NCBI RefSeq assembly: GCF_002077135.1
Contig: NZ_LDOS01000002.1
Location: forward strand, 558,001-622,000
From: Metallibacterium scheffleri
GTDB taxonomy: Bacteria > Pseudomonadota > Gammaproteobacteria > Xanthomonadales > Rhodanobacteraceae
Length of the DNA: 64,000 bases
Reading direction: 5' to 3'
Position numbers and translations under genes: made by a program. How positions within the stretch are numbered: position 1 is the first letter of the stretch; each line of letters opens with the position of its first letter. Under the pieces are notes generated by a model. The model did not search any database and was not told where the DNA came from. It was given only the letters and a program-made list of their open reading frames with translations. Positions 1 through 64,000 of this stretch are shown here, piece by piece.

Positions 1-1
1 C

Positions 2-1399
2 GCCGTGCAGGGGCAGGACGCGCTGCTGCAGGCGCTGCTTCCCGGTGCCGCCTCGGCCGAGCAGCGCAGCGCACTGGCCGCCGCGTTCGGGCGCAGGCTG
101 TTCGTGCTCAGCGGCGCGCCGGGCACCGGCAAGACCACGTCCTTGCTGGCGCTGCTGCTGGGCCTGCTGCGCCTGCACCGCGACTGCGGCTGGCCCGAGG
201 TGCCGCGCATCGCGCTGGCCGCGCCCACCGGCAAAGCCGCGGCGCGACTGCAGCAGGCGCTGCGCGGCGGCATGCAAAACCTGCGCGCGCGATTGCACGG
301 TGATGCCGAATGGCAGGCGTTGCTGCCGCACCTGCCGGCACTGCAGGCGGGCACGCTGCAGCGCCTGCTGGGCGCGCGCCTGCAGCGGCGCGGCGCGGCG
401 CTGGCCGCCGACATCGTCGCCGTGGACGAGGCCTCGATGGTCGACCTGGGCCTGATGCACGCACTGCTGCAGGCGCTGCGCCCGGACAGTCTGCTGATCC
501 TGCTGGGCGACCCCGATCAACTCGCTTCGGTGGAAGCCGGCAGCGTGCTCGCCGACATCATCGCCGCAGCCACGCCGGACAGCGCGCTGGCGGGCTGCAT
601 CGGGCGCCTGACGCGCTCGCATCGCGCGCAGGCCGGGCTGCTGCCGCTGCTGGCGGCGACACGCGCGGGTGATGCGCAAACGCTGCTCGATGCGGCGGCC
701 ACGGTTTCCGCCACGGCATCTGCGCCCGTCGCCACGGCGCTGTTCCTGCGTCGCGCACCACGCGATGCCAGCGACCTGCGCGCCGCGCTGCACGCCTGGC
801 TGCGGCGCCATGCCGATGTGTACCTGCGCCTGCTGCAGCCGGACATCACGCCCGCCGCGGCATTGCAATTGCTGGCGCGGGTGCAACTGCTGTGCGCGCT
901 GCGCAGCGGACCGTTCGGGCAGATCGCCGTCAATCGCGCGGTGGAAGCCTGGCAGCGCCAGCAGCAAGCGCTGGCGGCCGGCTTCTGGTATCCCGGGCGC
1001 GTGGTGATGATCACGCGCAACGATGCCGACACGGGCCTTGCCAATGGCGACGTGGGCGTGGCCTTGCGCGGCCGCGATGGTCTCGAAGTGTGGTTCGATG
1101 CCCAGGATGCCGATGGCCTGCCGGCGCCGCGTGCGCTGCCGCCGCACTACCTGCCCGAGCACGAGCCGGCCAGCGCCATCACCATCCACAAGAGTCAGGG
1201 CTCCGAGTACGACCACGTCGCGGTGCTGCTGCCGCCGGATGCCGACAGTCCCATCCTCAGCCGCGAGCTGGTGTATACCGCGCTGTCGCGCGCGCGTCAT
1301 GGCGTCGAATTGTGGTCCGGCGAAGAGGCATTGCGCGCCGCGCTGGCGCGCCCGGTGCGTCGCGCCGGCGGCTTGCGCGAGCGCCTGCAGGGTTGCTAG
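2..1399 (+). CDS. recD: RecD, exonuclease V alpha subunit (5'-truncated by window edge)
   Basis: C-terminal three quarters of the RecD helicase, the 5'-3' motor subunit of RecBCD that unwinds double-strand ends for recombination repair. The reading frame is open to the window edge, so the N-terminal domain (about 140 residues by comparison with the roughly 600-residue family) lies outside. Counting from the GTG at position 5, Walker A GAPGTGKT is at residues 37-44, Walker B VDEASMVD at about 140-147, and the superfamily 1 motif AITIHKSQGSEYDHV followed by VYTALSRAR lies near the C-terminus. The gene converges on a lipoprotein gene on the other strand. recB and recC would be expected upstream, outside the window. 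Confidence 0.93.
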   Translation, partial: AVQGQDALLQALLPGAASAEQRSALAAAFGRRLFVLSGAPGTGKTTSLLALLLGLLRLHRDCGWPEVPRIALAAPTGKAAARLQQALRGGMQNLRARLHGDAEWQALLPHLPALQAGTLQRLLGARLQRRGAALAADIVAVDEASMVDLGLMHALLQALRPDSLLILLGDPDQLASVEAGSVLADIIAAATPDSALAGCIGRLTRSHRAQAGLLPLLAATRAGDAQTLLDAAATVSATASAPVATALFLRRAPRDASDLRAALHAWLRRHADVYLRLLQPDITPAAALQLLARVQLLCALRSGPFGQIAVNRAVEAWQRQQQALAAGFWYPGRVVMITRNDADTGLANGDVGVALRGRDGLEVWFDAQDADGLPAPRALPPHYLPEHEPASAITIHKSQGSEYDHVAVLLPPDADSPILSRELVYTALSRARHGVELWSGEEALRAALARPVRRAGGLRERLQGC

Positions 1400-1507
1400 T
1401 CGCGCGCATCGCGGATTCGGCACCTGTGCGGCGATGTATCCGCGCGTCCGCTCCGCACCCTTGCGGCGCAGGTTACGCGCGGGCGTGACGCGCGCTCCTG
1501 GTTCGCC

Positions 1508-2959
1508 TCATCGACCCTTGAGGATGTGCCACCCCGGCAGCGTGCAATGGCTGCTGCGCTGCGCGCGCGGCGGCGTGCCGCCGCGTGGCGCGGGCTGTGG
1601 CCTGACCTCGATCCGCGCTTGCCCCAGCAATCGATCGCTGCGGTCGCGCGCGCTCAGACGGTAGCGCCCTGGGCGCAGCCAGAGCTGGCGGATTTCCTCC
1701 GCGCAGCGCAGCACCAGGCGATCGGACGGGATCGCGTCGTGGCCCTCGCCGACCGGACGCGCCTCGATCAGGCACGGAAAGCGCTGCATGCACAGGCTGT
1801 CCTCGACCTGATAGGGATCGCGCAGGCCCCACAGGCCCAGCCAGGTCGGGCGCCCGCGCTGCAGCAACTGCGGCGGAAAGAACACGCTGACGTCATAAGC
1901 ACCCGGGCGCAGCGACCATGGCTTGCCGTGGCGCGTCTCGAACACGATCGGCTGGGTCGGGTGCAGCGCGCGCATCACCGCGCTCCAGATCGGCTGGTTG
2001 TCCGCCGCACGCAAGTGGCCGAACAGCATGGTCTGCTCGACCGCCAGCGGATCGATGCCGGAAATGCGCATGAAATCCTCGGCCATCGAATGACCGCCCA
2101 GGTACACGCCGCGCTTCTTGATGTGGGCGAAGCCGGCATCGACCACCAGTCGCGCATCGGGATGGCCGGCAAATGCGCGCCGATAAAGATTTGCGGCCTC
2201 CTCGCGCTCGCGCGCGTGGCGATGCGCACTGGTGGCAGCCTCGTAGGCGATCACGCGGTAGCCCAGTTGCAGCGCCGTGCGCACCATCTCCGCCTCGATC
2301 GGCTCCTCGGTGTAGAACCCGCTGGCGGCGGTCGCATAGCCGCGCCGCATCAGCGCCGCGCTGTCGCTGTGGTACAGCGTTTCCGCGGCGAAGGTGTCGT
2401 AGCCCTCGGCGCGCAATCGCGCCAGCAGCGCCACGGTGAGCGTGCGCGTGATCGGCGCGCTGTGGTTTTCGTTGAAGAACACCGCGCGGCGCGTGCGCGC
2501 CAGCGCGGCGATGGCATCCAGTGCCGGCACGGCATGCCAGCGCGCGCTGGCCAGCGGCGAGGGAGCATCGTGCGACGCGGGCAGTTCGGCATAGGAGAAG
2601 CTGCGCTCGGCGCCGATGTAATTGCCGAGAAAGGTCTGGTACCAGCTCAGGTACTGACCGAAGATCACATGGAAGGCGCGGCCGTGATGTGCGAAGTAGG
2701 CGTGGCGCATCACCGCGTACTGGGCCAGCAGACCGCGCTGACGCTGCGCGCGGTCCATGATCGCCTGCGCGCGGTTCATGGCCGCGATCTGCTCGGCCTG
2801 CCATTGCGCCGGGCTGGGCTGCCACGCGGCGGGTTGCGTGGCGCAGGCGCCGAGGATCCATGCGGCGCACAAGCCAATCGCGGCCACGCGCGCTGCCTGC
2901 AGCGAACGTCGCACGCAGCGCCCGGAGAACGGCCACAGCATGTGCATGCGCGCGCCCAT
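1508..2959 (-). CDS. putative outer-membrane lipoprotein, ChaN/Tiki (EreA-like) superfamily candidate
   Basis: Predicted 483-residue lipoprotein. A hydrophobic N-terminus ends in a lipobox LGAC (Cys39), so it should be lipidated and face the periplasm. The central part has FNENHS (about 162-167), AETLYHSDS and DAGFAHIKK. Together these resemble the acidic and histidine motifs of the ChaN/TraB/erythromycin-esterase-like (Tiki) fold. The substrate is unknown; heme uptake (ChaN) or a metal-dependent hydrolase role are the family precedents. The start is uncertain because Met1, Met5 and Met7 all precede the signal. The C-terminal 60 residues are basic and low-complexity. The gene is convergent with recD. 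The family assignment rests on motif resemblance only. Confidence 0.6.
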   Translation of the reverse strand: MGARMHMLWPFSGRCVRRSLQAARVAAIGLCAAWILGACATQPAAWQPSPAQWQAEQIAAMNRAQAIMDRAQRQRGLLAQYAVMRHAYFAHHGRAFHVIFGQYLSWYQTFLGNYIGAERSFSYAELPASHDAPSPLASARWHAVPALDAIAALARTRRAVFFNENHSAPITRTLTVALLARLRAEGYDTFAAETLYHSDSAALMRRGYATAASGFYTEEPIEAEMVRTALQLGYRVIAYEAATSAHRHAREREEAANLYRRAFAGHPDARLVVDAGFAHIKKRGVYLGGHSMAEDFMRISGIDPLAVEQTMLFGHLRAADNQPIWSAVMRALHPTQPIVFETRHGKPWSLRPGAYDVSVFFPPQLLQRGRPTWLGLWGLRDPYQVEDSLCMQRFPCLIEARPVGEGHDAIPSDRLVLRCAEEIRQLWLRPGRYRLSARDRSDRLLGQARIEVRPQPAPRGGTPPRAQRSSHCTLPGWHILKGR

Positions 2960-3091
2960 GCGCGCAGTTCAGCGCGCCGCGCGCGGCCGCGCAAGTGCGG
3001 ACCCGGAACGAGCAGGGTGCGATTTCTGCGCTCTTCAGCGCAATGGACGCGCAGCTCTTTCGCGCGCCATCCCAACCCCCGTTCCGGTTCC

Positions 3092-3547
3092 TCAATACGT
3101 GCGCCCGTCGCGGTGCGTGTAGCCGCCACCGCCACCGGGCAGATCGAGATCGATGTCGGGATAGTGCGCGGCATCGCCAGCCGGGTTGCGTGTGCCGACC
3201 TCGAGGATTACTGCTTCCTGTGGGCCGCGATTCTGCAGATGGTGCGCATCGGCCACGCCGGCGGCGAAGCCGGCGCAGTCGCCGGCGCGCAGTACCTCCT
3301 CGCCGGCGTCGGTCACCAGCACCACCTCGCCTTGCAGCACGTAGATGAATTCGTCCTCGGTTTCGTGCCAGTGGCGCTGGCTGGACCAGCTGCCCGCGGG
3401 CAGGCGCAGCAGGTTGACGCCGAACTGGGTCAGGCCGGCGGCATCGCCCAGCTGCCAGCGCCGGCGTGCGCGGCAGGGCTGGTCGTAAGGCGCTGGATAG
3501 CCCGTGCCGAAGCGCGTGGGCGCGTGTTCGATGTCGATCGTGCTCAT
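3092..3547 (-). CDS. cupin-domain protein
   Basis: Single-domain cupin of 151 residues. Cupin motif 1 is seen as HWHETEDEFIYVLQGEVVL and the second as AGVADAHHLQNRGPQEAVIL, giving a plausible metal-binding His/Glu set. Small stand-alone cupins are often sugar-modifying enzymes, dioxygenases or metal sensors; nothing here decides between them. The ATG at 3547 is preferred to upstream starts because GGAG lies about 7 bases before it and the upstream extension is a low-complexity Arg/Pro tail. It is divergent from the sulfide:quinone oxidoreductase-like gene with 178 bp between them, so the two could share a control region. Confidence 0.82.
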   Translation of the reverse strand: MSTIDIEHAPTRFGTGYPAPYDQPCRARRRWQLGDAAGLTQFGVNLLRLPAGSWSSQRHWHETEDEFIYVLQGEVVLVTDAGEEVLRAGDCAGFAAGVADAHHLQNRGPQEAVILEVGTRNPAGDAAHYPDIDLDLPGGGGGYTHRDGRTY

Positions 3548-3725
3548 GGCGCTGCTCCGCATGGGTGGGGGTGGTCGAGGATGGTCCGCGCGCCGCGATG
3601 CAAAAGCTACGCGCCGCGTCAAGACTTATCCACCGCGCATTGCGGATTCGTAAGGCAGCGTGAACATCCATGTTGCACGAACGCGCGCACACTTCCATGA
3701 GCACTCACTGATGAAGGAGTACGTC
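3548..3725. promoter_or_regulatory. divergent intergenic control region (cupin / SQR-like)
   Basis: This 178-bp stretch separates the divergent cupin and SQR-like genes and must hold both promoters. The only symmetric word I can point to is AACAT-cc-ATGTT at 3663-3674, about 50 bp before the SQR-like start. A clear ribosome binding site, AAGGAG, lies at 3714-3719. No convincing -35/-10 pair was recognised. Confidence 0.35.
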
Positions 3726-5018
3726 ATGGCCAAACCGCGGGTACTGGTGCTGGGCGGCAACTTCGCCGGGCTGGGCAGTGCGCAGGAGATCCGCCGCTTT
3801 TGCGGCGAGGCGGTGGACATCACCGTGCTGGATCGCAAGAACTATCTGCTGTTCGTGCCGAACATCCCGGCCGAGGTGTTCGAGGGGCGCGATCCATCGA
3901 AGAGCCTGCGCATGGACATCCCCGGCGCGCTGGATGCGGACCGCATCGAATTCGTGCAGGGCGAGGTGAAGGCCATCGACGTCGAGGCGCGGCGCGTGGA
4001 TTACGTGCCCAGCGAGCGCGCCGGCGCGGCGCCGGAGTCGATGACCTACGACTATCTGGTGGTGGCGCTGGGCAATCGCCTCGCGTTCGACCGCATGGAG
4101 GGCTTCGCCGAGCATGGCCACAGCCTCACCGACCTGCACTACGGCAACAAGCTGCGCCGGTTCCTCGCCAACGATTACAAGGGCGGCCCGGTGGTGATCG
4201 GCTCGGCGCGCTTCCATCAGGGCGATGGCGCCAAGGGCTTGCAGCCGTGGCCTGGCGGCAGCATCCCCGACGCGATGGCGGCCTGCGAGGGCCCGCCGGT
4301 GGAAACCATGCTGTCGATGGCCACCTGGCTGAAGACGCACGGCATGGGCGCGCCCAGCAAGATCACCGTGACCACGCCGGCCGAGATGATCGCCGAGGAC
4401 GCCGGCGACAAGGTCGTCGGCCAGTTGCTGGGTATCGCCGGCGGCATGGGCTTCAACTACCTCAACAACACCAAGGACATCACGCGGCTGAGCAAGGACG
4501 GCATCGAGTTCGCCAACGGCAAGAGCCTGCCGGCCGAGCTGATGATCGTGTTCCCCGACTGGCGCGCGCACGATTTCCTGCGCGGCCTGCCGATCAGCGA
4601 CTCCGAGGGTTTCGTCATCACCGATCTGCTGATGCGCAATCCGAAATATCCCAACGTGTTCGCGGCCGGCGACTGCGCCGCGGTGACCGTGCCCAAGCTG
4701 GGCGCCATCGGCCACCAGCAGTGCACCATCGTCGCGCGGCAGATCGCCAAGGACGTCGGTCGCATGGACGCCGCCAGCGCCGATCAGAAACTGCAGCCGG
4801 TGGTGTATTGCATCGGCGACATGGGCGACAACCAGGCGTTCTACATCCGCTCCAACAGCTGGTATGGTGGTCCCGAGCAGGTGCTGCGCATGGGTCACGT
4901 GCACTATCTGCTGAAGATGCAATACAAAAACCTGTTCTTCCGCAACAAGGGCAAGATGCCCGACTGGGGGCTGGATTTCTCGCAGCTGCTGGGCGAACGC
5001 CTGCAGCCGGCGGCGTGA
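3726..5018 (+). CDS. sulfide:quinone oxidoreductase-like FAD flavoprotein
   Basis: 430-residue two-dinucleotide-fold flavoprotein. The N-terminal FAD motif VLVLGGNFAGLGSA is at residues 6-19, YDYLVVALGNRL at 108-119 and the second FAD contact VFAAGDCAAV at 311-320. Cys187 (DAMAACEGPP) and Cys362 (VVYCIGDMG) sit where sulfide:quinone oxidoreductases carry their redox-active cysteines. This favours membrane-associated sulfide oxidation feeding the quinone pool over an NDH-2 role. The C-terminus (LLKMQYKNLFF) is amphipathic, fitting monotopic membrane attachment. The ATG at 3726 has AAGGAG directly upstream. It is followed 64 bp later by a DUF1641 gene, a common partner of SQR genes. Substrate specificity is not proven from sequence. 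Confidence 0.77.
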   Translation: MAKPRVLVLGGNFAGLGSAQEIRRFCGEAVDITVLDRKNYLLFVPNIPAEVFEGRDPSKSLRMDIPGALDADRIEFVQGEVKAIDVEARRVDYVPSERAGAAPESMTYDYLVVALGNRLAFDRMEGFAEHGHSLTDLHYGNKLRRFLANDYKGGPVVIGSARFHQGDGAKGLQPWPGGSIPDAMAACEGPPVETMLSMATWLKTHGMGAPSKITVTTPAEMIAEDAGDKVVGQLLGIAGGMGFNYLNNTKDITRLSKDGIEFANGKSLPAELMIVFPDWRAHDFLRGLPISDSEGFVITDLLMRNPKYPNVFAAGDCAAVTVPKLGAIGHQQCTIVARQIAKDVGRMDAASADQKLQPVVYCIGDMGDNQAFYIRSNSWYGGPEQVLRMGHVHYLLKMQYKNLFFRNKGKMPDWGLDFSQLLGERLQPAA

Positions 5019-5082
5019 AATCCATTGTGTGCCGCGCAACCGACGCGGCGCGCAGCGTCCCGATCCGTACAGGAGGTGTGCG

Positions 5083-5943
5083 ATGGCTGATGTGATCAGC
5101 GGCGCCGGTGTTGGAGGTGCCGCGCGCGTGGAATTGACCGCGCAACAACTGGCCGGCTTGGCGCGGCTGGGCGATCTGGTTCATGGCCTGACCGCGGCGC
5201 CCGCCGGCGCGCAGGGCGCGCTGGGCGAGGCGTTGGTGCGCGGCGGCGACTGGTACGCGCGCTACGACCTGCCCGCGCTGGCCGAGTCGACGCTGGGCGC
5301 GCTGGACGCGCTGCACCGCGCCGGTCTGCTTGATGCGGTGCGCGATAACGCGGCGTTCGTGGCCGCATCGCTCGAGACCCTGACGCCACTGCTCGGACAG
5401 TGGGTGGAGGCCGCCCGGAGTGTTCCCTGGCAGCGCCTGCAACAGCATGCACAGACCGCCGACCGGTTGTTCACGCAGCTCGAGGCGATCAGCACCTTCG
5501 TCGACCAGCATCTGGCCGGCAAGCTGGTCGAGCTCGGCGTCGAGCTGGGCCAGCTGTGGGCCGACACCGAAGCCGACATCAGCCTGCGCGAAGCGCTGGA
5601 GACACTCGCCGTCCTGCGCCGCAACGGCACGCTGCGACGCCTGCGCGATGCCAGCGACCAGCTCGATGCACTGCTCAAGAGCGTCAACCTCGACGCGCTG
5701 GCCAGCGACTTCGTGCAGGTCGGCAGCGATGGCAAGGGCGGCATGATCGAGGTGGTCGGCTTGCTGCTGAACCTGCTGCGCGCGCTCGATCAGGCCGCGC
5801 GCAGCGCGCCCACGGCCAAGGGCGGTCTCGGCGGTCTGTTCAAACTGCTGCGTGATCCCGAGGTGCAGCAGGGCATGGAAATCATCACGCGCCTGCCGGC
5901 CGCCCTGCAGGGCGCGGGCGCCAAGGCGAAGACGCCGGGATAG
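5083..5943 (+). CDS. DUF1641-domain protein, probable SQR partner
   Basis: 286-residue, largely helical, soluble-looking protein. The C-terminal half (LRRNGTLRRLRDASDQLDAL, then EVVGLLLNLLRALDQAA, then a Gly-rich GGLGGLFKLLRDPEVQQGM) is typical of DUF1641. DUF1641 proteins are repeatedly encoded beside sulfide:quinone oxidoreductases and formate dehydrogenases, and the same arrangement is seen here with only 64 bp between genes. A strong AGGAGG lies before the ATG at 5083. An accessory or membrane-tethering role for the flavoprotein is inference; no catalytic motif is visible. Two hairpins follow the gene before the convergent wrbA. Confidence 0.75.
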   Translation: MADVISGAGVGGAARVELTAQQLAGLARLGDLVHGLTAAPAGAQGALGEALVRGGDWYARYDLPALAESTLGALDALHRAGLLDAVRDNAAFVAASLETLTPLLGQWVEAARSVPWQRLQQHAQTADRLFTQLEAISTFVDQHLAGKLVELGVELGQLWADTEADISLREALETLAVLRRNGTLRRLRDASDQLDALLKSVNLDALASDFVQVGSDGKGGMIEVVGLLLNLLRALDQAARSAPTAKGGLGGLFKLLRDPEVQQGMEIITRLPAALQGAGAKAKTPG

Positions 5944-6138
5944 CGTGCGCTGCCTGGTGCGGCGCGCAGGCGGCATTGCGCGGGCTGGCCGCACGCGATG
6001 CGGTGCGCATGCTTTCGCTGGACATCGTGGGGACGTGGCCCCCTTGACTGCCCGTGCATGGGCGCAATCCCCGACGTGTCGCGGCGCGGTGTCGACGCCG
6101 TCCGCATGGTCAAGGCGGGGAGGTCCGCTGCACTCAGA

Positions 6139-6179
6139 GCCGATGAAAAATTCCGCGTCGTGCGGAATTTTTCATCGGC
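6139..6179. terminator. perfect 18-bp hairpin between convergent genes
   Basis: Two 18-base arms (6139-6156 and 6162-6179) are exact inverted copies around a 5-base loop GTCGT. Each arm contains AAAAATTCCGC or its complement, so a T-rich run forms part of the stem on either strand. It lies in the 343-bp gap between the DUF1641 gene and convergent wrbA. A bidirectional terminator is the simplest reading, although no U-tract follows the stem. Confidence 0.6.
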
Positions 6180-6258
6180 GCGTCCGGCACAGGTCCGTAC
6201 GCGCCTGCGCGAAGCAGCCACGTGCGTGACCGCTTCGCGTCCGGCCATCCATGGCCGG

Positions 6259-6291
6259 GCTGAGGGGCTGAAAAATTCACAGCCTCTCAGC
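6259..6291. terminator. hairpin overlapping the wrbA stop codon
   Basis: A 12-bp stem with one G-T wobble (arms 6259-6270 and 6280-6291) encloses the loop AAAAATTCA. The right arm covers the wrbA stop codon (6287-6289, minus strand). It probably ends wrbA transcription. It shares the word GAAAAATTC with the larger hairpin 80 bp away. Confidence 0.5.
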
Positions 6292-6889
6292 CGGACAGGC
6301 GCCGGGCGAGTTCGGACACGTGCCGGCCCTGATATTCGGCGATGGCCAGCTCGTTTTTGCTGGGCATGCGGCTGCCATCGCCCTTGCTCAGCGTACTGGC
6401 GCCGTAGGGTGAACCACCGCTGATCTCGTCCATGTTCAACAGGCCTTGGCAGGCATACGGAACGCCGACCACGATCATGCCTTGATGCAGCAAGGTGCTG
6501 TGGAACGAGGTGATGGTGGTTTCCTGGCCGCCATGCTGGGTGGCGGTGCTGACGAACACGCTGCCGATCTTGCCCACCAGTTGGCCTTGCTGCCACAGCG
6601 TGCCGGTCTGGTCGAGAAAGTTGCGCATCTGCCCGCACATGTTGCCGAAGCGCGTGGGCGTGCCGAACACGATGGCGTCATAGTCGGCCAGCTCTTCGGG
6701 TCTGGCGATGGCTGCGGCTTGGTCGGTCTTGGCATGGATGGCGGCAGCGGTTGCCGCCGGCATGGTTTCGGGCACGCGCTTGATGGTCACCTGCGCGCCG
6801 GCCACCGCGCGCGCGCCGCGCGCCACCGCCTCGGCCATCTGCTCCACGTGACCCCACGTGCTGTAGTACAGAACAAGTATCTTGGCCAT
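6287..6889 (-). CDS. wrbA: NAD(P)H:quinone oxidoreductase, WrbA type
   Basis: 200-residue flavodoxin-like FMN enzyme that reduces quinones by two electrons and so avoids semiquinone radicals. The N-terminus [20 protein letters not shown] is the family FMN-phosphate loop. [19 protein letters not shown] (about 78-96) and [12 protein letters not shown] are the other FMN-contacting motifs. Length matches the family. The ATG at 6889 is chosen because GGAGCGAACGGAAT precedes it and upstream residues are unrelated. It is monocistronic in appearance and convergent with the SQR/DUF1641 pair. Confidence 0.94.
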
Positions 6890-7125
6890 ATTCCGTTCGC
6901 TCCGCGTGATAGGGAGCGCCCAGCTTGGCGCCAGCGCCGGCGACGGTGGTATCGATCCAGGAAACACTGCGCTGCCGCGCGGCAAGGGAACGCAGGGAAT
7001 CATTGAATCATTTCGTCCATCGCGAGCTTCACGCCACTCTGCGGTCGCTGCATGGTCGGTCGTGAAGTCGCGGATGTGTCTCGAACCGGGTCATGTTCGA
7101 CCACGCGAATGAACCTGGAACGTTT

Positions 7126-7899
7126 TTACAACAGTGGCCACAGCGCCAGCGCCAGCACGCTGGCGTTGTACAGCGCATGCGCGGCGTAGCCGGGCAGCAG
7201 CGAGCCGGAGCGCACACGCAGCCAGGTGAGCCCCAGCGCCAGCGCGATCAGGCCGGGCAGCACCTGCCAGTGGCCGCCGGTATCGGGCAGGTGCGCGATG
7301 GCGAACAGCAGCACGCTCAGCGCCACTGCCCAGCGCAAGGGCAGGCGCTCGCTGAGGCCGGCCAGCAGCACGCCGCGAAACAGCAGTTCCTCGACGAACG
7401 GCGCCAGCAGCACGATCATCAGCGTCAGCAACACGCGCATCCACAGTCGTGCGTGATCGAAAATCACCAGCACCGATTGCGTCACGCCCTGTCTGGGAAA
7501 CAGCGCCGCGTTGAGGCCCAGCACTAGCGGCAGCAGCAGCGCGGCCAGCAGCAGGCCGCCGAGAATCCAGCGCAGGCCCGGCCAGCGCAGACCGAAGCCG
7601 GGCAGGGCAGCGGCAGACCAGCGCGCCGGCCAGTGCAGGCGCAGCAGCAGCAGGGTGGGCAGTGTCGCGAACAGCAGCACGGTGCTGAGCATCAGGCTGC
7701 CGTGCGCGGCAAGGAGGTCGGCAGCGGGGCGCTGCTCGACATATGCCGCAACGTGCGCACCGAGCATCCATAGCAGCGCGGCCGCGATCTGCAGGGCGAA
7801 ATACAGCGCGACCAGGCCCAGCGCGCGCCACGGGCCGAGGCGTGCGGTGGCGGGATTTCGCGCGCTGTCCGCTGCGCGGGGGATCGCGGGCGTACTCAT
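7126..7899 (-). CDS. CPBP-family intramembrane metalloprotease (Abi/CAAX-like)
   Basis: 257-residue polytopic membrane protein with six or more hydrophobic segments. The glutamate-protease motifs are complete: EELLFRG (Glu170, Glu171, Arg175), FAIAH (His203) and HALYN (His241, Asn245). CPBP proteins cleave prenylated or membrane substrates in other systems, and many bacterial members are linked to peptide immunity; the substrate here is unknown. The start at 7899 is preferred, though an in-frame GTG at 7965 would add 22 polar residues. No partner gene is evident. Confidence 0.85.
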   Translation of the reverse strand: MSTPAIPRAADSARNPATARLGPWRALGLVALYFALQIAAALLWMLGAHVAAYVEQRPAADLLAAHGSLMLSTVLLFATLPTLLLLRLHWPARWSAAALPGFGLRWPGLRWILGGLLLAALLLPLVLGLNAALFPRQGVTQSVLVIFDHARLWMRVLLTLMIVLLAPFVEELLFRGVLLAGLSERLPLRWAVALSVLLFAIAHLPDTGGHWQVLPGLIALALGLTWLRVRSGSLLPGYAAHALYNASVLALALWPLL

Positions 7900-8267
7900 C
7901 GACCGTGAGCGGATCGGGGTGGCGGGGAAACCTGCGCCGCGCGTGCCCGCGGATGAATTCGACACGGCATCACGGGAGCGTGTCCTGCGGCTTCATGCAA
8001 GATCGCGCCCCGCTCTCGAACGTGATCGGGTCATCGTTTCCGCGCAATGCCAGTCGGCGGCGCAGGCCGTGATCGCGTGACGGCAGCGCGGGCCACGCGG
8101 CACTTGCTGAAGCCAATGGATCCCCGTCCCCGACACAACCACTCGGGGATGACGTTCCTGCACGGGGATGACGAGGCGGCGGCGCGGGGATGCACACCGA
8201 TTGCAGTCGTGCGGCACCGGGGCGTACCGGACGGGTCGAGTTCACGTGGGCCTGGATCATGCGGGCG
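7900..8267. other. intergenic region with one dispersed repeat copy
   Basis: This 368-bp gap between two genes on the minus strand holds one copy of the GGGGATGACG dispersed repeat (8118-8174). I see no convincing gene, RNA or promoter in the rest. Confidence 0.5.
8118..8174 (+). repeat. dispersed repeat, GGATCCCC...GGGGATGACG type
   Basis: A 57-bp unit beginning GGATCCCCGTCCCCGACAC and ending CACGGGGATGACGA. It matches 33587-33643 with only a handful of differences. It is related at its ends to the copies at 33484, 50313 and 56892. It occurs only between genes and has the inverted GGATCCCC/GGGGAT layout of xanthomonad intergenic repeats. Confidence 0.75.
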
Positions 8268-9128
8268 TCAAGGCTTGTACGCATCGAGGTGGTAGCGCCA
8301 CCAGGACTGCGCGGCGCGCTGTGCATACTCGATCTCGCCGCTGCTCAGGCGTGATTCCAGCGCCTGCATCACCGGCAGCAGACACGCCGCGCGCGGGTCG
8401 TGCGCGGGCAGCGCGGCCCTGGCCAGAACCTGCCAGAAATATGCCGTGGGCAGGTCGGGGCGCAGACCCGGCGCGCCCTGATCGAGCAGATCGCCCAGCG
8501 CCAGTTGCGCCGGCACGAAGCCCTGCTCGGCGGCGCGCCTGAACCATACCGCGGCCAGGCTGGGCGCCAGCGGCACACCGCGTCCGCGCGCGAACATCAC
8601 ACCCAGATTGAACTGCGCGGCCGCGAAGTTTTTCCGCGCGGCGCGCGCGAACCAGTGCTCGGCGTTGCCGTAACTCTGCGGCACGCCGCGGCCTTCGGCA
8701 TACAACACGCCGAGATCGTTGCCGGCACGCACATCGCCTTGCGCGGCGGCGAGCTTGAACCATTGCGCGGCGCGGGTTTCGTTCTGGCCGAAACCAATAC
8801 CCAGCGCGCGGCGCACGCCCATCTCGTACTGCGCAGCCGGGTTGCCGCGATTGGCGCGCAGCGTCAGCCAGTTCAGACCGACCCAGCGCGAGCCGTCGCC
8901 CAGCAAATGGGTCACGCCGCTGCCGATACCGGTGAGCGACAGCAGGTCGTCGGCGCTGTTGTGTTGCTGCGCGGGTTTGGCGGCGGGACGCGCGTAGGTC
9001 GATGCATAGACGCTGTCGGGCGCGGTGCAGCGCGGCGCTGCCGCTGGCGCGGTCAAAGGCGCCAATAACAGCGCGGCGATGACCGGCGCGCAGCGCGGCA
9101 GCGGCGTGCGGCAGGGGAAAGGGCGCAT
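8268..9128 (-). CDS. secreted SEL1-like repeat protein
   Basis: 286-residue exported protein. An N-terminal signal peptide (a basic start, then VIAALLLAPLTAPAAA) precedes three SEL1-type helical repeats, AAQYEMGVRRALGIGFG, AGNDLGVLYAEGRGVP and AQFNLGVMFARGRGVP, plus a partial fourth. SEL1 repeats form superhelical scaffolds for protein-protein contacts, often in envelope or signalling complexes. The ATG at 9128 is chosen because it starts the signal peptide; the long in-frame upstream extension is not protein-like. The partner is unknown. It lies downstream of the cyclophilin and phosphoesterase genes on the same strand, with 103 bp separating it from the cyclophilin. Confidence 0.8.
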   Translation of the reverse strand: MRPFPCRTPLPRCAPVIAALLLAPLTAPAAAPRCTAPDSVYASTYARPAAKPAQQHNSADDLLSLTGIGSGVTHLLGDGSRWVGLNWLTLRANRGNPAAQYEMGVRRALGIGFGQNETRAAQWFKLAAAQGDVRAGNDLGVLYAEGRGVPQSYGNAEHWFARAARKNFAAAQFNLGVMFARGRGVPLAPSLAAVWFRRAAEQGFVPAQLALGDLLDQGAPGLRPDLPTAYFWQVLARAALPAHDPRAACLLPVMQALESRLSSGEIEYAQRAAQSWWRYHLDAYKP

Positions 9129-9231
9129 GCGGTGTGGTGGTCCGGGGTGGCTGTGCAGCCTACTCGGACAGCGGCCGACAACAAAGACTCCGCGGCGTTG
9201 CGTGCGCGGACGGGCAAGGTACAGGTGCGGC

Positions 9232-10152
9232 TCAGGGCGTGGCTGCTGGCAGTTTCCGCACCGGCAGCGGCACGTTGCATACATCGATCCTGCCAGCCTG
9301 GCGCACGAACCATGGATTGCTGCGATCGCGCCGCGCCGCGACCAGCGCGGCGAAGCTGGGCGTGGCGGTGCGCAAGGCCTGCAGCCGCGGGCGTTCGGCA
9401 GCGGGCAGGGTACTGGCGAGGCGCACGCTGAGGATGCGCGTGCGCTGCGCGGCATCGCGATAAAAACCCAGTGGCCCATGCCCGCGCGGCAGTTCCGCAA
9501 GCAGGTCCATGCCCTGCACCACGCGCCCGACCAGGGCGATGTTGCGATCGAGCTGGCGCGGCGCCTGGCCGATCACCGCGTAGAGCTCGGCACCGTTGCC
9601 GGTATCCGGCGGATTGTCGCGGCCCACGCCGACCATGCCGTAACAGTGCAGCAGCCAGGCGTGCTGTGTGCGCGGGTTCTCGCCTACCGGGAAGCCGTCC
9701 ACGAACCCGACCTCGGGCGCGTACACGTCGCCATCGGGCAGGCGCGTGAAGTCGAGCCCGCGGGCGCTACGCTCGTATTCGGCCGGCAGCGCGCGCGGCA
9801 GGCCGGCAGGCAGCGCGCGCTGCCGTGGCGTGCCGGCGTCGGGATCGCCCCACTGCGTGACGAAATCGTCCTGCACGCGGGTGATGGCCAGGCCATCCCA
9901 GTAGTGCGCGCGCGCCAGCATCTCGATGTTGGCCACGTGCGCCGGCGCGAACCGCGGCGCCAGCTCGATCACCACGCGGCCCTGCGGCAACCGCATCACC
10001 AGCAGGCGCGCCGGGTTCAAGTTGCGCCATGCCGAGGCCGGCGCATCCGCCAGGATCCGCGCCATGCCGCGCGGGGCGGGCGCTGCCTGCGCGCAGGTCG
10101 GCGCGGTCAGGGTCATCGACAACGCGATCAGCAAGAACAGGCTGCGGTGCAT
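9232..10152 (-). CDS. periplasmic cyclophilin-type peptidyl-prolyl isomerase
   Basis: 306-residue exported cyclophilin that would catalyse proline cis-trans isomerisation during folding of periplasmic or outer-membrane proteins. The signal peptide runs over the first 23 residues ([19 protein letters not shown]). [20 protein letters not shown] and [20 protein letters not shown] match the cyclophilin core, and [18 protein letters not shown] is the conserved late strand and helix. A long insertion of about 70 residues after the QWGD segment and a C-terminal extension make it larger than PpiA/PpiB. The start at 10152 gives the signal peptide. It is 59 bp downstream of the phosphoesterase gene, possibly cotranscribed. 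Confidence 0.85.
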
Positions 10153-10211
10153 GGCGCGGGCTCCGGAGGCGTGCGGGTGGCGCAGCGTAGCCCATCCGCC
10201 GCGCACGGCAT

Positions 10212-11321
10212 TCAGCGTGGCGCGGCGGTGAATACGTCGCGGCCGAAGGGTTTCACCTGCGCGCCCGCGGCGTAGCCCAGGTGCGACAGACCGAAGAAAT
10301 CCTCGACCGTGCGCAGGAATCCGTAGTGGTTGTACGGCACGTTGGAGACCGTGCCCGGCTTGATGAAGGGCGAGATCGCCACCGCGCCGATGCGGCCGCC
10401 GCCGGGACCGAACTTGCCGGGTTGCGGGCCGCCGGGCTGGGGCTGCTCGCCGCAGCACGATTTGCCGGTGGTGCCTTCATCGAAGGTGATCAGCAGCAGG
10501 CCATTCTTCTTGAATGCGGGCGCGGCGGTGATGATCGGCACCCACTTCCGCAACCAGGCGTTGGCCGAGATCAGGCCACCCGGCTGGCCGTTGGCGCAGG
10601 GCGCATCGTGGCCGTCGTCGCACAGGTCGGGGATGATGAAGTTGTAGTTGGGCGTGGTGGCGATGCTGGCCAGATCGTGTTGCAGCCGATCGAGATTGAC
10701 CACGTGCGCGTCGCAGCGCGCCGGGTTGTCGACGATGCGCGCGAAATACACGAACGGATTGTGCTTGGCGGCGTACTGGTCCTTGGCGGTGGCCAGCTCG
10801 GTCCAGTCCTTGGCGCCCAGCGGCACGTGCCCGCAGGTGGCAGCCTCGCGCGCCGGATCCTTGCCCATGTCCTGGAAATAACCCTTCCAGGTGAGGTGTG
10901 CGGCTTCGAGTTGATCGGGCAGCGATGGCACCCACGCCGGATACACGCAACCGGTACCCAGCGCCTGGCCGTGCGGACCCTGCGTGCCCGGCAGCACTGG
11001 CACGTACTTGTGGCAATCGTGTTGCGTGTCGGGATTGGGCGCCTGGCCGCTGACCAGGGCGATGTAATTGTCCAGACTGTCGTGGCCGGTGGCGTAGTAG
11101 TGCGTCAACAGGGCGCCCTCGGCGGGCAAGGTGTGCGCCAGATAGGGCGCCAGCGACTGCGCGCCGAACGCCACTTGATACGGTTCGTTCTCCAGCACGA
11201 TCACGAACACATGGCGCACCGGGGCCGCGGCCCTTGCTTGCGCGACGACCGGCAGCAGCGCGGCGCACGAGGAAATCAGCAGCGCGGCGAGCGCGGCAAA
11301 GGACAAGCGGCGAGTCTTCAT
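10212..11321 (-). CDS. secreted phosphoesterase (acid phosphatase / phospholipase C-like)
   Basis: 369-residue exported member of the PF04185 phosphoesterase family (AcpA/phospholipase C-like). The signal peptide is MKTRRLSF followed by a hydrophobic stretch and ending around AQARA. Family motifs are VFVIVLENEPY, HDSLDNYIALVSGQAPNPDT and LLITFDEGTTGKSCCGEQP (the metal-binding FDEG). Many cysteines suggest disulfides in the periplasm or outside the cell. Phosphate scavenging is the likely role; whether it prefers phosphomonoesters or phospholipids cannot be told from sequence. The start at 11321 was chosen for the signal peptide. Confidence 0.87.
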   Translation of the reverse strand: MKTRRLSFAALAALLISSCAALLPVVAQARAAAPVRHVFVIVLENEPYQVAFGAQSLAPYLAHTLPAEGALLTHYYATGHDSLDNYIALVSGQAPNPDTQHDCHKYVPVLPGTQGPHGQALGTGCVYPAWVPSLPDQLEAAHLTWKGYFQDMGKDPAREAATCGHVPLGAKDWTELATAKDQYAAKHNPFVYFARIVDNPARCDAHVVNLDRLQHDLASIATTPNYNFIIPDLCDDGHDAPCANGQPGGLISANAWLRKWVPIITAAPAFKKNGLLLITFDEGTTGKSCCGEQPQPGGPQPGKFGPGGGRIGAVAISPFIKPGTVSNVPYNHYGFLRTVEDFFGLSHLGYAAGAQVKPFGRDVFTAAPR

Positions 11322-11393
11322 GGATGTTCCCGAGGCGGAAGGACAGGGTGCGATTCTGGCTTTGCTATGTGACAGGCAGGCGCGGCAAAGATT

Positions 11394-11414
11394 CCATACG
11401 CCATACGCCATACG
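11394..11414 (+). repeat. three tandem copies of CCATACG
   Basis: CCATACG is repeated three times without mismatch and is followed by a partial fourth copy, CATT. It lies upstream of the phosphoesterase gene, about 75 bp before its start codon, and could be a slippage-prone site. Confidence 0.8.
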
Positions 11415-11610
11415 CATTGGCGTGGCGCTGGCGTGCAGAACAGAAAGTGTTCCTGGAGCGGAATGAAGAAGTAGCGTGTGAGTCGGGACTTGGTGGTCAG
11501 GGGGCGACTCGAGGATCAGCCCCGATTGCTCACTGACGGCGAGCACTGTGACCGAAGCCAGCTTCCGGCCCGAAGGAGACGTTGCAACTGCATGGGCCGA
11601 GTGACACAGT

Positions 11611-11673
11611 GCGACCCCTTCCGGACAGTCGCTGAGCGAATTTCATGGGAAGAGAGCAGACATTGCCGTGAGG
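11611..11673 (+). repeat. uninterrupted copy of the dispersed element hit by the IS
   Basis: This 63-bp block shares roughly 80% identity with the reverse complement of 17897-17953 and then with bases next to 16369. It contains CCCCTTCCGGACA, GAATTTCA and CATTGCCGTGAGG. In the other copy the insertion sequence splits CATTGCC from GTGAGG exactly, so this copy shows the empty target. Confidence 0.75.
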
Positions 11674-11865
11674 GTTCGGCGCTTGGCGCTGCTGGCGCTT
11701 GAGCTGCAGTCGGTTGGCTTGGCTCCAGCCTCGCAGTGCTTTGTCCACGGCTTTCATCCCTGACCGATTATTAAATCGGCAGCAACAGCATGAAAGCTCA
11801 AATCGCCGACTAACCAACGCGTGGGGTTAATCGGAAGTCTCCTGAGGAGATGTTAGGATCGCGCA

Positions 11866-12411
11866 ATGGGGGGAGTGAAGCATCAGATAACCATCGGACG
11901 CACCCGCGAGGTGCGCGGGCCTGACGCTCTGGAACAGGGCTTTGCGGGCATGGTCATCGCGGTCGCGATGGTGATCGCCGTGTGGTTCGGCATCCAGCTG
12001 GCCCAGATGACGCAGACTCTCGATGCAGTCTCCGTCGCCAGCGGCCCGCAAATCAACGCAGTCATCTACCACGCGGTGCACGGTCGATGGCCGTCGTCGC
12101 GAAACCGCGACATCGTCGCCGCCGATAGCAACGGCAATTATGTCGAGCATCTGGCACTGGGCGAAGGCGGAGTCATCACCGCAGAACTGAGGCTTGGCCC
12201 GGCACTAGGGGTCCTGACCGGTCGTGGCGCCCGCTTGCCAAGCAGCATCCACGGGTTCCTGTCGTTCCGGCCCGAGCTGCTCGGATCGAAGGACGCACCA
12301 AGCATTTCGTTCCTGTGTGGCTACGCGAAGCCGGTCGCCGGAGCGATCGAGACCACCACCGCGAACCGCACCACACTTCCCAAAAAATATCTCCCACCCT
12401 TTTGCCGGTGA
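11866..12411 (+). CDS. pilin-like protein without a prepilin cleavage motif
   Basis: 181-residue membrane-anchored protein of unknown function. One transmembrane helix (AGMVIAVAMVIAVWFGIQLA, about 28-47) precedes a globular domain. Its C-terminus, FLCGYAKP then NRTTLPKKYLPPFCR, mirrors that of the true prepilin two genes downstream (WACGDAEA then [15 protein letters not shown]). This includes the two cysteines that would form a pilin disulfide loop. There is no Gly-Phe-Thr prepilin peptidase site, so it may be a permanently membrane-anchored pilin relative. It is followed after 6 bp by the GspF-like gene, suggesting an operon. The homology is inferred from the C-terminal pattern. Confidence 0.65.
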   Translation: MGGVKHQITIGRTREVRGPDALEQGFAGMVIAVAMVIAVWFGIQLAQMTQTLDAVSVASGPQINAVIYHAVHGRWPSSRNRDIVAADSNGNYVEHLALGEGGVITAELRLGPALGVLTGRGARLPSSIHGFLSFRPELLGSKDAPSISFLCGYAKPVAGAIETTTANRTTLPKKYLPPFCR

Positions 12412-12417
12412 CCACGA

Positions 12418-13386
12418 ATGGATGCATTGAAGCTCGATGACCCACGGGATTTCGTCACGCGCCAGTACGCGAACCTCGTCGCCAATGGCCTGAACGAGGA
12501 ATCGGCGCGGGCGCGGTTGCGCGAGGTTCTTGGCGCGGCGGCCGTGGAGCTTCTCGACAGCAACGGCGCGGACGCCGGCGCGACGCGCCCGGCCGATGCA
12601 GGCGTTGCCCATCGACTGGTCGATGCCGCGAGCCGTTTGGGGGGAAGCGCGGCCGACGCGCAAGCCGCGCTCATCCACTCGCTCGCAGAGGCCAGGCTGT
12701 TCGCGCTCGACTGGTGGCGGCCGGTCCGAACATTCCTGCTCTACATCCTGTTCCTGCTGGGGTTGGCCGTGGTGATCGCGATCATCTACGCGATCTTTGT
12801 GCTGCCGGCCTTCAGCCACCTCGACCAAGCGATGGGCGTGCGCGGCGGCGCTGCGGGCTGGATCAGGGCCAAAGGCGCGTTCCGCTTGTTTGCACCACTG
12901 GTAGTGATGGCGTTCGCGTTCGCCTTCCTCACAACACGGTGGTTTCGCATGCGGCAGCGCATCGCGAGGCTCGAACCGCTCGCCAGCCAGTCTCGCTTCG
13001 GATGGCTACATGGCCGGAGCGAAGCCGCGTTTCAGACCCTCAGGTGTCTTGAATTTGCAGCTGCGCTCAAGGCCGCAGGCGTGGCGGATGCGTTGGTGCT
13101 CGAGCCAGCTTTGCAAGTGGCCGGTTGGCATGCAAAGGAGACGCGCCAGGCTGCGGGGGACCGGCTGGAAGAAAAGCTCGGACAGGCCGAACGCCTTGGC
13201 ACGTTCGGTGCGGAACTCGAATGGCAGCGTCGCCTGCACTGGTCCACGACCCAGGCGCAACTCGAATTGTCGCGCGACCGGTTGATCCTATTCTCGCGAG
13301 TGCTGTTCTACATCCTGATCGGCATCATGGTCACGGTGCTATACATCCCGATCTTTTCGGTCGCCAGCATGTTTGGAGTGCATTGA
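12418..13386 (+). CDS. GspF/PilC-like inner-membrane protein
   Basis: 322-residue membrane protein with three clear hydrophobic segments at about 104-130, 158-174 and 296-318. The last one ([18 protein letters not shown]) matches the final helix of PilC/GspF platform proteins, which anchor pilus assembly and contact the ATPase. The cytoplasmic N-terminus is only about 100 residues and the duplicated T2SF domain is not obvious, so this is a diverged or reduced member. It sits 2 bp before a prepilin gene and 6 bp after a pilin-like gene. No pilus ATPase is encoded nearby, so one would have to be supplied from elsewhere. Confidence 0.6.
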
Positions 13387-13388
13387 CG

Positions 13389-13874
13389 ATGACACGCAAA
13401 CGCGGATTTACGCTTATTGAACTGATGATCGTCGTCGCCATCATCGGTATCCTCGCGGCCATCGCGATTCCGGCCTATCAGAACTACATCATTCGCGCGC
13501 AGACCACGGAAGCCTTTTCACTGGCGTCGTTTGTGAAGCCGAAAATCGTCGAATACTACCGTCAGTTCGGCCATTTCCCCGCAGACAACCGGGCGGCGGG
13601 CGTGCCACCGGCGGGATCCATCATTGGCATCTACGTCGGCGCGGTGAACGTTGATCACGGCGCCATCAACGTCAGGTTTCGCGACAAGGACATCAACATC
13701 GCCTTGCAGGGCCAGGTGTTGAGCCTGCGACCGCTGGTCGTCAAGGGCAGCCCGCAGAGCCCGATGGCATGGGCCTGCGGCGACGCCGAGGCACCCTCCG
13801 GGATGGCGCCAATCGGCAAGAACCGTACAACCCTCAAGCTGATGTACTTGCCCTCGAGCTGCCGCAATCCGTGA
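13389..13874 (+). CDS. type IV prepilin (PilA/minor-pilin-like)
   Basis: 161-residue prepilin. The leader MTRKRG precedes [20 protein letters not shown], with Gly-1, Phe+1 and Glu+5 all in place for prepilin peptidase cleavage and methylation. Two cysteines near the C-terminus (ACGDAEA and LPSSCR) would form the usual disulfide loop. The ATG at 13389 comes directly after the GspF-like stop codon. Length and the simple globular domain fit a major or minor pilin. It probably assembles with a chromosomally encoded type IV pilus or a pseudopilus. The operon with the two preceding genes is inferred from spacing. Confidence 0.88.
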
Positions 13875-14032
13875 GCGAAAAACGGGACGAGGGACGTCAC
13901 GCGGACGCCGGAACGGTGTGAGGGACAATTTCCTGCCGATGACTTTGGCGAATGGCGGCGTGGGCGCCAAAACCGGGGTCACCATTTCGCTGCCCCGGTC
14001 AGCAGGCACGCAAAAACTCGTCTCCGATTTGC

Positions 14033-14144
14033 GTCGGAGAGAACGTCCAAGATCTGCTCGGACACAGGGATGTCGCCACGACCCAAATATACCCACGTCC
14101 TCAATCGCAACGCCAGCGGGGTCCTGTGTCCATTAGATCGATGA
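14033..14144 (+). pseudogene. C-terminal remnant of an integron-type tyrosine recombinase (IntI)
   Basis: Codons from 14033 read GENVQDLLGHRDVATTQIY, and after a 2-bp loss near 14090 the next frame reads THVLNRNASGVLCPLDR and then a stop at 14142-14144. Joined, this is the C-terminal box of integron integrases, around the HxxR region neighbour and the catalytic Tyr (VQDLLGH...IYTHVL...GV.SPLD). No upstream catalytic domain was found in the 160 bp back to the prepilin gene. The gene is therefore decayed. It points toward the LprI-N-like gene on the same strand. Confidence 0.7.
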
Positions 14145-14360
14145 ATGCCTGGCGCTATGAACTCCACTGGAGCAGCGATCGGCCATGCCAGGGGCTCGCG
14201 CCGGCAGGCCCCCAAGGCACCAGTGCTACTGGTCCGGCCGAAGCGGATCGGCGCCGGCCGACCCAGAGCGGACGGTGGCACCCAGTGCCTAGTGCTGCTC
14301 AAAAGTGAGGGACGTCGGAGAGATAATCTCCACGCGTTGGGCGCATTAACGAGATCTGAC

Positions 14361-15710
14361 ATGAGTTCTCAAAAACGACGCGTCCGTTGGAGCTTGTTGG
14401 CAATTGCCGCGTTTCTGGTGTATCCAGTCTCCGCGGCTGGCGTCGACTGCAGTCGGACGCACGATCCCGTTGCGCGAACGATCTGCGCGAATCCAAAGAT
14501 TTCGGCATTGGACTCGCAACTCTCAGTGGCTTACGCAGCCGCCCTGGTGAGGGACTCGTCGCATGCAAACGACTTGAAGCTGGACGAGATCAACTGGCTC
14601 GGCGAGCGCAATCAGGAAATGTGGGAGCTGCTTGCGAGCCAGCGTGAATTTCCATTACTCCCGAACGGTCTTGAAGCGACACTCGCAAAATTCTACCAGT
14701 TGCGCATTGCGTTCTTGCACGACATCGACAACGCTGCTGTCACGCGCGGCATGCCCATAGCCCAGAGGGTGCTCCACGCTGCCGCAACCTTGCCGGCACG
14801 CGCAACCGACCCGCTCAAAGCATTGGAAGCGGCCGGCCTCGTAGTCCTGCCAGAGGAGGCGCAGTCCGCATCGAGCCCGGAACGGGCTATCGCTACGCTT
14901 GCGGCACCACCGGATGCGGCGTTGCAAGCCGCGCTGGACCGTTTCCGTCCATATCCAGGTACGGTCGTCTATCTTCCTTCGGTGGGACTCGGTGGCGCGT
15001 TCTATATTGAGGGTACTGCCTACTGTCAGTACTGGGTGGTATTCGAAAAGCAGGGCAACGCGACGGTTCCCGTAAGTGGCCCCGCTGGCGGCCTCTTGGG
15101 GGGCTGCATTCGCGACGGTGGTTCTACCGGATACCTGGCCCTGATCCACGGTCACCCAGTCGCACTCGACGTGACCAATGACACATCATTCCCAAACATC
15201 ACGGATTTCCAATGGCAACGTTGGCTGGGCGGGAGCACGTGGGGGCCCGCCAGGCGCATACGCTTCCGGTACGACTACAGTCTGAAATCATCCAGCGAGA
15301 ACTTCTGCTCCAAGACATCGCCGGCATGTACGTTAATCGAAGGCGTTGCACTGGGCACAGCGCAGCGTTACATGCGCGACGCGTTGGCGCTCGCAAATCC
15401 TGCCGGTGAAACCGGAGCCCAAAAAGCACGCTTCAGGCAACTGCTACAACTAGCACCGCATCGCAAAGAGTGGGGATACTGCTGGTATCCGTTGTGGTTC
15501 CCAACACGATTGAAAGGAAAGCTTACGATCGGCGGCATCACCCAATCGCACATTGGGTGTCACCCAGTAAGTTCCCTAGACGTCGCATTTTGGGGAACCC
15601 GAAACCATGGGACTCAGTGGTGGCATGCCGATAGCACCATTGATGTCGACCGTGGGAAATTGCTGCTCGCGGCTCTCATGCCGCCCTTCAATCGACCTAA
15701 TTCGCCCTGA
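14361..15710 (+). CDS. secreted protein with N-terminal LprI-like (DUF1311) segment
   Basis: 449-residue exported protein. The signal peptide is residues 1-26 (SLLAIAAFLVYPVSAA). Next comes DCSRTHDPVARTICANPKIS (29-48), the short Cys-containing module of LprI/DUF1311 proteins, followed by LDSQLSVAYAAAL. The rest has six or more cysteines and no domain I recognise. LprI of mycobacteria inhibits lysozyme, but the module is widespread and function cannot be assigned from it. The ATG at 14361 is used because it begins the signal peptide. The gene follows the integrase remnant and may be accessory cargo of the island. Confidence 0.68.
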   Translation: MSSQKRRVRWSLLAIAAFLVYPVSAAGVDCSRTHDPVARTICANPKISALDSQLSVAYAAALVRDSSHANDLKLDEINWLGERNQEMWELLASQREFPLLPNGLEATLAKFYQLRIAFLHDIDNAAVTRGMPIAQRVLHAAATLPARATDPLKALEAAGLVVLPEEAQSASSPERAIATLAAPPDAALQAALDRFRPYPGTVVYLPSVGLGGAFYIEGTAYCQYWVVFEKQGNATVPVSGPAGGLLGGCIRDGGSTGYLALIHGHPVALDVTNDTSFPNITDFQWQRWLGGSTWGPARRIRFRYDYSLKSSSENFCSKTSPACTLIEGVALGTAQRYMRDALALANPAGETGAQKARFRQLLQLAPHRKEWGYCWYPLWFPTRLKGKLTIGGITQSHIGCHPVSSLDVAFWGTRNHGTQWWHADSTIDVDRGKLLLAALMPPFNRPNSP

Positions 15711-15982
15711 TCCTCACGGCCTTGGGCCCGTTGCAAGGATCGGCCACACTGGCGTCAAGGCGGTCTGAGTGGCACAGTGCGACCCAAAGCCGTCATTCTT
15801 CATCCTTGGCCGAACCAGCATTTTGACGTCAAACACCCAAGGTGGGAGCCGAGTGCGTGAATTGCGCTTGCTCGGATCTGTGCAGGGGGTACGGAGCAAT
15901 CCGTATCCCTACTGCGAACGGCTGGCTGAGGATCAGCGCTAATCAGGACTTTCTATCGAAGCATAACTAGGACGGAAACATC
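15711..15982. other. spacer with words shared with the island's left edge
   Basis: No gene is seen in these 272 bp. GTGGCACAGTGCGACCC near 15769 and GAGGATCAGCGCTAATC near 15932 recur in slightly altered form at 11601-11617 and 11513-11527. This suggests that diverged copies of one element border accessory genes here. Confidence 0.4.
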
Positions 15983-16306
15983 ATGGCAAAGTACTTGTAT
16001 GAAGTTAGCCTCGAACGGGGAAGAGACAACCCGGCATTTTCAGCGTTCTTGAAAAATGCTATGAATCTAAATGGTAAGGCCCCGGATTTTGGTGGTATTA
16101 GTCGTGTATGTTTAGTCAGCCATCACATGGATATCGACACCATCAGATTGCTGTTCGAGGAAGGGCTAAAGAAAAGCAAGAGTGATTTGTCTGTCGAAGA
16201 AATTACAAAAGACTCCCTGGAGTCATTGACAGGCCACCATAGAATTTACACGGATACGATAAAAAATCTATTTTTACCGTACGACTCATACCCCAATATC
16301 AAATGA
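15983..16306 (+). CDS. small low-GC orphan protein, gene-cassette-like
   Basis: 107-residue soluble protein I do not recognise. It is acidic to neutral with no signal peptide or membrane segment; it starts MAKYLYEVSLERGRDN and has a charged helical middle (LLFEEGLKKSKSDLSVEEI). Its codons are AT-rich compared with neighbouring genes, pointing to recent transfer. The stop codon falls directly before a sequence resembling the 3' half of an integron attC site, the usual layout of a promoterless gene cassette. The ATG at 15983 is preceded by AGGACGGAAAC. Confidence 0.65.
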   Translation: MAKYLYEVSLERGRDNPAFSAFLKNAMNLNGKAPDFGGISRVCLVSHHMDIDTIRLLFEEGLKKSKSDLSVEEITKDSLESLTGHHRIYTDTIKNLFLPYDSYPNIK

Positions 16307-16344
16307 CGCGCGCATTGCGAGCCGCTTAAGTTCAGGCGTTAGGT
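16302..16344 (+). other. attC-like 3' half site
   Basis: GCCGCTTAAGTTCAGGCG followed by GTTAGGT (16338-16344) matches the L'-R' end of integron attC sites (GCTTAAC, spacer, GCGTTRRRY) and directly follows the stop codon of a low-GC gene. The complementary 5' half (RYYYAAC plus L'') was not found, so the site is truncated or diverged. A GTCTAAC word (16358-16364) follows 13 bp later. Confidence 0.45.
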
Positions 16345-16372
16345 AGCCGCGCGAAGAGTCTAACCTCACCAT

Positions 16373-16385
16373 AAGAGACTTCCCG
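16373..16385 (+). repeat. IS1111 subterminal inverted repeat, transposase-3' end
   Basis: AAGAGACTTCCCG, an exact inverted match to 17877-17889. It lies 3 bp inside the inferred IS end. Confidence 0.85.
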
Positions 16386-16717
16386 TCAACGCCGCGCGCT
16401 TGAGGTTCTTGCCTTGAGCTTTCGGGCCATGGCTGGTCATCGTGTTGTCCTCTTTGCTGCGTCGTGCGTGTCAGTGCTGCGTGGTGATGCAACGAATGTC
16501 AGACTGCATTTCCATAAACGGTCTTGTTGCGCCGCTGATGCTGGCGCGGACCAGGGTATAAACCGCACCCGGAGACCTCGTTCGTCTTTCGGTATCGTCG
16601 GTGTTCGGGGATCAGCCGAAACACGGGGTGACGTCCGGCAGGTTAGTCAGGTTCTCTCCGGGTCGGTCTGACCGTTGTCGACCACTTCGCGCTGACGTGA
16701 AAGGATGTGCGTTCGTG
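16386..16717 (-). ncRNA. candidate bridge RNA / seekRNA region of the IS
   Basis: IS1111-group elements are known to carry a guide RNA in the long non-coding end downstream of the transposase, where two short loops pair with target and donor DNA. This 332-bp stretch occupies that place. It contains TGAGGTT (about 16401) and AGGTTAG (16640-16646), 7-base words that also occur in the target flank immediately beside the insertion point. Seven-base matches can arise by chance, and I have not folded the RNA. Confidence 0.4.
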
Positions 16718-17815
16718 TCATGCCATGCCGGCGATCCTCACCGCGCGCTTGCCGGCCGGGCGCTGCACCATCGGGTGCTTCAGCCACGCCTCGGCGTCGT
16801 AGGCTTCCTCGCGCGCCAGCATCGCCCACAGTTGCCGCGCGTGTTTGTTCGCAATCGCCACCAGCAGCTTGCCGAACGGCATCCGACACGCCAGTTGGCG
16901 GATCCAGATCTGCTCGGGCGTGGCCCGATCCTGTGCAGTCACCTTGGCGCGCTGCAGGCTGCTGCGCGCGCCCTGGATCAGCAGCGTGCGCAGGTAGGCA
17001 TCGCCGCGGCAACTGATCGTGCCCAGGCGGGTGTGCCCGCCGCTGGAGTGCTGGGTCGGCACCAGGCCGAGCCATGCGGCCAGTTGCCGGCCGTTCTTGA
17101 ACTCCTTGGCCGAGCCGACGCTCGCCACCATCGCATCGGCGGTGAGCGGGCCAATGCCGATCAGCGCGCGCAGCCGCACGCAGCGCTCATCCGCCTTGGC
17201 GTGCGCTTCGATGCGCGCATCGCACGCGGCGATGCGGTCGCGCACCTGCGCCCAGTGCGCGCTGAGATCGCGCAGCAGTTCCTTCAGCTCCGCAGGCAAC
17301 GATGCCGCTGCGTCGAGATCCGCCAAGGCGATGCGCAACGCCCGGTCACCCTGCGCCATCACGATGCCAAACTCGGCCAGCAGACCGCGCAGGCGGTTGC
17401 TGATCTCCAGCCCTTCGGTCTTGTAGCCCTCGCGCACGCGATGCCATGCCAGCCGCGCCTGCTGCTCGACCGACTTGACCGGCACAAAGCGCATGTTGCC
17501 CTGGCGTGCCGCCGTGGCAATCGCCTCGGCGTCGTTGCGGTCGTTCTTCAGTGTGCGGCTCTTGCGGAACGGCGTCACGAACTGCGCCGCCATCAAGCGC
17601 GGCTGCAGACCGACCTCCAAACAGCGCCGCGCCCAATGGTGCGCGCCACTGCATGCCTCCATCGCCACCACGGTGCCGGCCGGCACCTGCGCCAGCCACA
17701 GCGCAAACGCTTCACGCCCGAGATCCTGCCGCCGCTGCACGTGTCCGGCGCCATCCACCGCACATACGGAAAACAGGTTCTTCGCCAAATCCACGCCCAT
17801 GGTTATAGTGCTCAT
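16718..17815 (-). CDS. IS110-family (IS1111 group) transposase
   Basis: 365-residue recombinase. The N-terminal RuvC-like DEDD domain has GVDLAKN (Asp9), AMEACSGAHHWAR (Glu53) and KNDRNDAEAIA (90-100). The C-terminal Tnp domain has LIGIGPLTADAMVASVG and LAAWLGLVPTQHSSGG, with the candidate active serine at 257-258, followed by ISCRGDAYLRTLLIQGARS. The GLVPxQHSSGG...RGDxYLRxLLIxGAR pattern is the IS1111 signature. The frame is intact and full length, so the element may still be active. Family enzymes move DNA with an RNA guide and leave no target duplication. Confidence 0.95.
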   Translation of the reverse strand: MSTITMGVDLAKNLFSVCAVDGAGHVQRRQDLGREAFALWLAQVPAGTVVAMEACSGAHHWARRCLEVGLQPRLMAAQFVTPFRKSRTLKNDRNDAEAIATAARQGNMRFVPVKSVEQQARLAWHRVREGYKTEGLEISNRLRGLLAEFGIVMAQGDRALRIALADLDAAASLPAELKELLRDLSAHWAQVRDRIAACDARIEAHAKADERCVRLRALIGIGPLTADAMVASVGSAKEFKNGRQLAAWLGLVPTQHSSGGHTRLGTISCRGDAYLRTLLIQGARSSLQRAKVTAQDRATPEQIWIRQLACRMPFGKLLVAIANKHARQLWAMLAREEAYDAEAWLKHPMVQRPAGKRAVRIAGMA

Positions 17816-17876
17816 CGAGACTTCCCCTTCTGCTGACGGTTGTAAAAACCATCATGGCCCTCGAGGCCGTTGGAAG

Positions 17877-17889
17877 CGGGAAGTCTCTT
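17877..17889 (+). repeat. IS1111 subterminal inverted repeat, transposase-5' end
   Basis: CGGGAAGTCTCTT, the exact complement of 16373-16385. It lies 7 bp inside the inferred IS end. Confidence 0.85.
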
Positions 17890-17896
17890 TTTACTC

Positions 17897-17953
17897 GGCA
17901 ATGGCAGCTTTCTCCCTGTGAAATTCTCTCAGCGTGTGTCCGGAAGGGGCCGA
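17897..17953 (-). repeat. dispersed element, part separated by the IS
   Basis: On the minus strand this reads CCCCTTCCGGACACACGC and on to GCCATTGCC. It aligns with 11611-11667 at roughly 80% identity. Homology stops exactly at the inferred IS end and resumes on the other side of the IS with GTGAGG (16364-16369). Confidence 0.7.
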
Positions 17954-18132
17954 CTCCTGTCGGTCGAGTTTGCCCAGACACCGTCGGGGCGACAAAAGCC
18001 ATGATCAGGCGGATCGGCCACACGGCGACATGTGGCGAGGCGGCTACGGCCACCTGGCGCCGCAAAGATTCATCTTCTCGGCCGTCGCTCAAGGTCCCTG
18101 GGGTAGGGCCTCGGGACTTCATTGCAGCCGTT

Positions 18133-18173
18133 TGACACCAATGTTCGTACAACGTGCACAAACATTGGTGTCA
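18133..18173. repeat. 13-bp perfect inverted repeat
   Basis: TGACACCAATGTT (18133-18145) is exactly inverted as AACATTGGTGTCA (18161-18173) around a 15-base spacer. It stands between the IS and the padR-like gene, 110 bp before the latter. It could be an operator, a terminator facing the island, or the scar of a mobile element end; no T-run follows it. Confidence 0.6.
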
Positions 18174-18230
18174 TGCCCATGCGGTGGACGACGGCCGCCG
18201 CATGACTTATGGCAGGTCCACTAGACCAAA

Positions 18231-18262
18231 CTTGCTAGTAGTATGCACTTCAACTTAGCAAG
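18231..18262 (+). promoter_or_regulatory. probable PadR operator
   Basis: CTTGCTA (18231-18237) and TAGCAAG (18256-18262) are exact inverted copies separated by 18 bp, ending 20 bp before the padR-like start codon. The spacing fits a dimeric winged-helix repressor covering the promoter, so self-regulation by the adjacent gene is the natural inference. Confidence 0.55.
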
Positions 18263-18282
18263 CCAGACCAGGCCGGATCGCC

Positions 18283-18708
18283 ATGTCCACCGAGTCACAC
18301 CAAGCCGCCGCGCCCATGCCCGATGCCGCCGCAGGCGAGCTGCAATCCGATGATCTGCAAGCCTTCGTGCGCAAGTTCGACAAGGAACTGGCCGCCGGCA
18401 TCACCGCCCTGACCCTGCTCGGGGTGCTGGGCGAGGGCGTGCCGCTGTATGGCTACCAGATCGCCAAGCGCCTGGAGCGCGACGCCGGCGGGGTGCTTGC
18501 CGGCAAGCAGGGCGCGCTGTATCCGGTGCTGCGCGGGCTGGAGGCGGCGACCTTGCTGAGCAGCGAAGTGCAAGCGTCATCGAGCGGGCCGCCGCGCCGC
18601 TACTACCGGATCACCGCGCTGGGCCGCGAGGCGCTGGCGCAATGCACCACGCGCTGGCGTGCAACGCGGCGCATCGTCGACACCATTCTTGGAGGGGAGC
18701 ACGCATGA
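18283..18708 (+). CDS. PadR-family transcriptional regulator
   Basis: 141-residue winged-helix regulator. The PadR core runs from LTLLGVLGEGVPLYGYQIAK (about 46-65) through GVLAGKQGALYPVLRGLEAA to GPPRRYYRITALGREAL, which is the wing plus the family YYxxTxxG motif. The N-terminal 35 residues are an extra polar tail. The stop codon overlaps the start of the next gene (ATGA), so the two are translationally coupled. PadR genes are often paired with a membrane protein whose level they control. An inverted repeat just upstream is the likely operator. Confidence 0.9.
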   Translation: MSTESHQAAAPMPDAAAGELQSDDLQAFVRKFDKELAAGITALTLLGVLGEGVPLYGYQIAKRLERDAGGVLAGKQGALYPVLRGLEAATLLSSEVQASSSGPPRRYYRITALGREALAQCTTRWRATRRIVDTILGGEHA

Positions 18709-19595
18709 CTACGCCACAAACCATCGCCGACTACCTGCAGCAACTGCGCGCCGCGCTCAAGGGCGCCGATCCGGCCATGATCCAGGATGCGCTGTTCGAT
18801 GCCGAGGAGCACCTGCGCAGCGAACTGGCCGAGCATCCCGAAGAATCCGAGGCGGCCATGCTCGCGCGCGTCGCCGGCAGCTATGGCGCGCCCGAGGAAG
18901 TGGCCGAGATCTACCGTGACACCGAGGTCAAGGTGCAGCGCGCGCTGCGCGCGCCGCGACCACGCGCCGGACGCGGACCGCTGGCGCGCTTCTTCGGCGT
19001 GATCGGCGACGCGCGCAGCTACACCGCGTTGTTCTACATGCTGCTGGCGCTGGCCACCGGCATTTTCTACTTCACCTGGGTGGTGGCCGGGCTGAGCCTG
19101 TCGGCGGGCCTCGCGGTGTTGATCATCGGCATCCCCTTCATCATTCTGTTTTTCGCCAGCACGCGTCTGCTGGCGCTGGTCGAGGGGCGTCTGGTCGAAG
19201 TGATGCTGGGCGTGCGCATGCCGCGGCGGCCGGCCTCGGCGGTGCGCGAATTGCCGCTGCTCAGGCGCATCGGCGCCATGTTCACCGACCCGCGCACCTG
19301 GGGCACGCTGTTCTACATGCTGCTGATGTTGCCGCTGGGCATCATTTATTTCACCGTGGTGGTCACCGGCATGACGCTGAGTCTGGTGCTCGTCGTAGCG
19401 CCGGTCGCGCAACTGTTCGGTTTCGCGCCGACGACGGTCAACGATGTGGCGTACTTCTGGCCGCTGTGGACGCTGCCGTTTTCCATGCTGGGCGGCGTGC
19501 TGCTGTTCTTCGTCATGCTGCACCTCGCCCGCGGCGTGGGCTGGATGCACGGGCATGTGGCCAAGCATCTGCTGGTGACGACGGCGGGATATTGA
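18705..19595 (+). CDS. membrane protein with HAAS-like N-terminus and sensor-type domain
   Basis: 296-residue membrane protein coupled to padR by an ATGA overlap. Residues 1-80 form a soluble helical HAAS/DUF1700-like segment (TIADYLQQLRAALKGADPAM, DALFDAEEHLRSEL). The rest has four or more transmembrane helices arranged as a repeat: FYMLLALATGIFYFTWVVAG and FYMLLMLPLGIIYFTVVVTG are near duplicates. This is the layout of the 'putative sensor' domain found beside PadR and two-component genes. A role as membrane partner or effector of the PadR regulator is inferred from coupling; no ligand is known. Confidence 0.78.
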   Translation: MTTPQTIADYLQQLRAALKGADPAMIQDALFDAEEHLRSELAEHPEESEAAMLARVAGSYGAPEEVAEIYRDTEVKVQRALRAPRPRAGRGPLARFFGVIGDARSYTALFYMLLALATGIFYFTWVVAGLSLSAGLAVLIIGIPFIILFFASTRLLALVEGRLVEVMLGVRMPRRPASAVRELPLLRRIGAMFTDPRTWGTLFYMLLMLPLGIIYFTVVVTGMTLSLVLVVAPVAQLFGFAPTTVNDVAYFWPLWTLPFSMLGGVLLFFVMLHLARGVGWMHGHVAKHLLVTTAGY

Positions 19596-19655
19596 TGCGG
19601 CCGCGGCGCGTGACTCCCGACGCATGCGCGCGGCGTCGGCCCGCCAGCGCGTGTG

Positions 19656-20324
19656 TCACGGATGCGCCGGCAAACTGGCCAGCAGCGCGGACACGCCACC
19701 CCAGGCGATCTGCGCGCCGATGCACAGCAGGATGAAGGAGATCAATTGCTGCACGCCGTTGAAGGCGCTGCGCGGCAGCATGCGGCCCAGCTTGGGCGCA
19801 TAGCGGTAGCAGACATACACCAGCGCGGCCAGCAGCGCCGCGGCCAGCAGGATGCCGGCGTGCGCCAGCAGCGTCGCTTGCCAACCCGGGCGCGTGGCCT
19901 GCGCCGACAGGGTGAGTACGACCACGATGGTGCCCGGGCCCACCGTCAGCGGAAAGGTGTAGGGGTAGAACGCGCGCTCCAGCACCGCTTCCTCGTCGCT
20001 GGCGCCGGGCGTGGGCGCGGCTTCCTTGCCGCCGGAGCTGAGCATCTTCCAGCCCATCGCCGCCAGCGTCAGTCCGCCGCCGACCTGCACCACCGGCAGC
20101 GAAATGCCGAAGAAGCGCAGGATCGTCTGGCCCAGCACCTCGGTGACCACGATGAAGACCATCATCATGATGGTCACGCGCAGCGCCAGGCGCTTGAACA
20201 CCGGCGCCGGTGCCTCGCCGACCATGCCGAGGATGATCAGCGCGGTACCCACCGGATTGATGACCGGCAGCAGCGCGGCAAACGCCAGCGGCAGCGTGGC
20301 CAGATTGTGCGCGATGTGATCCAT
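19656..20324 (-). CDS. MarC-family integral membrane protein
   Basis: 222-residue protein with six predicted transmembrane helices. The family N-terminus is seen as FAALLPVINPVGTALIILGM, and FYPYTFPLTVGPGTIVVVLT matches the conserved second-half motif (FPLTxGPGTI). MarC proteins are of unknown function and were wrongly linked to multiple antibiotic resistance. The ATG at 20324 overlaps the stop of the upstream MAPEG gene (TGATG), indicating translational coupling. Confidence 0.88.
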   Translation of the reverse strand: MDHIAHNLATLPLAFAALLPVINPVGTALIILGMVGEAPAPVFKRLALRVTIMMMVFIVVTEVLGQTILRFFGISLPVVQVGGGLTLAAMGWKMLSSGGKEAAPTPGASDEEAVLERAFYPYTFPLTVGPGTIVVVLTLSAQATRPGWQATLLAHAGILLAAALLAALVYVCYRYAPKLGRMLPRSAFNGVQQLISFILLCIGAQIAWGGVSALLASLPAHP

Positions 20325-20710
20325 CACATCAGCGCGGCACGCGCCAGCGCCACGAATACCAGCACCAGCAGCGCGATCTGCATCAGCGCGCCCAGCGCGA
20401 ACGCCGGCCCGCGCCTGTTGGCATCGCGCAGATAGGCGGCCAGATACCACGCGCGCGCCAGCAGCCAGATCGCGCCGAACACACTGGCCAGCAGCGGCTG
20501 CCCCAGCCACGCCGCCAGCGCCAGCGTGGGCAGGAACATCAGCGCGGCTTCCTGGGTGTTCATCTGTGCGCGAAACGCGCGCTCGAAATCTGGATGCCCG
20601 GTGGTGGCCGGTGCCTTGATCCCGTACAGGCCGCGCGCGCGACCGACGAGAATGCTGGACACCAGCAGCAGCAGCACGGTGAGCGCGGCGATCAGGGCGG
20701 GAAGCAGCAT
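20324..20710 (-). CDS. MAPEG-family membrane protein
   Basis: 128-residue, four-helix membrane protein. GRARGLYGIKAPATTGHPDF and RAFRAQMNTQEAALMFLP are the conserved MAPEG core that contains the glutathione-binding residues in eukaryotic relatives. The bacterial function is unknown, possibly glutathione- or lipid-related. The start at 20710 resembles family N-termini; an alternative ATG at 20731 adds seven residues. It is coupled to marC downstream. Confidence 0.85.
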   Translation of the reverse strand: MLLPALIAALTVLLLLVSSILVGRARGLYGIKAPATTGHPDFERAFRAQMNTQEAALMFLPTLALAAWLGQPLLASVFGAIWLLARAWYLAAYLRDANRRGPAFALGALMQIALLVLVFVALARAALM

Positions 20711-20848
20711 GGCGTGGTCATCCGGCGGCAAGGTGCGCGCAGCATAGCCGGCCTGCCGTGCCTCGCGCCGCCGTGACGCGCATCACCGCGTGCGCGGGAA
20801 CCGCGGGCAGCGGCCGCGGTCTCAATCCGGGACGCGGGACTCGTTGGT

Positions 20849-20877
20849 GTCATCCTGAGCGCAGCGAAGGATCTCGG
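20849..20877 (+). repeat. GTCATCCTGAGCGCAGCGAAGG repeat fragment
   Basis: A single copy of the widespread bacterial intergenic word GTCATCCTGAGC followed by GCAGCGAAGGATCTCGG. It lies upstream of a small membrane protein gene; no second copy was noticed in the window. Confidence 0.5.
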
Positions 20878-20928
20878 CACGCCCCCACTATCTCGACATG
20901 ACCAGCACGCAGCCAGCGGGAGAACTGC

Positions 20929-21147
20929 ATGTTCGGAATGACCACCGCAGCCTTGATGTGGAGCATGGTGTTCGGCTCCATCGGCACCGGTTATTTCATC
21001 TACGGCAAACGCCAGGGCGAGGCCTTGTGGCTGATCGCCGGGCTGCTGCTGGGCGGGGTGATGTTCTTCGTCTACAGCTCCGGCTGGATCATCGTGGCCG
21101 GCCTGCTGCTGACGCTGCTGCCGTGGATCTGGCGGCGCTTCACCTGA
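20929..21147 (+). CDS. small two-helix membrane protein
   Basis: 72 residues. Two or three hydrophobic stretches (TAALMWSMVFGSIGTGYFIY, LWLIAGLLLGGVMFFVYS and GWIIVAGLLLTLLPWIW) flank the charged turn GKRQGE. The ATG at 20929 has a GGGAGA binding site 7 bases upstream. Similar tiny proteins are common in proteobacteria and are labelled hypothetical or amino-acid-transport-like; I cannot assign a function. It converges with the SPFH operon. Confidence 0.68.
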   Translation: MFGMTTAALMWSMVFGSIGTGYFIYGKRQGEALWLIAGLLLGGVMFFVYSSGWIIVAGLLLTLLPWIWRRFT

Positions 21148-21188
21148 GGAACCTCCGCACAAGCGGGTTCGATACGGAATCGCGTACC

Positions 21189-21419
21189 TCAGCGCGCGCG
21201 CTTGCACACCAGGCGCATGCCTAAATCGGGATTTTGGGCGTACAGAATCTGCACCAGCTCCCAGCCCTCGCGTCCGGCGGCATTCAGCGCGGCTTGCAGT
21301 GCATCGTCGGTGACGCCGCCGATGAAGGCGGGCTTGAGCTGGATCACCTGGTATTCGAAACGAATGTCATCGGCGGTCATGTTGGCGTTCTCGATGTGGA
21401 AGAAGTGACCCGCGCGCAT
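21189..21419 (-). CDS. DUF4177-like small protein
   Basis: 76 residues. The segment FEYQVIQLKP, then ALNAAGREGWELVQIL and MRLVCKRA, matches the DUF4177 fold, a small alpha/beta domain of unknown function often found near membrane or stress genes. It starts 4 bp downstream of the Arc-like gene stop codon, so it is the last gene of the SPFH operon. An internal Met14 is an alternative start. A convergent small membrane protein gene lies 41 bp beyond its end. Confidence 0.75.
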   Translation of the reverse strand: MRAGHFFHIENANMTADDIRFEYQVIQLKPAFIGGVTDDALQAALNAAGREGWELVQILYAQNPDLGMRLVCKRAR

Positions 21420-21422
21420 GGC

Positions 21423-21599
21423 TCACGCCGGCGGCTTGCGCTTGCCCTGCGGCAGCCGTCCGGACTGACGCAGCGCCTCGCGCAACACGTATTCGATTTG
21501 CGCGTTGAGGCTGCGCAATTCGTCGTTGGACCAGCGCTGCATGGCGTTCAGCACCTCGGCGTTGATGCGCAGCGGGTAGGCTTTCTTAGCGTCGCTCAT
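21423..21599 (-). CDS. Arc-like ribbon-helix-helix DNA-binding protein
   Basis: 58 residues. The sequence begins MSDAKKAYPLRINAEVLNAM and continues with a helix containing WSNDELRSLNAQIEYVLREA. This is the Arc/MetJ ribbon-helix-helix pattern: the YPLRI strand binds the major groove and the RSLNAQIEYVLREAL helix forms the dimer. It overlaps the 3' end of the upstream membrane-protein gene by 14 bp. Small Arc-like genes of this exact type commonly accompany SPFH genes in xanthomonads. The palindrome upstream of the operon is its likely target, which would make it an autorepressor (inference). Confidence 0.85.
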   Translation of the reverse strand: MSDAKKAYPLRINAEVLNAMQRWSNDELRSLNAQIEYVLREALRQSGRLPQGKRKPPA

Positions 21600-21957
21600 G
21601 CGGGTCGGCGGTGGACGCGGGATAGCGTTTGGCGTAGCGCGGCACGCCCAGGATCAATGCCAGCACGATGACGGTGGCTGGAACCGCCGTGGCCAAGCCC
21701 AGCCATGTCGTCGCGGTCCTGGCATCGAGGGCCAGCCACGCGGCGCATGCCAGCATCTGCAGGCCCAGCAGATACAGCAGGGTGCCCACGAACACGCCCG
21801 CCTTCAGCTGGCCTTGCGCGGAAACACGCGACCAATCGACCAGACCGTGCACCATGCCGATCGGGCCACGCCGGTTCGCCAGATAGCCGAACAGAAACAG
21901 CGGCACGCTGACGATCGCCAGCGGCAAGGCCCGCACAACATCTTGCGCATCCAGCAT
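21586..21957 (-). CDS. hypothetical three-helix membrane protein of the SPFH operon
   Basis: 123 residues with three hydrophobic segments (LAIVSVPLFLFGYLANR, GTLLYLLGLQMLACAAWLAL and ATAVPATVIVLALILGV). The ATG at 21957 has GAGGAG 5 bases upstream, a strong site. It starts 23 bp after the SPFH stop and its end overlaps the Arc-like gene. No recognised domain; its place in the operon suggests it works with the SPFH protein in the membrane. Confidence 0.72.
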   Translation of the reverse strand: MLDAQDVVRALPLAIVSVPLFLFGYLANRRGPIGMVHGLVDWSRVSAQGQLKAGVFVGTLLYLLGLQMLACAAWLALDARTATTWLGLATAVPATVIVLALILGVPRYAKRYPASTADPHERR

Positions 21958-21980
21958 GGCGTACTCCTCGGGTCCGCGGA

Positions 21981-22847
21981 TCAACCGTTGTACAGCGTGC
22001 CGGTGTTGACCACCGGCTGCGTGGCGCGATCGCCGCACAGCACCACCAGCAGGTTGGCGACGATGGCCGCCTTGCGCTCCGGGTCCAGCTCCACCACGCC
22101 GTCGGCTTCGAGACGCTTGAGCGCCATCTGCGCCATGCCCACCGCGCCCTCGACGATGCGCTCGCGCGCGGCGACGATGGCGTTGGCCTGCTGCCGCTGC
22201 AGCATCACCTGGGCGATCTCGGGCGCGTAGGCGAGGTGGCTGATGCGCGCCTCGATCACTTTCAGGCCTGCCTTGTTCAGGCGCTCCTGGATCTGGTCGC
22301 GCAGATGCGCGTTGACTTCCTCGCCGTGGCTGCGCAGCGAGGGTCGCTCATCGTGCGAGTCGTAGGCATAGTTCTGCGACATCTGGCGCAGCGCCGATTC
22401 GGTCTGGATCTTGAGGAAGCTCTCGTAGTCCTGCACCTCGAACACCGCCTCGTAGGACTCCACCACTTGCCAAACCACCACCGCGGCGATCTCGATCGGG
22501 TTGCCGTCGGCGTCGTTGACCTTGAGCTTGTCCGAGTCGAAGTTGCGCACGCGCAGGCTCAGCGTGCGCTTGGAATACAGCGGATTGGTCCAGCGCAGCC
22601 CGGCGTCGCGCACGCTGCCGGCATAGCGCCCGAACAGTTGCAGCACGCGCGCCTCGTTCGGCTGCACCTGGAAAAATCCGCCGAGCAGGAACAGCCACAG
22701 CGCACCCAGCACGATCGGGGCTATGGCCGCGGCGGGATCGCCCGCGACCAGTGTGGCCACGATCCACCACAGCAGCAGCAGGCCGAGGATCAGCAGCACG
22801 ACCAGCGTGGCGATGCCCGGCAGCGAAAACCCCTTGCGTTCGTTCAT
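21981..22847 (-). CDS. SPFH/Band 7 (stomatin-prohibitin-like) membrane protein
   Basis: 288 residues. Two N-terminal transmembrane helices (about 11-34 and 41-60) are followed by the Band 7 domain: FFQVQPNEARVLQLFGRYAG, GLRWTNPLYSKRTLSLRVRN and AAVVVWQVVESYEAVFEVQD. A coiled segment follows, with EARISHLAYAPEIAQVMLQR and the QQANAIVAARE signature. SPFH proteins make large ring-like or microdomain scaffolds that control membrane proteases and stress responses. It heads an operon with a small membrane protein, an Arc-like regulator and a DUF4177 protein. A palindrome lies 27 bp before the start. Confidence 0.93.
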   Translation of the reverse strand: MNERKGFSLPGIATLVVLLILGLLLLWWIVATLVAGDPAAAIAPIVLGALWLFLLGGFFQVQPNEARVLQLFGRYAGSVRDAGLRWTNPLYSKRTLSLRVRNFDSDKLKVNDADGNPIEIAAVVVWQVVESYEAVFEVQDYESFLKIQTESALRQMSQNYAYDSHDERPSLRSHGEEVNAHLRDQIQERLNKAGLKVIEARISHLAYAPEIAQVMLQRQQANAIVAARERIVEGAVGMAQMALKRLEADGVVELDPERKAAIVANLLVVLCGDRATQPVVNTGTLYNG

Positions 22848-22873
22848 GGCGAGTTCCTCGTGTCCGGCTAATT

Positions 22874-22890
22874 GATATCACGATGATATC
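22874..22890. promoter_or_regulatory. palindromic operator before the SPFH operon
   Basis: GATATCA-CGA-TGATATC is a perfect 7+3+7 palindrome ending 27 bp upstream of the SPFH start codon. It stands alone in an otherwise GC-rich spacer. The Arc-like protein encoded third in the operon is the best candidate ligand. Confidence 0.6.
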
Positions 22891-23010
22891 GTTTGTGCAA
22901 ATTGGCGGACCCGGATGCAGGCGCAGGTTGGCAGCCGGTCGAGCACTCAGGCACGCACCGCCCATCACGCCCGTGTCGAGGCTCGAGCCATCGCCAACGT
23001 GGCTTCCGCG

Positions 23011-23910
23011 TCAATGCCGCGCCGGCAAATCCACGTGCAGCAGCGGCGCCTTGCGGCCCTCGCTGGAAACGGTGAAACCCTTGCCGTCGGCGTCGAAGGC
23101 CAGTGCTTCGGGCTGGCGCAGGCGTGGCAGCGGGATGAAGACGGGGACACCGGCGAAAGCCTGCTGCCAATCCTGCGCGGGTGCACGGCGATACCAGTAG
23201 GCACCTTGCGTGGTCAGCAGCAACGCCTGGCGCGCGGCGCGATCGAAATCCAGCGCGGTGACGCGGCCGGCGCGCACGCAGGGTTTCGCGGCCACGTGGC
23301 AGGCCGCGCCCAGACGCAATGTGCCGCTGGCTTGCGCGATGACCATGTCTTGCGCGCGCAGCGGCAGCCGGTACAGCGTCGGGTCGCCGTCGGTTTTTTC
23401 CACCATCCAGAACTGCGCGCGGGCCGCGTCGGCGCCCAGCGCCTCGATGTCGCGCGCGCCATCGGGCAGGCGCACGCGCAGCGTCCATGCGGGACTCAGC
23501 ACGAGACCATCGCTGCCGCGCCGCGGCGCGGGCTCGTGCACCACGACGATCTCCAGCGTGCCGCGCCAGCGCAGGTTGTCACCGCTGTCGGCGATGGCCA
23601 GATAGGGCTGGCCGCGCAGGGTGAACGCGGCGATGTCTTCCCAGTCGAAGGCGGCAGCGTCGCGGAGGCCGACCCGCGCCAGCACCTGGCCGGCGCGGTC
23701 CAGCGCGAACAGCTCGGCCGGATTGCCGGAGTCGTTGTGCGCCCAGTAGCGTGCCGGATCGCTGGGTGAGACCACCAGACCGGACAGCTCGCGCAGGCGC
23801 GCATCGTCCACTGCGCCTTGCGGCTGCGTGCGCGCCAAAGCAGCGCCGGGCGCGGCCAGCGCGAAAGACACGGCAATCGCGAGCGTGCGGAAAAGTCGTG
23901 TGACAAGCAT
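23011..23910 (-). CDS. secreted beta-propeller-like protein (SdiA-regulated/phytase-like)
   Basis: 299-residue exported protein. The signal peptide covers about the first 26 residues ([18 protein letters not shown]). The body has blade-like motifs: [56 protein letters not shown] and [19 protein letters not shown]. This pattern (SGL, then HNDSG, then DWEDIA, then EALAF) is seen in propellers annotated as esterase-like phytase or SdiA-regulated. Enzymatic activity is unknown. The gene is divergent from purT with a 98-bp spacer. Confidence 0.68.
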
Positions 23911-23944
23911 GCCGGCATTGTGCCAGCGCCCGCGCGCGCGCCTT

Positions 23945-23950
23945 TATAAT
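23945..23950 (+). promoter_or_regulatory. -10 box of the purT promoter
   Basis: A perfect TATAAT 58 bp before the purT start codon, flanked by GC-only sequence. No good -35 box is seen at standard spacing (TTGTGC at 23918 is 21 bp away). I see no riboswitch or purine operator in the short leader. Confidence 0.5.
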
Positions 23951-24008
23951 GGCGCGGCAACGCACGCCCCCACTCCGTCACTGCAACATCCCACGCCAAG
24001 GAACCCGC

Positions 24009-25205
24009 ATGCGCGCATTCGGCACGCCGCTCACCGCCACCGCGCGCCGCGTGCTGCTGCTGGGCGCGGGCGAGCTGGGCAAGGAACTGGTGATCGAGCT
24101 GCAGCGCTACGCCTGCGAAGTGATCGCCGTCGATCGTTACGCGCACGCGCCGGCGATGCAGGTGGCGCATCGTAGCCACGTCATCGACATGCTCGATGGT
24201 GCCGCGCTCCGGCATGTCATCGAAGCGGAGCAGCCCGAGCTGATCGTGCCCGAGATCGAGGCCATCCACACGCCGACCCTGCAGCAACTGGAAGCCGAGG
24301 GTTACACCGTGATCCCCACCGCGCGCGCCACGCGCCTGACCATGGACCGCGAGGGCATCCGCCGCCTCGCCGCCGAGGAGTTGCGCCTGCCGACCTCGCC
24401 GTACCGCTTCTGCGGCACGCGCGCCGAGTTCGACGCTGCGCTGGTGGCGCTGGGTTATCCCTGCGTGGTCAAGCCGGTGATGAGTTCCTCCGGCAAGGGC
24501 CAGAGCGTGTTGCGCGGCGCCGCCGATGCCGACCACGCCTGGGACTACGCGCAGCGCGGCGGGCGTGCGGGGCAGGGGCGGGTGATCGTCGAGGGCTTCG
24601 TCGATTTCGATTTCGAGATCACCCTGCTCAGCGTGCGCCACGCCGGCGGTGTGCTGTTCTGCGAACCCATCGGTCACCGCCAGGAAGACGGCGACTACCG
24701 CGAATCATGGCAACCGCAGGGCATGAGCATCGAGGCGCTGGGCGCCGCGCACGAACAGGCCGGCGCGATCACCGCCGCGCTGGGCGGCAGCGGCGTGTTC
24801 GGCGTGGAATTTTTCGTGCGCGGCGAGGACGTGATCTTCTCCGAGGTCAGCCCGCGTCCGCACGACACCGGCCTGGTCACGCTGATCTCGCAGGATCTGT
24901 CCGAGTTCGCGCTGCACGCGCGCGCGATTCTGGGATTGCCGATCCCGGCGCTGCGCCAGTTCGGCCCCGCGGCCTCGTGCGCGGTGCTGGCCGAGGGCGA
25001 CGGGCGCGCGCCGCGCTATCTGGGCGTGGACGCCGCGCTGCGCGAACCCGACACGCAGGTGCGCATCTTCGGCAAGCCCGAGGTCAGGGGCCGCCGGCGC
25101 ATGGCGGTGACGCTGGCGCGTGGCGCCGACATCGACAGCGCGCGCGCCAAGGCACGTGCCGCCGCCGCCGCGCTGCGCGTGGAGTGCAGCGCGCCGCTGG
25201 CGTGA
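24009..25205 (+). CDS. purT: formate-dependent phosphoribosylglycinamide formyltransferase
   Basis: 398-residue ATP-grasp enzyme that makes formyl-GAR from GAR, formate and ATP in step three of purine synthesis, replacing the folate-dependent PurN. The dinucleotide-like N-terminus [20 protein letters not shown], the ATP-grasp loop [16 protein letters not shown] and the metal-binding [23 protein letters not shown] block are all present, and PurT length is about 390. The ATG at 24009 was chosen by alignment to family N-termini; an upstream in-frame start adds 20 unlikely residues. Expressed from its own -10 element. Confidence 0.97.
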
Positions 25206-25368
25206 GGCGATCGCGCTGGCGCGGATGCGCGCTGCGGCGGTGTCATGTCGATGCCACCAGGTGCCTGCTAAGGTCGGCGCGAAAGCGGAAGGAGCACGGC
25301 ATGCACGCGATGGGTCGGATGGCGTTGTCGGGGCGGGCATCGCGCGCGGCGTGCGCGCCGCGCATGCC

Positions 25369-26646
25369 ATGAACGCGGTGGATCAAACCGTGCATCCGCC
25401 GCGCCGTGCGTTGTGGGGCTGGGCTTCCTACTACGTCGGCAACCACGCCTTCACCACGGCGGTGATCTCGGTGTTCTTTCCGCTGTTCTTCAAGGAGGTC
25501 TGGAGCAGCGGCGTCTCGGTGGAACTGAGCACGCTGCGCCTGGGCATCGCCAATTCGGCCGCCAGTCTGCTGGTGGCGGTGACCGCGCCGCTGCTGGGCG
25601 CGATCGCCGATCGCGGCGGTCATGGCAAGGGTTTCATGCTGATCGCCGCCGGCCTCGGCGTGGCGCTGATGCTGGCACTGGCGGCGGTACCGGCCGGTGC
25701 CTGGGCGTGGGCGGCGGTGGCTTACGTGCTGGCCAGCGCCGGCAATTTCTGGGGCAACGTGTTCGGCGATGCCATGGTGCTGCGCGTGGGCACGCCGGGG
25801 CGCATCGAGCGCACCTCGGCGATCGGTTATCTCGCCGGTTATGCCGGCGGTGGCGCGTATCTGGCCATCGCCGTGGCGCTGAGCCTGCGCCCGCACTGGT
25901 TCGGCCTGCCCGATGCCGGCGCCGCGGTGCGCTGGATCTTCGCGCTGGGCGCGCTGTGGTGGGCGGCGTTCACGCTGCCGCTGATGTTGTGGGTGCCGGC
26001 CGCGCGCAGCGCCGAGTCGCGCCTGCCGCTGCGCCGCGCGCTGCGCGAGGGCGTGATGCAGTTCTTCGCCACCGTGCGCCATGTGCGCGCCTACCGGCCG
26101 ATCGCGCTGTTCCTGGTCGCGTACTGGCTGTACATCGATGGCGTCAACACCGTCATCCTGATGGCGGTGGATTACGGCAAGGCCATCGGCCTCGGTAACG
26201 GACCGCTGATCCTGGCGGTGCTGATGGTGCAGGTCATCGGCATCCCGGCGGCACTGCTGTTCGGGCGCCTGGGCGAGCGCATCGGACCCCGGCGCGGCAT
26301 CCTGATCGGCCTCGGCGTGTACGTGGCGGCCAGCGCGTTCGCCGCGGGCATGCGCCACGCCTGGCAATTCTTCGTGCTGGCCGCGGCGGTGGGCATGGTG
26401 CAGGGCGGCGTGCAGTTGCTGTCGCGTGCCTACTTCGCGCGGCTGGTGCCGCAGGATCGCGCCGGCGAGTTCTTCGGCTTCTACAACATGCTCGGCGAAT
26501 TCGCCGCGATCCTCGGCCCGCTGCTGATCGGCCTCACCAGTTACCTCACGCATGACCCGCGCGCGTCGATCCTCTCGGTGATCGTGCTGTTCGCGGTCGG
26601 CGGCGGGCTGCTGCTGCGCGTGCCTGCGGTACGTGCGCAAGCCTGA
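25369..26646 (+). CDS. MFS transporter, UMF1 (Vps22/autophagy-related) type
   Basis: 425 residues with 11-12 transmembrane helices. The family N-terminus LWGWASYYVGNHAFTTAVIS and the A-loop-like DRGGHGKGFML are typical of UMF1/Atg22-like major facilitators. FWGNVFGDAMVLRVGTPGRI and the late SRAYFARLVPQDRAGEFFGF are the other conserved blocks of this family, where the latter motif is nearly universal. Substrate unknown; amino acids are the usual guess. The start at 25369 is one of several possible ATGs. It lies 163 bp after purT. Confidence 0.85.
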   Translation: MNAVDQTVHPPRRALWGWASYYVGNHAFTTAVISVFFPLFFKEVWSSGVSVELSTLRLGIANSAASLLVAVTAPLLGAIADRGGHGKGFMLIAAGLGVALMLALAAVPAGAWAWAAVAYVLASAGNFWGNVFGDAMVLRVGTPGRIERTSAIGYLAGYAGGGAYLAIAVALSLRPHWFGLPDAGAAVRWIFALGALWWAAFTLPLMLWVPAARSAESRLPLRRALREGVMQFFATVRHVRAYRPIALFLVAYWLYIDGVNTVILMAVDYGKAIGLGNGPLILAVLMVQVIGIPAALLFGRLGERIGPRRGILIGLGVYVAASAFAAGMRHAWQFFVLAAAVGMVQGGVQLLSRAYFARLVPQDRAGEFFGFYNMLGEFAAILGPLLIGLTSYLTHDPRASILSVIVLFAVGGGLLLRVPAVRAQA

Positions 26647-26799
26647 GTGTTGCTGTGGCCCATGATTCGCGGCGTCTCCACAGCGCCTTGCCTTGCCGGC
26701 GCCTGGTCTGCATGCGCCGTAAGCAGGATGGCTTGACGCCAAGCACCTGCCACGCAAAGGTGCGCGGCAGGTTCGCCCTGTGCAGGAGTGTCCGCGTCG

Positions 26800-29250
26800 A
26801 TGCGGCTGACTCGCAACCCATGGCTGGTGAGCGCGCACGCCCTGGTCGTGTTGGCCGTTGCGGCCTGTGCGTTGGCTTTTGCCCTCTACCGCATCACCAC
26901 AGATGCAAGCATTCCCGGCGCCGATCCGCACGACCGCTACTGGGCGTTGGGTTATGCACGGCCTACGGGCGTCAATTTCGGGACAGTCGGCAGTTGGACG
27001 GTCGATGACTTGCCGCCCTTGCTGCCGCACGGGTTCTCCATTGGCAGTGCTGACTCGGCAAGCTCGAGTTTTTCCCTCAAGCGCGGCGGTACAACGCAGA
27101 AAGTCGTTAGCGAATGGGTTCAAGGCGACTATCTGGCCGCGCTGCACTTGCACGTCTTGGCGGGCCGGTTGCTGACATTGGCCGACGTGTATCACGCGCG
27201 GCCCGTCGCAGTGATTTCTGAATCTGTCGCGCGAAAGCTGTTCGGCGGCGCGGCGGCGGCCATCGGCCGGCACCTCTACGGACCCAGTGGTTATGCCGTC
27301 ACCGTCGTCGGCGTTCTGCCTGCGACCTTCACCGGTACGTGGCGCGCGGATGTTGCACGTGTGTGGATCCCGTTCGATCTTGCAAATGCGTGGTACGAGG
27401 GCCAAGTGTTGCATCCCAAACCGGGTCAACGCGCGGACCTGATGAACCCGGAAATGGGTATCGCGCCCCTGTTCAGCACGCCCGCCCATGCCTCCCGTGT
27501 CGAAGTCGACACCGTCCTGCAGCGGTTGCTGACCAACCCCACGACACGCAAGCTGTTCCCACCTGATGTGTCGGCACTGGTGCCGTCGCAACCCTACAGT
27601 CCTTTTCCGGATTCCGAACAAGCGGCCGCGCGGCGCGTGCGCCTGTTTCTCGGTCTGGCCCTCGGCGCACTGGCGCTGGCCGTGGCCAATGTGCTGGCCA
27701 TCACCTGGCTGCAGTATTTGCGGCAACGCCCGGTGCTGCGGCTGGAGCGCATTCTGGGTGCGCAGCGTGCGCATTGGCTGCGCCGTGTCCTCGCGCGCGG
27801 TGCGCTGACTTTCCTGCTTTCCTTTGCTTTGGCGCTGCCGGTGTTCGGGCTCGCGGTGCATTTGCTCAAGCGCGAGATCAAAGAAAGCTATCTGGCGCAG
27901 TACCTGCAAGTGCATCTGCTATGGGCTTCCTTTGCATCGTGGCTCGCGTTGCTGCTGCTCGTGTTGTGGGTGGTCGAGAGCACGCCATTCCTGTTGCTGC
28001 TGTGGCGCGAGCGCGTGGATGAAGGCCCGCGCGTCATCGGCAGCGCCATGGATCGGCGCGTCGGGGCCGGATTGCAGGTGCTGGAAGTCCTGTTGGCGGC
28101 GACGCTGAGTGTCACGGCAGCGTGGTCGATGCAGCAGGCCTGGCGCATCGCGCACGCCAACCTCGGCTTTCTGGAGCGTCCGGCAACCCTGGTGACGATC
28201 GCACCGCGTGATGCCCAGATCCCGCTGCCTCTGGAGACGGCACAGCATGCCGAGTTGCTGATGCGCCAACTCGTGCAGGCGACCCGTGGCGTGATGCCTG
28301 GCGCGATGGCCGGGTTTGGGCCGCAAATCAGTGCCCATTACTTCGGTTTGCAGTACCCGCATACGATCAGTGTCGGCACGCGAACCGGGGACGCCTGCCA
28401 CATTTCCATGACGCCCGACTGGGTAATGGCAACCGGCATGCATCTGCTCGCCGGTGAGAATCTTGCGATCCGGCCGCAGGCGAACGAGGTGCTCATCGAC
28501 ACGACTGTTGCCGACCAGCTGTTCGGCTCGCCTGCGGCGGCCATCGGGCGGACCATTGACGACAGTGGGTTTCTGCCGAACTCCGGAGCAGTGGTGCGTG
28601 GGGTCGTGGCGCCGATCCAGTTGGCGGGCGCCGGGCAGCCACAGTGCCCGAGCGTGTTTAGTGACAAGCGTGTCAATGGCCTCAATTTTCTCTATACGAA
28701 TAGCACCCTGGCCATTGCCCGCGTCACGACCGCGACACAGCGCGAACGCCTGCGTCAGGTGTTGAGCCGCACCTTGGCGCAGCAGGGTGCCGCAAAGTTC
28801 TCACGCGTCGAGCGTATCGAGGGCAGCGGGGCGATGCGTGCCCGGCTGGCGGCGCGCGTGGTGAGTCAGGCGCAGCACATGGCATGGCTGGCACTGTTTG
28901 CCTGGGCGATTGCATTGATCGGCATCCTGGCATTGCTGCGCTTGTCGTTGGCGCAGCGCAAGCGGCTGCTGGCGATACGCAGCGCTCTGGGCGAGTGCCC
29001 GACGCACGTGTACCGCGAGGTCGTACTGGGTACGCTGTTGCTGGCCGGCCTCGGCATGGGTGTTTTGCTGTTCTTTCTGCCGTGGCTGGCGCAGCAGTTC
29101 GCGCTGCTCTCCGGCGCGCAGGCGGCGCCGTTCGGCGCGGCCACCTGGATTGCGCTGGCCGTGCTGCTGTTGGCGGTGTTCCTCGTCGCGCACTTCCCCG
29201 CGCGCCGCGCCGCGCGCGCCGAACCGGCGACGAGCCTGCATGAGTTGTAA
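26800..29250 (+). CDS. orphan double-FtsX ABC permease, paralogue 1
   Basis: 816-residue permease of the MacB/FtsX type with two tandem halves. TM1 is at about 9-30, then a long periplasmic MacB-like domain (DYLAALHLHVLAGRLLTLAD, AVISESVARKLFGGAA and VVGVLPATFTG). Three helices surround LERILGAQRAHWLRRVLARG, the cytoplasmic GA-R coupling motif. The second half repeats this (AIRSALGECPTHVYREVVLG) and ends ARAEPATSLHEL. No ATPase is fused. AGGAG precedes the ATG at 26800. It resembles the orphan permeases linked to efflux or lipoprotein transport. Its last 170 bp closely match three paralogues downstream. Confidence 0.82.
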   Translation: MRLTRNPWLVSAHALVVLAVAACALAFALYRITTDASIPGADPHDRYWALGYARPTGVNFGTVGSWTVDDLPPLLPHGFSIGSADSASSSFSLKRGGTTQKVVSEWVQGDYLAALHLHVLAGRLLTLADVYHARPVAVISESVARKLFGGAAAAIGRHLYGPSGYAVTVVGVLPATFTGTWRADVARVWIPFDLANAWYEGQVLHPKPGQRADLMNPEMGIAPLFSTPAHASRVEVDTVLQRLLTNPTTRKLFPPDVSALVPSQPYSPFPDSEQAAARRVRLFLGLALGALALAVANVLAITWLQYLRQRPVLRLERILGAQRAHWLRRVLARGALTFLLSFALALPVFGLAVHLLKREIKESYLAQYLQVHLLWASFASWLALLLLVLWVVESTPFLLLLWRERVDEGPRVIGSAMDRRVGAGLQVLEVLLAATLSVTAAWSMQQAWRIAHANLGFLERPATLVTIAPRDAQIPLPLETAQHAELLMRQLVQATRGVMPGAMAGFGPQISAHYFGLQYPHTISVGTRTGDACHISMTPDWVMATGMHLLAGENLAIRPQANEVLIDTTVADQLFGSPAAAIGRTIDDSGFLPNSGAVVRGVVAPIQLAGAGQPQCPSVFSDKRVNGLNFLYTNSTLAIARVTTATQRERLRQVLSRTLAQQGAAKFSRVERIEGSGAMRARLAARVVSQAQHMAWLALFAWAIALIGILALLRLSLAQRKRLLAIRSALGECPTHVYREVVLGTLLLAGLGMGVLLFFLPWLAQQFALLSGAQAAPFGAATWIALAVLLLAVFLVAHFPARRAARAEPATSLHEL

Positions 29251-29636
29251 GCGCGCACGCATTGAATGCCGGGCGGCCATTCCCGCTGCAGCCTCCCCGG
29301 CGCGTGCATACGTCTGCTTTACGAATTCGCCAGGCGCGCGCGGCCACGCGATTCGCGCCGGTTGCTCGCAGGGCGCGGCCGGGCTGGTGTGACGCAGCGC
29401 CAAGACGCGCAGGTCGCTGCAGCGCAAAGTGGCTTGCGCGCGGGCCGGCATTACGTCGTGTAGTCCGCGTGTAGGCGCCGGCGGAACCACATGCTGTGCG
29501 CACCGGTCTGATGTCCGCCTAGCGGTGCGTGCGTCGGCTTGCCCCAGTCACCAGCATGATCATCGCACCGCGCGTTGTCACCGCGCGCCCGCGTCCACGG
29601 ACCTGCGTCCATCGCCTGATGAGGATCATCCGACCC
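29251..29636. other. spacer without recognised gene
   Basis: In these 386 bp between the first permease and the transglutaminase-like gene I see no credible coding region, hairpin with T-run, or dispersed repeat. AGGA precedes the next start codon. Confidence 0.4.
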
Positions 29637-31532
29637 ATGAACCCGAAATCGCTGCATACCACCCTGACCTGCGCCATCGCGCTGGCCCTGATCGCCGGCA
29701 CCGGCGTGGCCCGCGCCGCCGATACCAGTGGCGCCGATGTGCGCGTGCTCAGTTTTCATGCCGATGTGCATGTGCAGCCAGGCGGTGCCTATACCGATGC
29801 GCAGACGCAGGCGATCGAGGCGCTGACGCGCACCGGCGCGCAGTCGCTGAACCCGTACCAGGAAGAATTTTCCAAATCGATGTCGACGCTGAAGGTGGAG
29901 TCGGCCTACATCGTCAAGGCCGACGGCCAGCGCATCGACATCCCGGCCGCGGATATCGTCGTGCGTCCGGCGCCGGCGCCGCCGGGTTCGGACGGCTCGC
30001 CGATCTACGACAACAACATGATGCTGAGCGTGGCGCTGCCGGGCTTCAACAAGGGCGACATGCTGCATCTGCAGACACTGAAGACGCAGACCAAGCCGTT
30101 TTTCGTCAACCAGTTCTTCGACGTCTGGGGCCCGGCCGAAAACCAGTCCGCACGTGATCAGAAGATCGTCGTGCACGGTCCGGCCGGCATGCACTTGCGC
30201 GCCGCGCAGCGCGGCGGCTGGACGATCGCACGCAGCAGCGCCGGCGGCGTCGATACCTTCACCGCGACGCTGGCCGAGCACCACGCCGAGTTCCCCGGCA
30301 CCGCCACGGTGGATGCCTCCGACTACAGCCCGGTGTTCGAGGTAAGCAGTTTCCCCAGCTGGGCCGCGGTGGGCGCGGCGTACTGGTCCACCGCGCAGGC
30401 CAAGGCGGCGGTGACGCCGCTGGTCAAACAGGTGGCTGACCAGGTCGCCGGCAAGCTGCACGGCTGGGACGCGGTGAAGGCGCTGTACATGTGGGAATCG
30501 CAGCACATCCACTACATCGGCCTGGAGCTGGGCGTGGGCGGCTACGTGCCGATCTCGGCCAACACCACGCTGAAGACCGGCTATGGCGACTGCAAGCAGC
30601 ACTCGACCCTGCTCGAGGCGCTGCTGGCCGCGCGCGGCATCCAGGTCGATCCGGTGCTGATCAACTGGAGCAACGGCTTCAACCTGCTGCCGCTGCCGGG
30701 GCTGGATTTCAACCACGCCATCGACTACGTGCCCAAGTACCACGTGTTCCTCGACGCCACCGGCGAGTTCGAGACGCCCGGACAACTGGCCATTGGCGAG
30801 CGCGACAAGCCGGTGGTGATCTCCGGCCCGCATCCGCGTCTGGCGCGCACGCCGGGCGCCGAGTCCGCGCATAACAAGCTGGTGTATGACGCGACCCTGC
30901 ATCTGGCCGCCGACGGCACGCTCACTGGCACGGCGCACATGACCACGCATGGCTGGTGGGCGTGGTTCAACCGCATGATCTTTTCCGAGGTGCCGCCGGG
31001 TGCCTACGGCCGCCTGATGAACATGCTGCTGACGCCCAGCGGCGGCGGCAGCGGCAGCTTCCAGCCGGGCAATCCGCAACTGCTCGACCAGCCCATGCAG
31101 GTCGCCGCGAGCTGGACCACACCGGCCTATGCGCTGCCGGGCAAGACGCTGAGCGTGCCGCTGCCGGCCGGTCCCTACCTGGTGCCGAGCATGGCCGGCA
31201 CCTCCGACCCGGTCAGCGCGTTGACCGCAGTGATCGGCCCGGACAGCCGCCGCCACAGCGTGAGCACCTATTTCGGCGAGGTCGATTGGCACAGCACGCT
31301 GAGCCTGCCCGCCGGCTATGCACCCACCTACCTGCCGCCGGACGAGAACCTGCACAACGCCGCCGGTCGCTTCACCTACACCGTGAAAGACACCAACGGT
31401 ACGGTGAGCGCGAGCTACCGGCTCAAGCTGGACCACATCGTGTACACGCCGGCGCAATACCCCGCGCTGCGCGCGCTGATGCTGGCGGACCTGCGCGCGC
31501 AGCGTGCCCCGCTGGTGTTCCACCATACTTGA
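29637..31532 (+). CDS. secreted DUF3857/transglutaminase-like protein with intact Cys
   Basis: 631-residue exported protein. The signal peptide is residues 1-28 (TCAIALALIAGTGVARAA). A DUF3857 beta-domain (about 35-240) is followed by a transglutaminase/protease-like core with Cys319 in TGYGDCKQHSTLLEALL, His360 in DFNHAIDYV and Asp373 in HVFLDATGEF, a plausible complete triad. The C-terminal third is a beta-rich DUF domain. Such proteins may cut or crosslink periplasmic peptides, but no substrate is known. It is followed after 11 bp by a paralogue with an altered active site. Confidence 0.83.
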   Translation: MNPKSLHTTLTCAIALALIAGTGVARAADTSGADVRVLSFHADVHVQPGGAYTDAQTQAIEALTRTGAQSLNPYQEEFSKSMSTLKVESAYIVKADGQRIDIPAADIVVRPAPAPPGSDGSPIYDNNMMLSVALPGFNKGDMLHLQTLKTQTKPFFVNQFFDVWGPAENQSARDQKIVVHGPAGMHLRAAQRGGWTIARSSAGGVDTFTATLAEHHAEFPGTATVDASDYSPVFEVSSFPSWAAVGAAYWSTAQAKAAVTPLVKQVADQVAGKLHGWDAVKALYMWESQHIHYIGLELGVGGYVPISANTTLKTGYGDCKQHSTLLEALLAARGIQVDPVLINWSNGFNLLPLPGLDFNHAIDYVPKYHVFLDATGEFETPGQLAIGERDKPVVISGPHPRLARTPGAESAHNKLVYDATLHLAADGTLTGTAHMTTHGWWAWFNRMIFSEVPPGAYGRLMNMLLTPSGGGSGSFQPGNPQLLDQPMQVAASWTTPAYALPGKTLSVPLPAGPYLVPSMAGTSDPVSALTAVIGPDSRRHSVSTYFGEVDWHSTLSLPAGYAPTYLPPDENLHNAAGRFTYTVKDTNGTVSASYRLKLDHIVYTPAQYPALRALMLADLRAQRAPLVFHHT

Positions 31533-31543
31533 AAGGACCTGCC

Positions 31544-33430
31544 ATGAAGCTCACCAAGACCGCAATCGCCGCCGCGATTTCACTCGCTGGCCTGGTGCTG
31601 GCCGTGCAGGCCAATGCCGCGCCCGCCGCGCCGCAGGTCAACGATCAGATCCTCAAGCAGTCCATCGCGCTGCACGTCAACGCGGACGGCAGCTACAGCG
31701 AAACCGTGTCGCGCGTGTCGCAGCCGCTGACCATCGCCGGCGTGTCCGCGGTGGGTCACGTCGAGATTGCCTATCCGGCCAATTTCGCCACGGTGAAGGT
31801 GCTCGATGCCTACACCGAGACCGTCACCCACCAGCGCGTGAACGTGCTGCCCTCGCAGATCTTCAACCAGTCCACGCCGACCGCGGTGCAGGCACCGTTC
31901 CTCAGCGACGGCCACGTGATGAGCCTGCTGTACTCGGCGGTGACGCCGGGCGCCGAGGTGCATCTGAAGTATGTGGAAACCTTCAGGCGCCCCTACCTGC
32001 CCGGCGTGTACGCCATCTCCGAGGCGCTGGCGCCGGAGGTTCCGGTGCAGGCCACCGACATCAGCATCACCGCGCCCAAGAGCATGCACCTGCACTACCA
32101 GGCACGCGGGCCGTGGCATGAAACACGCACGTCCACGGGCGACATGCAAACCTTGACCGCGAGCGCGGCTTCGCCCTCGGTGGACTTCCCGCCGATGAAC
32201 ACCGCCGCCATCACCCAGTACGCGCCGATGGCGGTGCTCAGCACGGCGGGCGACTGGCCGGCGATCGCGCGCGCATACGACCAGCTCGCCGGCAACGCGA
32301 TGCAGGTGACGCCCGCGATCCGCGCGATGGCGCAGAAGGTCGCCGACGGCGCCGGCGGCGAGGTCGCGGTGGCCCGCATCTATCACTGGATGCAGCAGCA
32401 CGTGCAGTCGGTGAATGTCGATTACCACCACGCCGGATTCCAGCCGCCCGCCGCGCAGAGCACGCTGGCGCGCAGTCTGGGTGACAGCAACGCCAACGTG
32501 GCCCTGCTGTGCGCGATGTTGCATGCGCAGGGCATCGCCGCGGTGCCGGCGATGATCTCGCCGTCGCAGCGCTTCGTGCCGTACCCGGGCGCCGATCCGT
32601 TCGCGTTCAACCATTTCCTGGCCTATGTGCCGGCCTACCACCTGTTCCTGGATACCAGCGCGCGCTACGCCGGCGTCGAAGCCTTGCCCGCCGCCGATCA
32701 GGGCCGCCCAGTGCTGATCACCGGACCCAACCCGCAGTTCACGCGCACGCCCGGCCCCGCGCCCGGAGAGGTCGAAGCGCGCGAAGTGCAGAACCTCACG
32801 CTGCTGGGCAACGGCGATATCGACGGCAGCAGCGTGATCACATCGGCCGGCTGGCGCGCCATGGAAGTGCGTCAGGACGTGCTGGGCGATCGCAGCGGCC
32901 GGCGCCTGCAGCAATTCATGCAGAACGGTTTCTATCTTGGCGGCAAGGCCGGCTCGATGCGCCTGGTCGCGGTGCGCAATCGCGAGGATCTGGACAAGCC
33001 GGTCGAGATGACCCTGCAGTGGCATGAAACCGACGCCGCCATCCCCGGCAAGCAGATGGCCTTGCTGCTGCCCACGCCTGGCACCATCGCCGGCACGCTG
33101 GCGCCCTTCACCAGCCAGGCCACGCGCACGGTGCCCAGCGTGCTGCAGCCGGTGACCATCCAGCAGACCATGCACCTGCATCTGCCCGCCGGCATGACAC
33201 CCGAGGATCTGCCACAAAACCAGAACACGAGCACGCCTTTCGGCACCTACACGGTGAACTACCGCTACGCCGATGGCGTGCTCAACGTGGACAAGCAGCT
33301 GCAGCTCACGCAGTTCGTGGTCAGCCCGCAGGATTACCCCGAGCTGCACAAGTTGGCGCTGCTGGCGGTGAGCAGCGAGCGCAAGGCCGTCGTGCTGCAC
33401 GCGAGGGCCGGGGCAGCAACAAGGCGCTGA
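31544..33430 (+). CDS. secreted DUF3857/transglutaminase-like paralogue, catalytic Cys replaced by Ser
   Basis: 628-residue exported protein with the same domain order as the preceding gene. The signal peptide is residues 1-25 (AAAISLAGLVLAVQANA). At the position of the active Cys it reads SLGDSNANVALLCAML, giving Ser315 instead of Cys. His357 (FNHFLAYV) and Asp370 (HLFLDTSARY) are kept. It may therefore be a pseudoenzyme or regulatory partner. GAAAGGA precedes the ATG at 31544. A perfect hairpin starts at its stop codon. Confidence 0.83.
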   Translation: MKLTKTAIAAAISLAGLVLAVQANAAPAAPQVNDQILKQSIALHVNADGSYSETVSRVSQPLTIAGVSAVGHVEIAYPANFATVKVLDAYTETVTHQRVNVLPSQIFNQSTPTAVQAPFLSDGHVMSLLYSAVTPGAEVHLKYVETFRRPYLPGVYAISEALAPEVPVQATDISITAPKSMHLHYQARGPWHETRTSTGDMQTLTASAASPSVDFPPMNTAAITQYAPMAVLSTAGDWPAIARAYDQLAGNAMQVTPAIRAMAQKVADGAGGEVAVARIYHWMQQHVQSVNVDYHHAGFQPPAAQSTLARSLGDSNANVALLCAMLHAQGIAAVPAMISPSQRFVPYPGADPFAFNHFLAYVPAYHLFLDTSARYAGVEALPAADQGRPVLITGPNPQFTRTPGPAPGEVEAREVQNLTLLGNGDIDGSSVITSAGWRAMEVRQDVLGDRSGRRLQQFMQNGFYLGGKAGSMRLVAVRNREDLDKPVEMTLQWHETDAAIPGKQMALLLPTPGTIAGTLAPFTSQATRTVPSVLQPVTIQQTMHLHLPAGMTPEDLPQNQNTSTPFGTYTVNYRYADGVLNVDKQLQLTQFVVSPQDYPELHKLALLAVSSERKAVVLHARAGAATRR

Positions 33431-33452
33431 TGATCGGCCGCGGGCCGATCAT
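33430..33452 (+). terminator. hairpin at the end of the transglutaminase pair
   Basis: ATGATCGGCC-GCG-GGCCGATCAT is a perfect 10-bp stem that begins with the last base of the stop codon. No T-run follows, so it may block 3'-end decay or act with Rho rather than terminate intrinsically. Confidence 0.6.
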
Positions 33453-33483
33453 GCGCAGGCGAACACGGGCGGGCACCCATTCT

Positions 33484-33532
33484 CGTCATTCCCGCGCAGA
33501 GCCTGCCCCCGCGAAGGCGGGGGCGGGAATCG
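33484..33532 (-). repeat. dispersed repeat, GTCATTCCCGCG type
   Basis: CGTCATTCCCGCGCAGAGCC, then the CCCCCGCGAAGGCGGGGGC hairpin and GGGAATCG. It is nearly identical to 50313-50361 and, in the opposite orientation, to 56892-56943. The central palindrome CCCCCGC-gaag-GCGGGGG can fold. Confidence 0.8.
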
Positions 33533-33586
33533 CTTCATCCCGGCGAGGCAGGTTATCTCCTTGCTAGGCACAGGTCTGTGGCGTTT

Positions 33587-33643
33587 GGATCCCTGTCCCC
33601 GACACAAGCATTCGGGGATGACGTTCCTGCGCGGGGATGACGG
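33587..33643 (+). repeat. dispersed repeat, GGATCCC...GGGGATGACG type
   Basis: A second copy of the 57-bp unit seen at 8118-8174. It lies 54 bp after the GTCATTCCCGCG-type copy, so the two form a composite. Confidence 0.8.
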
Positions 33644-33705
33644 CGCGGGCGTTCGCGAGGATGGCGTGGGCCTTGCAGCGCGTCGCGCCGGGTTTGCCGG
33701 TGTTC

Positions 33706-33726
33706 CCCTCTCCCGCCGGGAGAGGG
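33706..33726. repeat. CCCTCTCCCG/CGGGAGAGGG hairpin repeat
   Basis: CCCTCTCCCG-C-CGGGAGAGGG is a perfect 10-bp inverted repeat followed by GTGGCGCGCAGCG and GGTGAGGGTG. Similar intergenic words are frequent in xanthomonads. It lies 139 bp before the next permease gene. Confidence 0.65.
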
Positions 33727-33864
33727 TGGCGCGCAGCGCCGGGTGAGGGTGCGCGCTTGCGCAGCGCGCCGCGTATCAGCACTTGCCGTGGGCGTTGAGC
33801 CACTGATTGACAGCGCCAAGCTGATGGGCTGATCGTTGTGCAACGGATGGGGGGAGGTGCAGCG

Positions 33865-36333
33865 ATGCGCAACACCGCAACCTGGATGCAGGGACTGGCA
33901 TACGCGCTGCTGGCGCTGGCCATCGCCGCCGCCGCGCTGGCCTTCGCCACCTTGCGCGTGCTGGACAGTGGCGCCATCCCGGGTGCCGCGTCGGGCTATC
34001 GCTACTACACGCTGGGCGTGATGCGCAGTACGGGCCCGAGCTTCGCCATGGGCAGCATCGTCATCGCGCAACTCGATCCGCTGTTTCTCCGCACGGTGGC
34101 AGCAGGCATGGCCACCGACCAGAAGGCTTCGTTGCGCGCCGTGGCGGCTGGTGCCACCACGGTCACGGCGCGCGTCGATATGGTTACCGGGGATTACATG
34201 CGCGCCCTGCATGTCTCACCGCTGGCCGGGCGCCTTCTGCAAGCCAGTGATGTGGCCGACTGTGCGCCGGTCGTCGTGCTCAGTGCGAGTCTGGCGCAAC
34301 AGTTGTTCGGCTCGCCTGCACAGGCTGTCGGACGCAGTCTGCGCATGGCTGCCGATGCCGGCGTGAACGGCCCCCTGCTGCGCGTGGTGGGTGTCGTGCC
34401 GGATACCTTCAAGGGGCTTGATGTGCAACGGCCTGCACGCGCATGGGCGCCGGTTCCGCAGTTGCCCGCACTCAGTGGCGTGCATTTTCCGATGTGCACG
34501 GCATCCAAGCCACATGATGGTGCGATTGCCTTCAGTATCTTCGGCCTACCCGCCGTGCTCAGCGCGCCGGCGAGCGTGTCGCTGGCGCAACTGGACACGC
34601 TGCTGGCCAATGCCTGGCAACGTCTGCCGGCCTCCGCACGCGGCAAGGATCAGCTCGGCCTGGTTGTGTCCGCACCGTTCTCGCTGTCGCCGCAGGCGCG
34701 TTTGCAGGCCGCGCATCGCACCACGCTGTACTTGGCATTGGCCATCGCCGCGCTGGTGCTGGCCACCATCAACGTGTTCACTCTGCGCTGGTTGGCGCTG
34801 GTGCGGCGCCGGCATGTGCTGCAACTGGAGCGCGTGCTCGGCGCCACGCGCGCCTATCTGCGCCGACGCTACGTGCTGCGCACGGGGGCGCTGGCGCTGG
34901 CGCTGCTGCTGGCCAGCACGGTGCTGAGCGCTTTGGGCTACTGGGCACTGCATGCGCTGGTCGGACACGACAGCGTGCTATGGGCCAGCCTGAGTCTGCC
35001 GGCGCTGGCTGGCGAGCTGGTGTGGGCCTTGCCGCTGCTGCTGCTGATTGTGGTGCTGGCCGAGGCGCTGCCGCTGCTGGTGCTGCTGCAGCGCGAGCGC
35101 ATCGATGGCGGCAGCCGCGTGGCGCTGTCGCGCGCGGATCGCGGCATCGGCATCGGCGTGCTGGTGGCCGAGGTGCTGCTGGCGGCTGTGATGAGCTGCG
35201 CGGCGGCCTGGGCGTTGCACTACGCCTGGCAGCAGCGCCATGCGGACCTCGGCATGCTGCGTGCGTCGGTCACGATCGTAAGCATCACTCGCAAGCCCGG
35301 CGATGCCTCGGGGATGGTCGTGCTGACCAAGTCATCCGCCAAGATTCCGGCCCAAGTGTTGTTGTTCGATGTCCTGCAACGTGCCACGTGTGCGGTGGTG
35401 CCGGACGCCCATCTGGCAATCGGCCCATTGCCCGTCAGGGCCACACTCTCGACGTCCAATTCCGTCACGGCCGGCACGCGCGCCACGTCGGTGATGTCCG
35501 TTGCCGCCAACCCTGCCTGGCGCTCCGCGGCTGGCGTGCGACTACTGGCCGGGCGCAATTTCACGGCGCGCAGGCCCGATTCACAAGCCGTGCTGATCGA
35601 TGCCCACACCGCGCGCGCCCTGTTTGGTCATGTGCGTACTGCCATCGGTGGCGTGATCGATCAGGATGGCAGCACATCGCACGTCATCGGCGTGATCGCA
35701 CCGCTGTATTTGCATGGTCCCAGCCATGATGCCGCGCAGGTGGTAATCGGCGATTTCCGCGCTGGTCAGTCATTTTTCCCGCTCATCGGCGGCACCGTGT
35801 TTTTCCGCCCCGCGCTTGCAGATGCACGCACCGCGCAACTGCGCGCCGCGCTGGATGCGGCCCTGCAGCGTCAGGCGCCGACCTTGCAAGTGACCCGCAT
35901 CGAATCGAGCCAGCAAGTCCTGGCACGGTTGACCCGGACACAGACACGTCAGGCGCAGGTGTTCCTCGCCATTGCGTTGTTCGCCTGGGCGATCGCGCTG
36001 TCCGGCGTGGCCGCGCACCTGCGGCTGTACCTGGCCATGCGCCGACGACTCGCTGCCATCCGCTCCGCGCTGGGTGCCGGGCCGCGCCGTCTGTACGGCG
36101 AGGTGCTGGGCGGCACGCTGGCTCTGGCGGGTGCGGGTATCGCGCTGTCGCTGTTGGCGGCGCCGTGGCTGGCGCAGCAGTTTGCGTTCTTGTCCGGCGC
36201 GCAGGTGGCGCCGTTCGGCGCGGCGACGTGGATCGCCTTGGCCGTGCTGCTGCTGGCGGTGTTCCTGGTGGCGCACTTCCCCGCGCGCCGCGCCGCGCGC
36301 GCCGAACCGGCGGCGAGCCTGCATGAGCTGTAG
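33865..36333 (+). CDS. orphan double-FtsX ABC permease, paralogue 2
   Basis: 822-residue permease with the same two-half layout as paralogue 1. The N-terminal helix is LAYALLALAIAAAALAFA, followed by a periplasmic domain with GDYMRALHVSPLAGRLLQAS and VVGVVPDTFKGLD. Coupling loops are LERVLGATRAYLRRRYVLR and AIRSALGAGPRRLYGEVLGG, and the end is ARAEPAASLHEL. The ATG at 33865 is chosen because GGGGGAGG precedes it. No ATPase domain; it presumably pairs with a separate ATPase such as the one at 46396. Identity to the other paralogues is highest in the last 170 bp. Confidence 0.82.
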   Translation: MRNTATWMQGLAYALLALAIAAAALAFATLRVLDSGAIPGAASGYRYYTLGVMRSTGPSFAMGSIVIAQLDPLFLRTVAAGMATDQKASLRAVAAGATTVTARVDMVTGDYMRALHVSPLAGRLLQASDVADCAPVVVLSASLAQQLFGSPAQAVGRSLRMAADAGVNGPLLRVVGVVPDTFKGLDVQRPARAWAPVPQLPALSGVHFPMCTASKPHDGAIAFSIFGLPAVLSAPASVSLAQLDTLLANAWQRLPASARGKDQLGLVVSAPFSLSPQARLQAAHRTTLYLALAIAALVLATINVFTLRWLALVRRRHVLQLERVLGATRAYLRRRYVLRTGALALALLLASTVLSALGYWALHALVGHDSVLWASLSLPALAGELVWALPLLLLIVVLAEALPLLVLLQRERIDGGSRVALSRADRGIGIGVLVAEVLLAAVMSCAAAWALHYAWQQRHADLGMLRASVTIVSITRKPGDASGMVVLTKSSAKIPAQVLLFDVLQRATCAVVPDAHLAIGPLPVRATLSTSNSVTAGTRATSVMSVAANPAWRSAAGVRLLAGRNFTARRPDSQAVLIDAHTARALFGHVRTAIGGVIDQDGSTSHVIGVIAPLYLHGPSHDAAQVVIGDFRAGQSFFPLIGGTVFFRPALADARTAQLRAALDAALQRQAPTLQVTRIESSQQVLARLTRTQTRQAQVFLAIALFAWAIALSGVAAHLRLYLAMRRRLAAIRSALGAGPRRLYGEVLGGTLALAGAGIALSLLAAPWLAQQFAFLSGAQVAPFGAATWIALAVLLLAVFLVAHFPARRAARAEPAASLHEL

Positions 36334-36485
36334 ATACTCGCAGCGATGAACCCCACAAGTGCATCTCGCAGCAAAGGCGCTCCGACTCTGCCGCGTTCGC
36401 GTGCTTGCGTCTTTGCCGATGCGAGGCGCCGGCTGGAAGCCCGGTGGTGCAAACTGATCACGGAAAGTTGGGCTAGACTGATTCC

Positions 36486-36740
36486 ATGACTGAAAACACC
36501 GAGAACCTGCTGCTCGAGATGCTCAAGGGCCTGCGCAACGAGGTCCGGGATTTTCGCGTGCGTTTCGAAAACGATATGGACGACTTGAAGGCGCGCATGT
36601 CGAGCTTGGAATCCGCCATGGTTGGCGTGAAGCGCGAGGTTATGTAGGGCGACGAAGTCGATGCCCGGCAACAGGTGCTGCTGGATCGCATCATCGAGCG
36701 CATCGAGCGTATCGAGCGCCGCCTGGAGCTTGAGGACTGA
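36486..36740 (+). pseudogene. small coiled-coil gene with an in-frame stop
   Basis: The frame opens MTENTENLLLEMLKGLRNEV and runs through a heptad-rich helix (FENDMDDLKARMSSLESAMV) to a TAG at 36646-36648. It then continues GDEVDARQQVLLDRIIERIE to a TGA at 36738-36740. Without the TAG it would be an 84-residue coiled-coil protein of a type common as hypothetical proteins. The single stop suggests recent inactivation, or readthrough, or that the short 53-residue form is the product. Confidence 0.65.
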
Positions 36741-36873
36741 GGCCCGCACCGGCCTGCAGCCATCGTTTGCCTGATCGCAAGGCCACTGTCGCGTCCAGCA
36801 ATGCGCCAAGCGCGTTCGCCCCTCGCCAGGGTGCTGTGCGCGTTGACGGTTATGCTCACGCTGCGGGCCGGTG

Positions 36874-37030
36874 CCCTGGCTGGCGCAGCAGTTCGCGTTC
36901 TTGTCCGGCGCGCAGGTGGCCCCGTTCGGTGCGGCCACGTGGATCATGCTCAGCGTGCTGTTGCTAGCGGTGCTCCTCGTCGCGCACGTCCCCGCGCGCC
37001 GAGCCGGCGGCGAGTCTGCATGAGCTGTAG
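36874..37030 (+). pseudogene. 3' relic of a fifth FtsX permease
   Basis: Reads PWLAQQFAFLSGAQVAPFGA and then TWIMLSVLLLAVLLVAHVPA, a clear copy of the C-terminal helix shared by the four intact paralogues. A 14-bp deletion in the RAARAEPA region breaks the frame before the LHEL end and its TAG at 37028-37030. Nothing of the other 750 residues was recognised upstream, so this is a fragment left by deletion or recombination. Confidence 0.8.
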
Positions 37031-37258
37031 GCACGGATGCGGCAGGTGGTCATGTAGCCAAATCGATGGGTCGATTCGCGCTACACGGCGCGCCATATCA
37101 GATGCGGGTGCTGAAGTCCGAGTGGACACCGATGCTGGCGGGCGCGAAGGCTGCCCTTCCGCTGTGGCGCGCAGGTGGTGCATTGTCGCCGGCATTTCGC
37201 AGTCGCCGCGTCGTTGACAGACGCGCCAGCGCTGCGGGACGCTGCGGCCCGGTCGGCC

Positions 37259-39718
37259 ATGGATATCGAGATGCCGCAGCGCGCATGGTGGTGGCAAGGA
37301 GTTGCGTATGCGCTGCTGGCGCTGGCCATCGCCGCCACCGCGCTGGCGTTCGCGGTATCGCAGGCATGGAACTCGCCGCTGATTCCTGGCGCCGCGCCGG
37401 GGTACCGATACTTGGCATTGGGTTATCGACGGGCCAGTGGCAATGACTTCGCGAGTCTTGCAACCAACGAACTGCCCGCGATCCTTCCCAAATTGCCAGC
37501 GGATTGGAGGCTGGGCACCGAATTCTCGTCGGACGTTTCACTGGCGTTGCGCCCTGACAAGGGCATACCCGCGGTCCGGGTCGGTTTGATCTTTGGTGAT
37601 TACCTGCAGGCGCTGCACTTGCATCCTCTTGCAGGGCGTCTGATCAGTCTGCGCGACCAGGAGGACGGCAATGCGGTGATCCTGTTATCGGCAGGTCAGG
37701 CACAGCGTTGGTTCGGCAGCGCACAGGCTGCAATCGGGCGTGTGGTCCATGACTCGCATGGTTTGGCATTGCGCGTGATCGGCGTGCTGCCGAATGCGTT
37801 CCAGGGTACCGAGCATCTGTTTTACCGCAGGCCGACGGTGGCGTGGATACCGGGCACGCTGGTGGTGCTGCTCAGCAACGGTCATTGGCCGACCTCGAAT
37901 GGGCACAAGCCAGCCGGCAATCTGCTGGCGCGAATTCCGGTCACTGGTCCAGCGCCGCTGCTCAGTGTGCCGGATGATGTCGGCGTTCCGCGGTTGTACG
38001 CGGAACTGGCGCGAGTTTACGCGCAGTCGCGCTTGCGACTCTCGAAGGATGTGCGCGGGTTTGCCGTCGCGGCGCCCTACAGTCTTACGCCATCGATACA
38101 GCGTCAGTACGCGCAGCGCATGCGTCTGTTCCTTGGCCTCGCTCTCGCGGCGCTGGTTCTGGCCGCCATCAACGTGCTGGTGTTGCAGTGGCTCGGCTAT
38201 CTGCGGCGACGTGGCACGCTGAACCTTGAACGCGTGCTGGGTGCGCGTCGCGGTTTTCTGATGCGCAGGATGTTGATGCGCGACCTGCTTGTGTTAGTTG
38301 CGCTACTACTGGGTTCGACGTTGCTTGCCGTGCTGGGTGCCGTCTTCCTGCGACATGTGGTGAGCAATCTCGCGCCGGTCGTGACGGTGGGCGCCCTGCT
38401 GGCGCCGCTGGCCCGGATACTGCCTGCAGTCGTGGCGGTAGTGATGCTGGCTGAACTGCTGCCCATGATGGTGTTGCTGGGTCGCGAACGCCTGGATGGC
38501 GTCCGCACGATATCCGGCGCGCGTGGCGATCGTGTGTTCGGTGCGCTGCTGCTGACCAGCGAGATCAGTCTTGGCGTGGTGATGAGTGTGTTGGCGGCGT
38601 GGGCCATCGCCTATGCCTGGCACGCCACGCATGAAGATGTCGGGTTTCTGGATCGGCCGGCCACCCTGGTCGAGATAAGGCCGCAGGGCGACGTGTTCGG
38701 GGCGCTGATGCATCCGGACCTGCGCAAGGCGCAGGTCTTTCTGCAGCAGACGCTGCATGTTCTGGCATCGGCACAGCCCGGGGTGATTGCCGGCGCAGGT
38801 CCACAGATCATGCGCAACACGGGCTACGATTTGCCGAAAAGCATCAACGCCGATACACGCAGCGCAACTGCCTGCGTGGTCAGTGCCACGCCCGGATGGA
38901 TCACGGCGGCGGGGGTGCGTCTGCGGGCGGGCGTGAATTTCGACACCCACCACGCGCAGGCCGATCAGGTACTGCTGGACGCACGTCTTGCCGAGCAGCT
39001 GTTTGGATCGGCCAGGTCTGCTTTGGGGCGTTCGGTCAGCGAACAGGGCGCACCAGTACCATGGCGCATCATCGGCGTGGTGGCGCCGGTGTACTTACAT
39101 GGCACCCAGCAGGACCATTGTCCGGTGGTGTTCGAGGACCTGCGCAACTCGAAGTTCGGTCTCAGCGGTAATCCACATACGCTTGTACTCGCCGGGCATC
39201 AGGACGCGGCCCAGCGGCAGACCCTGCGCGAACGTCTCAATGCCTTCTTCCAGCGCGAGCATGCTGCTTTTGAGATCGAAAGCATCCGCAGCACTACGCA
39301 GACGCGCGACTGGCTGGCCGCGCAGCAGATCACCGAGTCGCGCGTATTCACGCTGATCGCGCTGTTTGCCTGGGCCATCGCGCTGTCCGGCATCGTGGCG
39401 CTGCTGCGCCTGTATCTGGCGCAGCGGCGGCGCCTGCTGGCGATCGAAAGCGCATTGGGCGCCACGCCTTCGCGCATCTACCTCGGCGTGGTGCTGGGCA
39501 CGCTGGCCGTGGCCGGCATCGGCGCGCTGATCGCCCTGCTGCTGTTGCCCTGGCTGGCCACGCAGTACGCGCTGCTGTCCGGCGCGCAGGTTTCACCCTA
39601 TGGCCAGGCGACATGGATCGCGCTGGCCGTGTTGCTGCTTGCGGTGTTCCTAGTGGCGCACTTCCCCGCGCGCCGCGCCGCGCGTGCCGAGCCGGCGACG
39701 AGTCTGCATGAGCTGTGA
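37259..39718 (+). CDS. orphan double-FtsX ABC permease, paralogue 3
   Basis: 819-residue permease of the same set. The N-terminal helix is VAYALLALAIAATALAFAV, then a periplasmic domain with GDYLQALHLHPLAGRLISLR and VIGVLPNAFQG. Coupling loops are LERVLGARRGFLMRRMLMRD and AIESALGATPSRIYLGVVLG, and the end is ARAEPATSLHEL. Starts at 37259 and 37271 are both possible; neither has a strong ribosome site, so expression may depend on upstream translation. In the second periplasmic domain it shares TLVEIRPQ with TLVTIAPR of paralogue 1, suggesting those two are closest there. Confidence 0.81.
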   Translation: MDIEMPQRAWWWQGVAYALLALAIAATALAFAVSQAWNSPLIPGAAPGYRYLALGYRRASGNDFASLATNELPAILPKLPADWRLGTEFSSDVSLALRPDKGIPAVRVGLIFGDYLQALHLHPLAGRLISLRDQEDGNAVILLSAGQAQRWFGSAQAAIGRVVHDSHGLALRVIGVLPNAFQGTEHLFYRRPTVAWIPGTLVVLLSNGHWPTSNGHKPAGNLLARIPVTGPAPLLSVPDDVGVPRLYAELARVYAQSRLRLSKDVRGFAVAAPYSLTPSIQRQYAQRMRLFLGLALAALVLAAINVLVLQWLGYLRRRGTLNLERVLGARRGFLMRRMLMRDLLVLVALLLGSTLLAVLGAVFLRHVVSNLAPVVTVGALLAPLARILPAVVAVVMLAELLPMMVLLGRERLDGVRTISGARGDRVFGALLLTSEISLGVVMSVLAAWAIAYAWHATHEDVGFLDRPATLVEIRPQGDVFGALMHPDLRKAQVFLQQTLHVLASAQPGVIAGAGPQIMRNTGYDLPKSINADTRSATACVVSATPGWITAAGVRLRAGVNFDTHHAQADQVLLDARLAEQLFGSARSALGRSVSEQGAPVPWRIIGVVAPVYLHGTQQDHCPVVFEDLRNSKFGLSGNPHTLVLAGHQDAAQRQTLRERLNAFFQREHAAFEIESIRSTTQTRDWLAAQQITESRVFTLIALFAWAIALSGIVALLRLYLAQRRRLLAIESALGATPSRIYLGVVLGTLAVAGIGALIALLLLPWLATQYALLSGAQVSPYGQATWIALAVLLLAVFLVAHFPARRAARAEPATSLHEL

Positions 39719-39840
39719 GTCGCGCGAGGATGGCGGGGCGGCTCATCAAGCTTACGCAAACGTATGGATACGACTGGTAGTTGTGTAGCCGGATGGATGC
39801 AGTAAATGCCCCGCACGACCACTTGCGCAGGGACTCCCGG

Positions 39841-39996
39841 ATGAGTGCGGCAGATTCGGCAGCGGGGTTTCGTCTGTTTCGGTCCGCGGCGCTGGAGGCG
39901 CAGCGTCAGGCGCTGTTGCGGCGTGTCCCGATCAATCCGCCATTGGTGCACGGGTCCGCGCACGGCGAGCCGCCGATGGCTGTGGTTCCGGGCTGA
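39841..39996 (+). CDS. 51-residue protein resembling an HlyD/CvaA N-terminus
   Basis: The short frame starts with MSAADSAAGFRLFRSAALEA and continues QRQALLRRVPINPPLVHG. The FRLFRxxALEAQRQ pattern is the cytoplasmic N-terminus of HlyD/CvaA-type adaptor proteins of peptide ABC exporters. The expected transmembrane helix and periplasmic parts are missing and the frame stops at 39994, 4 bp before the likely GTG of permease 4. AGGGAC lies upstream of the ATG. It may be a truncated adaptor fragment, or an untranslated chance frame. Confidence 0.35.
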   Translation: MSAADSAAGFRLFRSAALEAQRQALLRRVPINPPLVHGSAHGEPPMAVVPG

Positions 39997-40000
39997 TCAG

Positions 40001-42460
40001 GTGAAGGGAAGAATCGCCGCGTATCTGATGCTGGGCGTCGCCCTGGCGGCGACGGTCTTCTGCTACATGCTGCTGCAAGGGATGGCAGGCAGCCAGATCG
40101 CGGGCGCTTCGCCGCAACGGCGCTATTTCACGCTGGGTGTGCAAACGGCGGGTGGTGTCAATTATTCCGTCAGTCCCAAGCTGGCTGCCGGGTTGCAGCA
40201 GCGTCTGCCGGATGCGTTCGCCGTTGCCGTGTCGTTCGACGGACCACCCCGATTTTCCAGTCTGGTCTTGCCGGACGGTTCGAAGCGTGTCGCCATGGCC
40301 CTGGATTCGGTCCGTGGACAGTACTTCCGGGCCGTGGATCTGCGCCATGTGCTGGGGCGGGTGATTTCGCCAGCCGAGGAACGGGCGAACGCACCGGTGA
40401 TCGTGATCAACCGCCATTGCGCGGATGCGCTGTTCGGCAGCGCGCAGGCGGCGCTCAACCGCGCACTGATCCTCCACATCGGTGGCGGCAGTTCCGCGGG
40501 ACCGCGGCAGGTGCAGGTCATCGGCGTGATCATGGGCGGCTTCACCGGAATCCGCGCCTACGACGAACATTTCCGGCACGAGCCGGTGGCTTGGGTGCCG
40601 CTTGCGTTTCCAATCGGTTTTCCGACGCTGCTCAGTGTGCCCGCGAGCTTGCCGCAGGGCGAAATCCGTCACGACCTCGACCTGGCCTGGCACGGTCTGC
40701 CGGAGACAGTCAGGGGCGTGGGCAACCACGGTCTGGTCTTCACCCAGCCGTTTTCCACGGATCCTGATGCCGTGGCTGCCACAGCACACAAGCTCGGGCT
40801 TTATCTGGACCTGGCCGGTGCGGCACTGCTGCTGACACTGGTCAATCTCATCGCGGTGAACTTTCTCGAAGCCCTGCGCCGCCGCTCGGTGCAGGCCATC
40901 GAACGCACCCTGGGCGCGACACGCGCCTGGCAACTGCGGCGGGTACTGTATCGATCTCTGCTTGGAGCACTGGTGAGTCTGCTGGTCACCGGTGCGCTGC
41001 TGGTCGCGGCTCTCGTGGTCGCGCGGCGCGCCATCGCCGCCATGGGCGGGTTCGCGTTGATGTCGTCGCCGTGGGCGCGCGTCGGGCGAGTGTTGGATTG
41101 GCCGCATCTGCTGATCCCGGCACTTGCGCTGATCGTGGCGGTGGTCCTGGTCGAGGTGCTGGTGCACGCCGGGTTGCTGGCACGCGGGCAACAGGGATCC
41201 GGCTCGATGCAGGTGAGCAGCCCGCGTGGCGAACGGCGGATCGGGGGTGTCATCCTTGCGCTCGAGTTCACCCTTGCGGCGTTGCTCGCGGTATTGGCTG
41301 GATGGGGCGTGCAGTATGCCTGGCGTATGGCGCACCAGGACCTGGGCATGTTGCGTGGGCAGCGGATCACGTTGCTGTCGACGAAGCTCAACAAGGCCTA
41401 TTCCGCTGCGCATCCACACGCATGGATGGAAGGGGTCACGAGTGCCGTGCTGGCCGCCGATCTGCGGCGCGCCATTGCCGGCGTCGAGCCGCAAGCGGTG
41501 GTCGCGTTCGGACCGGTGGTCGGTGTCCCATTTCGCCACAGCGATGGCAATTTCAAATTCAGTGAAATGACGCTCGAAGCGGGCCAGTCCCGCATCGGCA
41601 CGCATGGGTTCGTGGCTTCGCCGGGTTGGCTGCAGGTCGGCGCAGTGCAACTGCTGGCCGGGCGCGGTTTCAGTCGCGACGATCCTGATCCCCACGCGAT
41701 CCTGATCGATGCCGATGTGGCGCGGGCCTTGTTCGGCAACGTGCGGAACGCGGTTGGAAGGGAAGTGCACACCAGTGCATTCCCGCATATGCCGTCGCGG
41801 ACTATGCGCGTGCGCGGGATCGTTGCGCCGCTGTACCTGGAGGGGCCAGGACATGCGCCGGTGGCCAGCTTCATCGAAGCGATGCAAGGTGGTGACCAGA
41901 CTTTCCGGTTCATGGGCGGGGATCTCCTCATCCGCCCGGCGCTCCCCGTCGCAGCCTACCCGGCGCTGCAGGCCGCGGTGCAGCGCGTCTACGCGAAGGA
42001 TTCGCCAACGATCGAGGTTGCCGGAGTGCGGTCGAGCACCCGGCAGCTCAATCGGCTCAATCGTCCCCAGCGGATCCTGGCGACCATCTTCGGTGTGGTG
42101 GCGGGTTTCGCTTTGCTGATCGCCCTGACCGGCCTGGCCGTGTTTTTGCGCCTGTTCCTGGCACTGCGCAAGCGGGTGGATGCGATCCGCCAGGCGCTGG
42201 GCGCGAGTCCGCGTCGCTTGTATATCGGGGTGCTGGCGGGCACCGTGTTGCTGTGTGTGGCCGGCGCCGTGCTGGCCCTGCTGTTCACACCGTGGCTGGC
42301 GCAGCAGTTCGCCCTGCTCTCCGGCGCCCAGGTGGCGCCGTTTGGCTCGGCGACGTGGATCGCATTGGCCGTGCTGCTGCTGGCGGTGTTCCTCGTCGCG
42401 CACTTCCCCGCGCGCCGTGCCGCGCGCGCCGAGCCGGCGGAGAGCCTGCATGAGCTTTGA
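40001..42460 (+). CDS. orphan double-FtsX ABC permease, paralogue 4
   Basis: 819 residues when started at the GTG at 40001, which matches the length of its three paralogues; longer upstream frames read as unrelated Arg-rich sequence. TM1 is IAAYLMLGVALAATVFCYML. The periplasmic part has GQYFRAVDLRHVLGRVISPA and VIGVIMGGFTGIRA. Coupling loops are IERTLGATRAWQLRRVLYRS and AIRQALGASPRRLYIGVLAG, and the end is ARAEPAESLHEL. It is the most diverged of the four in its middle. Its 3' end begins a 63-bp direct repeat also found after the next gene. Confidence 0.8.
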   Translation: MKGRIAAYLMLGVALAATVFCYMLLQGMAGSQIAGASPQRRYFTLGVQTAGGVNYSVSPKLAAGLQQRLPDAFAVAVSFDGPPRFSSLVLPDGSKRVAMALDSVRGQYFRAVDLRHVLGRVISPAEERANAPVIVINRHCADALFGSAQAALNRALILHIGGGSSAGPRQVQVIGVIMGGFTGIRAYDEHFRHEPVAWVPLAFPIGFPTLLSVPASLPQGEIRHDLDLAWHGLPETVRGVGNHGLVFTQPFSTDPDAVAATAHKLGLYLDLAGAALLLTLVNLIAVNFLEALRRRSVQAIERTLGATRAWQLRRVLYRSLLGALVSLLVTGALLVAALVVARRAIAAMGGFALMSSPWARVGRVLDWPHLLIPALALIVAVVLVEVLVHAGLLARGQQGSGSMQVSSPRGERRIGGVILALEFTLAALLAVLAGWGVQYAWRMAHQDLGMLRGQRITLLSTKLNKAYSAAHPHAWMEGVTSAVLAADLRRAIAGVEPQAVVAFGPVVGVPFRHSDGNFKFSEMTLEAGQSRIGTHGFVASPGWLQVGAVQLLAGRGFSRDDPDPHAILIDADVARALFGNVRNAVGREVHTSAFPHMPSRTMRVRGIVAPLYLEGPGHAPVASFIEAMQGGDQTFRFMGGDLLIRPALPVAAYPALQAAVQRVYAKDSPTIEVAGVRSSTRQLNRLNRPQRILATIFGVVAGFALLIALTGLAVFLRLFLALRKRVDAIRQALGASPRRLYIGVLAGTVLLCVAGAVLALLFTPWLAQQFALLSGAQVAPFGSATWIALAVLLLAVFLVAHFPARRAARAEPAESLHEL

Positions 42461-42509
42461 TCCGCCTCGCAGCAGCTTGACGCCATCCGCGACGCGCGCG
42501 AGGGTGCGC
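42447..42509 (+). repeat. 63-bp direct repeat, left copy
   Basis: TGCATGAGCTTTGATCCGCC and on to GAGGGTGCGC, covering the last codons of permease 4 and the following spacer. It matches 44988-45050 at 62 of 63 positions and so brackets the next permease gene. Confidence 0.9.
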
Positions 42510-42577
42510 AAGCCCTGCCTTACCCGAGCGATAGCCGAATTCTGTGGATGGTGGTTTGGAGAAAACGGAGAAAACCG

Positions 42578-45001
42578 ATGACCACGCTATGGTTCGAAAT
42601 CAAAGGTGCGTACAGGGCGCTGAATCGTTCGCGCGGATTTTTCTGGGGTGTGGTGGCGTTGTTGGCGTTGGCGATTGCGGCGAGCTGCGCCGCTTTCAGC
42701 GTGCCTGTGTCTTTGTTGCTGCGCCCGCTGCCGGTGCATGCGCCGCAGCGGTTACTGCGGCTGGATGCGCATCAGCTTGGTGAATCTTCCTCAATGCCTT
42801 GGTCGTATCCCGATTTCAAGAGCTTTCAGGATTCAAGCGGAAGCGCATTTTCAGGCATGAGTAATTTTTCGGTGATGGGTGTGTCTTTCGATTCGCGCGG
42901 GCGCGTGCAGTCCATGCCTGCCGCAGATGTTGGCGGTGAGTTCTTTCAGACGTTGGGTCTACATGCTTTTCTTGGTCGCACGCTCGTGCCAGGTGATGAC
43001 ACGGCAGCCAATCCAGCGTGGGTGGTGGTGGTCAGCCGTGCGTTTTGGCAGAAGCAATTGCACAGCGATCCACAGGCAGTCGGCAGCATGCTGCACCTCA
43101 GTGGCCACGCCTTCCGCTTGGTCGGCGTGGTGGACGGGCACGGTGTGTTTTCGAGTCTGATCGCACAGCCGCAAATTTTCATTCCAACACATACTGCTGC
43201 GCTGCTTTCCCACGGCAATGCGTTGAATCAGGAAGGCGCGCGTTGGATACAAGCAATTTTCGCGCGTCTGCGTCCCGGTGTCAGCCGTGTCCGTGCGCAG
43301 CAGCAAGTTGGTGCCGTCGCCGCGCAACTGCGTCAACGCGGACTGTGGAAGCCCGGCTGGATTGCGCGCCTCGACCATGCTGGTACTTTCGCGAGCTTCA
43401 TGCCGAACGTCAGCGCGAGAATCCTCCATCAGGCACAAATGGTATGGGTGGCTTCACTGTTCGTCGTATTGATCGTGCTGGCCAACGTGGTCAGCTTGTT
43501 CTTGGTGCGTGCACTCAAACGGGTACGCGATCAGGCTGTGTCGATGGCGCTGGGCGCGCGCTGGTGGCAACGTGCATTACCCGGTTTGGCCGAAGGTTTG
43601 CTGATCGGCGTCATCGCAGGCGTGATCGGGCTGCTGCTCAGTATCGTGCTGTCGGCTTGGCTGATGCACTGGTCCGCGCTCGCCGGCAAATTGCCACTGC
43701 TTGACTGGCGCGTCGCGATGTATGCGCTGCTGCTGGTAGTTGGCGCAACGCTCGTGATTGGCTTCGCGCCCATGTTGGCGCTGGATGCGCGTCGGCTCAT
43801 CGAGTATCTGGCTGCGCGGCGTTTGGAAACGCGTGGTCAAGGGCATCTGCGCAGTGCGTTGGTGATGTTGCAGGTGGCGATCTCAACGGCACTGCTGATC
43901 GCATCGCTGTTCGTATTACGCTCGCTGATTACGCTGCAACAGACCAATCTGGGCTTCGATTCGTCCCGATACTTGGTCGCGCAACTCGATTTTTCGCAGG
44001 TGCTGAAGAAGCCCGATTTCAACGCGCCGCTGGGCATACTGGATACATTGCGGCACGCCGTGAATACCGTGCCAGGCGTTGCCGGGGCGAGTTTCAGCAC
44101 CAAGGTCCCATTCGATGGCATCTCGATGAGCACCAACGCGCACATTGCCAACGCTACGCAGGCGGACCCGGTATCACTGACGACCGTCGCAGATGATTAC
44201 TTTCAGATCATGGGCATGAAGCAACTGCTCGGGCGTCCGTTTTCAGCTTATCCGTCAGGCCAGCAAAACGTCGTGATGGTCAATCGCGCGTTCGTGAACA
44301 AATACATGGGCGCTCAGGGCATGCCAATCGACGAGGATATGCGAATCGAAGGGCAGATTTATCGCATTGCTGGTGTTGTATCGGACATACGCGCCGATGA
44401 CCCCGCGCAACCGCCCGTGCCTTATGTGTACTTTCGTTACCCGGCGCAGGCTGGGCCGTACCTCGAAATGACTATTGCCAGCACGGGCGCGCACGCGACG
44501 TCAGCGTTGGCGCATGCTGTCAGCGCCGCATTGCATCGCACCATGCCGCAGTTGCCGGATGCGGATGTGACGCCGATGAGCGTCAGCCTGCAAGGCTACT
44601 ACGCCTCGCGTAAGACGATCGCCAAGACCCTGGGAATCGCCGGACTGGTGGCACTACTCGTCGTGGTGTTGGGTATTTACGCAGCGCTGGCTTATGACGT
44701 GGCGCTGCGCCGGCAAACGCATGCGATCTGGATGGCACTGGGCGCGCGTCCCGCGCACGTCGTCGGTTGGAGCGTGCGCCGCGGCGTGACGCTAGTCGCG
44801 CTCGGCCTGATCTTGGGCAGCGCCGCGGGCGTGTATGCGATGCGTTTTCTGCAGCGCTATCTGTACGCGATGACGTTGCGCGATGCGCTGCTGGTGTTGC
44901 TTGTGGTCGGCATCTTGCTGCTGGTGGCCGTGATCTCGGCGTTGGTATCCAGCCGCTCCGTGTATCGCCTGGAAGTGGCGGAGTTGCTGCATGAGCTTTG
45001 A
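42578..45001 (+). CDS. ADOP/MacB-like double-FtsX permease
   Basis: 807-residue permease of a different subtype from the four orphans. The N-terminus MTTLWFEIKGAYRALNRSRG and helix VVALLALAIAASCAAFSVPV are ADOP-like, followed by LLRPLPVHAPQRLLRLDA and a MacB periplasmic domain with FFQTLGLHAFLGRTLVPGDD. Coupling loops are AVSMALGARWWQRALPGLA and AIWMALGARPAHVVGWSVRR. It ends YRLEVAELLHEL. GGAG precedes the ATG at 42578. It is bracketed by a 63-bp direct repeat. GC is slightly lower than its neighbours. It likely partners with the adaptor and ATPase just downstream. Confidence 0.83.
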   Translation: MTTLWFEIKGAYRALNRSRGFFWGVVALLALAIAASCAAFSVPVSLLLRPLPVHAPQRLLRLDAHQLGESSSMPWSYPDFKSFQDSSGSAFSGMSNFSVMGVSFDSRGRVQSMPAADVGGEFFQTLGLHAFLGRTLVPGDDTAANPAWVVVVSRAFWQKQLHSDPQAVGSMLHLSGHAFRLVGVVDGHGVFSSLIAQPQIFIPTHTAALLSHGNALNQEGARWIQAIFARLRPGVSRVRAQQQVGAVAAQLRQRGLWKPGWIARLDHAGTFASFMPNVSARILHQAQMVWVASLFVVLIVLANVVSLFLVRALKRVRDQAVSMALGARWWQRALPGLAEGLLIGVIAGVIGLLLSIVLSAWLMHWSALAGKLPLLDWRVAMYALLLVVGATLVIGFAPMLALDARRLIEYLAARRLETRGQGHLRSALVMLQVAISTALLIASLFVLRSLITLQQTNLGFDSSRYLVAQLDFSQVLKKPDFNAPLGILDTLRHAVNTVPGVAGASFSTKVPFDGISMSTNAHIANATQADPVSLTTVADDYFQIMGMKQLLGRPFSAYPSGQQNVVMVNRAFVNKYMGAQGMPIDEDMRIEGQIYRIAGVVSDIRADDPAQPPVPYVYFRYPAQAGPYLEMTIASTGAHATSALAHAVSAALHRTMPQLPDADVTPMSVSLQGYYASRKTIAKTLGIAGLVALLVVVLGIYAALAYDVALRRQTHAIWMALGARPAHVVGWSVRRGVTLVALGLILGSAAGVYAMRFLQRYLYAMTLRDALLVLLVVGILLLVAVISALVSSRSVYRLEVAELLHEL

Positions 45002-45050
45002 GCCGCCTCGCAGCAGCTTGACGCCATCCGCGACGCGCGCGAGGGTGCGC
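44988..45050 (+). repeat. 63-bp direct repeat, right copy
   Basis: The right copy, starting in the last codons of the ADOP-like permease. It differs from 42447-42509 only at 45002 (G against T). Confidence 0.9.
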
Positions 45051-45094
45051 GGCAGGCCCGCCTTGCGCGGGCGCCGCAGGGACTGCCCGTGCCG

Positions 45095-46384
45095 ATGAAC
45101 GATGCCCCGCGCCCGGACCTGTTCGAGACCATGGACGTGCGCCGCGGGCCGGTGCACACGCCGTGGTGGCGGCGCCGGCTCACTTGGGCGCTGGTCGCGG
45201 CCGCTGCCTTGATCGTGCTGGCGGCGTGGGCGTGGCGGCTGAGCGCGCCGGGCGTGGCGCAAGTAGCGCGTTCCGAGGTATGGCTGGGCACGGTGACGCG
45301 CGGGCCGTTCGTGGTGCAGGTGCAGGCCGCGGGCAAGCTGGTGCCGGCGGAGTCGCGCTGGGTGGCGGCGCCGGCGTCCGGCATCGTCGAGGCCAGGTAT
45401 GTCGAGCCGGGGCAGGCCGTGGCGCTTGGCGCGCCGTTGCTGAAACTCTCCAATCCGCAGGTGGCCAACGCCGCGCAGAGCGCGCTGGCCGACTACGCCG
45501 CGGCGCGGGCCGACCTGCTGGCCAAGCAGCAGTCTCAGGAAAGTACGGTGCTGGCGCAGCGCTCCAGCATCGAGGCGATGAAGGTCAATGTGGAAAGCGC
45601 GGCGATGCACCTGAAGGCGGATGCCACGCTGGCCGCGCAGGGCATCGTGCCGAAGTTCACGTACGACGACGAGCAGCTGAAGTTCAAGCTCCTGCAGCAG
45701 CAACTGGCGTTCGAGAAGGAGCGCCTGGCCAGGCTGCAATCGGGCAATGCTTCGCTGATGGCCGCCGAGCGCGAGCGCGTGCGCCAGGACAAGGCGCTGG
45801 CCGATCTCAAGCAGCAGGAGCTGGCGGGCTTGACCGTGCGCGCGCCGGTGGCCGGGCAGGTCGAGCAGCTCGATGCCGAGACCGGCGAGGAAGTGGCGCA
45901 GGGCAAGAACCTGGCGCGGGTGACCAACCCGGCCGCGCTGATGGCGCAGGTGCAGGTCAGCCAGTACGACGCCGCCAGCGTGCAGCCCGGCCTGCCGGCG
46001 CTGATCGATCCGCGCCAGGACAAGATCCCCGGCCGCGTGCTGCGCGTCGATCCCAAGGTCAAGGATGGTCTGGTCACCGTGGACGTGCGTTTGCTCAAGC
46101 AACCGCCCGGCGGCCGCGTCGATCAGAGTGTCGACGCCGCGATCCGCATCGCCCAGTTGCCCGATGCGCTGAGCGTGCCGCGCCCGGCCAACGTGCACGC
46201 CAACAGCACCGCCGCGGTGTTCGTGCTGGCGCCGGGATCGAATCGCGCCATGCGCCAGAACGTGCGCTTCGGCCTCGGCTCGGTGGACCGCATCCAGGTG
46301 CTGTCCGGTTTGGCGCCGGGCGAACAAGTGATTCTGTCCGACACCTCGGCGTATGCCGGGGACCATGCCCTCGAACTGCACTGA
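45095..46384 (+). CDS. HlyD/MacA-type periplasmic adaptor protein
   Basis: 429-residue membrane fusion protein. One transmembrane helix (WALVAAAALIVLAAWAWRLS, about 31-50) leads to lipoyl-like half domains (KLVPAESRWVAAPASGIVEA and LTVRAPVAGQVEQLDAETGE) on either side of a long helical hairpin. Beta-barrel and membrane-proximal parts follow (SVDRIQVLSGLAPGEQVILS). It should link the inner-membrane permease to an outer-membrane channel; no TolC gene is in the window. The ATG at 45095 is preferred over the GTG at 45089. It lies 11 bp before the ATPase gene. Confidence 0.9.
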   Translation: MNDAPRPDLFETMDVRRGPVHTPWWRRRLTWALVAAAALIVLAAWAWRLSAPGVAQVARSEVWLGTVTRGPFVVQVQAAGKLVPAESRWVAAPASGIVEARYVEPGQAVALGAPLLKLSNPQVANAAQSALADYAAARADLLAKQQSQESTVLAQRSSIEAMKVNVESAAMHLKADATLAAQGIVPKFTYDDEQLKFKLLQQQLAFEKERLARLQSGNASLMAAERERVRQDKALADLKQQELAGLTVRAPVAGQVEQLDAETGEEVAQGKNLARVTNPAALMAQVQVSQYDAASVQPGLPALIDPRQDKIPGRVLRVDPKVKDGLVTVDVRLLKQPPGGRVDQSVDAAIRIAQLPDALSVPRPANVHANSTAAVFVLAPGSNRAMRQNVRFGLGSVDRIQVLSGLAPGEQVILSDTSAYAGDHALELH

Positions 46385-46395
46385 AGGAGTCCGCC

Positions 46396-47097
46396 ATGAA
46401 CGCCACGCCACCCGTGATCGACCTGACCGGCATCAGCAAGCGCTTCAGCACCGAGGAGGTGGACACGTACGCGTTGCGCGGCGTGGACCTGCGCATCGAG
46501 AAGGGCGAGTTCGTCGCGGTGTCGGGGCCGTCGGGTTGCGGCAAGTCCACGCTGATGGCGGTGCTGGGGCTGCTGACCGGCTTCGAGCAGGGCAGTTACC
46601 GGCTGGCCGGGCGCGATGTCGGCACCTTGAACGGCGACGCGCGCGCCACGGTGCGCAACCAGCACATCGGCTTCGTGTTCCAGAGCTTCAACCTGATCGG
46701 CGATCTGAGCGTGCTGGACAACGTCGGCCTGCCGCTGAAGTTTCGCGGCGGCGTGAACAAGGCCGAGCGGCACCGCCGCGCCGAGGAGTCGCTGCAGCGC
46801 GTCGGTCTGGCGCAGCGCCTGAAGCATTTCCCGCACCAGCTCTCCGGCGGCCAGCAGCAGCGCGTGGCGATCGCGCGCGCGCTGGTCGGGCAGCCCGACC
46901 TGATCCTCGCCGACGAGCCGACCGGCAACCTGGACTCGCAGAACGCCGAGACGGTGATGCAACTGTTCGCCGAGCTGCACACGGCCGGCGCGACGATTTG
47001 CATGGTCACCCACGACGCGAGCCTGGCCGCGCGCGCGCAGCGCATCGTGCACATGCTCGATGGCCGCGTGCAGGCGGCGGTGCAGCAGGCCGCGTGA
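46396..47097 (+). CDS. ABC transporter ATP-binding protein, MacB/LolD type
   Basis: 233-residue ATPase. Walker A GPSGCGKS is at 44-51, the Q-loop Gln at 96, the signature LSGGQQQRVAIARAL at 149-163, Walker B LILADEP at 169-175 followed by TGNLDS, and the switch His at 206 (VTHD). The sequence is typical of MacB/LolD/FtsE ATPases that drive FtsX-type permeases. AAGGAG precedes the ATG at 46396. It is the only ATPase between 26800 and 47097, so it may energise several of the permeases upstream as well as the one at 42578 (inference). Confidence 0.95.
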   Translation: MNATPPVIDLTGISKRFSTEEVDTYALRGVDLRIEKGEFVAVSGPSGCGKSTLMAVLGLLTGFEQGSYRLAGRDVGTLNGDARATVRNQHIGFVFQSFNLIGDLSVLDNVGLPLKFRGGVNKAERHRRAEESLQRVGLAQRLKHFPHQLSGGQQQRVAIARALVGQPDLILADEPTGNLDSQNAETVMQLFAELHTAGATICMVTHDASLAARAQRIVHMLDGRVQAAVQQAA

Positions 47098-47125
47098 CGC
47101 GCCGCCCGCGTCGCAGCGCCGAGTT

Positions 47126-47809
47126 TCAGCGCAGCGACACCACGCGCACGACGGTTTCCAGGTAGTCGCGAAAGCCCATGCGCTGGTACAGCGCGCGGGC
47201 GTGTACATTCGCACGCATCACGTGCAGGAAGGGCTGTTCGCCGCGCAGCATCTCGCGACGCACCAGCTTGAGCATCAGCCGCCGTGCCATGCCGCGGCCC
47301 TGGAAATCAGGGTGCGTGCAGACGCCACTGATCTCGCGCAGCGTACCGGCCTGGAAACGCTCGCCGGCCATCGCGACCAGCCGTTCGCCATCAAAGTAGC
47401 CGAAGTAGTCGCCAAGCTCCGGCGTGCGCAGGCCGAAAGGTCCAGGCTGCGTCTGCGCGGCCAGGGTCAGGGCTTGTGCGGCGTGCTCGGGGCGCAGCGG
47501 CACGGCGTCGCTCGCGGGGTCATGCGCGGGGATCGGCGCATCCCACACCATCTTGAACATGGTGGATTCGGCGTCGATCTGCCAGCCCGGCGGCGCCTTG
47601 CCTGACCAGCGATCGCAATACAAGCGCTCGCCGGCTGCGCAAAACGGCGCCAACGCGTCGAAGTCGGGGGACTCGGCCTCGGCGAAGCCGGCGATGGGCG
47701 AGAATCCGCGCGCGTAGCGGCGCGCCTGCGCGGTGCCCGCGGCGAATCCGGCCTGCGTGCCGGACAGCGTGTTCCAGATGATGTTGTCGAGCAGGTGCAG
47801 GTCGGACAT
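47126..47809 (-). CDS. GNAT-family N-acetyltransferase
   Basis: 227 residues. The acetyl-CoA loop is HPDFQGRGMARRLML (about 166-180), and the FR47-like end reads RALYQRMGFRDYLETVVRVV. The N-terminal half is a diverged lobe that may position the acceptor. The acceptor amine is unknown. It converges with the ABC operon and is followed upstream on the same strand by the alkylation-repair genes, but 75 bp separates them and no shared role is evident. Confidence 0.86.
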   Translation of the reverse strand: MSDLHLLDNIIWNTLSGTQAGFAAGTAQARRYARGFSPIAGFAEAESPDFDALAPFCAAGERLYCDRWSGKAPPGWQIDAESTMFKMVWDAPIPAHDPASDAVPLRPEHAAQALTLAAQTQPGPFGLRTPELGDYFGYFDGERLVAMAGERFQAGTLREISGVCTHPDFQGRGMARRLMLKLVRREMLRGEQPFLHVMRANVHARALYQRMGFRDYLETVVRVVSLR

Positions 47810-47884
47810 GGTGATGAGTTCGCGGTAAGAAGATGCAACCGGTGCGCGCGCAAGCCTCCTGCACGCTGTGCCGTCGCAGGTGCG

Positions 47885-48400
47885 TCAGTGCAGGACGAAA
47901 GCCGCATTGCCTTCGAGCGCGAGCAGCGCGCGCTTGACCTCGAGTCCGCCGCCGAAACCGACCAGGCTGCCGTCACGGCCGATGACGCGGTGGCAGGGCA
48001 CCACGATCGGCAGCGGATTGCGGCCGTTGGCGGCGCCCACCGCGCGCCGCGCGGCCGGGTTGCCGATGCGCGTGGCCAGCTCCGCATAGCTGATCGTGGT
48101 GCCGTAGGCGATGCCGCGCAGCGCGTTCCACACCTGCAACTGGAACGGCGTGCCGAGCGGGTGCAGCGGCAGATCGAACTCGCGCCGCGCACCGTCGAAG
48201 TATTGCTGCAACTGCGCGCGCACCGGCGCCAGCCGGGACGGGTCGCGATGACCTGCAGTGTCGTCCGCGCGCGGGTGCCGCTCGTGCTCGAAGCAGATGC
48301 GGCGCAGACCGCTGGCGTCGGCGATCAGGCGCAGCGGTCCGACCGGCGTCGGCATGATGTCGAAGCACAGCGTGGCGAGGTTGGGCGTGGTGTGGGTCAT
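47885..48400 (-). CDS. ogt: methylated-DNA--protein-cysteine methyltransferase
   Basis: 171-residue suicide repair protein that removes the alkyl group from O6-alkylguanine. The active motif PCHRVI has Cys136. The helix-turn-helix with its Arg finger (YAELATRIGNPAARRAVGAA) precedes it, and GGLEVKRALLALE is the conserved end. The ATG at 48400 overlaps the stop of the upstream Ada-AlkA gene (ATGA), coupling the two repair enzymes. Confidence 0.95.
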   Translation of the reverse strand: MTHTTPNLATLCFDIMPTPVGPLRLIADASGLRRICFEHERHPRADDTAGHRDPSRLAPVRAQLQQYFDGARREFDLPLHPLGTPFQLQVWNALRGIAYGTTISYAELATRIGNPAARRAVGAANGRNPLPIVVPCHRVIGRDGSLVGFGGGLEVKRALLALEGNAAFVLH

Positions 48401-49887
48401 GTGGATGTCCCGGAGCGTGTGGCGTGGCGCCAGAGGTGGATGACGGCGTAGGCGCGCCACGGTCGCCAGGACTCCGCGCGCGCGCCCAGGGCTTTGGCAC
48501 TGAGCGCGTGCGCGCCGTTCGCGGCGGCGCGGCGCAAGACCAGATCATTGGCCGGAAACGCGTCCGGGTGCGACAGCGCGCGCAACGCGATGTACTGCGC
48601 GGTCCACGTACCGATGCCGGGTAGCGCGGTACAGCGCGCCTGCCACGCATCGAGGCTGTGCGCCGATGCAAAATCCAGCGCGCCGTCGCGTACCGCGCAG
48701 GCCAGCGCGTGCAGCGTCGCCGCGCGCATGCGCGTCACGCCCAGCGTGGCGGGATCGATGTCCGCCACGCGCGCGGCGCCGGGAAACAGATGCGTGAGCA
48801 TGGGCGCATCGGCGAAAACGACACGCGGCCCATGCGCGTGCAGCAGGCGCAGCGCCAGGGTGCGTGCCGCGGCCACGCTGATTTGCTGTCCGAGCACCGC
48901 GCGCACCGCCAACTCGAAGCCATCCCATGCGCCCGGCAGGCGCAGGCCCGGATGGCGACGCAGCAGCGGACGCAACTGCGCATCGCGCGTCAGCACTGCG
49001 GCGATCGCATGCGGGTCCGCGTCCAGATCGAACATGCGCCGCACGCGCGTGACCACGGCCTGCAGATCGGCCGGGGCCACGCCGTGCAGCGCCAGGTGCA
49101 ACGCGTGCGCGCCATCGCCGCTGGCGCTCACCTGCAACCATGCGGGCCGTTCGGCGCTGCCGATCGCACGCGCATAAGAAACCGCATCGACCTGCTCCAG
49201 CCCGGGCAGGGCACGTGCGCGCAGAAAATCCAGCAGCGCCGCAAAATCGTACGGCGGGCGGTAGCCGAGTCGCAGCCGCAGCGGTTCGCCCGCGCGCGCG
49301 CTTGCGTCGGGGTGCTTGCGCAGCGTGCGCGGCGCCAGCCGATAGGCCGACTGGAACGCGGCGTTGAAGCGCCGCAGGCTGCGAAAGCCCGAGGCCAGTG
49401 CGATCTGCGTGATCGGCAGCGCGGTTGCGCCGAGCAGTTGCTTGGCGAACAGCAACCGCCGCGTGGCGTGCACCTGCATCGGCGTGGCGCCGAGGCGCGC
49501 GACGAACAGGCGCCGCAACTGGCGGTCGCTGAGCGCGAGTTGCCGCGCCAGCTCGGCCAGCGAGTGCTGCTCCAGCACGCCGGCGTCGATCAGGCGCAGC
49601 GCCTGCGCGATGTGGCTGTCGCCATGGCGCAGCACGTCGCCGTGCGGTGCCAGTTCGGGCCGGCAGCGCAGGCAGGGACGGAAGCCCGCGGCCTCGGCTG
49701 CTGCCGCGTTGGCGTAATAGCGGATGTTGTCGCGCCGCGGTGGCGGCGCGGGACACACCGGCCGGCAATAAATGCCGGTGCTGGTGACGGCGGTGAAGAA
49801 CAGGCCGTCGAAGCGCGCATCGCGGCTCAGCCGCGCCTGCTCGCAGGTCTGCAAGTCGGGCAGTTCGGGCGTGGCCGGATCGCGCAT
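48397..49887 (-). CDS. Ada-AlkA fusion: methyl-sensing regulator plus 3-methyladenine glycosylase
   Basis: 496 residues. The Ada N-terminal zinc domain has Cys41, Cys45, Cys72 and Cys75 (YCRPVCPAP and FRPCLRCRPE). Cys41 is the likely acceptor for phosphotriester methyl groups. Two AraC-type helix-turn-helix motifs follow (SLAELARQLALSDRQLRRLF and PITQIALASGFRSLRRFNAA). From about 200 on there is an AlkA glycosylase with the hairpin LPGIGTWTAQYIALRAL and catalytic Asp448 (AFPAND). It therefore both senses alkylation to activate transcription and excises alkylated bases. The AlkA-type domain replaces the Ogt domain of E. coli Ada, which here is the separate coupled gene. Starts at 49887 and 49890 are both possible. 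Confidence 0.93.
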   Translation of the reverse strand: MRDPATPELPDLQTCEQARLSRDARFDGLFFTAVTSTGIYCRPVCPAPPPRRDNIRYYANAAAAEAAGFRPCLRCRPELAPHGDVLRHGDSHIAQALRLIDAGVLEQHSLAELARQLALSDRQLRRLFVARLGATPMQVHATRRLLFAKQLLGATALPITQIALASGFRSLRRFNAAFQSAYRLAPRTLRKHPDASARAGEPLRLRLGYRPPYDFAALLDFLRARALPGLEQVDAVSYARAIGSAERPAWLQVSASGDGAHALHLALHGVAPADLQAVVTRVRRMFDLDADPHAIAAVLTRDAQLRPLLRRHPGLRLPGAWDGFELAVRAVLGQQISVAAARTLALRLLHAHGPRVVFADAPMLTHLFPGAARVADIDPATLGVTRMRAATLHALACAVRDGALDFASAHSLDAWQARCTALPGIGTWTAQYIALRALSHPDAFPANDLVLRRAAANGAHALSAKALGARAESWRPWRAYAVIHLWRHATRSGTST

Positions 49888-50239
49888 CATGCTGCGCACG
49901 CTAGCACTGGCGGCGCTGCGTGACTGGCCATTTTCGGACGGCAGTGCCGCAGGCCTCGTTGGCGTCGTCGCCGCCGCCGCCGCGCCGCGCATCGATGGAT
50001 ACGCGCCGGGATGACGTGGCAAAGCGAGCGCCACCGGGGCCCGCAGGGTGCGCGTCCTGCGCAATGAGGGGATGGGCCGGGCCAAGGTGGCGCTCAGACC
50101 ATCAACGCGCGGCGTGCGCCTGGGTTGACCCGCGTGCGGCGGACGGCGTGGATCGCGCGTCGCATCGCGGCTGCAACCGCGTGCCTGCCAACGCCTGCGC
50201 GCGGGCGGACCTTGCGCAGACCTGCCGCTGGTTCTGCAT

Positions 50240-50330
50240 CATCATTTCCGTACCCCTCGTCATTCCCGTGCCTTTCGTTATCCCCGTGTCCTTCGTCATT
50301 CCCTCACCCCTGCGTCATTCCCGCGCAGAG
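50240..50330 (+). repeat. 18-bp tandem repeat array leading into a dispersed repeat
   Basis: Five diverged units with an 18-19-bp period: CATCATTTCCGTACCCCT, CGTCATTCCCGTGCCTTT, CGTTATCCCCGTGTCCTT, CGTCATTCCCTCACCCCTG and CGTCATTCCCGCGCAGAG. The last unit is the start of the dispersed repeat copy at 50313. Confidence 0.75.
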
Positions 50331-50364
50331 CCTGCCCCCGCGAAGGCGGGGGCAGGAATCCAGG
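50313..50364 (-). repeat. dispersed repeat, GTCATTCCCGCG type
   Basis: Almost identical to 33484-33532, including the CCCCCGCGAAGGCGGGGGC hairpin. It ends GGAATCCAGG, between the ada-alkA and CHAD genes. Confidence 0.8.
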
Positions 50365-50389
50365 GTTCGGGCGACACGTTGCAATGACC

Positions 50390-51313
50390 TCACGATGACC
50401 CGCGCTGCGGATGTGCGGCGTTTCCCGCCGGCGCCGCCGCGTGATAACGCGCGATGCGCGCCGCGAGCGCGCGCGGCGATTCGGCATGCACGCGCGCACC
50501 CAGCATGAAGGCATCCTGCAGCAGCTGTGCGTGCGCGCCGCGCAGTCGCTGCATCAAGCTGTCACGGCGCAGGCGTCCGAGGCGCTGACTGCGCAAGCGG
50601 CGCACATGGATCTGCAGGACGCCGAGGTCGCGCCAGTGGCCGAGCATGCGCGCCAGGCGTTTGCGTTCGGCCACCTCGCCAGCCAAGACCTGCGGCCACG
50701 CAGCGCTGAGCAGTTCCAGTTGCAGTGCGTGCTCGCGCATGCGCCGGCGCCAGCGGTGCAGGCTGGCGTCGTCGGCGCGCTCACGCGCGGCATCATGCGC
50801 GGCGCGCGCCGCACGCGCGTTGCCGCGGCGCAGGCCACGCCAGAGCTGCGCGTGATCGATTCGGGGTTGCCAATCGGTCAAGGTCACGACGAGTGCTTGC
50901 AACGCCGCGCGGGCAACCAGCACATCCGCAACATGCCGATGTTCGCCGGCACGCACCTGACGCGCCAGCCGTTGCAGCAGCGCGGGATGGGCGCTGCCCA
51001 GCAAGGCAGGTTGCTGTTGCTGCAATTGCGCGAGGGTTTCCAGCAGCGCCTGCGCGTCGCGCAGCGCCGACAGCGCGCGTCCGGCGGCGCGCAACGGCTG
51101 CGCCAGCGTGTCGATGGCGAGAGCGGGCGGCAACAGCCGCAGCGCCGCGCGGCAGCGGCGCAGGGCGCGGCGCGCGTCGTGGATGGCGGTGCGGAATGCG
51201 CTGGCATCGCGCGGCGTCACCGCGAGCAGGCGCAGCGCGCTGTCCACCTCTAAGCGCATGACGCGCGCCAGTTCGGCGCCGGGATCGCGGTCGAGTCTGA
51301 GCACGAAGGCCAT
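50390..51313 (-). CDS. CHAD-domain protein
   Basis: 307-residue all-helical protein rich in Arg and His. Conserved CHAD features are FRTAIHDARRALRRCRAALR (the first positively charged helix), ALSALRDAQALLETL, and a repeat of this pattern in LHRWRRRMREHALQLELLSA and MLGHWRDLGVLQIHVRRL. CHAD domains bind polyphosphate granules through basic helices. Many are fused to or encoded beside CYTH phosphatases, but no CYTH gene is adjacent here. The start at 51313 is preferred; an upstream ATG at 51358 adds 15 residues. Confidence 0.87.
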   Translation of the reverse strand: MAFVLRLDRDPGAELARVMRLEVDSALRLLAVTPRDASAFRTAIHDARRALRRCRAALRLLPPALAIDTLAQPLRAAGRALSALRDAQALLETLAQLQQQQPALLGSAHPALLQRLARQVRAGEHRHVADVLVARAALQALVVTLTDWQPRIDHAQLWRGLRRGNARAARAAHDAARERADDASLHRWRRRMREHALQLELLSAAWPQVLAGEVAERKRLARMLGHWRDLGVLQIHVRRLRSQRLGRLRRDSLMQRLRGAHAQLLQDAFMLGARVHAESPRALAARIARYHAAAPAGNAAHPQRGSS

Positions 51314-51419
51314 GCGCTTTGCGATTCCCGGCGAGGCAACCGTGCGAGCGTAGCGCAAGGCCGCGAGAGCGTGCTGCGCGGCGCATAATGCGGCGTCATT
51401 TCATCTGCCGGAGCCTGCG

Positions 51420-53102
<1,683 letters not shown>

Positions 53103-53142
53103 ATCGCACCGCGCGGATGTGCCGCAAAGGAAGCATGAGTCC

Positions 53143-54969
53143 ATGCCCGGAAAAAAATCTGTGCCAGTCGGCGCGATCGAGGCCGCCCCGGACCTGCGCG
53201 ATACCGAGCTGAGAAAACTGGCCGGTGGCGCCGCGTTCGCACGTGGACGCGATTATTGGCGCATGCGGCGTATCCATATCGATGCGCAGTCGGCGGAGGC
53301 GCTGAGCGGCTGGGCGCAAGGCAGCCGCAGATACGCATTGTGGCTACGGCGCGAGGCTGCTGGCTGGCGCTGGGATTGCGCGTGCCCGGCCGCGGACGAC
53401 GGCAGTTTCTGCAAGCATCTGGTGGCGGCGGCGCTCACGGCGCGCGAAGGTCTGTCTCCTGCGCAGCCGGAGTCCGACCGCGATGCGGACGAACCGGGTG
53501 CGGCGGTGCATTTGCGGCAACGGCCGGTCGTCGAAGCCGATGACTGCAGCGAGCGTGTCAAGGAAGTCGAACGCCTCGCCAGGGTCGAGCGTGCGCGTGA
53601 CCTGACCACAGGCCCGGGGCAGGGAGATCAGCCGCGCACCCAGATGCCGTCCGCGGCATCGAATCTGGCGGCCTTTCTGCACGCGCAGCCGGCGCAATGC
53701 CTGGCCGGCTGGCTGCTGGAACTCGCCGCCGCGGACGACGCCATCGACAAGCGTCTGCGCCTGCATCAGGTGGCCGCCGATCCGGCGCAGCTCAAATCGG
53801 CCATGGGCAAGCTGCTGAGCCCGGGGGGATTTCTCGACTACCGTGGAGGTCTGCGCTACGCCCTGCGTCTCGATGGCCTGGTCGATGCGCTGCGGCAGCG
53901 CCTTGGCGAAGATCCGGCGCATGTGCGCGAGCTTTGTGCCGATGCACTGGCGCGGCTGTTCAAGGTCTATGCCAACAGCGATGATTCTGCGGGCGCCATC
54001 GGCGATCGCCTGGCTGATCTGGCCGCACTGCTGGTGCACAGCTGCGCCGCCTCGCCGCCGCCGCCAGCCTGGGCGAAGACCTTGCACAAGCTGCAGCGGG
54101 CCGATGGCTGGGGCCTGCTGCCGTTGAATGACTTCTGGGATGTGCTGGGCACGCAGGGGCAGTCCATCTACGCCAAGCGGGTGCTGGATGCGTTCGCGAG
54201 CTTGCCACCGCCCGACGAGCACAGCCGTTACGAGCCCGAGGTATTCGCTACCTGCCGCATGACCGAGGCGCTGGCGCGTGCCAGCGGTGATTTCGATCTG
54301 CTGCAACGCGTGTTGCGTCGTGATTTGCGCTACCCGGTGCAGTACCTGGCAGTGCTGGCCAGTTTGCGCGCGGCGGACCGTGCCCGCGAAGCACAGGCGT
54401 GGTGCGAGGCGGCGGTAAGGAAATTTCCGCGGGATGCCGATCTACGCGAAGCGCTGGCCGAGTGTCTGCAGGATGCTGGGCTGGAAGACGAGGCGCTGCT
54501 GCAATCCTGGCAGGCGTTCGAGTTGCACCCGGCCGCGACGCGTTGGGATGCCTTGAAGCGGCGCGCTGCGGAGGCCTGGCCAGAGTGGCGCGCGCGCGCG
54601 CTGGCTCATGTCGCCGCGCTGTCGCATCACTCGGCCACGCAGCACATCGGATTGTTGCTGCATGACGGCGACCTTGCCGCAGCGCAGGCGTTGGCCGCCG
54701 ACAGTGCGGTGATGTCCGTCAGGCTGGTCGAACTGGCGCGCGCCCTGCAATCCGCGCAGCCCGAAGCGGCCGGGGCACTGTACCTGCGCGCGGTCGAGGC
54801 GGATCTGCCACAGGCCGGCGCCACGCACTATGCAGGGCTGGTCAGCCTGCTGCAGCGCGCGTCGCGACTGTTGCCCGAGGCGCGCTGGCAGCCTGCGCTC
54901 GCGCGCATCAAGCTCGAATATGCGCGCCGCCCCAAGTTGATGGCGCTATTGCGCGAGGCCGGCCTGTAG
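53143..54969 (+). CDS. SWIM zinc-finger protein with helical repeat tail
   Basis: 608 residues. A SWIM finger CxCxnCxH is at Cys79, Cys81, Cys90 and His92 (WDCACPAADDGSFCKHLVAA). A long helical region follows that looks like TPR or similar repeats (WCEAAVRKFPRDADLREALA, LEDEALLQSWQAFELHPAAT). SWIM domains bind DNA or proteins in helicase, MULE transposase and regulatory contexts. Function unknown. It starts 40 bp after hutU on the same strand; AAGGAA precedes the ATG at 53143. Confidence 0.8.
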   Translation: MPGKKSVPVGAIEAAPDLRDTELRKLAGGAAFARGRDYWRMRRIHIDAQSAEALSGWAQGSRRYALWLRREAAGWRWDCACPAADDGSFCKHLVAAALTAREGLSPAQPESDRDADEPGAAVHLRQRPVVEADDCSERVKEVERLARVERARDLTTGPGQGDQPRTQMPSAASNLAAFLHAQPAQCLAGWLLELAAADDAIDKRLRLHQVAADPAQLKSAMGKLLSPGGFLDYRGGLRYALRLDGLVDALRQRLGEDPAHVRELCADALARLFKVYANSDDSAGAIGDRLADLAALLVHSCAASPPPPAWAKTLHKLQRADGWGLLPLNDFWDVLGTQGQSIYAKRVLDAFASLPPPDEHSRYEPEVFATCRMTEALARASGDFDLLQRVLRRDLRYPVQYLAVLASLRAADRAREAQAWCEAAVRKFPRDADLREALAECLQDAGLEDEALLQSWQAFELHPAATRWDALKRRAAEAWPEWRARALAHVAALSHHSATQHIGLLLHDGDLAAAQALAADSAVMSVRLVELARALQSAQPEAAGALYLRAVEADLPQAGATHYAGLVSLLQRASRLLPEARWQPALARIKLEYARRPKLMALLREAGL

Positions 54970-55097
54970 CGCACCGCGCCTGACGCGCGCAGGTCGTTGT
55001 ATCAGGCGTGCAACACCCACATGCGCGCACCTGCATACAGCCGCGCCGCGCCCTAGCATGGCCCGCGCGCCGCGCTACGGCGGCGGGAGCACGCATC

Positions 55098-55715
55098 ATG
55101 CGCCCACGCACTTCGTCCCGATCGATGATGGCCATGCTTGCAGCGGTCATCGCACTGACCTTGGCTTCGTCCAGCGCCGTCAGCGACACTCCGCCCGCAG
55201 CCAGCGCCGCGCAACAGGCCGCAATGCAGGCATGGGAGCGCGCGGCGGCCATCGGCCCGCAGCATCGGCAACTGCACTGGTTCAAGGGCCGCTGGAAGGA
55301 GCACATCCAGATGTGGATGGAACCCGGCCAGCCGCCCAGGATCGAGCAAGGCGTGGCCGAGGTGCGGCCGGTGCTGGGCGGACGCTTCATGGAAATGCGC
55401 CACCGTGGCCAGTTCATGGGCAAGCCGATGCAGGGTCTGGGCTACAGCGGTTACGACAACCTCAGCGGCCGCTATACCGACATCTGGATGGACGAAGGCT
55501 CCACTGCGATTTTTGTGAGCCACGGCGACTACGACGCGGCCAGCAAGACCTGGACCTACCGTGGCCAGATGCGCGACCCGGCGCAGCCCGGTGCGCTGAT
55601 TCCGGTGCGCCAGGTGGTGCGCATCACCGGTCCGCGCAGCTACGTGTTCGAGTGGTACGAAACGCGCGCCGGGCAGGAAAGCAAAACCATGCAGATCGAC
55701 TACACGCGGCTGTGA
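55098..55715 (+). CDS. exported DUF1579-family protein
   Basis: 205 residues. The N-terminal signal (MRPRTSSRSMMAMLAAVIAL, ending near SSAVS) leads to the DUF1579 lipocalin-like fold. Motifs are LHWFKGRWKEHIQMWMEPGQ, VRPVLGGRFMEMRHRGQFMG, GLGYSGYDNLSGRYTDIWMD and TRAGQESKTMQIDYTR. Ligand unknown. GGGAG precedes the ATG at 55098. It is followed after 26 bp by a c-type cytochrome gene, possibly in one transcript. Confidence 0.78.
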   Translation: MRPRTSSRSMMAMLAAVIALTLASSSAVSDTPPAASAAQQAAMQAWERAAAIGPQHRQLHWFKGRWKEHIQMWMEPGQPPRIEQGVAEVRPVLGGRFMEMRHRGQFMGKPMQGLGYSGYDNLSGRYTDIWMDEGSTAIFVSHGDYDAASKTWTYRGQMRDPAQPGALIPVRQVVRITGPRSYVFEWYETRAGQESKTMQIDYTRL

Positions 55716-55741
55716 ACTTCATTCCCATGGGAGGTCGTGCC

Positions 55742-56245
55742 ATGAACAAGCAATACCGAGTCGTGCGTGCACTGGTGCTGGGCGCGCTGCTGATGATCCC
55801 GGTCCTGTTGATCGCCGCGCCGTCGCCAACGGGCAAGCCCGGCAGCATCGAGCGCGGGCGCTATGTGGTGAAGATCGCCGGCTGCAACGATTGCCACACG
55901 CCTGCCTATGCCATGCGCGATGGCCAGGTGCCCGAGCGCGACTGGCTGACCGGCGACAGCCTCGGCTGGAGCGGCCCCTGGGGCACGACCTACGCCAGCA
56001 ATCTGCGCCTGAAACTGGCTGAGTTGAGCGAAACGCAGTGGCTGCACCTGGCACGCACCGCGCGCTACCGCCCGCCGATGCCGTGGTTCAACCTGCATGC
56101 GATGAGCGACGGCGACCTGCGCGCGGTGTATCGCTATGTGCGCCACCTCGGGCCGGCCGGCGTTGCGGCGCCGGCCTATGTGCCGCCCGGCGGCGCGGTG
56201 GCGACGGCGGTGGTGCAGTTTCCAGGGCCGCCGCCCGCGCAGTAG
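55742..56245 (+). CDS. small exported c-type cytochrome
   Basis: 167 residues. Residues 1-26 form a signal peptide or anchor (RALVLGALLMIPVLLIAA). The single heme site CNDCH gives Cys48, Cys51 and His52 in IAGCNDCHTPAYA. A Met-containing helix near ARYRPPMPWFNLHAMSDGDL could supply the axial ligand. This resembles the cytochrome subunits of alcohol/aldehyde dehydrogenases, but it is short and has one heme only. The C-terminus is Pro/Ala-rich. No oxidoreductase partner is next to it. Confidence 0.82.
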   Translation: MNKQYRVVRALVLGALLMIPVLLIAAPSPTGKPGSIERGRYVVKIAGCNDCHTPAYAMRDGQVPERDWLTGDSLGWSGPWGTTYASNLRLKLAELSETQWLHLARTARYRPPMPWFNLHAMSDGDLRAVYRYVRHLGPAGVAAPAYVPPGGAVATAVVQFPGPPPAQ

Positions 56246-56369
56246 GCAGCGCCCGCTTGTGCCAACCCGGTGGCGCACGTCCGCGTCATGCCAGTGGCTC
56301 TCGTCGTCCAGCGCACGCGAGAGGAAATTCGTGAAGTGCACGACATCCGGTGGTCCGAGGAGAATGGAA

Positions 56370-56762
56370 ATGACTGAAGCCAATCGCATCAAATATCTGC
56401 GTATCGCCCTGGTGCTGGTGGGGCTTACCTTCACTTTCGGAATCTGGCCGCTTGGCATCCTCTGGCCTTCCGGCTGGTCGTGGCATGCGGGGGGACGCTC
56501 GTACTATTACGAAATGATCGTGACCATTTACGCAACGCTGGGGATCTTCCTGATTCTGGCCGCGCGCGATCCCCTGGCAAACCGCAGCCTGATCTGGTTC
56601 ACCGTTTGGTCCAGCGTCGCGCACGGCGGGGTCATGGCCGTGCAGTCGTTCGACGGCGACCACAATATGGGACACCTCGCGGGGGACGTATTGGCTCTAT
56701 TCGCAGTGGCGGCGGTGCTCGCACTGCTTGCACCTCGTGGAGCCCGAACCGTGGCGCGGTAG
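56370..56762 (+). CDS. four-helix membrane protein, DUF6632-like
   Basis: 130 residues with four hydrophobic segments (IALVLVGLTFTFGIWPLGIL, MIVTIYATLGIFLILAARDP, WFTVWSSVAHGGVMAVQSF and LAGDVLALFAVAAVLALLAP). The conserved His and Gln around AHGGVMAVQ and DHNMGHLAGD lie where DUF6632 members carry them. Function unknown. GAGGAG precedes the ATG codons at 56364 and 56370; the second gives better spacing. Confidence 0.72.
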   Translation: MTEANRIKYLRIALVLVGLTFTFGIWPLGILWPSGWSWHAGGRSYYYEMIVTIYATLGIFLILAARDPLANRSLIWFTVWSSVAHGGVMAVQSFDGDHNMGHLAGDVLALFAVAAVLALLAPRGARTVAR

Positions 56763-57082
56763 CCTTGGCAATCGTCACCGGCAGGGCGACCGGCTCTCCG
56801 GCGCGGAGCCCGGAGCGCTCGCGCTGAGCCGGATCGCCTCGACAACCCGGGGACGGTCGACGCGAGGCCATCGCCGTCGCTTCCCGAAGTCGCTGGATCC
56901 CCGCCCCCGCCTTCGCGGGGGCAGGCTCTGCGCGGGGATGACGAGCTGACTTGCGCGAGCAGGACGAGCCGGAACGGCCTGGCCGTTCGCTCGAAGAATC
57001 GCGTCTTGTTGAATGCGCATCGATATGACGCCACGCGGCGCAGGCGCTACCCTCGCGCTTTGCATCCTGGGCTGGCGCGCGC
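56763..57082. other. intergenic region with one dispersed repeat copy
   Basis: A 320-bp gap that holds one inverted copy of the dispersed repeat (56892-56943) and no gene I can support. Confidence 0.5.
56892..56943 (+). repeat. dispersed repeat, inverted copy
   Basis: CTGGATCCCCGCCCCCGCC through CGGGGATGACG. It is the complement of the copies at 33484 and 50313, with the same central hairpin. Confidence 0.8.
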
Positions 57083-57739
57083 ATGAAGTTCGATTTCCCA
57101 CCCGTCACCGGCGCGCTGATCGTGTCCTGTGTGGTGATTTTCCTGCTGCAGCATTACGGCGGCTACAACGACAGCCTGATCGCGCACTTCGCGCTGTGGC
57201 CGTTCGGTCACGAGCAGGCGCAGATGGCCAGCGGGCGCATCATCACCGTGGGCTTCGAGCCGTGGCAACTGATCACCTTCGCGTTTCTGCATGGTGGCTG
57301 GCTGCATATCCTGTTCAACATGTGGGCGTTGTTCCTGTTCGGGCCGCCCATCGAGCGCCTGTTCGGCGCCAGCAAGTACCTGCTGTACTACACCGTGTGC
57401 ACGGTGCTGGCGGCACTGGCGCAACTGCTGGTGGTGAAGTTTTTCACCGGCGGTTTTTATCCGACCATCGGCGCGTCCGGCGGCATCTTCGGCTTGCTGC
57501 TGGCGTTCGGCATGCTGTACCCCAATGTGCGCCTGATGCTGCTGTTCCCGCCCATCCCGGTGCCGGCGTGGCTGTTCGTGATCGGCTATGGCGCGCTGGA
57601 ACTGGTGCTGGGTGTCACCGGCACCGAGGCGGGCGTGGCGCATTTCGCGCACCTGGGTGGCATGTTCGGTGGCCTGTTGCTGATCCAGTATTGGCGCGGA
57701 CGCCTGCCGCTGAAGCCGCAGCAGCGTCTGCTGCGCTGA
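57083..57739 (+). CDS. rhomboid-family intramembrane serine protease
   Basis: 218 residues with six transmembrane helices. The catalytic dyad is present: Ser132 in GASGGIFG and His190 in HFAHLGGMFGG. The conserved HGGWLHILFNMWALFLFG (70-87) supplies the oxyanion-side His and Asn. Rhomboids cut membrane proteins within the bilayer. Substrate unknown. It converges with rapA, 18 bp from its end. Confidence 0.93.
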   Translation: MKFDFPPVTGALIVSCVVIFLLQHYGGYNDSLIAHFALWPFGHEQAQMASGRIITVGFEPWQLITFAFLHGGWLHILFNMWALFLFGPPIERLFGASKYLLYYTVCTVLAALAQLLVVKFFTGGFYPTIGASGGIFGLLLAFGMLYPNVRLMLLFPPIPVPAWLFVIGYGALELVLGVTGTEAGVAHFAHLGGMFGGLLLIQYWRGRLPLKPQQRLLR

Positions 57740-57757
57740 GCGGCGCGCACCGCGCGC

Positions 57758-60598
57758 TTACTTCAAGGTCAGAAAATCCAGGCTGACCACGAAGCGCGTG
57801 GCATCCAGACGCAGGCGCGAGCTGCCCAGCGCGGTGGCGAGCGCGTCGCGCTGCGCGCGCAGGCCGTCCAGTTCGTCCGCGCGCACCGACGGGTTGACCC
57901 GGCGCAAAGCCTGCAGTCGCGTGATCTCGGCATCGAGGCGGGCGCCCATGCGCGCCTGCGCGGCTGCGGCGAGCGCATCCGCCTGCGCGCGCGCGAGTTG
58001 CTGCGCGCGCTCCAGCATGGGCGGCACCAGGCGGCCGAGGAACTTGCGGTAGCGCGCGACGTCCAGCGGTTTTTCGCTGGCGCGGCGCAACGCATTGTCG
58101 GCCGGCGCAAACACCTCGCGTTCGCTCAGCTTGCTGTCGATGCTGATCAGTAGCGGTGTCGGCGGCAGGAAGCGGTCGACATCGAGCGTGCGCGCGGCCA
58201 CGCATTCGAGCACGAACACGGCTTGCAGCACCGCGCTGCGCGCGGGCAGGGTGTCGTCGACCAGAAAACTGGCGTTGCCCAGCTCGCTGCCCAGCAGCAG
58301 GTCGAGCGCGCCCTGCAGCAGCGGGTGGTCCAGACGCAACAGCGCCAGCTCCTCGCGCGCCAGGGCCACGTCGCGCTGAAACGTCGCGCGCAGCGGGCCG
58401 TTCTTGAGCTCGGGCAGGGCATCGGTAGTCAGGTATTCGGGATCCAGCAGCACGCTGCCGTCCTCGAAGGCATCGTGGTGCACGCCGTAGTGTTCCAGCA
58501 GGCGCAATGCGAAATCGGCTTGCGCGGTGTCGCTGTCCTCGGCCTGCAGCGCGTGCAGCAAGGCCTGCGCGGGCGCGGCGCGCTGTGCGGCCAGCTCGAG
58601 CAGGCGGTCGCGGCCGTGTTCGATGGCCGCGCACGATTCGATGTGCGCAGCGCGCGTTTCGGCGATCAGCGCGTCGAGCTCGAGATCGGCGTCCTCGGCG
58701 CCGCGTGCGTGCGCCAGCGCCAGCTCGCGCAGCGTCGTACCGAAACGGCGCAACAGCGCGCGGCCGTCGGGCGGGCTGCTGCGGAATGCATCGCAGCCTT
58801 CGTCGTACCAGCGCGCCAGCGCATGCTGGGCACTGCCCTGCAGGGCGTGGTGGTGGATCTGGATCGTCTGCGTCTGGCCGATGCGGTCGAGGCGACCGAT
58901 GCGCTGCTCGAGCAGGTCCGGGTCCAGCGGCAGATCCCACAACACCAGGTGATGCGCGAACTGGAAATTGCGGCCCTCCGAGCCGATCTCCGAGCACAGC
59001 AACAGGCGCGCGCCATCGGGCGCGGCGAACCACGCCGCGGCACGGTCGCGCTGCAGCAGTCCCAGGCTTTCGTGGAAGCGCGCCACGCCGATGCCGGAGC
59101 GCAGGCGCAGCGCGGCTTCCAGCGCCAGTACCTTGGCCTCGCTGTGGCACAGCAGCAGGAATTTCTCGCCGGGGTGGTCGTCGAGCAGTCCCAGCAACCA
59201 GTCGAGGCGCGCATCGCGCGTGTAGTCGAACGCCAGCGTCGCGGGCGCGTGCTGGGTGTCGGCGCTGAACTCGGCCAGCAGGCGCTGACGCGCATCATCG
59301 TCGTCGCCATCCGCGACCAATACGCGTCGCGGCTGGCGCGGCGCGAAGCCACCGATGCTGGCGCGGCGATGGCGGAACATCACGCGGCCGGTGCCGTGGC
59401 GGTCGATCAGTGCATCCAGCAGGCGCTGTGCGGCGCCGGCCTCTGGGTAGGCATCCAGCGCAGCAAGCGAGTCGGGATCATCGGCCAGCCATGCTGCCAA
59501 GCGTGCGTGCTGCGCGGCATCCAGCGTCGCGCCGTTTTCGAGGTGCAACGCCAGCGTCGAGCGCGCCGGATAGTCGGCGGTTTCGGCGAGCCAGGCATCA
59601 AGGCTGGCATAGCGCGCCGGATCGAGCAGGCGCAGGCGCGCGAAGTGGCCCTCGCGGCCCAATTGCTCGGGCGTGGCGGTGAGCAGCAGCAGGCCTGGCG
59701 TGGCCGCGGCCAGGTGCTCCACCAGCGCGTAGCGCGGGCTGATCCGGGTTGGCGTCCACTCCAGGTGATGCGCCTCGTCCACCACCAGCAGGTCCCAGCC
59801 GGCCGCGAGCAGTTGTTCCTGGCGCCGCGGGTGCGCCTCCAGCCAGGCCAGCGCGGCGAGGACGCATTGTTCATCGGCGAACGGGTTGCGCGCATCGCCG
59901 GCGGACTCGATTGCCTCGCAGCGCTCCTCGTCGTACAGCGCGAAGCTCAGGTTGAAGCGCCGCAGCAGCTCGACGAACCACTGCGACAGCAGGGTTTCCG
60001 GCAGCAGCACCAGCACGCGCGCGGCGCGCCCGCTGGCCAGCAAACGCGCCACGATCATGCCGGCTTCGATGGTCTTGCCGAGGCCGGCTTCATCCGCCAG
60101 CAACAGGCGTGGCGCGAGACGCGCGTCGGCCGCCTCGGCCACGCGCAACTGGTGCGGCAACGCAGCGATGCGCGCGCTGGCCAGGCCCCAGCATGCGCTG
60201 GCGCGCGCGTGCTGGCGGCGCTGCAGGGCCTCGAGACGCAACGTGAAGGCGCGCGGCGCATCCACGCGTCCGGCCATCAGGCGCTCGTCGGCCTGCGACA
60301 CCGGCTGTTCGTCGTCGAGTTCGCCCTCGTGCATCTGCATGCCGTCGCCGGAGTACACCAGCAGGCCGTCGCGCATTTCCACGCGTTCGATCACCAGGTT
60401 GCGGCCCTTGCCGGCGATGCGCTGGCCGACGCGGAATTCGGCGCGCACGAACGGCGCGCTCTCGCGCGCGTACTGGCGCAGCACGCCGCTCCTGGCGAAC
60501 AGCATCTGCACGCTGCGCGCATCGATGCGCAGCACGGTGGCCAGGCCGAGTTCGGGTTCGGCGGAGGAAATCCAGCGTTGGCCGGGGGTGAGTTCCAT
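57758..60598 (-). CDS. rapA: RNA polymerase-associated ATPase RapA
   Basis: 946-residue Swi2/Snf2 ATPase that rescues stalled or post-termination RNA polymerase. The N-terminal Tudor-like part (residues 1-100) is followed by Walker A DEAGLGKTIEAG (169-180), DEAH (274-277) and the helicase C lobe ending CSEIGSEGRNFQFAHHLVLW and then EQRIGRLDRIGQ. The long spacer and C-terminal domains are present, as in E. coli RapA (968 residues). It is divergent from the next membrane-protein gene. Confidence 0.96.
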   Translation of the reverse strand: MELTPGQRWISSAEPELGLATVLRIDARSVQMLFARSGVLRQYARESAPFVRAEFRVGQRIAGKGRNLVIERVEMRDGLLVYSGDGMQMHEGELDDEQPVSQADERLMAGRVDAPRAFTLRLEALQRRQHARASACWGLASARIAALPHQLRVAEAADARLAPRLLLADEAGLGKTIEAGMIVARLLASGRAARVLVLLPETLLSQWFVELLRRFNLSFALYDEERCEAIESAGDARNPFADEQCVLAALAWLEAHPRRQEQLLAAGWDLLVVDEAHHLEWTPTRISPRYALVEHLAAATPGLLLLTATPEQLGREGHFARLRLLDPARYASLDAWLAETADYPARSTLALHLENGATLDAAQHARLAAWLADDPDSLAALDAYPEAGAAQRLLDALIDRHGTGRVMFRHRRASIGGFAPRQPRRVLVADGDDDDARQRLLAEFSADTQHAPATLAFDYTRDARLDWLLGLLDDHPGEKFLLLCHSEAKVLALEAALRLRSGIGVARFHESLGLLQRDRAAAWFAAPDGARLLLCSEIGSEGRNFQFAHHLVLWDLPLDPDLLEQRIGRLDRIGQTQTIQIHHHALQGSAQHALARWYDEGCDAFRSSPPDGRALLRRFGTTLRELALAHARGAEDADLELDALIAETRAAHIESCAAIEHGRDRLLELAAQRAAPAQALLHALQAEDSDTAQADFALRLLEHYGVHHDAFEDGSVLLDPEYLTTDALPELKNGPLRATFQRDVALAREELALLRLDHPLLQGALDLLLGSELGNASFLVDDTLPARSAVLQAVFVLECVAARTLDVDRFLPPTPLLISIDSKLSEREVFAPADNALRRASEKPLDVARYRKFLGRLVPPMLERAQQLARAQADALAAAAQARMGARLDAEITRLQALRRVNPSVRADELDGLRAQRDALATALGSSRLRLDATRFVVSLDFLTLK

Positions 60599-60762
60599 GG
60601 GAGCACGTGGAGAGGGGAGCGCGATTATCCGCGCGTGCCGCGCCGCAGCGCCAGCGCGGCGGCGGCCGCCTTGTAAAACGATCGTATGCGCGTGTCACTT
60701 GCGATGCGGCGCGCGGCGTCCGCATGATGATGCCCGTGTGATGCCACGGAGCGGGGTCGGTC

Positions 60763-61368
60763 ATGCATGTCAGCACGTATCTCATCATCGCGGCGTTCGC
60801 GGCGCTGGTGCTGTTTCGCCTGTATCGACGCGGGCGCAAGCTGATCGGCGAGCAGGCCTATGCAGAGAAAACCATGCGCCGCCGACTGGTGGTGCTGGCC
60901 GTGGTGCTGGTTTTGCTGCTGTTCGACGACTGGAATCTTGCGCACGCCGCGCTGGCGCATGCGGGGTCCGCACTGTTGCTGGCGGCGGCGTACCTGGTGG
61001 TCGGCATCGCCGGCGGCGCGGTGTTGGGCATTTGGGCCGTGCGCCTGACGCACCTGCGCTGGCACGACGGCGCGCTGAAGCTGCGCGGGCACGTGTATAT
61101 CGGCCCGGCGATTCTGGCCCTGTACGTGCTGCGCCTGATCTATCGCTTCTGGCTGATGCGGCACCTGGGCCTGATGAACGCGGCGGCCTACGATCCTGCG
61201 CATGCCATGGTCATGCAGCGCGAGATGGCCGAGTACGTGCTCAATCCGGTCAGCTCGTTGCTGCGCGGACTGGTGTTTGCCTACTACTTCACCTACTACC
61301 CGCTGCTGATGCGCCGCGCGCGCGCGATGCAATCTGCGGCACCGCTGGCGGCGGCCGCTCAGCCGTAG
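60763..61368 (+). CDS. CcdC/DUF1453-like membrane protein
   Basis: 201 residues with five or six transmembrane helices (YLIIAAFAALVLFRLYR, LVVLAVVLVLLLF, AGSALLLAAAYLVVGIAGGA, GPAILALYVLRLIYRFWL and SSLLRGLVFAYYFTYYPLL). The LRWHDGALKLRG loop after helix four is like DUF1453. Function unknown. It overlaps the convergent permease gene by 10 bp at its end. Confidence 0.7.
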   Translation: MHVSTYLIIAAFAALVLFRLYRRGRKLIGEQAYAEKTMRRRLVVLAVVLVLLLFDDWNLAHAALAHAGSALLLAAAYLVVGIAGGAVLGIWAVRLTHLRWHDGALKLRGHVYIGPAILALYVLRLIYRFWLMRHLGLMNAAAYDPAHAMVMQREMAEYVLNPVSSLLRGLVFAYYFTYYPLLMRRARAMQSAAPLAAAAQP

Positions 61369-62576
61369 TTGAGCGCCACGATCGGATCGAGCTGCGCCGC
61401 GCGCGCGGCGGGTGCGATGCCGAAGACCAGTCCCACCGCGGTGGAGAAGCCGATGGCCAGCAGCGCCGCCCACAGTGGCACGCTGGCGCCGCCGAAGGCC
61501 GGTACGAAGTGCAGTACCAACAGGCCGACGCCATAGCCCAGGATCAGCCCGATCAGCCCGCCCAGCAGCGACAACGTCGCCGCCTCGATGAGGAACTGCA
61601 GCAGGATGTCGCTGCGCGTGGCGCCGAGACTTTTGAGGATGCCGATCTCGCGCGTGCGCTCGGTCACCGACACCAGCATGATGTTCATGATGCCGATGCC
61701 GCCGACCAGCAGCGAGATGCCGACGATGGCGCTGGCGATCAGGGTGATGTTGGTGAGGATGGCGTTGAAGCTGGCCATCAGTTGCGCCGCGGTGCCCACC
61801 TTGAAGTTGTCGGCTGCGCCAGGCTTGAGGTGGTGCAGCCGGCGCAACAGGGTTTCGATGCGGCCCTTGACGGCATCGAGATCGGCGCCCCTGGCCAGCT
61901 TGATCTCGATGGCGATATTGGGCACGGCGGTATTGCCCAGCAGCGCCAGGCCGGTGCCGTAGGGGATGATGATCTGATTGTCGCGGTCCTGCCCGAACAT
62001 CGAGCCGAGCTTGTGCTGCTCGCCGACGATGCGGAACCAGTTGCCGTCGATCTGGATGAACTGGCCGACCGGATCGCCATGCATGTGCAGGTGCTGCAGC
62101 ACGGTGCGCCCGATCACGGCCACGTGGCGGTGACGCAGGTTGTCCTCGCGGGTGATGAAGCGCCCGCGGCTGGGCCAGTAACCGAACGACTCGGCCAGCG
62201 CGGCCGTGCCCGCGATCACCGAGGTGCCGGTGCTCTGGCCGTGGCGCGTCGCCGTCAGGTTCAGCGGCAGGATCGGCGAAATGCTGGCGATATGCGGCAC
62301 CTGCGCGGCGATCGCGCGCATATCGCCCGGCGTGACCTTGGCCACCTTGCCTTCCATCAGCTCCTGCAGCGGCAGGTAGGACTGCACGATCAGCGTGTCG
62401 CTGCCCAGCCCGGCGAACTGGTTGTTGATCGCCTGGGTCAAGCCTTGCAGCAGCGCGATCACCGCCACCACCGCGGCCACGCCGATGACGATACCCAGCG
62501 TGGTCAGCACGCTGCGCAGCGTGTTGGCGCGGATCGCGGTGAGGGCCGAGCGCAGGCTTTCGCTGAGCAGATACAT
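61359..62576 (-). CDS. MacB-type ABC permease (FtsX family), distal
   Basis: 405-residue four-helix permease with a single FtsX module. RSVLTTLGIVIGVAAVVAVI is TM1; the periplasmic MacB domain covers about 50-280 (QVPHIASISPILPLNLTATR, DNQIIIPYGTGLALLG). TERTREIGILKSLGATRSDI is the coupling motif and the end is AAQLDPIVALNYG. The ATG at 62576 is preceded by the sister permease after 5 bp, so they probably form a heterodimer with the ATPase whose gene end is at 63808. Confidence 0.92.
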   Translation of the reverse strand: MYLLSESLRSALTAIRANTLRSVLTTLGIVIGVAAVVAVIALLQGLTQAINNQFAGLGSDTLIVQSYLPLQELMEGKVAKVTPGDMRAIAAQVPHIASISPILPLNLTATRHGQSTGTSVIAGTAALAESFGYWPSRGRFITREDNLRHRHVAVIGRTVLQHLHMHGDPVGQFIQIDGNWFRIVGEQHKLGSMFGQDRDNQIIIPYGTGLALLGNTAVPNIAIEIKLARGADLDAVKGRIETLLRRLHHLKPGAADNFKVGTAAQLMASFNAILTNITLIASAIVGISLLVGGIGIMNIMLVSVTERTREIGILKSLGATRSDILLQFLIEAATLSLLGGLIGLILGYGVGLLVLHFVPAFGGASVPLWAALLAIGFSTAVGLVFGIAPAARAAQLDPIVALNYG

Positions 62577-62581
62577 GGCAG

Positions 62582-63808
62582 TCACTCGTAGCGCAGCGCG
62601 TCGATGGGATCGAGCGCGGCGGCCTTGGCGGCCGGCGCGATGCCGAACACCAGGCCCACCGTCGCGGTGAAGCCCAGCGCCAGGGCGATGATCCACCCCG
62701 GCACGATCGCGCCGGACAGCGCAGGCACCAGGTGCGCGACCAGCACGGCCAGACCCAAACCCAGCACCAGCCCGATCAGACCGCCCAGCAGCGACAGCAG
62801 CAGCGCCTCGAGGATGAACTGCAGCAGGATGTCGCCGCGCGTGGCGCCGAGCGATTTCTGGATGCCGATCTCACGCGTACGCTCGGTCACCGACACCAGC
62901 AGCACGTTCATGATGCCGACGCCGCCGACCAGCAGGGCGATGCCGACGATGCCGGCCACCACCAGGGTGATCATGTCGAATACCTTGGTCAGCGCCTTGA
63001 TCAGCTCGCCCGAAGACTGGATCTTGAAGTCGTCGTCCTGTCCCGGCTGCAGATGGTGCTGACGGCGCAACACGCGCGTGATCTGCGCCTCGACTTGCTG
63101 CAGGTCCTGCGCCCGCGCGAGCTGCAGCCGGATGCTGATGTCCGGCGGTGTACTGCGTCCGCTCAGGCTCACGCCGGTATTGAACGGGATATAGATCTGG
63201 TTGTCCTGATTGAACACGCCGAGCAGCGTGCCAAGCTTGTTGAGCACGCCGACCACCTTGAACCAGCCGCCGAACATCTGGATGTAGTGGCCCTCGGGAT
63301 GCGCGGGCAGCCCCAGATTCTTGATCACCTCCTCGCCGATCACCGCCACCGGCCGACGCGAGGTGTCGTCGCCCGGCACGATGAAGCGCCCCTGCGCCGG
63401 GTACTGCACGCCGCCACGCGCGAAGGCGGGCGTGGTGGCGGTGATGCTGCTCGCGGTGCTGCGATTGCCGTAGCGCACCGCGCCGCTGAACAGCGCCATC
63501 GACAGCACCGGCACCACGTCATGGATGCCGCGCACCTGCTGGCGGATGGCGACCAGGTCGTCCGGCGTCAAGCGCGCCTGGCGCCCGGCCAGCGCGGCGC
63601 GCCGTGTCTCATAGGGCACGATGATCAGGCCGTTGCTGCCCAGGCTCTTGAACTGCGCGGTGATGGTTTGGGCGAAACCCTGCAGCACCGCCACCACCAC
63701 GATCACCGCGGCCACGCCGATGACCATGCCCAGCACCGTCAGCGCGGCGCGCAGCAGGTGCGCACGGATCGCGCCCCAGGCCGCGCGCAGGGCTTCCAGC
63801 AGGCGCAT
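62582..63808 (-). CDS. MacB-type ABC permease (FtsX family), proximal
   Basis: 408-residue sister of the downstream permease. It has the same layout: TM1 ALTVLGMVIGVAAVIVVVAV, a periplasmic domain with DNQIYIPFNTGVSLSGRS, the coupling motif TERTREIGIQKSLGATRGDI and the end KAAALDPIDALRYE. Its start codon overlaps the stop of the ATPase gene (TGATG). Probably macrolide, peptide or lipid export, judged from the family only. Confidence 0.93.
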   Translation of the reverse strand: MRLLEALRAAWGAIRAHLLRAALTVLGMVIGVAAVIVVVAVLQGFAQTITAQFKSLGSNGLIIVPYETRRAALAGRQARLTPDDLVAIRQQVRGIHDVVPVLSMALFSGAVRYGNRSTASSITATTPAFARGGVQYPAQGRFIVPGDDTSRRPVAVIGEEVIKNLGLPAHPEGHYIQMFGGWFKVVGVLNKLGTLLGVFNQDNQIYIPFNTGVSLSGRSTPPDISIRLQLARAQDLQQVEAQITRVLRRQHHLQPGQDDDFKIQSSGELIKALTKVFDMITLVVAGIVGIALLVGGVGIMNVLLVSVTERTREIGIQKSLGATRGDILLQFILEALLLSLLGGLIGLVLGLGLAVLVAHLVPALSGAIVPGWIIALALGFTATVGLVFGIAPAAKAAALDPIDALRYE

Positions 63809-64000
63809 CAGCCGCTGCTCGGCGCGGAGCTGCGCTGCGTATCGCTGAGCACGCGGCCGTCGCGCAGCGTGACGGTACGGTGCGCGTGCGCGGCCACCTC
63901 GGCATCGTGCGTCACCAGCACGATGGTGTTGCCGGCCTCGTGCAGCGCCGCGAACATCGCCATGATCTCGCGCGCGGTGCTGGAATCGAGATTGCCGGTG
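63808..64000 (-). CDS. ABC transporter ATPase, C-terminal end (cut by window edge)
   Basis: 63 codons are visible. [20 protein letters not shown] follows Walker B, and [14 protein letters not shown] contains the switch His; the end is [14 protein letters not shown]. This is the C-terminus of a MacB/LolD-type ATPase. It overlaps the proximal permease start (TGATG), so the three genes are one operon reading leftward. Confidence 0.92.

What the first reader, a model, noticed from the sequence alone, without database searches (positions are those of the whole stretch)
16370..17896. IS1111-type element with an exactly reconstructable empty site and a probable guide RNA
Seen in sequence: 13-bp subterminal inverted repeats, an intact IS1111-type transposase, and flanks that join as CATTGCC plus GTGAGG. 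That join is exactly the sequence of a related element at 11661-11673 in the same window, so the target is a dispersed repeat and the insertion left no duplication. Known for the family: an RNA guide lies in the long non-coding end downstream of the transposase. Inference: the 330-bp end here encodes that guide, and the words TGAGGTT and AGGTTAG inside it echo the target flank.
Basis: partly seen in the sequence, partly recalled or inferred. Interest (0 to 1): 0.75.

Follow-up and report, generated by a model that had tools for sequence, protein, structure and literature searches.

The report
RNA-guided jumping gene, retargeted
This is a small jumping gene of a known RNA-guided kind; its relatives insert into integron recombination sites, but this one's guide RNA has changed and matches the new, mostly different places where its copies now sit.

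Summary
A 1527-bp IS1111-type element lies at 16370-17896 (minus strand), with 13-bp subterminal repeats, an intact transposase and a 348-nt downstream non-coding end. Eleven copies were found in the genome, nine full length, all with the same ends. Uninterrupted sites in two relatives confirm insertion without duplication or loss. The guide RNA is real: 30 homologues share one fold (17 of 42 pairs with compensatory changes).

The interpretation needs correcting. The target is not a dispersed repeat but about 13 bp, roughly GNC|GGCAGGTTAG. Close relatives sit in integron attC-type sites (TTGAAY|GNNNNGTTAG). Both halves of the guide have changed here and match this element's own sites: 52 match points over nine sites against at most 28 for 22 other guide pairs. 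One reader 'echo' (AGGTTAG) is the guide; the other (TGAGGTT) lies outside the RNA.

A second loop of the RNA copies the element's own end. Where the right end differs, the RNA usually differs identically: 32 of 35 distinct elements match here and 18 of 18 in another IS1111 group. This is comparative evidence that IS1111 RNAs read donor as well as target, predicted before but left open. Nothing was tested at the bench.

The parts
16370..17896 (-). IS1111-type insertion sequence, 1527 bp (left end at 17896, right end at 16370)
   Evidence: ends; nine full-length copies with identical ends; empty site of copy L004 in relatives
17877..17896 (-). left end: 7-nt extension GAGTAAA + 13-bp subterminal repeat AAGAGACTTCCCG
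16370..16385 (-). right end: 13-bp subterminal repeat CGGGAAGTCTCTT + 3-nt extension ATG
16718..17815 (-). transposase, 365 aa, DEDD/RuvC domain + Transposase_20; contains GLVPTQHSSG
   Evidence: motif GL-P----S(T)G of IS1111 transposases from PMC11187229
16500..16673 (-). conserved guide RNA core (bridge/seekRNA), 174 nt
   Evidence: 30 homologues, 42 pairs, 17 with changes on both sides, 98.9% of cells paired
16637..16646 (-). right-flank (top-strand) target guide CTAACCTGCC, 5' side of target loop
   Evidence: exact complement of GGCAGGTTAG at copy L004
16584..16589 (-). left-flank (bottom-strand) target guide AAAGAC, 3' side of target loop
   Evidence: the same place reads CCGACA in relative L042, which equals L042's own left flank
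16554..16562 (-). putative left-end donor guide TTTATACCC (7 of 9 complementary to GAGTAAAAA); its first three bases are drawn paired in the neighbouring helix
   Evidence: position by structure; the left end hardly varies in this group, so there is no covariation test
16511..16517 (-). right-end donor guide TTATGGA, identical to the circle junction TTATG|GA; the last two bases run into the neighbouring helix
16360..16369 (-). right flank of target, GTGAGGTTAG in IS orientation
17897..17903 (-). left flank of target, CATTGCC in IS orientation
11612..11693 (+). related uninterrupted sequence, 80% to the joined flanks

Best explanation
The element is an autonomous IS1111-family insertion sequence of the attC-targeting lineage. 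Transposase and a bridge-type RNA would be expressed from the circular form, whose abutted ends make a -35/-10-like pair (TTGACG, 17 nt, TAAAAA; read by eye, inferred). The RNA has two internal loops. [quoted passage not shown] In the second, the 3' side (TTATG, running on as GA) carries the sequence of the element's own end junction and the 5' side is largely complementary to its left end. The transposase would bring target and circle together on this RNA and exchange strands at C|G without duplication. Compared with relatives bound to integron attC sites, both target half-guides have changed, and the element has spread mostly to non-attC sites that match the new guide. Shown here by sequence: ends, no duplication, RNA fold, guide-target and guide-end correspondence. 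Inferred: expression, circle, RNA-protein complex, strand exchange.
For: Same ends in 9 of 9 full copies. Empty site in two same-genus genomes, and an intact frame with a Trypsin_2 domain across the junction when copy L006 is left out in silico. RNA fold: 98.9% of cells paired, 17 of 42 pairs with changes on both sides, 0 of 500 shuffles reach it. Guide swap: the window guide scores 52 over the nine own sites outside the two classical attC sites; the best of 22 other guide pairs scores 28. Of three perfect CGGCAGG[TC]TAG sites inferred to have existed in the genome, two are occupied (L003, L004) and one is free. L042's left guide CCGACA equals its left flank. Donor guide: 32 of 35 distinct elements identical over 5 nt, permutation 0 of 20000; the nine carriers of changed, matching ends that are on the transposase tree do not group together. 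In a second IS1111 group 18 of 18 match, 72 of 72 positions against a permuted mean of 47.4. The permutations do not allow for relatedness.
Against: The window copy itself matches its guide only in part: 8 of 10 on the right (G and AGGTTAG), 2 of 4 on the left. On the two classical attC sites the window guide scores 9, inside the range of the other guides (7-12). Spacing between insertion point and G[TC]TAG varies (position 5, 6 or 7), so a 1-nt bulge must be assumed in 4 of 11 sites. In attC-bound relatives the bases after CTAAC often do not match the target spacer (G305: guide CTAACTGGAT, five copies, five different spacers), so only part of that guide is constrained there. Left-guide covariation is 119 of 144 positions (9 of 20000 permutations as high) but weak without the window element and L042 (1351 of 20000). 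Three of 35 elements mismatch at the donor guide (L027, L044, L160); the end of L033 was read one base shifted by a rule of mine, and in L027 and L050 the last G could belong to the flank. Seven enterobacterial IS1111 loci of the L067 type showed no donor word longer than 5 nt with the ends I parsed. No expression data.
Confidence: 0.82

Rival explanations
1. The RNA reads only the target (short seekRNA model); the element's ends are recognised by the protein through the subterminal repeats, and the end-like word in the RNA has another cause such as RNA processing or sequence copying between the end and the RNA gene.
For: PMC11187229 reports that an 82-nt seekRNA with the target matches supports ISEc11 transposition and leaves the role of the long RNA open. 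Three of 35 elements mismatch; no donor word was seen in seven L067-type loci.
Against: Six different right-end words other than the common one, in nine elements that do not group on the tree, each repeated in the RNA loop (two of the nine, L045 and L065, read by eye), plus 18 of 18 in another IS1111 group with different sequence, where the word spans both ends.
Confidence: 0.15
2. One reading: the target is a dispersed repeat, and the IS is directed to that repeat.
For: Left flank is homologous to 11612-11668 (82%) and the joined flanks align across the junction (80%).
Against: Only one such partner was found in the genome; the flanks of the other ten copies, compared by eye, show the 13-bp pattern and no common longer sequence.
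Confidence: 0.03
3. The guide has not been functionally re-aimed: a burst of transposition produced off-target insertions at any C|GNNNNGTTAG, and the non-attC sites reflect loose specificity.
For: G[TC]TAG is the only longer right-flank word common to all 11 sites; spacing varies; two of 11 copies are in classical attC sites and a third (L009) in an attC-like inverted repeat. On the attC sites the window guide fits no better than the others.
Against: The nine sites outside the two classical attC sites match the changed guide nearly twice as well as any of 22 other guide pairs of the family; two of three perfect 11-mers are occupied; the five examined copies of the relative G305 all have the attC-type left flank CCTTGAAC.
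Confidence: 0.2

Closest known systems
IS1111-attC group (ISKpn4, ISPst6, ISPa25 in PMC11187229; ISPa21 in PMC11616780; Tetu & Holmes 2008 and Post & Hall 2009 themselves not seen, known from citing passages and recall)
   Same: Transposase type, subterminal repeats, downstream non-coding end, insertion beside GTTAG of attC-type sites in close relatives and in two own copies
   Different: The window copy and most own copies are outside classical attC; both halves of the target guide differ from those of attC-bound relatives
seekRNA of IS1111 elements (PMC11187229; results and discussion read)
   Same: RNA from the downstream end, top-strand match 5' of bottom-strand match, target halves on both strands
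   Different: Here a second loop matching the element's own ends is conserved and co-varies with them; that paper found the short RNA sufficient and left the long one open
IS110 bridge RNA (IS621; PMC11208160, passages read)
   Same: Two internal loops, one for target and one for donor, each with a left and a right guide
   Different: RNA lies at the right end, guides are in reversed order. That paper shows three IS1111 members with predicted donor matches by manual inspection and says many IS1111 have them in a multi-loop; here the donor loop is a simple internal loop. In the passages I saw, covariation analysis is described for IS110 elements, not for IS1111

Membership tests
IS1111 family | Subterminal inverted repeats of 7-17 bp (range from PMC11208160) with a 7-nt left extension (PMC11187229) and 3-nt right extension (recalled) | tested here: met
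   13 bp, GAGTAAA and ATG
IS1111 family | DEDD transposase with C-terminal Transposase_20 domain and GL-P----S(T)G motif | tested here: met
   (both Pfam models over cut-off); GLVPTQHSSG in the translation. Length 365 aa is slightly above the 330-350 stated in PMC11187229
IS1111 family | Long non-coding region downstream of the transposase encoding a structured RNA | tested here: met
   348 nt; fold conserved in 30 homologues. Expression not testable here
IS1111 family | Insertion without target duplication | tested here: met
   empty site in G009 and G012 for copy L004; L006 frame
IS1111 family | Circular intermediate | not testable with these tools
   needs PCR or reads
IS1111-attC group | Inserted at a fixed point of integron attC sites | tested here: inconclusive
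   45 of 46 parsed rows of relatives have a left flank ending T[TC]G[AG]N[CT] (some rows are the same element from two collections). Own copies: 2 of 11 classical attC, 1 attC-like (L009), 8 judged not attC, of which L006 and L008 were flagged by the crude folding test and discounted. Lineage yes, window insertion no
Bridge RNA (bispecific) | Target loop whose two sides match the two target halves | tested here: met
   partial match at the window copy itself
Bridge RNA (bispecific) | Donor loop whose two sides match the element's ends | tested here: met
   right-end side by covariation; left-end side by complementarity only in this group, by covariation in group 2 (121 of 144, 1 of 20000 permutations as high, but with a best-window score that favours a match)

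The most novel reading that the evidence does not exclude
IS1111 RNAs are full bispecific bridge RNAs whose donor guide co-evolves with the element's ends throughout the family, and in this genome natural change of both target half-guides released an integron-bound element into a genome-wide burst, with tolerance of a one-base bulge in the guide-target pairing.
Probability: 0.5. Interest if true: 0.68.

Novelty: new variant of a known kind. Interest (0 to 1): 0.55.

Why it matters
RNA-guided recombinases of the IS110/IS1111 families are being developed as genome-writing tools. Whether IS1111 RNAs read the donor as well as the target is treated differently in two of the 2024 papers that described these RNAs. 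Matching changes of end and RNA in two IS1111 groups make that question directly testable. The natural change of target guide, with 11 mapped insertions, gives a ready-made specificity data set, including apparent bulge tolerance, and suggests how an element confined to integrons can escape them.

Tried and rejected
Rfam gave no family for the RNA. The integron integrase model found nothing above cut-off in the genome (its control rings in all 14 genomes, below cut-off). My first attC finders were no use: a pattern search over fetched stretches and the window returned nothing, and a box-complement test did not separate known attC sites from others. The folding test of 34 relatives attC-like (L046 and L059 skipped), so it misses many; in the own genome it flags the two classical sites, L009, and also L006 and L008. 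I discount L006 (its box is TAGC at 120 nt, inside a protease gene) and L008 (CAAC at 86 nt, in the abutting relic).

Regular expressions: my first one for group 2 picked a wrong place in L075, L099 and L101 (16 of 19); I corrected it by requiring the distance to the right end seen in the alignment (18 of 18 distinct, one duplicate removed). Dropped before counts: L059, L166, L167 (no standard donor loop or no flank), L085 and L102 (ends not parsed), L053 in the left-guide and guide-swap counts (guide not parsed), and five of 41 RNA rows whose right end was not parsed (L030; L045 and L065, which match by eye; L160 and one L044 element, which end in TTACT against TTACG). The match counts the 5-mer anywhere in the parsed end. 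Of 92 loci with a transposase match, parsed 52. Of 33 distinct RNA sequences I aligned 30, leaving out L048 and L059 (extra stretch in the loop) and L172 (near copy of L163). Of loci L066-L104, one search was given 32 of 39, and only the ATGGAC-repeat group was followed. The genome scan kept the best 80 of 448 loci, and one search scored at most five candidates a genome.

NCR-only matches L013, L015, L016 were first taken for mobile RNA-only elements; they are truncated right ends without transposase, and no target guide was found in them. The joined L006 site had no match in the 12 other same-genus genomes. No close copy in plasmids (one match of about 49 bases). Structure prediction was not run. 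Statements on what is in print rest on searches; no preprints are held.

Full report
What is there. The element at 16370-17896 lies on the minus strand: left end at 17896, transposase 16718-17815, 348-nt non-coding end, right end at 16370. Pfam finds the two domains of IS110/IS1111 transposases above cut-off. The 13-bp subterminal repeats and the long end downstream of the gene are those described for IS1111 (PMC11187229, results section read; discussion).

Copies and ends. Nine full-length copies and two copies split by other DNA were found in the genome. Of the eight other full-length copies seven are identical to the window copy and one differs at two bases, so the spread is recent. In all 11 the left flank ends in C and the right flank begins with G. 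The joined flanks of copy L004, upstream of surE (named from its translation by eye), match uninterrupted sequence in two same-genus genomes without any gap at the junction (85% over 339 nt in G009, 91% over 337 nt in G012; a third, G006, aligns loosely at 68%). Leaving copy L006 out in silico gives an open frame in which a Trypsin_2 domain runs across the junction. Insertion therefore neither adds nor removes bases. For the window copy the only uninterrupted relative found is 11612-11693 (80%); 60 other genomes gave one partial match that does not reach the junction.

Target. The right flanks of the 11 copies read G, then 3-5 further bases, then GTTAG (9) or GCTAG (2): in seven copies the word starts at base 6 after the insertion point, in two at base 5, in two at base 7. 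Two copies sit in sequences with the form of integron attC sites (CTAACGC...GTCCGCCTTGAAC|GAAATGTTAG and CCTAACGC...GCTTGGAC|GAATGGTTAG). Copy L009 sits in an attC-like inverted repeat. I judge the other eight not to be attC; the crude folding test also flags L006 and L008, which I discount for reasons given under Tried and rejected. In close relatives (67-81% identical transposases, in Rhodanobacteraceae, Lysobacteraceae and others) the left flank ends in TTGAAY or a variant of it (T[TC]G[AG]N[CT]) in 45 of 46 parsed rows, the exception being L042. The lineage is thus attC-bound by its flanks, and this element has largely left attC. It is not bound to a dispersed repeat.

RNA. Thirty distinct homologues of 16500-16673 share one fold with 42 pairs; 17 pairs show changes on both sides, 98.9% of cells are paired, and no shuffle (0 of 500) and no slid version comes near. 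The single window sequence folds with a z-score of -2.23. One loop (columns 26-36 and 87-97) holds CTAAC plus variable bases on its 5' side, and a word ending just before a GAAC/GAAT-like stretch on its 3' side. CTAACCTGCC is the exact complement of the right flank GGCAGGTTAG of copy L004. The 3' word AAAGAC resembles the own left flanks (GNC in 8 of 11), while attC-bound relatives mostly have TGAAC, TGAAT or TGGAT there and L042 has CCGACA, its own left flank. Scored over the nine sites outside the two classical attC sites, the window guide reaches 52 match points, the next of 23 distinct guide pairs 28; on the two attC sites it scores 9, inside the 7-12 of the others. In the genome as held, perfect CGGCAGG[TC]TAG now occurs only inside the 11 IS copies and at one free place; L003 and L004 occupy two more. 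In relatives the bases after CTAAC are less constrained: five examined copies in G305 share one guide word and have five different spacers. The order of the two target matches is that reported for IS1111 seekRNAs (PMC11187229).

Donor side. The second loop (columns 117-123 and 158-164) holds TTATG, running on as GA into the next helix; TTATGGA is the junction of the abutted ends (TTATG|GAG). In relatives whose right end is TTACG the RNA has TTACG. Among 35 distinct elements 32 are identical over the five bases, including ends TTATG, CTAAG and CTAGG; three are not (L027, L044, L160); 0 of 20000 permutations do as well. A wider parse, which also takes in the relic L013, adds CCAAG (L026) and a second CTAAG (L111): 35 of 36 parsed RNAs match, and by eye CTACG (L045) and TTAGG (L065) match too. 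On a maximum-likelihood tree of 36 transposases the nine carriers of changed, matching ends do not group together; the nearest case to a pair is L026, whose sister is the mismatching L027. Only 13 of 33 inner branches are well supported, and L065 is long. In a second IS1111 group with another repeat (ATGGAC...), the four bases made of the right-end extension plus the first left-end base recur in the RNA in 18 of 18 distinct elements, 72 of 72 positions, permuted mean 47.4, 0 of 20000; the left-end side scores 121 of 144 with 1 of 20000 permutations as high, by a best-window score that favours a match. None of these permutations allows for relatedness. A third type (enterobacterial, L067-like, seven loci) showed no such word with the ends I parsed.

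Comparison with print. Durrant et al. (PMC11208160; passages read) predicted bridge RNAs in 93% of IS1111 elements and show predicted donor matches for three IS1111 members by inspection; in the passages I saw, covariation analysis is described for IS110 elements. Siddiquee et al. (PMC11187229) found the short target-matching RNA sufficient and the role of the long one open. I saw no covariation test of donor guides in IS1111 in the listings of the library searches made; preprints and most subscription papers are not held. Natural re-aiming of an IS1111 guide is known (ISEc11/ISXne4), so the re-aiming here is a further case, with more own insertions to compare, not a new principle.

Limits. 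All of this is sequence comparison. Expression, the circle, the complex and the strand exchange are inferred from the family. Bulge tolerance rests on four sites. The naming of attC sites rests on form, since no integron integrase above cut-off was found in this genome. That the host belongs to Rhodanobacteraceae is inferred: a genome marked as of the same family (G261) has the same element at the same coordinates as the named Dyella locus L025.

Noticed in passing
window 15844-15918 (+): Weak group II intron match (33.6 bits, gathering 40, E 0.00092) just upstream of a small cassette-like ORF (15983-16306), followed by an attC-like half site ending CAGGCGTTAGGT near 16343; looks like integron-cassette remains beside the IS.
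   Followed up: partly
L008 with L016 (C2:1744959-1746762): A full copy has inserted exactly at the right end of an older truncated relative, so a right end directly abuts a left end as in a circle junction.
   Followed up: partly
L013, L015, L016: Truncated right ends of related elements without transposase; no target guide was found in them. L013 keeps the same TTATG donor word and end.
   Followed up: yes
L015, L016, L048 (second element), L059, L167: The donor loop of the RNA is interrupted by an extra hairpin-like stretch of about 22-24 nt (clear; for L167 inferred from the fragment).
   Followed up: no
L056 / L110 (G009, same genus): Truncated near relative (85% over residues 1-211) with the same left end as the window IS and a non-attC left flank.
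   Followed up: no
L003, C4:33157-34701: One copy lies on a 46-kb contig about 1.2 kb from a fragmentary integrase-model match (C4:31715-31927, below cut-off).
   Followed up: no
window 11573-11632 and about 15765-15785; L023, L024: Short words of the type GTGACACAGTGCGACCCC recur in the window (by eye) and at two other places of the genome.
   Followed up: no
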